The translations under genes were made by a program, and so were the position numbers. A DNA stretch of 20,311 bases from Synergistaceae bacterium (GTDB taxonomy: Bacteria > Synergistota > Synergistia > Synergistales > Aminobacteriaceae): assembly GCA_017427625.1 (NCBI GenBank), contig JAFRSL010000023.1, positions 1-20,311 on the forward strand, given 5' to 3'. The notes below the pieces were generated by a model. That model worked only from the letters and a program-made list of their open reading frames with translations. It did not search any database and was not told the origin of the DNA. Positions within the stretch are counted from its first letter, which is position 1. The number at the start of each line of letters is the position of its first letter. Shown piece by piece: positions 1 through 20,311 of this stretch.

Positions 1-47
1 CACATCAGCTTATGCCGTCCTAGCTCTATTATTTCTCCGTATTTCAC
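1..47 (-). CDS. DNA methyltransferase, N-terminal fragment (runs off window)
   Basis: A GTG codon at 47-45 follows the ribosome binding site GGGAGGTGA (60-52) at a normal distance, and that site overlaps the TerL stop codon. Fifteen codons are visible, ending ELGRHKLM followed by TG, so the next residue is probably Cys. The string 'LGxHxLxCGD' is the usual first conserved block of phage N6-adenine/N4-cytosine methyltransferases, where it precedes the DPPY catalytic domain. In many phages this block directly follows a ParB-like domain in one polypeptide; here the ParB domain is a separate gene 2.7 kb upstream. The product would methylate DNA, perhaps for protection against host restriction. 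The catalytic domain lies outside the window, so the call rests on a short motif plus context. Confidence 0.5.
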   Translation of the reverse strand, partial: MKYGEIIELGRHKLM

Positions 48-59
48 AAACTCACCTCC

Positions 60-1514
60 CTAGAAAAAATCTGATACGTACAATTTCCCGACTCCTTGCA
101 CAAATCCTTCATGCTGTGTATTACTGAATGCAAGCACCGCCGCATCTGCCCTGTCCGGCGAATGTCCTAAACGCTTTTTCATATCCTCTTTGCTCTCTAT
201 CTGGATTGCTCCACGTGCGTCTACCTTGTATTTCACTGAAGCTAATTCACTCAGCAACTCGTCATCAGGCGGTAATACTATCGGGTCTTTCTCTGGGTCT
301 AGCAGTTCTCGGAAGTTGTACCACAATTCAGCTCTCAGATTGTGATACCTTTCGGGGTCTGAAGCTCTCTCTGCAACATTCACGCCGACACGGTAAAATC
401 CGTCTTCCTCTAGGCTGTCAACAACACCACGCCCAATACCGATTTCATCAACCGCGATTTTCCTTGTGTCGTTCTCGCTCGCGTGAAGTCTTACAAGTCC
501 GGCTGTCTCTCTCGTATTCTTCTGCGTGTATACGTTTAATGCTGTTATTTTCTGGCCTTTGCGGACTGCTATCACCGTTTTGTCGCTCCCATATGCTGCC
601 ACGTCAACACCTAACTGTACTGGCTCGCCTTCGGGTGTTTCTTCCCATCGTTCCATCGCAAGCTCAATCCACAACAGCGGAATTAACGTATCTTCACCCT
701 GCTGCGGAAAGTTACCCATTACACGCACTTGATACGGTGCTGATTGTTCGCCCCATGCTTTATAGCGGTCTGATACCCATTGAGGCGTTATCAGTCTCGG
801 ATACGGTATTCCCTGTGCTTTGTCCTGCCACGTGTCATTCGCTATATCTTCAGGTGTTATTCCGTAAGCTGTGAAGTTAGGCGTGTCGAATGCACTCACG
901 TGAAATGTCTTGTATCCTATATTCTTTGTGAATGCGTCATAAAACGGTGTTCCGATTGCTGTCGGGTTACCTATCAGCAATAAACGCGCTCCTGAACTCG
1001 TCAATATACCTTCGATTGCCTCGTATATCTCCAAATTCACGCCCGCTGCCTCATCGACTATCACCAATATATGCTCTTCATGAAATCCCTGAAACCTGTC
1101 AGGCTCATTCGTTGATAGTCCGGCTGCGTACCACTCATCATGTATCAGGTGTAATTCTGGTGTCTTAGGCAACAAGTTACCGCCCAAAGGAACAACTGAC
1201 TCACGATATGCGCTCCGTATTTCCTTCCAGATTAATTTCTCCACTTGTCGCCATGTCGGAGCTGTTGACAGCACAATCGCTTTAGGCCGTGTATATAGAA
1301 ACCACAGAATACACATTGCTGCTGTGAACGTCTTGCCTATTCCATGACATGAGCGCACAGCCGTCCTCATGTTATCCCGAACTGAACGCAGTATTTCAGC
1401 CTGTAACGGCCAAAGATGTTTATTCAGTATCTTTTCTGTGAAATATGAAGGGTCTTGAAGTTTCTCTATGAAATGCGCTTTAATCGCTTTGGCTTTCTGT
1501 GCTTTCGGGGGCAT
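60..1514 (-). CDS. terL: Phage terminase large subunit (TerL)
   Basis: This 484-residue protein is the motor and nuclease that packages phage DNA into the prohead. The N-terminal ATPase has a Walker A motif SCHGIGKT (about residues 55-62) and a Walker B motif with catalytic acids VIVDEA (Asp154-Glu155). The C-terminal RNase H-fold nuclease shows LGVDVAAYGSDKT (Asp304), IAVDEIG (Asp355) and HSPDRADA (Asp454, Asp457), the expected spread of metal-binding aspartates. Length is normal for the family. The ATG at 1514 lies inside the TerS gene (35-base overlap), the classic TerS-TerL arrangement, implying translational coupling. Both domains look intact. Confidence 0.95.
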   Translation of the reverse strand: MPPKAQKAKAIKAHFIEKLQDPSYFTEKILNKHLWPLQAEILRSVRDNMRTAVRSCHGIGKTFTAAMCILWFLYTRPKAIVLSTAPTWRQVEKLIWKEIRSAYRESVVPLGGNLLPKTPELHLIHDEWYAAGLSTNEPDRFQGFHEEHILVIVDEAAGVNLEIYEAIEGILTSSGARLLLIGNPTAIGTPFYDAFTKNIGYKTFHVSAFDTPNFTAYGITPEDIANDTWQDKAQGIPYPRLITPQWVSDRYKAWGEQSAPYQVRVMGNFPQQGEDTLIPLLWIELAMERWEETPEGEPVQLGVDVAAYGSDKTVIAVRKGQKITALNVYTQKNTRETAGLVRLHASENDTRKIAVDEIGIGRGVVDSLEEDGFYRVGVNVAERASDPERYHNLRAELWYNFRELLDPEKDPIVLPPDDELLSELASVKYKVDARGAIQIESKEDMKKRLGHSPDRADAAVLAFSNTQHEGFVQGVGKLYVSDFF

Positions 1515-1980
1515 TGCTGAACTCCTGCATCATTAATTCGGCGAGTGTGTTCACTTTCAGGCTTCCTTGCAGTTCGACTTTCTGGCGGTTCACGTCTTGG
1601 AAGTCATCAGGCATTCGGTTTTTCGCTAAGAATATTTGTGTGGTCGTTGACGGCGGGATATACCGTTTCTTCACTATCCTGTCGTAGCTTTTAGGTTGTT
1701 TATCTTTATCAAGGTGAATTACTGTTACTTCCTCTTCTACAAAATAACCTTCAGCGGATTTTTTCATTACCTTCACTAAATCCACATTGGAAGCCGATTT
1801 ACCCCTTTTTATCGCGTCCGAGAAGTCGCTGTACTTATTCTGCCAGCTGTAATACGTTGCCCTATTTATTCCTAGCTTAGCCGCTATTTGGTCATCCGTC
1901 AAAAGCTCCTTTGCATAACCTTCTGCTAGTGCAGGTGTCGTCAATGGGTCATATTTGCTCTTACGTCCAGTTCTTGACAT
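1480..1980 (-). CDS. terS: Terminase small subunit (TerS-like)
   Basis: This 166-residue protein precedes and overlaps TerL by 35 bases. Residues about 20-50 form a helix-turn-helix (LTDDQIAAKLGINRATYYSW), typical of small terminase subunits that recognise the packaging site. The middle and C-terminal parts (LAKNRMPDDFQDVNRQKVEL) match the oligomerisation and TerL-contact region often seen in HTH-type TerS proteins. The ATG at 1980 follows two in-frame stops (TGATGA), so no upstream start is possible. A ribosome binding site AAAGGAGC lies rather far upstream (about 16 bases). The identification rests on the HTH and position; no cos or pac site was recognised. Confidence 0.85.
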   Translation of the reverse strand: MSRTGRKSKYDPLTTPALAEGYAKELLTDDQIAAKLGINRATYYSWQNKYSDFSDAIKRGKSASNVDLVKVMKKSAEGYFVEEEVTVIHLDKDKQPKSYDRIVKKRYIPPSTTTQIFLAKNRMPDDFQDVNRQKVELQGSLKVNTLAELMMQEFSNAPESTESQSD

Positions 1981-2010
1981 TGCTCATCAATTTAAGCTCC
2001 TTTCGATAAT

Positions 2011-2688
2011 TCATTTAGCACGTGTCCAGCCTTCTCCGCTTTTTACCCAGAATGACTCGTTTAATTCTCTTCCTCGCTTAGACATTGGAGTTCCCAACAA
2101 TCTTTGTATATTCGCTTCCATTTCGCGGTTCACCTGTGCTTTCTCTGAATTGTTCAGCACACGGTTTCCCCATTTATCCGCCATATCAAAGTTAGAAAAT
2201 CCATTGCTCCGTGAAGATAGTGCTAACTCTACCGCAGGACGCTTCTTGTATATCGCATGTTTTATCGCCCCGCGCCTTGCTGATTCGCTTGCATTTCTGC
2301 TAGGTAATGTTACTGTGTAAGGACTTTCAGCTTCAGCCATGTTGTAATTGAAAACCACGTCTACTGTACGGCTTCCTTGTGGTGTTACAGTATAGTCATT
2401 CAATATTCCCGGCGGATTTGGATACAGCCTGTCAAATTCTTCATAAAATCTTTCATTAGCTTCACGGCTTCCGGCTTCTATTCCTTGTGGAACTTCTCCG
2501 CGTTTTGCCATCTCTTTTAACTGCGAAATTCCATCTGAATTTGAAAGGTTTAATACGGTGCTTGTTACCTCTGTTGTTTGCGCTCCTGAAGCTGTAGCTT
2601 TCGGAGTTTCTGCACCGCCACCGCGTTTTATTCCGCTTGCGCCTCCGTTCGTCTGGTAAAACGGGTGCAATCTCATACTAAATATCAT
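2011..2688 (-). CDS. Hypothetical phage protein, late operon
   Basis: This 225-residue protein is not recognised. It starts with ATG in a 4-base ATGA overlap with the stop of the ParB-DUF4417 gene, so the two are probably translated as a coupled pair. The first 45 residues are rich in Gly, Ala, Thr and Ser (low complexity, probably disordered). Residues about 85-160 look like a folded alpha/beta segment, and the C-terminal third is charged and helical. No signal peptide, membrane segment or metal motif is visible. Its position between ParB-DUF4417 and TerS suggests a late or packaging-associated accessory role, but that is inference from context only. Confidence 0.7.
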   Translation of the reverse strand: MIFSMRLHPFYQTNGGASGIKRGGGAETPKATASGAQTTEVTSTVLNLSNSDGISQLKEMAKRGEVPQGIEAGSREANERFYEEFDRLYPNPPGILNDYTVTPQGSRTVDVVFNYNMAEAESPYTVTLPSRNASESARRGAIKHAIYKKRPAVELALSSRSNGFSNFDMADKWGNRVLNNSEKAQVNREMEANIQRLLGTPMSKRGRELNESFWVKSGEGWTRAK

Positions 2689-3746
2689 GTTTCTCTCGCA
2701 AATCTCCCCGAAGGCTTAAATTTTTTCACTGGAATATTTCCGAAGTCATATCCTATTTTTGCACCGTAACAAATTACACATTCAGGATTCAGCCTCCTTA
2801 TCGCCTCGTCCATTCCTGAAAACCATAAATTCCGCGCTATCGGGTCTTCGACAATGCCAACCGTTCCAACCGCATAAACACCGCCGGGCTCTATACCATC
2901 AAAGCAAAATTTATGTGTCTCTTTTTCTACCCAGCCTAATGTCGGAATTACCTGCAATCCTGCGTCCTGCATCATTTGTCCTATGAGGCGCATTCTATAC
3001 ATGTTCCAAATTTTCATCGCCATTGGCATATCACGATATATCGAAAATCCCGGTGTTAGCACACATGAAAAATCGCGCAGTCTCTCTATATTCTCAAACG
3101 GATTAGTCCATATTCGCTCAAACTGGTAATCATCAAGGTAGAAATGCACTCCTAATCCTTCTTGGCTGCCTTTCCAGCTTTTGACGTAGTTAAAGCCTAT
3201 CAGGTCTTCAGGCACGTAATGGCAAGCCTTCAGCGTTGGAAACTGGTAATATCCGGCTGTGCGCGACTCGTCATATTCATACAGACGGTAAAAGTCATAA
3301 GTTCTTTCGCGCTCATCTCCGAAATAACCGCCGTCATCTTCATTATTATCTTTGAGCAGTTTATCTATCTCGCCTAAGTCAAAGCCTGTCAGCGTTAAAT
3401 CTATGTCTTCGTTCTGCAAATCTTCTAGAAGTGCGCTGAGTTTCTCATCGTCCCAGCCGTTGCTAATCTTGTTCAGCGCGATATTTAGTGCTTTCTCCTG
3501 TGCTTCTGGAATGTCCACTACAACGCAGTCAATCTCGGTTTCGCCTAGCTCATTAAGCACCTTCAAACGCTGGTGTCCACCTACAACATGGCCAGTTTGC
3601 GCGTTCCAGATTATCGGCTCTACGTATCCGAACTCCTCTAGTGAACGTTTCAGCTTCTCATACTCGGAATCGCCGGGCTGTATGTCCTTACGCGGATTGT
3701 ATGGTGCAGGAATTAATTCTGATATTGCCTTGCGGACTATGTTCAT
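2685..3746 (-). CDS. ParB/sulfiredoxin-like domain fused to DUF4417
   Basis: This 353-residue protein has two parts. Residues 1 to about 95 are a ParB N-terminal-like domain, with the signatures AP(Y)NPRK, GYVEPIIWN and the nucleotide-binding GGHQR (56-60), followed by a helical segment ending LTGFDLGEIDKLL. In phage proteins this exact architecture normally leads into an adenine methyltransferase. Here it leads, after an acidic linker (NNEDDGG), into residues about 150-340 that resemble DUF4417, with TPGFSIYRDMPMAMKIWNMY, a central WVEKETHKFCFDGI and a late CVICYGAK. DUF4417 has no established activity. The ATG at 3746 has a GGCGGTGA ribosome binding site. It is the first gene after a putative late promoter and leader terminator. 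DNA binding or nucleotide hydrolysis by the ParB part is plausible but not shown. Confidence 0.85.
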   Translation of the reverse strand: MNIVRKAISELIPAPYNPRKDIQPGDSEYEKLKRSLEEFGYVEPIIWNAQTGHVVGGHQRLKVLNELGETEIDCVVVDIPEAQEKALNIALNKISNGWDDEKLSALLEDLQNEDIDLTLTGFDLGEIDKLLKDNNEDDGGYFGDERERTYDFYRLYEYDESRTAGYYQFPTLKACHYVPEDLIGFNYVKSWKGSQEGLGVHFYLDDYQFERIWTNPFENIERLRDFSCVLTPGFSIYRDMPMAMKIWNMYRMRLIGQMMQDAGLQVIPTLGWVEKETHKFCFDGIEPGGVYAVGTVGIVEDPIARNLWFSGMDEAIRRLNPECVICYGAKIGYDFGNIPVKKFKPSGRFARET

Positions 3747-3760
3747 TTTCTCACCGCCTT

Positions 3761-3794
3761 AAAAAAGCAAAACACTCCCGTTTTACCGAGAGTG
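3761..3794 (-). terminator. Rho-independent terminator in leader of late genes
   Basis: Read on the minus strand, an 8-base-pair stem CACTCTCG / CGGGAGTG (3794-3787 with 3780-3773, one G-U pair) with a 6-base loop is followed directly by TTTTGCTTTTTT (3772-3761). It lies only 15 bases upstream of the ParB-DUF4417 start and downstream of a putative -10 element, so it either ends readthrough from the upstream regulator gene or acts as a leader terminator that must be overcome for late expression. Confidence 0.75.
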
Positions 3795-3805
3795 CCGCCA
3801 ACAAT

Positions 3806-3835
3806 TTTATACAAAAAGGAGTGAAACACATTGAA
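3806..3835 (-). promoter_or_regulatory. Putative late promoter (weak -35, good -10)
   Basis: On the minus strand a TATAAA box (3811-3806, extended as TGTATAAAAT) lies 18 bases from TTCAAT (3835-3830), a poor -35 matching TTGACA at about three positions. A good -10 with a poor -35 is typical of activator-dependent promoters. It sits about 55 bases downstream of the 11-base repeat array and just upstream of the leader terminator. No start-site data are available; this is pattern matching. Confidence 0.4.
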
Positions 3836-3899
3836 GAGTTATTTGCGTAAAAAATCACGGTATAAGGATAACACCGCATATCCTCAAAAAGTGCGCTAA
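3831..3899 (+). CDS. Possible 22-residue plus-strand ORF (doubtful)
   Basis: A plus-strand AAAAAGGAG ribosome-binding-like site (3813-3821) is followed 9 bases later by TTG and 22 codons ending in TAA next to the 11-base array. The encoded peptide is short and basic (starts MKSYLRKKSRYKD). It lies antisense to the late leader, where the same A-rich bases read as the T-rich promoter spacer on the other strand. No plus-strand promoter is evident. It could be a chance match; it is recorded because of the good spacing. Confidence 0.15.
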   Translation: MKSYLRKKSRYKDNTAYPQKVR

Positions 3900-3967
3900 A
3901 AGTGCAAGATTTGTACCGTTTTTGTGCAAGATTTGTGCAGCGAAAACACCTTCAAAGTGCAAGATAC
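3891..3967. repeat. Seven-unit array with exact 11-base period (GTGC-AT-rich)
   Basis: Seven consecutive 11-base units start at 3891, 3902, 3913, 3924, 3935, 3946 and 3957. Units 2, 4 and 7 are close copies of GTGCAAGATTT (units 2 and 4 identical). Units 1 and 5 keep GTGC and end in an A run, unit 3 is GTACCGTTTTT, and unit 6 (ACACCTTCAAA) has the weakest match. The A/T tracts therefore recur once per helical turn. The array overlaps the last codons of the ArpU-like gene and lies upstream of the late promoter, so it is well placed to be a cooperative operator for that regulator or a curved activating region. It has no CRISPR-like spacers. Confidence 0.75.
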
Positions 3968-4401
3968 ACTATCGTTACACTCACCAATGAACGCCGTCTG
4001 CTATAAAATGTCCGCCGTGAGATTTTCAGCTCCTCCATTATCGCTTCGGGCGTATTTCCTCCGAAGTACATCAACCGCAGTATATCCATCAATGCCTCGT
4101 TATTTGAGCCGTTCAGAACATTGGAACTCGTCAAATCTCCTATCAGCATTGTTATCGGCTCGGTATAACGCTCCAATGTTCGTATACGCTCATGCAGATT
4201 ATCTATCTTGATTTGACGCGACTCTATTGGATTTGAAGGTTCGCCTGTGAAGCCGAACGAGTATTGATAATTCTGCGCGTGTACGTCCGTTCCGGCTTCC
4301 TCCACTCGCAAATCATCTCGAAGCACCTTCAGGCACGCCATGTTCCGTTTGTAATCGTAAAGGCACTTTTCCGCGTATCTGAATTTATCCTTTTCCTTCA
4401 T
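3952..4401 (-). CDS. ArpU/RinA-like late transcription regulator
   Basis: This 149-residue protein has the layout of small phage late regulators of the ArpU/RinA/LmaC type: a basic, helical N-terminus (KFRYAEKCLYDYKR), a central helical segment (NLHERIRTLERYTEPI) and a C-terminal sigma-region-4-like helix-turn-helix (TPEAIMEELKISRRTFYSRRR, about residues 115-135). Such proteins switch on packaging and structural genes and usually sit just before terS, as here. The last residues (VSVTIVYLAL) are unusual because they are encoded within the start of the 11-base array. The ATG at 4401 follows AGAGGTGA at a slightly long distance. It is the likely ligand of the adjacent array, by inference. Confidence 0.6.
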   Translation of the reverse strand: MKEKDKFRYAEKCLYDYKRNMACLKVLRDDLRVEEAGTDVHAQNYQYSFGFTGEPSNPIESRQIKIDNLHERIRTLERYTEPITMLIGDLTSSNVLNGSNNEALMDILRLMYFGGNTPEAIMEELKISRRTFYSRRRSLVSVTIVYLAL

Positions 4402-4426
4402 TCTGAGTGAATCACCTCTCAGGGAG

Positions 4427-4693
4427 TTAGGGCAAAAGTCGTTTTTTACTTCTGCCCTAAAAAAATTCGCTTATTGCAAGGTTTCAGCTCAAAAAATCAT
4501 AGGGGCACTTACTTTTCACTTATCCCCTATATATTTGCAATTTTACCTTCTGACCTTTTCAGCATTTTTCATTTTCCCCTATTTTGTTTCTCTACTTCTG
4601 CCCCTTTGCCCCTAAATGAAATAAAAGCAGAAACAGAAAGGATTCAGAGAAGGCAAAAGTAGGGTCAAAATAGGTGCAGATAGGTGCAAAAGT
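4427..4693. repeat. Iteron-like cluster, consensus AGGGGCAnAAGT, both strands
   Basis: Copies or near copies of AGGG(G)CA(A/G)AAGT are seen on the plus strand at 4429-4439, 4501-4511, 4651-4660, 4661-4671, 4672-4681 and 4682-4693. On the minus strand they are at 4458-4448, 4528-4511 (looser), 4605-4594 and 4613-4605. The first two face each other and form a 13-base stem with one mismatch (4427-4439 with 4448-4460). 4499-4505 and 4524-4530 form ATAGGGG/CCCCTAT. The last four plus-strand copies are tandem with a 10-11 base period. Iterons of this kind bind initiator or regulator proteins in phages and plasmids. No protein partner is identified. Confidence 0.6.
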
Positions 4694-4781
4694 CATCTCA
4701 TCTTCCTTCTGCGTAATTTCTGCAAATTTGGCTTAAAATCAGTCGCTATAATTCTTTACAAGTTTGCAGAGTTTATCTACG

Positions 4782-4848
4782 TATTATCAGCAAATTTCAT
4801 TTTCGAGACCTCCGACCTGTGATAATTTAGAGGGGTCTGCTGATAATA
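4782..4848. repeat. 11-base perfect inverted repeat TATTATCAGCA flanking 45 bases
   Basis: TATTATCAGCA (4782-4792) and TGCTGATAATA (4838-4848) are exact reverse complements. Inside them AGACC and GGTCT (about 4806-4810 and 4834-4838) can extend the pairing imperfectly. The right arm ends one base before the stop codon of the gene at 4850-5128. No T run follows on either strand, so it is not a standard terminator. It could be a protein-binding site, part of an origin, or an RNA 3'-end structure of the replication operon. Confidence 0.5.
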
Positions 4849-4849
4849 C

Positions 4850-5128
4850 CTATTCTAGGTTACTTAGAATTGCTGAGTATATATCTGAGGGCAACCCGTC
4901 AGCCTGCCTCATTGCTGCTCTTTCCTCGATTGCATAGGCTAAATCTGAATCACTTTTCGAGAGTTCAAGAATTATGTGCGCTTCCATTTTCGGACGGCTT
5001 CTGAACATTTCGCTGAAATATTTTCGCGCTCTTTCATCTCCACCCGTCAATATCAATCTTCCCCAGAATACTGACGCTTTGATGTGCCAGCGTTCAAGCT
5101 CCGCACAAAATTCTTTAACCTTCGTCAT
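4850..5128 (-). CDS. Hypothetical small protein after primase-helicase
   Basis: This 92-residue protein is not recognised. It is mostly alpha-helical by composition, with a basic N-terminal half (ERWHIKASVFWGRLILTGG) and an acidic helix SKSDSDLAYAIEERAAMRQ. It has no cysteine pair, membrane segment or signal peptide. The ATG at 5128 overlaps the 3' end of the primase-helicase gene by 14 bases with only a weak ribosome binding site, pointing to translational coupling. It is the last gene of the replication block before the repeat-rich intergenic region, so a replication accessory role is possible but unproven. Confidence 0.65.
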   Translation of the reverse strand: MTKVKEFCAELERWHIKASVFWGRLILTGGDERARKYFSEMFRSRPKMEAHIILELSKSDSDLAYAIEERAAMRQADGLPSDIYSAILSNLE

Positions 5129-7520
5129 CCGTAAAGAAATCCGTCAATGGACGCGCTTTGTTCTCGTCAAATTCTTCCGTGAACTCAAAATAGCGTATGC
5201 CCATTATCTTTTTTTCGTTCACATTCAGCTTTAACTGCCTTATTGTCTTACGGAAACTTTGTATAAATTTATTCCGGCTCTGTGCTTCGTGTCCCGCTTC
5301 CTTGCACCATGTTACATACATCGTATACAGTGCTGAGCGTTCAATCTGGCCTGTGCATTCTGAGAACTTTTCACGGATAAACGCCGCTACAGGATTCATT
5401 ATCTGCATAAATTCTTCCATCATCACAGATTGTTCGGTGGTCTCCGTAAATCTCTTCTGTTCCCGCAAACGCTTGTAGCCTTCGTATGCCCAGTTGAAGA
5501 TTCCTGCAAGCTCCGTCTTGAGTTTCCCCTCAAGCTCTGTGTCCGCCTTTTCGCCTTCAAACTTGCACGGAAAATCTATGAAGCATATCCGCCGCAAAAA
5601 TCCTGATGTCGTATCACGGGACTTTATGTACTCATTGCACGCCGAAATCATTACACAGCGCGGGTTGAAGTTCACAAAGTCTTTGTTCTTAAAGCACCCG
5701 TTGATTGTATCTCCTACTACTATCTGCTTGAATATACTCTCTGCTCCCTTAACGTTTGAGCTGGTCTCCGTGCTTATATTCACAAGCGAGTTTATCAGGT
5801 TTATTCTTTGGAACGGCTCTATTAAGCTCGACATTTCTACGTTCGATACGTTTGCTTCTCCGAATACTGCGCGTAACACGTTCAAAAATACGCTTTTGCC
5901 GTTCGCCCCGTCTCCCATAAGAAAAAAGCATTTCTGCAATGAGCTGTCCGCGTAAAGTATATAACCCGTCATTTCCTGAAGCAATTTGATTGACGCTTCA
6001 CGCCCCGCCATTACCTCAGAAATAAACTTCTTCCACATCGGACAGTCGGCAGTCTCATCGTAATCATACGGTGCTTGTACCGAACTCATGAATGATGGGT
6101 TGTGATTTACCTTTTCGCCCGTTGCCAAATCAAGCACACAGTTTCGGAAGTTGAATATCGGCTTGCGGTTAAACATCTCTTCCGTTGTCGTTTCCGCTTT
6201 CAGGTAACGTATCAGGCTCTCAAGTTTCCCTCCGCTCGCCCAGTTACCGAGTATGTCCGCAAATATCCCTTTCACATAGTTATCCGCACACTTCTGCCAC
6301 ACTCCATGCTTATACTCAAAGAAACCTAATCCCTCAACATATTTCAGGTTATGCGCCTTCAGTATCTCTCGGATTACTATTTTTTCGATTGGCGGACGGA
6401 GGGCTTTCTTCAGTACTGTTGCAAGCCATTGCTTTGGGAATTTTCCCGACATATGCTCGAAAAGCTCCGCTAAATCAGCCTCATCTACAAAACGCGCTGC
6501 CTCGTATATAAACTTCTTGAACTCTTCGCGGTCTGTCATTCGTCCGGCAAGCATTTCTATCCCGGGTTTGGCTTCTTCCACCAGTTTGAACAAATCCCCG
6601 CCGGCTTCGTAGTATTCGCTTATATCCTTGTTGCCTTTAGGGAGAGTGCCGCACACAAACTTTATTCTGTAACGGAATAATATTTGCGCCATATTCACCT
6701 GAAACTTTGAACCCATATTATCATTGTCAAAGCATATGAATACACACTCCTGACTCTTGCAGAGGCTGATTACCTGCTTTAGGGCTTCTTTGCTGAAATA
6801 TCCGCTTATCGGTGACAAACACTTGAACCCTTCCTGCTCAAACGAAAGTACATCAAATGCTCCCTCCGTTATTATGCAGTATTTCTCAAGTATGGCCTTC
6901 CTTGCGTCATCCTTAACATCTCTCAGCATTTCTTCTCGATGTTTCGGCATAAACGTATGAAGCCCCCAGGGGATATGCTCATTCAGCTCGTCAATTTTCG
7001 CCTTCTTGTATTTCGGGGCTTCGGGATTCCCTGAACGGTCGCGCCCTACGTAGTATGCCACGTAATTATTCTTGTAATACGGGATTATCAGCCTGTCCGT
7101 GTTCGCGTCATAACCAATCCGCAATCGGTCTACCGTTTCTTTCTTGATACCCCGGCGGTAAAGATAAAGACGATCGCTCTCTCTCAGCTGTTCATGAAAG
7201 TACGCTATCTTGTCACATAGAGCCTCCGTGTAATCTCTCCAGTTCCCGCCGTAATCTCCGGCAAGTTCCCGTATCGCCTCACCTTTATCGCCCCCGTATT
7301 TAACTTCCGCGCAAAGGTCAATTACATCTCCTCCGCAGCCCGCGCTGTAGTCCCACCATCTGTCATTGTAGATTACAAACGCATTGTTCGACTTATGCGG
7401 ACCGGGGGCTATCGACATGCACCTGTCGCCGTCTTTACGCACAGGGAGGCCCAATACATCTCGCGCATACTCTAGGAGGCTGTACCGCTCCTTGATGTAA
7501 GCAATTCTGTCCACTCCCAT
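5115..7520 (-). CDS. Primase-helicase: TOPRIM primase plus D5/SF3 helicase
   Basis: This 801-residue protein probably primes and unwinds phage DNA. Residues 1-70 resemble a DnaG zinc-binding domain but keep only Cys34, His42 and Cys62 (ending GCGGDVIDL), so the usual CHC2/CxxC set is degenerate. A TOPRIM domain follows, with IITEGAFDVLSF (Glu219) and FDNDN (Asp265, Asp267). From about residue 450 comes a D5-N/P4-type region and an SF3 helicase: Walker A GDGANGKS (536-543), Walker B-like NISTE (581-585), sensor ISACNE (Asn629) and an arginine finger GFLRR (Arg643-644). A C-terminal winged-helix-like region ends the protein. The ATG at 7520 follows AAAGGAGGG at good distance and overlaps the resolvase gene by 49 bases. 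All helicase motifs are intact. Confidence 0.93.
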   Translation of the reverse strand: MGVDRIAYIKERYSLLEYARDVLGLPVRKDGDRCMSIAPGPHKSNNAFVIYNDRWWDYSAGCGGDVIDLCAEVKYGGDKGEAIRELAGDYGGNWRDYTEALCDKIAYFHEQLRESDRLYLYRRGIKKETVDRLRIGYDANTDRLIIPYYKNNYVAYYVGRDRSGNPEAPKYKKAKIDELNEHIPWGLHTFMPKHREEMLRDVKDDARKAILEKYCIITEGAFDVLSFEQEGFKCLSPISGYFSKEALKQVISLCKSQECVFICFDNDNMGSKFQVNMAQILFRYRIKFVCGTLPKGNKDISEYYEAGGDLFKLVEEAKPGIEMLAGRMTDREEFKKFIYEAARFVDEADLAELFEHMSGKFPKQWLATVLKKALRPPIEKIVIREILKAHNLKYVEGLGFFEYKHGVWQKCADNYVKGIFADILGNWASGGKLESLIRYLKAETTTEEMFNRKPIFNFRNCVLDLATGEKVNHNPSFMSSVQAPYDYDETADCPMWKKFISEVMAGREASIKLLQEMTGYILYADSSLQKCFFLMGDGANGKSVFLNVLRAVFGEANVSNVEMSSLIEPFQRINLINSLVNISTETSSNVKGAESIFKQIVVGDTINGCFKNKDFVNFNPRCVMISACNEYIKSRDTTSGFLRRICFIDFPCKFEGEKADTELEGKLKTELAGIFNWAYEGYKRLREQKRFTETTEQSVMMEEFMQIMNPVAAFIREKFSECTGQIERSALYTMYVTWCKEAGHEAQSRNKFIQSFRKTIRQLKLNVNEKKIMGIRYFEFTEEFDENKARPLTDFFTDDEG

Positions 7521-7924
7521 TTTGTTCCCTCCTTTGAGGTTAAACTTTTCTGCCCGTCCGCTAGTTTCTGCCTCACTAACTCTGCGTCAAAGCGGATTAC
7601 GGCATTCTCTTTCCTGTACCACACTAAAAAATATGCCTGTGCACCATTCTTCCGGCACATAAGCAAATTATTTAGCTGACTCAGTTTCGCGTTACTCAGA
7701 TTCCAGCGGTCGCCTGAACATTCTTTCGCGTCAAAGCAGTGGATTACTCCATTGCTGATAACCTCGTAATCAAACGGTTCTCCCTCAAGGTATATGCCCT
7801 GTTCGGTTCGGCGGGCGTGATTCTTGTGCATATGGATTCCGTTTGCGTTAAGGTATTTGCTTACTCGGTTCAGTTCCGCTTCAAATTCATGGCCGCGTCT
7901 TATACCTGCGGAAAATAGCCTCAT
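7472..7924 (-). CDS. RecU-like Holliday junction resolvase (PD-(D/E)XK)
   Basis: This 150-residue protein resembles phage RecU/recombination endonucleases that cut branched DNA before packaging. The N-terminus SAGIRRGHEFEAELNRVSKYL matches the RecU opening helix with its conserved Glu. The nuclease core is GEPFDYEVISNGVIHCFDAKEC, giving Asp52 and Asp65-x-Lys67 as the PD-(D/E)XK residues. A later segment LSNAKLSQLNNLLMC resembles the helix with the conserved Gln that follows in this fold. It overlaps the HTH gene by 38 bases upstream and the primase-helicase by 49 bases downstream, and its ATG (7924) has no clear ribosome binding site, so coupling is likely. Fold assignment is good; RecU membership is by motif reading only. 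Confidence 0.75.
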   Translation of the reverse strand: MRLFSAGIRRGHEFEAELNRVSKYLNANGIHMHKNHARRTEQGIYLEGEPFDYEVISNGVIHCFDAKECSGDRWNLSNAKLSQLNNLLMCRKNGAQAYFLVWYRKENAVIRFDAELVRQKLADGQKSLTSKEGTKWEWTELLTSRSGTAS

Positions 7925-8159
7925 AATATTTAGGCTGGGACATTTCTCTTGCTACCAGTTCACATTTCTTCCGATACTTTAATTTTGGAATTTCGCTTGC
8001 TGGTATAAGACGTTTTGTCATATTAGGATTAGTCGGACACGTACGCTGAATTTTTGCTTTTATTTCGCCCTTATCAATCATATATTTCAAAGTTGTAGGG
8101 CTTACATCATAAGCACGTGCAACATCAGGAATTGAGTAATACAATTCGTCATTATTCAT
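7887..8159 (-). CDS. Small helix-turn-helix DNA-binding protein
   Basis: This 90-residue protein has a MerR/excisionase-like winged HTH at its N-terminus: YSIPDVARAYDVSPTTLKYMIDKGEIKAKI (about residues 8-37), where the last helix is followed by a wing-like strand ending with a basic stretch. The C-terminal half is lysine- and arginine-rich (KLKYRKKCELVAREM...IFRRYKTRP). It starts in an ATGA overlap with the helicase stop; AGGAGG sits 11 bases upstream. It could be a Xis-like architectural protein, a regulator, or a replication helper. Without an integrase in view, excisionase function cannot be argued. Confidence 0.65.
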   Translation of the reverse strand: MNNDELYYSIPDVARAYDVSPTTLKYMIDKGEIKAKIQRTCPTNPNMTKRLIPASEIPKLKYRKKCELVAREMSQPKYYEAIFRRYKTRP

Positions 8160-9757
8160 GCTTCTTTCAGCCTCCTTATTATCTGGATTGCGTCATATTT
8201 TGTCATGCCTTCAACATCATATCCTGCACAGCTCAAGATATATTTCTGTTTCTTTGTCGGAGGCGAGGCAAAATGACGGGTTATTATCTGTCCGGCTTCA
8301 AACTTCGTTAGCTCCTTACCTCTAAATTCAGGGTAGGAACGCTCAATTAATGCCCGCTGTTTTTCGCTCGCTGGATAATTCCCCCAATGACGCATTACAT
8401 TCAAGTCCCACAATGCACGCTGGTTAGAGTAGTTACGCTGTAAATTGCTGTACACCTCATCAAAAACCTTCTGTGCAGGTTCAGGACGGCCATTCCACAG
8501 GATTCGCCCTAATGAATCCTCTGCGGGGATTATCATTCTAGGCTCACTCAATATCAGCCTTCCATCCGGCATTCGGAAATAATTTACTCCATGCATATCG
8601 TAATTATTGCGCTTTGCCCATAATTCAACATGTCTTACGTTCTTTATCCATGCTTGCGGAGTATCTTCCATTTCTGTTAGAACTTCGGGTATATCGAACA
8701 AGTTACCTTGAAGCCTGTATCGCTGGCTCGGTGGTATATCATCTATATCAAGTCCCAGCAGTGAAGGTGCTGTGCATAAATCTGCATCATCACTTATTCC
8801 TACACAATCTATCAGTAGTGCATATTCTTTGCCAGGATATAAACGAGTTGCCCTGCCCGCGCACTGGGTATACAGACTCACATTCCTTGTCGGCCTCGCC
8901 ATTATTACCGTTTGGATATTGGGTAAGTCTGTACCTTCCGTGAACACCATGCAATTCGTGATACATGGTATTTTCCCCTCACTGAATGCCTGTACTATTT
9001 CGCTCCTGTCCTCACCTCCTTTCACTGCTACTGCTCCGGGGATTTTCTCGGCTAATGCTTCCGCATGGGCTACTGAAGCACAGAATATCAGCACAGGCGG
9101 TTTCGCATAAAGTCTGTATGCCTCTGCTACTGCCTCATTCGCACTCTCGATATTCATTGCACGTTCAAGTGCTTCGGGCGCGTAATCTCCCAATCTCTGT
9201 GCCACATGCTGAAGGTCTACGCCTATATCAACACGCAAACAGTGTATATTGCTCAGATAGCCATTTTCGATACCCCAACGTAAATTTCGCTCATAGATTA
9301 TGTCCTGATATATCGCTTTCAGCCCCACTCCGTCATTGCGGTTCGGTGTCGCCGTGAAACCTAAGAGCAATCGCGGTTTGAAGTATTCAATGATTTTGCG
9401 ATAGGTCGGGGCGGGTGAGTGATGCGCTTCGTCTACTACTATCACATCAAATTCTTCAGGATTGAATTTTTCTAACCTACGAACTAATGACTGAACGGAT
9501 GCGCTTATTACTTCTTCACCGTGTGAAGTCTCATTACCCTGTTCCACTCCGAATGAACAGTCAAAGTATTTTTCAGGCTGGTGCACTAACTCATCTCGAT
9601 GTGAAAGTATCAGCATTCGTCCGCGTCTGGGTACTCGCGAGAAAATCACTGACTTCCCGAGTCCTGTGGCTAAACACAGAAGGTAAGCTCCAGCGTCTGG
9701 AATTGACGCAAGAGCCTCCTCTTGATATGGCCTTAATTGAATTATTTTTTTCTCCAT
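8156..9757 (-). CDS. SF2 DEAD/DEAH-box helicase, phage replication
   Basis: This 533-residue protein is a superfamily 2 helicase of the kind found in phage replication blocks. Domain 1 has a Q-motif-like start (LRPYQEEAL), Walker A ATGLGKS (30-36), motif Ia SHRDEL, the DEAH box VVDEAHHS (109-112) and motif III GFTATP (133-138). Domain 2 shows motif IV VLIFCAS, motif V FTEGTDLPN and motif VI QCAGRATR (298-305). The last 150 residues form a C-terminal extension with a repeated LTKFEAGQII / MTKYDAIQII theme. The ATG at 9757 has AGGAGG at 8 bases. It likely unwinds or remodels DNA together with the neighbouring Sak4-like ATPase and DUF669 protein; that partnership is inferred from order. Confidence 0.93.
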   Translation of the reverse strand: MEKKIIQLRPYQEEALASIPDAGAYLLCLATGLGKSVIFSRVPRRGRMLILSHRDELVHQPEKYFDCSFGVEQGNETSHGEEVISASVQSLVRRLEKFNPEEFDVIVVDEAHHSPAPTYRKIIEYFKPRLLLGFTATPNRNDGVGLKAIYQDIIYERNLRWGIENGYLSNIHCLRVDIGVDLQHVAQRLGDYAPEALERAMNIESANEAVAEAYRLYAKPPVLIFCASVAHAEALAEKIPGAVAVKGGEDRSEIVQAFSEGKIPCITNCMVFTEGTDLPNIQTVIMARPTRNVSLYTQCAGRATRLYPGKEYALLIDCVGISDDADLCTAPSLLGLDIDDIPPSQRYRLQGNLFDIPEVLTEMEDTPQAWIKNVRHVELWAKRNNYDMHGVNYFRMPDGRLILSEPRMIIPAEDSLGRILWNGRPEPAQKVFDEVYSNLQRNYSNQRALWDLNVMRHWGNYPASEKQRALIERSYPEFRGKELTKFEAGQIITRHFASPPTKKQKYILSCAGYDVEGMTKYDAIQIIRRLKEA

Positions 9758-9769
9758 TCAGAAAACCTC

Positions 9770-10249
9770 CTAGAATGGCATTCCTCCATCTTCAAAATTC
9801 ACCATCTCAGAATTTACCTGCGGAGACGTATGTGCTGTTGAATCCTGCCATGCGGGTAATTCGCTCTGGTCTTTACGCAAGATAAAATTCTTCACTACTG
9901 CACGCTTGCCACCTTTGTTATTGTCTTCATTGATGATTTCTGCTGCTCCGGCTTTACCCTTCCATGTTTCCACATCAAGATTGCCGGGCTGTATGCTAAA
10001 GCTGTCATATATCCAGCCTAACCTGTCGTTTGTTCGAGTTATACCTTCAGGAGTCGTCATATCGAATACTACGTAATGCCAGATTGTGCTGTTGTATCCG
10101 CTCACTTTCAGCGTTAGTTTCACCATCTGCTTGCCTGTCTTTGAGGTCTGCTCTTCCGCTTCCTCTATCCTCACTCGGTATTTTCCGGGGGGAATTAACT
10201 TGAATCGGTTGGGATTAAAGTCTGCTGCGTTGTATGTCCACTGTATCAT
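9770..10249 (-). CDS. DUF669 family, probable ssDNA-binding protein
   Basis: This 159-residue protein matches DUF669, phage proteins thought to bind single-stranded DNA and often encoded beside Sak4/Erf-type recombinases. Visible features are the beta-rich opening PPGKYRVRIEEAEEQTSKTGKQMVKLTL, the YVVFDMTTPEG segment and the terminal FEDGGMPF. That acidic-hydrophobic tail looks like the protein-interaction tail of bacterial SSB (DDDIPF). The ATG at 10249 follows AAAGGA; the gene overlaps the upstream small gene by 35 bases. It probably coats ssDNA and recruits helicase or annealase in this replication module; ssDNA binding is family inference. Confidence 0.8.
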   Translation of the reverse strand: MIQWTYNAADFNPNRFKLIPPGKYRVRIEEAEEQTSKTGKQMVKLTLKVSGYNSTIWHYVVFDMTTPEGITRTNDRLGWIYDSFSIQPGNLDVETWKGKAGAAEIINEDNNKGGKRAVVKNFILRKDQSELPAWQDSTAHTSPQVNSEMVNFEDGGMPF

Positions 10250-10463
10250 TTAGCTCGTTCCTTTCTTGATTTAACCATTCACCTGCTAAGATACTGCACT
10301 CATAAAGTTTTTTGTGTATCTCCTTCATTGTGCGTACCTCTTCAGGTGATGCTCCGTCATAACAATTTATGAGACCCTCAAATCCTGAGAGCCTCATTAC
10401 TATGTCATGCCATCGTTCTAATCTTTTGCGCTGGGTATTGAATTTGCGGTTGAACTTGCTCAC
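10215..10463 (-). CDS. Hypothetical small basic helical protein
   Basis: This 82-residue protein is not recognised. It is basic at the N-terminus (KFNRKFNTQRKRLERWHD) and then forms two predicted helices, with no metal motif or membrane segment. It starts with GTG in a GTGA overlap with the stop of the phospholipase-D-like gene, after GAGAGA, and ends inside the DUF669 gene (35-base overlap). Tight overlaps on both sides argue that it is a real gene translated by coupling. Position suggests a replication or recombination accessory factor; nothing in the sequence states its function. Confidence 0.55.
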   Translation of the reverse strand: MSKFNRKFNTQRKRLERWHDIVMRLSGFEGLINCYDGASPEEVRTMKEIHKKLYECSILAGEWLNQERNELNDTVDIQRSRL

Positions 10464-10921
10464 AGTTTATCTCTCACAATCTGAGCACTCTGCAAGAGAC
10501 TGGTAAATACTATCTGATAGAACCTAAAAGCCTCTTTTGAGTGCATACCTATAGAAGTTTCTGCCCAATTACTCCTGCCAAAATTTGCAGATGAAAGCCA
10601 AACAGTATCAGGTTCAATTAGTACAAATTTTGCGTGAATATCTTTACGTATAGCTATTTCTATATCAGGAAATTTTTCTTTTAGACGCATAGATTTATCA
10701 TAAAACTTTGCATGAGCTATGATAGAAATATTATGTGGTCTTTTACAAAGTATCCCTTCAATGTAAGATAAATTAGGCAATGAATAGGTAACAATATAAA
10801 TATGTCCCTTAACATGAGCAATTTGAGATAATCTAGTACCCCAAGATGAACCATAGGCATATGAGATTTTAGCGTCATTAATACGTATAGCATTTCCTCC
10901 ATTATCAGTCTTAAATGATAT
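10460..10921 (-). CDS. Phospholipase-D-like (HKD) nuclease-type protein, ATA start
   Basis: In this reading frame the protein is 153 residues with one HKD motif: His96-x-Lys98-x4-Glu103-x6-Ser110-Ser111-x-Asn113, where Glu replaces the usual Asp and SS replaces GS. A single HKD in about 150 residues is the size of Nuc-type endonucleases, which dimerise to form the active site. The frame upstream of a TTG at 10780 still reads as protein (TDNGGNAIRINDAKISYAYG), so the TTG start would remove a third of it. The only start at proper distance from AAAGGAGGTGA is ATA at 10921-10919; TGA closes the frame just above it. The gene is much more AT-rich than its neighbours and splits the replication block, suggesting a recent acquisition. 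Confidence 0.65.
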   Translation of the reverse strand: MSFKTDNGGNAIRINDAKISYAYGSSWGTRLSQIAHVKGHIYIVTYSLPNLSYIEGILCKRPHNISIIAHAKFYDKSMRLKEKFPDIEIAIRKDIHAKFVLIEPDTVWLSSANFGRSNWAETSIGMHSKEAFRFYQIVFTSLLQSAQIVRDKL

Positions 10922-10963
10922 TATTATTCACCTCCTTTCACATGCACCGAAAAAATTTTGATT

Positions 10964-11629
10964 TTACTCAGTGCCTCCGCTCAATACTTCCCCGAACTTA
11001 CAGAATTTCCGCTTGTAGATTCTGTCCTTTGCTACCACATCAGGCCGTCCTTCAAGCCATACATAGCGGTCGCCGTTCTCTGTGTTCGTTACGATACGCC
11101 CGACTATGTCGCAGAGCCCGCAAAGGTTCTCCATGTTCTTGTCTCTCAGAAGCGGTGTCGTCCGCGTGTATTTCTCTCCTGTCGGCGCGGTTATCTCTGT
11201 GTATTTTTCCCACGCCGTGAAAATTACGTTGCAAGGTAATGCCCTTAGCTGTCTGCACCAGTCGATTATGTAACAGTCTGCGCGCTGGTAATCCTGAAGG
11301 CTCGGTACTCCTTTGTTGTTCCCTGTCCGTCCGAAATATGCCAGCATCGCTCGTTCTAATTCGCTCAGGCTGTCAAGGCAAACGTTATCGTATTCGCATT
11401 TGCTCTGAAGCTCCTTGATTATGCCGGGTATCTCTCCTACGTTTTCGGAGATTCTCACTATATCTACGTTCTCATTTCCGGCCAATACGCTCGTTCCTTT
11501 ATCTACGTCGATTATCAGTGTTCGGCCTCTCTGATTGCCCAGCAAGGTCGTTTTTCCCATGCCGGGCGCACCGTAGATTAACACACTCAAATTTTCCGGC
11601 TTGATGTCCTTCGCTTTCGTTATGTTCAT
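10964..11629 (-). CDS. Sak4-like RecA-fold ATPase (AAA_24-type)
   Basis: This 221-residue P-loop ATPase has IYGAPGMGKTTLL (Walker A at residues 20-27), a second strand TLIIDVDKGTSVLA and a Walker B-like NVCLDSLSEL (Asp86). Phage ATPases of this size and order are Sak4-type, RecA/Rad51-related proteins that promote single-strand annealing with an SSB partner. Here the DUF669 protein three genes downstream and the Cas4-like nuclease upstream would complete such a system. The longer frame begins at 11665, but the ATG at 11629 has AAAGGATT at 7 bases and forms an ATGA overlap with the upstream gene, so I chose it. The AAA_24/Sak4 assignment is by motif and context. Confidence 0.8.
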   Translation of the reverse strand: MNITKAKDIKPENLSVLIYGAPGMGKTTLLGNQRGRTLIIDVDKGTSVLAGNENVDIVRISENVGEIPGIIKELQSKCEYDNVCLDSLSELERAMLAYFGRTGNNKGVPSLQDYQRADCYIIDWCRQLRALPCNVIFTAWEKYTEITAPTGEKYTRTTPLLRDKNMENLCGLCDIVGRIVTNTENGDRYVWLEGRPDVVAKDRIYKRKFCKFGEVLSGGTE

Positions 11630-11811
11630 GATTGAATCCTTTCTCGTTCTTCTCCTGCAAAGCAATAACCTTCAGGATTTGTCTTACAGCCATTGCCCCA
11701 GAATTTGCAGATTTCATGAGCCACTATTAAAGGCACTCCATTAACATTAGCCCATGAATTTTTCTCAAAGTGCTTGCATTCCTTGCACTGGATTACTCTC
11801 ACTACTTTCAT
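11626..11811 (-). CDS. Cysteine-rich small protein, probable zinc binder
   Basis: This 61-residue protein has five cysteines: a QCKECKHF pair near the N-terminus, then HEICKFWGNGCKT, and a last Cys in EGYCFAGEE. The CxxCKHFE start followed by C-x5-C is common in tiny phage proteins that fold around a zinc ion. It starts and ends in 4-base ATGA overlaps with its neighbours and has an excellent AAAGGAGG site, so it is certainly translated. Function is unknown; it sits directly upstream of the Sak4-like ATPase. Confidence 0.7.
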   Translation of the reverse strand: MKVVRVIQCKECKHFEKNSWANVNGVPLIVAHEICKFWGNGCKTNPEGYCFAGEERERIQS

Positions 11812-12044
11812 TTCGTAGCCTCCTTTAATGCATCGATTATTCGGTCGTAGTCGTAGTGCGGTAATGTACAGTTCGTACAGTCCTTGATACCGTTCGAGAG
11901 TATTTCAGGATTGCCGGGACATTCAGACATTCGATAAAGCGGGCAGTAGCAGAACAGGCAGTTGAAATTTTCCGTGTCAGTTACCTTATGGCACGGGAAA
12001 TATTCGCAGTCGGCGTTGCGGAAAAATCTATAACTATTCTTCAC
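11808..12044 (-). CDS. Cysteine-rich small domain protein (PF04071-like)
   Basis: This 78-residue protein matches the 'cysteine-rich small domain' pattern: SYRFFRNADCEYFPCHK, then NCLFCYCPLY, CPGN, and KDCTNCTLPH, with nine cysteines in all. Cellular members of this family occur in anaerobes and methanogens, sometimes near cobalamin genes, and their function is not established. It starts with GTG at 12044 after GGGAGA, its first codons overlap the 3' remnant of a Lar-like gene, and it ends in an ATGA overlap with the next gene. Finding the family inside a phage early operon is unusual. Zinc or Fe-S binding is likely from the cysteines. Confidence 0.75.
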   Translation of the reverse strand: MKNSYRFFRNADCEYFPCHKVTDTENFNCLFCYCPLYRMSECPGNPEILSNGIKDCTNCTLPHYDYDRIIDALKEATK

Positions 12045-12202
12045 AGCCTATTCTCCCATTCCACACTTCTATTGCCTCTTCTTTGATACCGTAATTAGTT
12101 ATGAAAGCGAAAACATTTAACATGCCACATTCCGCTTCTGTCTATGACAAAATCCACTGCGTGGCTATTACATTGCGGGCAGGTTTTTAGTTCCTCAGTC
12201 AT
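12034..12202 (-). pseudogene. Frameshifted Lar-family (restriction alleviation-like) gene
   Basis: ATG at 12202 begins MTEELKTCPQCNSHAVDF and continues to SGMWHVKCFRFHN, then stops at 12095. One base later, in another frame, the sequence reads NYGIKEEAIEVWNGR and runs to a TAG at 12034. EAI..WN is the normal end of Lar-family proteins, and the CPxC start is their normal beginning, so a single extra base near 12097 splits one gene. The second cysteine pair is also damaged (CFRF instead of CxxC). An intact Lar-like gene exists at 16010-16198. Lar proteins of phage reduce host type I restriction. A 35-residue truncated product could still be made; ribosomal frameshifting is less likely because no slippery run is seen. 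Confidence 0.65.
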
Positions 12203-12809
12203 GGCCGTTCTCCCTGTACACGCAATCTTCCAGCAAATAGCGGTATTCTTCTGGAATTGCCTCATACAATGAATACGCAAGGGAGCGAAATTCCTTGAGT
12301 GCGGCTGGACTGGTTCGGAGCTTCAGTATGTGTCTCAACTCTCGTATGTTGGACGTGAGAATGAGATTAGTCGGCCAGAACTCCGGCAGAAAATATTTCA
12401 GCTCATCATCGGATAATGCAGGATAATTTTCTGCTAACGTTATGAAATGCTCCGCCTCAGCATATTTCAGGCTATCTATACTGCCGAATTTGGAGCTGTA
12501 CGGAAAATGCTTCTCAATAAACTCCCTTGTCGCATTCTTTGTGAGCGTGTGCCGCGTGCTTTCCACTGACCGCGATATATGCCTGTGCCGTGCGAGTTCC
12601 TGCAAACATGCACGCGATAGTCCCTTCACGCTATAGGTTAGCGTTATGTGTTCAAGCGTTGTCTCATGTTCCGCCTTGATTGCGCGGGTTAAGACTTCTT
12701 TCGGCTCAAACTCCTTGTCTGCGTTCGCGTGACAGGTTAGGTGTCCGATTGCTGCGTTTCTCTCCATTATCCCGATATATTCAGGAGGCGTTAATAATTT
12801 CACTTCCAA
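12195..12809 (-). CDS. thyX: Flavin-dependent thymidylate synthase ThyX
   Basis: ThyX makes dTMP from dUMP with methylene-tetrahydrofolate, FAD and NADPH, feeding phage DNA synthesis. The signature RHRHISRSVESTR (residues 74-86) fits the ThyX RHRxxSxxxxSxR motif. EHITLTYSVKGLSRA before it and NIRELRHILKLRTSPAA after it are further conserved ThyX blocks. I place the start at TTG 12809, which has AAAGGAG exactly 8 bases upstream; a longer frame from 12863 has no properly spaced site. The product is then 204 residues, a normal ThyX size. A structured leader with a duplicate of its ribosome binding site lies just upstream. The gene overlaps the decayed Lar gene by 8 bases. Confidence 0.93.
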   Translation of the reverse strand: MEVKLLTPPEYIGIMERNAAIGHLTCHANADKEFEPKEVLTRAIKAEHETTLEHITLTYSVKGLSRACLQELARHRHISRSVESTRHTLTKNATREFIEKHFPYSSKFGSIDSLKYAEAEHFITLAENYPALSDDELKYFLPEFWPTNLILTSNIRELRHILKLRTSPAALKEFRSLAYSLYEAIPEEYRYLLEDCVYRENGHD

Positions 12810-12815
12810 GATATT

Positions 12816-12917
12816 ATCTCCTTTCTTTCTTGCTCCCATGCTGAATGGCAAGTGCAAATTCAAAAATATAAAAAGGGAATCTCCTTTCTTGAGATTTTTT
12901 CTTCCTTACCATTCAGC
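12816..12917 (-). promoter_or_regulatory. Structured thyX leader with decoy ribosome binding site
   Basis: On the minus strand GCTGAATGGTAAG (12917-12905) pairs with CTTGCCATTCAGC (12852-12840) over 13 bases with one G-U pair; on the plus strand that pair would be an A-C mismatch, so the minus-strand RNA is favoured. Inside, AATCTC (12896-12891) pairs with GAGATT (12883-12878). The 12 bases AAGAAAGGAGAT at 12890-12879 recur exactly at 12827-12816, where they are the thyX ribosome binding site. AATCTC could therefore pair with either copy, which is the layout of a translational switch. No known riboswitch family is recognised. Confidence 0.5.
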
Positions 12918-13359
12918 TTCAGTGGGTGCAATTTTTTTCCTGCCTCCCCCGATTGTTCATGAGCTGTCTACACTATCAAGGAGCATTACACTTCCTTTCA
13001 AGTTATTTTTTTTCTCATAAACACTAAGCGAAAGCAGGTAATCTTGAATAATGCCGGAAGTCAACAAAAACCTCCGGCTTAGGTAGAAAACAAAAACAAT
13101 AATACGTTTAGGAATTTGCCATAAAGCTCTCTTCTTTCTGTCCCTTCTGATATGCCCTCGCTGCTTGCTTCTTCGTTCATACTCTCTGCTTCAAATATGA
13201 ACTCCTCAGCTTTTCGCGTGAACACTCAGCTATGAGTCTTCAATCGGAGTACTTTGCCAATACGCTCCCATACCAGCCTTGCTACGAAAAATTTCAATAT
13301 CAAAGGAAAATCCTTTACCTGCCTTTCACTATATTTTTTTTGACTGGTACGGGTAACTT
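12918..13359. other. Non-coding stretch with hairpins and short decayed-looking frames
   Basis: No confident gene is present. On the minus strand three hairpins are clear: AAAGGA-TTT-TCCTTT (13316-13302), ACTCA-TAGC-TGAGT (13237-13224) and a 9-base stem GCCGGAGGT/ACTTCCGGC with an 8-base loop (13078-13053). One reading frame stays open from a TTG at 13303 (AAAGGA, 7 bases upstream) to 13079 except for a single TGA at 13228-13226, giving 25 and 48 codons. It could hold small genes, a broken gene, or a structured non-coding RNA of the phage; none can be chosen from sequence alone. Confidence 0.4.
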
Positions 13360-14106
13360 TTATCTCATTAACTCAGTAAATACGTGAAGAATATTGCTGT
13401 CCCATTTCAGCTGTCTTACGGGCGTTCCGTGATTATGTTTCTTGCCTACGTCCTGCATCACCGCGTAAGGTTCTCCGGGCGGTAACGCTTCCCATCTGCC
13501 GTTGATTTTGTGCTGATAACCTGCTCCGGCTAGGATTTCGTTCACTCTCTGCGCTTTCAGTCCGAAATGTGTACCGATTTCTGTCGGCGTTAGTATCTGC
13601 TTTTTCGTAGGTGCGGTTAGTGCTATTTCTCCGGCCTGTAATGCGCTCTGGCCTGTGAACTTTCGGTATACCTTATCGAGTGCTAGCGCAAGCTGATTAT
13701 CTTTCACTCCGGCTACTTCAAAGATTATCTTCGCTCCGTCTATTGCTCCTTGCGGGATTGCTGGATTGTCTTTGAATACACTGTAGCTTCCTGTTCGCCG
13801 GATTTGTGGCAAAACTTCATGACGCACCCACCGCGAAAACTGTTTGGCTTCTGGCTTGCGACTCTTAAATACGAGCGCATAAACTCCGGCCTCATTAACC
13901 ACCGTCATATCCTGCATTCCGCCGGGGGTGTAAACTTTGCTTACACCCTTTTCATCTTCGTCAAGTTCCTCAACCGCCATGCGTGAGTTGCTGTGTTCCA
14001 GAATGTCGCAAACATCTTTTGCTACAAACCATATTTCTCCGTCAATTTCTGTCGTTCGGACTTGATGTTCTTTGTAGCTAAATACCTGTAATGCGTTTTC
14101 ACTCAT
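13360..14106 (-). CDS. BRO-N antirepressor-like protein with HTH C-terminus
   Basis: This 248-residue protein begins with a BRO-N domain: YKEHQVRTTEIDGEIWFVAKDVCDILEHSN, then TPGGMQDMTVVNEAGVYALVFKSRK and FSRWVRHEVLPQIRRTGSY (to about residue 110). BRO-N proteins of phage antagonise repressors or bind DNA during the lytic switch. The C-terminal part contains an HTH-like LTPTEIGTHFGLKAQRVNEILAGAG followed by KINGRWEALP and ends with a histidine-rich HNHGTPVRQLKW, unlike the KilAC end of its paralogues here. The ATG at 14106 follows AAAGGAGATT. A 550-base gap separates it from thyX, so it is probably the last gene of its transcription unit or a site of leader control. Confidence 0.85.
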   Translation of the reverse strand: MSENALQVFSYKEHQVRTTEIDGEIWFVAKDVCDILEHSNSRMAVEELDEDEKGVSKVYTPGGMQDMTVVNEAGVYALVFKSRKPEAKQFSRWVRHEVLPQIRRTGSYSVFKDNPAIPQGAIDGAKIIFEVAGVKDNQLALALDKVYRKFTGQSALQAGEIALTAPTKKQILTPTEIGTHFGLKAQRVNEILAGAGYQHKINGRWEALPPGEPYAVMQDVGKKHNHGTPVRQLKWDSNILHVFTELMR

Positions 14107-14108
14107 AA

Positions 14109-14321
14109 TTAATCTCCTTTCGTTACACGCGATATTTCATGTTCCAAATACCAATGAGCTTTCATTAGGGCGGTATACGCTCCTTCTTTTGGCTTTTTTC
14201 CGGCCCGCGTTACGTACTTGATTACGTTTCCGAGAGCGAAATTGAGACTATGCGCTTCAATGTAGTCGATAGCCTCAAATCCGTTTTTCTCGTAATATTC
14301 GGGGTGGTCTATCTCTTCCAT
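14109..14321 (-). CDS. DUF3310 family protein
   Basis: This 70-residue protein matches DUF3310: DHPEYYEKNGFEAIDYIEA, then LNFALGNVIKYVTRAGKK and ALMKAHWYLEHEI. These are the family's conserved blocks (HPxxY, IDxIEA, GNxIKYxxRAGKK, AxWYLExEI). Such short proteins are frequent in phage early regions, sometimes described as nucleotide-kinase-like, but their activity is unproven. The ATG at 14321 follows GGAGGAAGAG, and it overlaps the small membrane gene upstream by 13 bases. It ends two bases before the BRO-N gene start. Confidence 0.85.
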   Translation of the reverse strand: MEEIDHPEYYEKNGFEAIDYIEAHSLNFALGNVIKYVTRAGKKPKEGAYTALMKAHWYLEHEISRVTKGD

Positions 14322-14431
14322 TTACGACTCTTCCTCCGTATCCTGCGCTCGTATCTCTGATAGCTTCTGCACAATGCCCATATCAGGAGCGGCACTACTG
14401 GCACTACTGTTGCAAGCAATATCAGCTCCAT
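14309..14431 (-). CDS. 40-residue membrane protein with basic tail
   Basis: From ATG at 14431 the product begins MELILLATVVPVVPLLIWAL, a single membrane-spanning helix, and ends in a very basic tail (RYERRIRRKSRKWKR) expected to stay in the cytoplasm. A longer frame upstream reads like shadow sequence of the neighbouring gene, so this short form is preferred. Its ATG shares a base with the TAA of the preceding membrane gene (TAATG), with AAGAAGG upstream, which strongly suggests coupled translation. Function unknown; the proline pair in the helix and the charge tail resemble small phage membrane effectors, which is only a guess. Confidence 0.5.
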   Translation of the reverse strand: MELILLATVVPVVPLLIWALCRSYQRYERRIRRKSRKWKR

Positions 14432-14619
14432 TATTCTGTGCCTTCTTTCTTGTATTCTTCCGTGTCTAATTCGCGGTCGATAAGGGCTTGTGCGTATCCT
14501 TCTATGTGCCGTCGGCGTTCGGCCTGTTTCGAGAGGTGCAATGTGTAAAGACACACTGCTATGTTCGTAACCAACGTAATTCCTGTGAGAACGCAAATTA
14601 TTATCCAAGCGTCAAGCAT
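14431..14619 (-). CDS. 62-residue single-pass membrane protein
   Basis: ATG at 14619 has AAAGGAG 8 bases upstream, so I prefer it to a frame starting at 14667. The product opens with MLDAWIIICVLTGITLVTNI and continues hydrophobic to about residue 27 (one membrane helix), followed by a charged cytoplasmic part SKQAERRRHIEGYAQALIDRELDTEEYKKE. It is coupled to the next small membrane gene by a TAATG overlap; such pairs in phages are sometimes spanins, holin partners or exclusion proteins, but no lysis cluster is nearby and no lipobox is seen. Function not assigned. Confidence 0.6.
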   Translation of the reverse strand: MLDAWIIICVLTGITLVTNIAVCLYTLHLSKQAERRRHIEGYAQALIDRELDTEEYKKEGTE

Positions 14620-14633
14620 TTTCTCATCTCCTT

Positions 14634-14834
14634 TCACCACGCTATTGAACAAGCAGAGTAACCGCAAGCGTTACACGTTTCGCAACCTTCTGCGTGATGC
14701 AGGGTTCGCTGTCCGCATTTAGGACATATATCACCGTGCTGTTCTATTTCAGGCTGTTTCTCTGGTTTATCGTCAAGAAATTTGATTTCTCCTTTTGTGT
14801 ATGCAATCCTGTCTATCATTCTGCATTTCGACAT
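14634..14834 (-). CDS. Zinc-ribbon protein, NrdJ-tail-like
   Basis: This 66-residue protein ends in a four-cysteine ribbon: CPKCG, then EGCETCNACGYSAC. This resembles the C-terminal zinc finger of B12-dependent ribonucleotide reductases (CPxCG...EGCxxCxxCGYSxC), here standing alone without the reductase. The N-terminal 35 residues are charged and probably flexible. It starts in a TAATG overlap with the XRE gene, so translation is coupled. It may be a relic or a stand-alone metal-binding adaptor; no catalytic domain is present in the window. Confidence 0.65.
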   Translation of the reverse strand: MSKCRMIDRIAYTKGEIKFLDDKPEKQPEIEQHGDICPKCGQRTLHHAEGCETCNACGYSACSIAW

Positions 14835-15316
14835 TAGTCAAGCTCCTTTACCTGTTTCCCGATTAACTGTGCGTCTGTATATGTCCGCGTCCAGTTTCCA
14901 CGCACTTCTCGGAACATATGATGTCTTCCTTGCTTGCCTTCATAACAAAATATGAAGTCATCTGCTCCTTCTATGCTGTAGTTATTACCTTCGATAAAAG
15001 TAAATTCCACTGGTACTGGCAGTTTCACTGGCTTTAGCTCGTCTAGGTCTTCCAGTATTGTGTTTGTAAGCTGTCTTACGCTTTTAGGGGTCGCTTCTGT
15101 TATTTCCTTCCACCCAAACACTTTGCACAGCTTGTTGTAGGTTCTTATTGTTGGAAGATATGTTCCACATTCATAATTCCTGATTGTATCTGGACTTACT
15201 CCTGACAACTGCGACAATTTCTGCTGAGTTATTCCGCGATTCATTCGGAGTGAATGAAGGCCGCGAATATTTTTCACAGCCTGTTCATACTTTTCTATTT
15301 TTCTAGTTTCCTTCAT
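14834..15316 (-). CDS. XRE-family helix-turn-helix regulator
   Basis: This 160-residue protein has an XRE/Cro-type HTH at about residues 18-70 (SLRMNRGITQQKLSQLSGVSPDTIRNYECGTYLPTIRTYNKLCKVFGW). The C-terminal half is beta-rich (VEFTFIEGNNYSIEGADDFIFCYEG, then a short WTRTYTDAQLIG) and might sense a ligand or dimerise. It is similar in the HTH to the protein at 17110-17667, sharing Y-x2-Y-E-N/C...P...Y..L...FGW. The ATG at 15316 has no visible ribosome binding site; translation may depend on the tiny membrane ORF that ends 29 bases upstream. Candidate early regulator. Confidence 0.75.
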   Translation of the reverse strand: MKETRKIEKYEQAVKNIRGLHSLRMNRGITQQKLSQLSGVSPDTIRNYECGTYLPTIRTYNKLCKVFGWKEITEATPKSVRQLTNTILEDLDELKPVKLPVPVEFTFIEGNNYSIEGADDFIFCYEGKQGRHHMFREVRGNWTRTYTDAQLIGKQVKELD

Positions 15317-15345
15317 GTTCGCATTTAATTTTTTTTAGAGTGAAA

Positions 15346-15426
15346 CTACCTCAATCTGCCGATTGAGTAACCCAAAGCGAAAGAGAAAGCCGCGATAAGG
15401 ACAACGGCTATGAAGTGTTCAAACAT
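15346..15426 (-). CDS. 26-residue membrane peptide
   Basis: ATG at 15426 follows AAAGG (about 7 bases away) and lies in an 8-base ATGTTTGA overlap with the tandem-HTH gene. The peptide starts MFEHFIAVVLIAAFSFALG and ends YSIGRLR, i.e. a single hydrophobic helix with a basic C-terminal end. Small single-pass peptides like this are easily missed because of length. The overlap, spacing and composition argue it is translated. Function unknown; it may also serve to bring ribosomes to the XRE gene downstream, which lacks its own site. Confidence 0.5.
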   Translation of the reverse strand: MFEHFIAVVLIAAFSFALGYSIGRLR

Positions 15427-15826
15427 GATTAAGCCTTTCTCGCGAGAAAAAATTAAAGGCAGTCCGAAGAGACGCGCTAAAATTCCTAGACAGAGGGAAT
15501 CTGTGTCTCAAGTTGAGTTTTGAGGCAATTTCCCGCCAAGAGAAACCCGCAGCCCTCATAGAAGAAATCTTGTTGAAGTTATCGCGAACGAAAGAAGCAA
15601 ACCCCTGATTTCTGATGTTAATGATATGAATATTCTTGAAAGATTTTTTTGCCATCTTAAACGCATATCGGTAACAATGCCTTAGATTTTTTCCCTTAGC
15701 ACAAGGTCTAGGCATATCTGGCAAAGCGTCAGCGATTTGTCGGAAAGTGAGCCCTTCATTTCTCAAGCGAGCGATGAGGTAGAAATGCTCACGCATGAAC
15801 TTAGTCAAGCCGATAGGTTTTGCCAA
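15419..15826 (-). CDS. Tandem-HTH protein made of an internal duplication
   Basis: The 135-residue product holds two copies of one module. Copy A (about 8-60) reads LTKFMREHFYLIARLRNEG then LTFRQIADALPD; copy B (about 76-125) reads FASFVRDNFNKISSMRAAG then FSWREIASKLN. Each copy is a helix plus a helix-turn-helix followed by a basic segment, so the protein probably binds DNA as a built-in dimer. A GTG at 15835 sits directly on the AAGGAGG site and cannot be used; the TTG at 15826 is 8 bases away and is my start. It is lysine/arginine-rich throughout. No family is recognised. Confidence 0.65.
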   Translation of the reverse strand: MAKPIGLTKFMREHFYLIARLRNEGLTFRQIADALPDMPRPCAKGKNLRHCYRYAFKMAKKSFKNIHIINIRNQGFASFVRDNFNKISSMRAAGFSWREIASKLNLRHRFPLSRNFSASLRTAFNFFSRERLNHV

Positions 15827-15839
15827 CGGTCTCACCTCC

Positions 15840-16013
15840 TTAATCTTTGAATCTTCTGTGCGCTCTGTTCAGCACAAATCCTTTCACGTGTGAAATTCTG
15901 TTTGTGAAACGTGATATGCAGTTTTCGCAGAACTTCTCACTGGACGTATCAAGGCTCAAATGCCACACTGCCATGTCATAACCGCACGTAGGACACTTAT
16001 AATGCCTTATCAT
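15840..16013 (-). CDS. 57-residue zinc-ribbon-like protein
   Basis: ATG at 16013 begins MIRHYKCPTCGYDMAVWHL and stops at TAA 15842-15840; the start is in an ATGA overlap with the intact Lar-like gene. CPTC and FCENC form two CxxC knuckles about 19 residues apart, the pattern of a small zinc ribbon. The rest is basic (SHVKGFVLNRAHRRFKD). It is shorter than usual gene-calling limits but the overlap and motif spacing support it. Possible nucleic-acid or protein-binding adaptor; function unknown. Confidence 0.6.
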   Translation of the reverse strand: MIRHYKCPTCGYDMAVWHLSLDTSSEKFCENCISRFTNRISHVKGFVLNRAHRRFKD

Positions 16014-16198
16014 GTCTCAGCCTCCGTTCGGATGTTCCAAGCTCTTGTCGCTGTCTCCGCTTTGCTGTAGTTATCCCCTGATGTTTTGCATTTCGTGCAC
16101 ATCACATAAAATCCGTCGATTGAAGATGTTCGAGTCGCTATCTCTCTTATTTCTGCTTTTCCACCGCAAAACGGACAACGCTTCAATTCTTCTTTCAC
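16010..16198 (-). CDS. Lar-family protein (restriction alleviation-like)
   Basis: This 62-residue protein has the full Lar-family layout: ELKRCPFCGGKAEI, then a middle FYVMCTKCKTSGDNYS, and the closing ETATRAWNIR. Two CxxC pairs would bind zinc. Lar of phage Rac relieves type I restriction; for distant relatives the role is inferred. The GTG at 16198 has GGAGG 9 bases upstream and lies next to the stop of the nuclease gene. A broken relative is at 12034-12202. Ends in an ATGA overlap with the next small zinc protein. Confidence 0.8.
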   Translation of the reverse strand: MKEELKRCPFCGGKAEIREIATRTSSIDGFYVMCTKCKTSGDNYSKAETATRAWNIRTEAET

Positions 16199-16199
16199 T

Positions 16200-17159
16200 C
16201 TATACAGCCTCCTTCACGTCATATACCACACTCGTGCTGCTTTTCGTGTACTCGCCCAATAATTCGGGGTGCGCTTCCTTGAATGCTGTGCTGTCGAATT
16301 TCTGCGAGGTTCGCTCCGTCATCGTGAATACTAGCCCGCCTCCCTGAATACCCCGCAAGCCTTTATCACGCACTCGTTCATTCAACACTTCTTTGGCATG
16401 AGCCTCCATTTCTCGGACTTCACGCGCTAATTCTCGCGATTGTCTCAATTCATGCATAGCTGCGATTATGCTCTCATCTTCTGTCAGCGTTAAAGGCTCG
16501 CCTCCCTTCACTACTGGCGCAGGTTTCTTGTGCAGTCCGCACGTTTCTGAAAACTCGCAGTAGTTACACGCCCATGATTCAGCAGGACAACCTAATTCAG
16601 GCTCTCTCGCTCCTGTGAATATCTGTCCGGCATAATCTTTGATGTTTTCTGCTCGAAATGGGTCATAGCTGAAGAAGTCTATGTACATCTCGGAATTATT
16701 CTTATTCACTCCGACTATTCCGAGATGTTCTATCTTACGTCCTTGCGCCATTAATCCCATTGCATATATGTGAAGCTGGGTTGCGTACTGCGGTTTGGCC
16801 TTCAGCGTTCCTGATTTTTTCCATTCTCCGAATGAACGGTCATTCATCGTCTTTATATCGACTAGTGCATTCTGAATCGTTCCTTTAGAGATTATGCAGT
16901 CGGGGTGGCCTGTTATCGTTCCGCCTTTCACTGGTATCTCTACTTTCAATTCCGCTTCCTGTGAGCCGGGATTATATTCAACTGTCCAGCCGTCCTGTCT
17001 TAACCATTCCACTATCAGCGGTTCTAAGCATGTTCCTACGTCAAATATCCGCTGTGTTCGCTTATTTGCTTCACCTTCGGTGCTGTAACCATTCACCGTG
17101 TACCACAAGTTACGCATACACGGGAAGCCTGCTTTGGACGCGCTCAATTCCTTTTCCAT
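16200..17159 (-). CDS. Cas4/RecB-like PD-(D/E)XK exonuclease with Fe-S cysteines
   Basis: This 319-residue protein carries a RecB-type nuclease core: GHPDCII (84-90), ALVDIKTM (Asp101-x-Lys103) and QLHIYAMG (Gln128, Tyr132), the QxxxY signature of the RecB/Cas4/AddB clade. Four cysteines fit a Cas4/AddB iron-sulfur cluster: Cys14 in GFPCMRN and the C-terminal set Cys198-x2-Cys201-x5-Cys207. The last 100 residues form a charged coiled-coil-like extension (HELRQSRELAREVREMEAHAKEV). It would resect DNA to give ssDNA for the Sak4/DUF669 annealing system. The ATG at 17159 has AAGGAG upstream. No CRISPR array or cas1/cas2 is present, so this is a recombination nuclease, not CRISPR adaptation. Confidence 0.85.
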   Translation of the reverse strand: MEKELSASKAGFPCMRNLWYTVNGYSTEGEANKRTQRIFDVGTCLEPLIVEWLRQDGWTVEYNPGSQEAELKVEIPVKGGTITGHPDCIISKGTIQNALVDIKTMNDRSFGEWKKSGTLKAKPQYATQLHIYAMGLMAQGRKIEHLGIVGVNKNNSEMYIDFFSYDPFRAENIKDYAGQIFTGAREPELGCPAESWACNYCEFSETCGLHKKPAPVVKGGEPLTLTEDESIIAAMHELRQSRELAREVREMEAHAKEVLNERVRDKGLRGIQGGGLVFTMTERTSQKFDSTAFKEAHPELLGEYTKSSTSVVYDVKEAV

Positions 17160-17667
17160 TTTTTTTACTCCTTAATCTTTTAGAGTTGCTCTTTTGAATT
17201 AGTTCACTAACTAAATTCAAGCGGTTTTCTTCTTCTGCAAATACATTTACTATCGCGGCAAATATACTTACTGAAGTTTTTTTCTTCATATTCACTGTTA
17301 CTGTTATCATTGAATGATGTACATGAAGTATCGAGGCAAGTTCTCTTATCCCAAGTCCATAACGTCGCATTCGATACCTTAGTTGAGATTTCAATTCACT
17401 TACAGGAGTTACTGCAAATTGATAATTTATATCCTCTGTTATATTCCAGCCGAAAAATTCAACCAGCCTTCGATAACATCCAACTCTGGGATATGAAAGC
17501 AAATTTTCATAGTGATATACTAAACTTTTGCTTACTCCAATTATTTGCCCTAATTTGCTTAGTGATATTTCCCGTTGCTGTCTTTCTTTCCGCAGGTTTT
17601 GAAGATTTTCAAGCGTCTTTTTATCTAGGTGAATATATTTTCGCTGCCGTTCTTCCTCTGTTAGCAT
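17110..17667 (-). CDS. Regulator with two helix-turn-helix regions
   Basis: This 185-residue protein has an XRE-like HTH at about residues 35-75 (LSKLGQIIGVSKSLVYHYENLLSYP...LVEFFGW) and a second HTH-like segment about 105-145 (GIRELASILHVHHSMITVTVNMKKK). Its tail is basic (SNSKRLRSKKNGKGIERVQSR). It is a diverged relative of the XRE protein at 14834-15316. The gene overlaps the nuclease by 50 bases. Its ATG (17667) directly follows the TAA of a 5-residue leader peptide and has no strong site of its own. It is AT-rich compared with flanking genes, which hints at separate origin. Confidence 0.7.
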   Translation of the reverse strand: MLTEEERQRKYIHLDKKTLENLQNLRKERQQREISLSKLGQIIGVSKSLVYHYENLLSYPRVGCYRRLVEFFGWNITEDINYQFAVTPVSELKSQLRYRMRRYGLGIRELASILHVHHSMITVTVNMKKKTSVSIFAAIVNVFAEEENRLNLVSELIQKSNSKRLRSKKNGKGIERVQSRLPVYA

Positions 17668-17685
17668 TTACTCACGTCTTTTCAT
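17668..17685 (-). CDS. 5-residue leader peptide MKRRE
   Basis: ATG at 17685 lies 9 bases after GGGGAG (17700-17695) and reads Met-Lys-Arg-Arg-Glu-stop; the stop TAA is immediately followed by the ATG of the HTH regulator, which has no good ribosome binding site. It therefore looks like a coupling leader. The ribosome binding site lies at the edge of an inverted repeat (17697-17704 with 17755-17762) that could hide it. Confidence 0.35.
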   Translation of the reverse strand: MKRRE

Positions 17686-17696
17686 GCAGAAAAACT

Positions 17697-17762
17697 CCCC
17701 TTCTACATACGTACTACGCATTCGGCAGGGTTTGAATTTTCATACGCCTAAAGCAGAAGGGG
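17697..17762 (-). repeat. 8-base inverted repeat CCCCTTCT/AGAAGGGG over the leader RBS
   Basis: On the minus strand CCCCTTCT (17762-17755) is the perfect complement of AGAAGGGG (17704-17697), 50 bases apart. The downstream arm contains most of the GGGGAG ribosome binding site of the 5-residue leader. The upstream arm lies in the last codons of the gene at 17748-18020, so ribosomes finishing that gene would open the pairing. This suggests translational coupling or RNA-level control; it is inference from pairing only. Confidence 0.4.
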
Positions 17763-18020
17763 TAAATTTTGTTCTCTACGTAAATTGGCTCGGAACGTTA
17801 CAACTGCGCTCTGAGGACTTAAAGCAAAATCAAAATCAACTCCGCATATCTGGAAACCGTGATTTAGCTGGCTATTTAAGCATTCTATGAATAGATTTAT
17901 ATCTTCACGGCTTCCTCCTGATATGTTCCTTAGTCCTATATTGCAGTTCCTTTGACTGATTATCGCTTCAAGTTCTTTCCTTTGCTTGTAATCAAGATTA
18001 GCGGGGTCGATATATATCAC
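17748..18020 (-). CDS. Hypothetical small protein after BRO-KilAC
   Basis: This 90-residue protein is not recognised. It starts in an ATGA overlap with the BRO-KilAC gene and reads MIYIDPANLDYKQRKELEAI, with a helix-rich N-terminal half and a beta-like ICGVDFDFALSPQSAVVTFR toward the end; the tail LPLLL is encoded in the inverted repeat that covers the next gene's leader. It has only two cysteines and no metal or membrane motif. Tight coupling to an antirepressor suggests a partner role in the switch, without direct evidence. Confidence 0.6.
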   Translation of the reverse strand: MIYIDPANLDYKQRKELEAIISQRNCNIGLRNISGGSREDINLFIECLNSQLNHGFQICGVDFDFALSPQSAVVTFRANLRREQNLPLLL

Positions 18021-18793
18021 TCTAGATTGCCTTTCAGAAAACGATTCACAAAGTAGATTTGCCCTTTGCCTGTTACTTTGGTCGTCCTCACTATTCGCGT
18101 TGTCCCGTCTGGATTATTGATTACGCGGGTTTTCACCTCAAACAGTCCACGCTCTATGCTGTCCTGTGTAGGCATATTCCAACGTTCGCCTTTGCATTTG
18201 ATGAGGAAACCGTTCTCTCTCAGCCATTCAAACAAACGGTTCTGGCCGATTTCGACACCGTTCTGCCGTAGGACTTTTGCGAGATTGCCTATCAGGATTG
18301 ATTCTTTGCTCGTATTTACTGCCTCAGCAAATATCAATTTCGGCTTGTCCTCTTCAATTTTCGCTTCTAGTGACTCGCGCTTTTCCCGTTCAGCCTTGTA
18401 CGCTTGTAGCACCTGAATAAATGCGTCGGGATTGCTGAGTATATCCTCAACCTTCGCGGGCGTTGCGTACATTCCGTGCTTCCTGATGGACGGCACTACG
18501 TCTCCGGCTATCCACATCTGATACGGCAGTGCTTTCTTTTTGTCCGAACGTCCCAGAAAGAAATACACGCCGTTTTCTGTCAGGCAAAGCATTTCCTGAT
18601 AACCGCCGGGGGTATTAATCCGTTTAATACCCTTCCAGACTTCTGGCACATGCGCAACTATGTTGGGCTGCCAGTATGAATACTCCAATGCCTCTGCTAC
18701 GTCCTTTGCCACAAACCATATTTCGCCGTTGTCTTCGATTGTGCGAACTTGGAACTCTTCATTGCTGAATATTTGTATCGCGCTCTCTTTCAT
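18017..18793 (-). CDS. Phage antirepressor, BRO-N plus KilAC domains
   Basis: This 258-residue protein has a BRO-N domain (NEEFQVRTIEDNGEIWFVAKDV...; TPGGYQEMLCLTENGVYFFLGRS; MWIAGDVVPSIRKHGMY) to about residue 110. A helical linker (AYKAEREKRESLEAKI) follows, then a KilAC/ANT domain with LAKVLRQNGVEIGQNRLFEWLR, LIKCKGERWNMPTQDSIERGLFEV and GKGQIYFVNRFL. This is the standard architecture of phage antirepressors that inactivate CI-type repressors. The ATG at 18793 has AAGGAG upstream. It diverges from the KTSC gene, so the 93 bases between them should hold promoters for both directions. Confidence 0.9.
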   Translation of the reverse strand: MKESAIQIFSNEEFQVRTIEDNGEIWFVAKDVAEALEYSYWQPNIVAHVPEVWKGIKRINTPGGYQEMLCLTENGVYFFLGRSDKKKALPYQMWIAGDVVPSIRKHGMYATPAKVEDILSNPDAFIQVLQAYKAEREKRESLEAKIEEDKPKLIFAEAVNTSKESILIGNLAKVLRQNGVEIGQNRLFEWLRENGFLIKCKGERWNMPTQDSIERGLFEVKTRVINNPDGTTRIVRTTKVTGKGQIYFVNRFLKGNLE

Positions 18794-18886
18794 GTGATTT
18801 TCTCCTTCCTATATCTAAAAACAATGCTTCACCTCTAATTTTTACCAGTACAATAAGTACATACTCTCGAAAAGGGGGTGAAGCAA
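18794..18886. promoter_or_regulatory. Divergent intergenic region with GTAC-N5-GTAC element
   Basis: This gap separates the minus-strand antirepressor from the plus-strand KTSC gene. GTACAATAAGTAC (18848-18860) is a short symmetric element near the middle and could be an operator. No -35/-10 pair of good quality was found for either direction, so the promoters are assumed from divergence, not seen. Ribosome binding sites AAGGAG (minus) and GGGGG (plus) flank the region. Confidence 0.25.
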
Positions 18887-19108
18887 ATGAAAATGAAAAA
18901 CGTACAATCTAGTCATCTGAAGGCTGTAGGTTATGATAGTCAGTCTCAGATTTTAATCGTTCAGTTTCATGGAGGGCGTATCTACCAATATTCAAATGTG
19001 CCAGCGTCTGAATATCAAGGTTTAATGTCTGCGTCCTCTTATGGAACTTACTTTGACCGTTATATCAAGAAGCACCCTGAGCGTTATCCTTATGTTGAGC
19101 TGACCTAA
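18887..19108 (+). CDS. KTSC domain protein
   Basis: This is the only confident plus-strand gene. ATG at 18887 (AAAGGGGGTG 8 bases upstream) gives 73 residues; a GTG at 18878 overlaps the ribosome binding site and is rejected. The sequence matches the KTSC domain: VQSSHLKAVGYDSQSQILIV, FHGGRIYQYSNVPASEYQGL, and SASSYGTYFDRYIKKHPERYPY. KTSC is a small fold named for a KTSC motif in lysyl-tRNA synthetase C-termini; stand-alone phage copies have no proven role. Its 3' end overlaps the minus-strand gene at 19065-19295 by 44 bases, tail to tail. Opposite orientation suggests independent, perhaps lysogenic, expression. Confidence 0.85.
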   Translation: MKMKNVQSSHLKAVGYDSQSQILIVQFHGGRIYQYSNVPASEYQGLMSASSYGTYFDRYIKKHPERYPYVELT

Positions 19109-19295
19109 TCGGCTCAAGTGCTTTAGCTACTATCTCGATTGCGTCCTTCGTATCTATGTCCCATGTATACGCCAAATCAGAAACATCGGTTACATGAAGC
19201 CCGTGCAGATAATTCAGCTCATGCAGTGCTACTTCTAACGCTAACTGCACGGGACTCATCTTGTCGCTGTCCTTTGGAAGTAATATTTTTCTCAC
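19065..19295 (-). CDS. Hypothetical small protein, convergent with KTSC
   Basis: The open frame encodes up to 76 residues (MSPVQLALEVALHELNYLHG in the middle, LAYTWDIDTKDAIEIVAKAL later), largely helical and acidic, with no metal or membrane motif. The start is unclear: the GTG at 19295 sits on the AGAGG site itself; an ATG at 19259 has AAGG about 10 bases upstream and would give 64 residues; ATA at 19286 has the best spacing to AGAGG. The composition looks like a true protein. The 3' end overlaps the KTSC gene by 44 bases. Function unknown. Confidence 0.5.
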   Translation of the reverse strand: MRKILLPKDSDKMSPVQLALEVALHELNYLHGLHVTDVSDLAYTWDIDTKDAIEIVAKALEPIRSAQHKDNAQGAS

Positions 19296-19349
19296 CTCTC
19301 ATGCTTTACAACATGTCATAACAATACAAATCCCACCTTTTAGAACGAA

Positions 19350-19373
19350 CTCCGGCACGGCGGGCTGTCGGAG
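19350..19373. repeat. GC-rich hairpin in 19296-19530 gap
   Basis: CTCCGGCA (19350-19357) pairs with TGTCGGAG (19366-19373) over 8 bases including one G-T, with the loop CGGCGGGC. It is the most GC-rich spot in this 235-base gap, which holds no gene I can support; an open minus-strand frame (reading ALHEVVGEEALTPDTYKAQ) has no start codon. No T run follows the hairpin, so it is not a terminator. Confidence 0.4.
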
Positions 19374-19419
19374 GTGTATGTAGTTTCGCGGCTTCGTTGT
19401 GCCTTGTATGTGTCAGGTG

Positions 19420-19464
19420 TTAAGGCTTCCTCTCCAACAACCTCATGAAGTGCCTTAATTTTTT
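19420..19464 (+). terminator. Plus-strand rho-independent terminator
   Basis: TTAAGG (19420-19425) plus CTTC pairs with GAAG (19447-19450) and CCTTAA (19453-19458), with a two-base TG bulge, and is followed immediately by TTTTTT (19459-19464). The direction is plus, so it would end KTSC transcripts about 310 bases beyond the stop codon, protecting the opposing antirepressor gene from antisense transcription. The loop is large (17 bases), which lowers confidence. Confidence 0.45.
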
Positions 19465-19530
19465 ACCTTGAACTTTTTCAATTCGCTGGGCTCGTCAGTT
19501 AGTGACTCACACCAAGACGGAGCTATACTG

Positions 19531-20311
19531 TTACTCCGTTTCGCCCTGTGCTGTCTCCATCAGCATTAACAGCGGGTAATTCTCATGGGCTAACATATTC
19601 GTCAAATTCATCAATCCTTGCGGTGTTATCAGCGTTATTGCGTAAAATCCTCCGCTCACTTCTAGATTGAACAGCCCGCGCTCGATTGCTCGCTGAGTCG
19701 GCTTGTTGTACTGCCGTCCACGTCTCGAACAAAGCAATCCCTTTTCTCTGCAATACCGAAACAAACGATTCTGGCCTATCGGTATTCCGTGCTGTGCTAA
19801 GAATTGCGCTCCACTCTGAAACGTTACGCTTCCCTTCTGCGACAAAACTGCTAATCCCAGATTCGCAAAAGGGCGTGAACTGTCAAGCTCCTTCCGTAAT
19901 CCGCGCACTTCCGACTGTGAATCCGCGTAAAGTTTCAATACTCGCTCGAACGCTTCAGGGTCTTTCTTCAATGCCACAAGCGTTTTGTCTGTCAGGTACA
20001 TTCCATATTTGTGAATCTGCGGCAATACTTCATGCGTAACCCACCGTGTAAAATCTTTAGCCTCTGTTTTTCGGCTCTTGAATATCAGTTTGTATACGCC
20101 GGGTTCACTCACAAGATTCAAGAACTGTGCGCCTCCACGCTGGCCGGAATGACTGTAACTATTAGTTACGGTCATTTTTTCATCGTCATCAAGCGCACTT
20201 ACAGCTTTTCGGGCATTGTTTAAGCCCAGAATGTCGCATACGTCTTTCGCAACAAACCAGACTCCGCCGTCTTGTTCTACTGTGCGTACCTGCTGCCCGT
20301 TGTAGCTGAAC
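19531..20311 (-). CDS. BRO-N plus KilAC-like antirepressor (5' end cut by window)
   Basis: The frame runs open to the window edge, so the start is outside; an internal ATG at 20175 is not the start because conserved BRO-N sequence lies before it (FSYNGQQVRTVEQDGGVWFV, then AKDVCDILGLNNARKAV). The BRO-N part continues with SEPGVYKLIFKSRKTEAKDF and WVTHEVLPQIHKYGMYL. A linker leads to a KilAC-like end: QSGAQFLAQHGIPIGQNRLF, RYCREKGLLCSRRGRQYNKP, TQRAIERGLFNL and a final ITPQGLMNLTNML. It is the third BRO-N protein here and closest in its C-terminus to the one at 18017-18793. About 260 residues are visible; perhaps ten are missing. Confidence 0.88.
   Translation of the reverse strand, partial: FSYNGQQVRTVEQDGGVWFVAKDVCDILGLNNARKAVSALDDDEKMTVTNSYSHSGQRGGAQFLNLVSEPGVYKLIFKSRKTEAKDFTRWVTHEVLPQIHKYGMYLTDKTLVALKKDPEAFERVLKLYADSQSEVRGLRKELDSSRPFANLGLAVLSQKGSVTFQSGAQFLAQHGIPIGQNRLFRYCREKGLLCSRRGRQYNKPTQRAIERGLFNLEVSGGFYAITLITPQGLMNLTNMLAHENYPLLMLMETAQGETE

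Follow-up and report, generated by a model that had tools for sequence, protein, structure and literature searches.

The window, the whole stretch of 20,311 nucleotides analyzed here, is an entire contig of a 1.9-Mb Synergistaceae assembly and carries a late module on its minus strand. In gene order, the module comprises a primase gene (7520-5115), a small open reading frame, a gene for a RinA/ArpU-like late regulator of 149 amino acids (3952-4401; phrog_36, E = 3.3e-15), an array of 11-bp units, a first late gene with matches to ParB_N-like and DUF4417 domains (2685-3746), a gene without a family match in Pfam and PHROG searches (2688-2011) and the genes of the small (1480-1980; phrog_309, E = 4.4e-29) and large (60-1514; phrog_2, E = 9.8e-46) terminase subunits. 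Among 23 terL relatives, the seven closest come from Synergistaceae, Synergistales or Fretibacterium metagenome-assembled genomes, six of the seven from ruminants, which makes a rumen Synergistaceae the probable host. The approximately 450 bp upstream of the regulator (4402-4849) are devoid of minus-strand genes, and the top period-24 self-identity of the window lies near 4532. Also on the minus strand are a ThyX-type thymidylate synthase gene (Thy1; 12195-12863) and three Bro-N genes (13360-14106, 18017-18793 and 19531-20310), two of them with an antirepressor (ANT) domain. An Rfam search gave no match anywhere in the window.

Positions 3886-3962 contain seven in-phase 11-bp units on the minus strand with zero indels, each consisting of a hexamer and an AT-rich 5-mer linker. 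From the promoter outwards and in gene sense, the hexamers are GCGCAC (3891-3896), TTGCAC (3902-3907), CGGTAC (3913-3918), TTGCAC (3924-3929), CTGCAC (3935-3940), AGGTGT (3946-3951) and TTGCAC (3957-3962); TTGCAC accounts for three of the seven and the AGGTGT unit is degenerate. Hexamers are G or C at 25 of 42 positions and linkers are A or T at 30 of 35. The period-11 self-identity of the seven units is 0.485, the window maximum for this period, and was reached by none of 100 length-matched Markov-1 sequences (largest value, 0.468). Tandem Repeats Finder reports the array in part (3902-3939, period 11), and the host assembly of 1.9 Mb contains TGCAC-N6-TGCAC a single time, in this array. An earlier note, made from the letters alone, had placed seven 11-base units without an indel at 3891-3967, a frame that denotes the same array; both coordinates and unit count hold on rechecking. 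Exact copies of GTGCAAGAT do occur at 3902, 3924 and 3957 only, with spacings of 22 and 33 bp, and the AT tracts do follow the 11-bp step, as the note had stated. Its description of the units as GTGC-containing applies to five of the seven as it read them, one of the others having GTAC and one (3946-3951) being degenerate. Its strand needed correction, since genes, array and promoter sit on the minus strand. The outermost unit (3952-3962) also supplies the final codons and the stop codon of the regulator gene, with that stop in the 11-bp register, and is thus both predicted operator and coding sequence.

The PHROG of the regulator, phrog_36, is that matched by phi11 RinA (E = 1.9e-38), and a profile comparison with a RinA/ArpU alignment gave a probability of 95 (E = 3.8e-8). 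By sequence kinship, the protein belongs to the RinA/ArpU-type late regulators, taken widely as the group of phrog_36 and the Ltr superfamily; the direct repeats that this group has ahead of the late promoter are present in the window. An NCBIfam search gave no match at E = 0.1, the cut-offs of TIGR01636 (RinA) and TIGR01637 (ArpU) not being reached, and the protein was therefore filed under neither model. The designation "ArpU-like" had to be adjusted accordingly: the regulator is RinA/ArpU-like, but fits the PHROG of RinA better than that of ArpU and matches no curated NCBIfam model. In Pfam, DUF1492 alone was matched, below threshold, and the receiver and winged-helix domains of PhoB/OmpR response regulators are absent; Pfam and PHROG searches at E = 0.01 gave no match to a lambda Q-type family. 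The predicted fold is a coiled-coil hairpin with a C-terminal helix-turn-helix (HTH) (pLDDT 86.5). This HTH is predicted to be sigma-region-4-like, the best Foldseek match in the PDB (E = 0.93) not being significant, and a PDB sequence search gave nothing relevant up to E = 1. A tblastn search of 50,697 phage records with the regulator gave zero matches, and scans of viral contigs returned the identical three contigs with either the single protein or the alignment as query.

A predicted extended -10 element (TGTTATCCT; 3865-3873, minus strand) is found at the same position in relatives, and the promoter-proximal hexamer of the window ends 20 bp before its TATCCT. The claim that the array adjoins the 3' end of a late regulator gene, ahead of the late promoter, is supported by comparison of the relatives, that promoter being a predicted one. 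At least one TGnTAnnnT motif was present in 20 of 23 loci inspected, the exceptions being L017, L181 and L035 (L numbers are our locus labels). When aligned on the -10, 12 promoters gave mean autocorrelation peaks at lags of 11, 22, 33 and 44 (z = 20.6, 17.7, 9.7 and 6.8), in a small sample for which promoters and predicted -10s were picked after looking and partly by eye. A register with the promoter-proximal hexamer 20 bp before the -10 fits the repeated words in these 12 promoters, that hexamer being weak in L010 and L016. The gap is 19 bp in L179, L184 and L029 and about 21 bp in phi11, A118 and TP901-1. In L011, the array begins about 160 bp beyond the regulator stop and the 20-bp gap to the -10 is kept, so array position tracks the promoter and not the gene end. 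The gene after the promoter varies among relatives (ParB/DUF4417, TerS-like or ParB-methylase). The -10 region of the window (3856-3878) is also a rough inverted repeat listed as terminator-like, and TTATACCATG directly after the -10 is common to several relatives.

Homologues of the regulator were detected in 31 of 149 related genomes and in 32 of 185 genomes of the phylum. Periods of 6 to 25 were tested at 43 regulator loci (duplicates removed), from 70 nt before to 320 nt after the stop codon. Period 11 exceeded all 200 shuffles at 14 loci (L001, L002, L004, L006-L011, L016, L174, L175, L179 and L182) and was the top period at 13 of the 43; the double period, 22, ranked first in L004, L010 and L175 (z of at least 7) and also, with a weak signal, in L014 and L180. 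The check proposed in the earlier note, 11-base periodicity in related phages, was hence borne out in that the phase is kept, yet 29 of the 43 loci, including L013, L015, L018, L020-L023, L176 and L181, have no clear array, period 11 not rising above all shuffles. L013, L015, L018, L020-L023 and L176 form a clade of array-less related regulators, with downstream sequence unlike phage late regions; the repeats of L181 favor period 12 (z = 6.0) over 11 (z = 3.4). An 11-bp array scan of the 23 terL-relative loci found arrays in L066 and L067 only, which are the phages of L006 and L007, and the regulator was detected likewise; in nine genomes behind terL relatives, the ArpU model matched in one.

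The array, its 11-bp period and its distance to a -10-like element are conserved with changed hexamers. TTGCAC of the window corresponds to TGGCAC/TGGCAA in L006, GTGCAC/CGGCAC in L007, TGGCGA and TGGCGG in L008 and L174, TGGCGT in L009 and L175, TTGCGC in L004, TGAGAC in L011, TTACCC in L014, CGGCCT in L016 and a weak word in L010. Two near-identical phages, L002 and L004 (2 mismatches in 450 bp of regulator gene), are set apart in the array by a single exact 11-bp insertion; one 11-bp insertion also separates L304 from L306, both of the TP901-1 type. Register with the gene end was found to follow the C terminus of the regulator. With Tyr-Leu/Met-Ala ends, the stop codon lies in the 11-bp register in five of five cases (window, L008, L174, L009 and L175), and with Tyr-Leu-Gly ends in none of six (L004, L006, L007, L010, L011 and L014), giving a Fisher p of 0.002 for Ala versus Gly; because L008/L174 and L009/L175 are close kin, there are fewer than five independent events. 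The C terminus YLAL was present in nine of nine further relatives.

A Firmicute set was also examined, for which 60 loci were returned and 37 passed, L384 being dropped for an internal stop and 22 as sigma-factor-like or partial hits; L386 was lost to a frame problem, leaving 36 loci for analysis. Five of the 36 had at least three units at lag 11, and no other lag gave more than one such locus. Two units at lag 11 occurred in 16 of 36, compared to 14 of 36 for an upstream control region and 9 of 36 after shuffling; given this small excess, two-unit arrays alone were taken as no evidence.

The array very probably serves as the operator of the late promoter, with copies of the regulator positioned side by side on its seven units and switching on the packaging genes, as judged from these comparisons. 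The copies would bind the 11-bp units head to tail along roughly one side of the helix, placing the last at about -38 to -33, where a -35 element would stand. Since the promoter-proximal unit ends at about the -35 position relative to the extended -10, the HTH of the last copy, as modeled, could replace the missing -35 contact, and this copy may then recruit RNA polymerase to the extended -10 promoter. The outer copies would stabilize the last one or raise occupancy. Cooperativity, and the activator filament suggested in the earlier note, are conjectural.

Because the array lies upstream of ParB-like, TerS and TerL genes, it could alternatively be a packaging or partition site for the terminase small subunit or for the downstream ParB-like protein, and regularly phased contacts would be compatible with a ring-shaped protein. 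We consider this very unlikely, as the next gene changes in relatives and the array stays, and as the distance to the -10 is held even far from the regulator gene. A purely bending role, in which phased AT tracts act as a polymerase upstream element without a dedicated protein, would agree with linkers so rich in A and T and in helical phase, and appears, if anything, more improbable: the GC-rich hexamer is the better-kept part within a locus and the linkers vary, and the phi13 promoter dies on repeat deletion and also needs Ltr, according to the part of PMC13123087 consulted. Least credible is a neutral tandem repeat generated by slippage, which would explain units gained or lost between near-identical phages but not a period, place and -10 distance common to promoters with differing unit sequences. 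On these points (a changing next gene, hexamers kept over linkers, and one frame with different words), a packaging or partition site, pure curvature and slippage alone were all rejected.

With the array taken as an operator, each phage would appear to have its own regulator-operator pair within a common 11-bp frame. A change in the recognition helix tends to be accompanied by a change in the hexamer, a link that is confounded by kinship and whose simple rule is broken by L004. At the staphylococcal RinA loci (L191-L270), one protein type goes with TGGCAG in 56 of 56 cases and the other with TGACAG in 22 of 22; at the level of sequence, the two RinA types with TGGCAG and TGACAG are a natural specificity pair.

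Downstream of the promoter, the late leader contains a predicted intrinsic terminator (3761-3794, minus strand; CACTCTCG-GTAAAA-CGGGAGTG, then TTTTGCTTTTTT). Its hairpin is followed by a T-rich tail, and the whole element stands after the -10 and ahead of the first late gene. Sense leader terminators were found in 16 of 29 such promoters: 9 of 20 in the first set and, among further Firmicute promoters, 7 of 9. All 29 had been selected for a recognizable promoter, and they lack independence, L387 and L393 being near kin. The 16 were the window, L006, L007, L008, L011, L014, L016, L091, L374, L383, L387, L393, L398, L401, L404 and L419, the -10 of L419 being placed about two bases off. Controls gave 2 of 29 for the antisense strand, 1 of 200 for shuffled leaders and 20 of 608 for other, mostly coding, windows of the loci of the first set. 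An earlier, looser scan had given 10 of 19 leaders at partly different loci (L179, L184 and L029 in place of L007). When counted as nine distinct RinA-type leaders, seven have the terminator and two do not. The search found none in the leaders of A118, L009, L004 and others, and in TP901-1 gave candidates only 400-470 nt downstream; phi13, for which the start site was mapped by its authors, has one.

In lambda, the Q gene is followed by the late promoter pR', the leader terminator tR' and the late genes. The order of regulator, promoter, terminator and late gene resembles that of Q, pR' and tR', and by this analogy suggests antitermination as a second function of the regulator. It is nevertheless probable that the leader hairpin is an early transcript end or a 5' mRNA stabilizer and that the regulator activates initiation only, consistent with hairpins that often end just ahead of the ribosome site of the first late gene and with the hairpin-free leaders noted above. 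Against this reading stand L387, L393 and L011, which already carry an extra terminator between regulator gene and promoter. We regard as unlikely the broader proposal that RinA/ArpU regulators form, alongside Q, another class of antiterminators loaded at the promoter, in which a sigma-region-4-like row on an 11-bp array at a -35-less promoter would carry polymerase through the leader terminator, with operator and recognition helix re-spelled in a frozen frame.

Direct-repeat operators of late regulators have been reported for TP901-1 Alt and phi13 Ltr (PMC13123087, in the part consulted), so the array of the window is not a new kind and the suggestion that its form was undescribed does not stand. 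What is notable here is the frozen 11-bp geometry with the operator re-spelled between phages. In the openly licensed literature, no paper was found on the 11-bp rule, on re-spelling between phages or on RinA/ArpU antitermination, which does not imply absence from print. The relatives constitute a promoter set in which geometry is held and operator word and recognition helix vary, offering material both for a specificity rule and for regulator-promoter pairs private to each phage. Antitermination, a possible second function, becomes directly testable through the leader terminators.

Among known systems, lambda Q, pR' and tR' share with the window the order of elements, including the leader terminator after the late promoter; the window regulator, in contrast, lies outside the Q families. 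PhoB, bound to the Pho box, stands in for the -35 element. It is alike in outline, for the mechanism only, PhoB being an unrelated response regulator and not acting at a phage late promoter. The Pho box itself is described as two 11-bp direct repeats (PMC3978041, in the part consulted). The RinA/terS promoter of Staphylococcus phage phi11 is served by a regulator of the same PHROG and carries TGGCAG twice ahead of the -10, at an 11-bp spacing, but has two units instead of seven and a 21-bp gap, and TIGR01636 matches RinA and not the window protein. Listeria phage A118 gp66, which we take to be an LlgA-type ArpU regulator, has two TGGCAC words 11 bp apart followed by an extended -10; it differs in belonging to the ArpU family proper (TIGR01637), in its two units and in the negative leader terminator search. 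In phages of Gram-positive bacteria, packaging is under the control of late regulators of the RinA/ArpU class, and in S. aureus phage phi13 the late promoter requires direct repeats located at the 3' terminus of the late-regulator gene (PMC13123087, same part). Promoter P23 of phi13 resembles the window in its leader terminator and differs in 18-bp repeats and an Ltr of family IV; 11 bp is therefore not universal. Lactococcus phage TP901-1 differs in Alt, which belongs to phrog_2198/DUF722 and is weakly like phrog_36, in its four units and in its gap of about 21 bp. The four units are imperfect repeats that lie between -76 and -32 and are bound by Alt (PMC13123087, same part). Like the window, TP901-1 has a regulator gene, direct repeats with a best period of 11 and a late promoter, in its case followed by terS.
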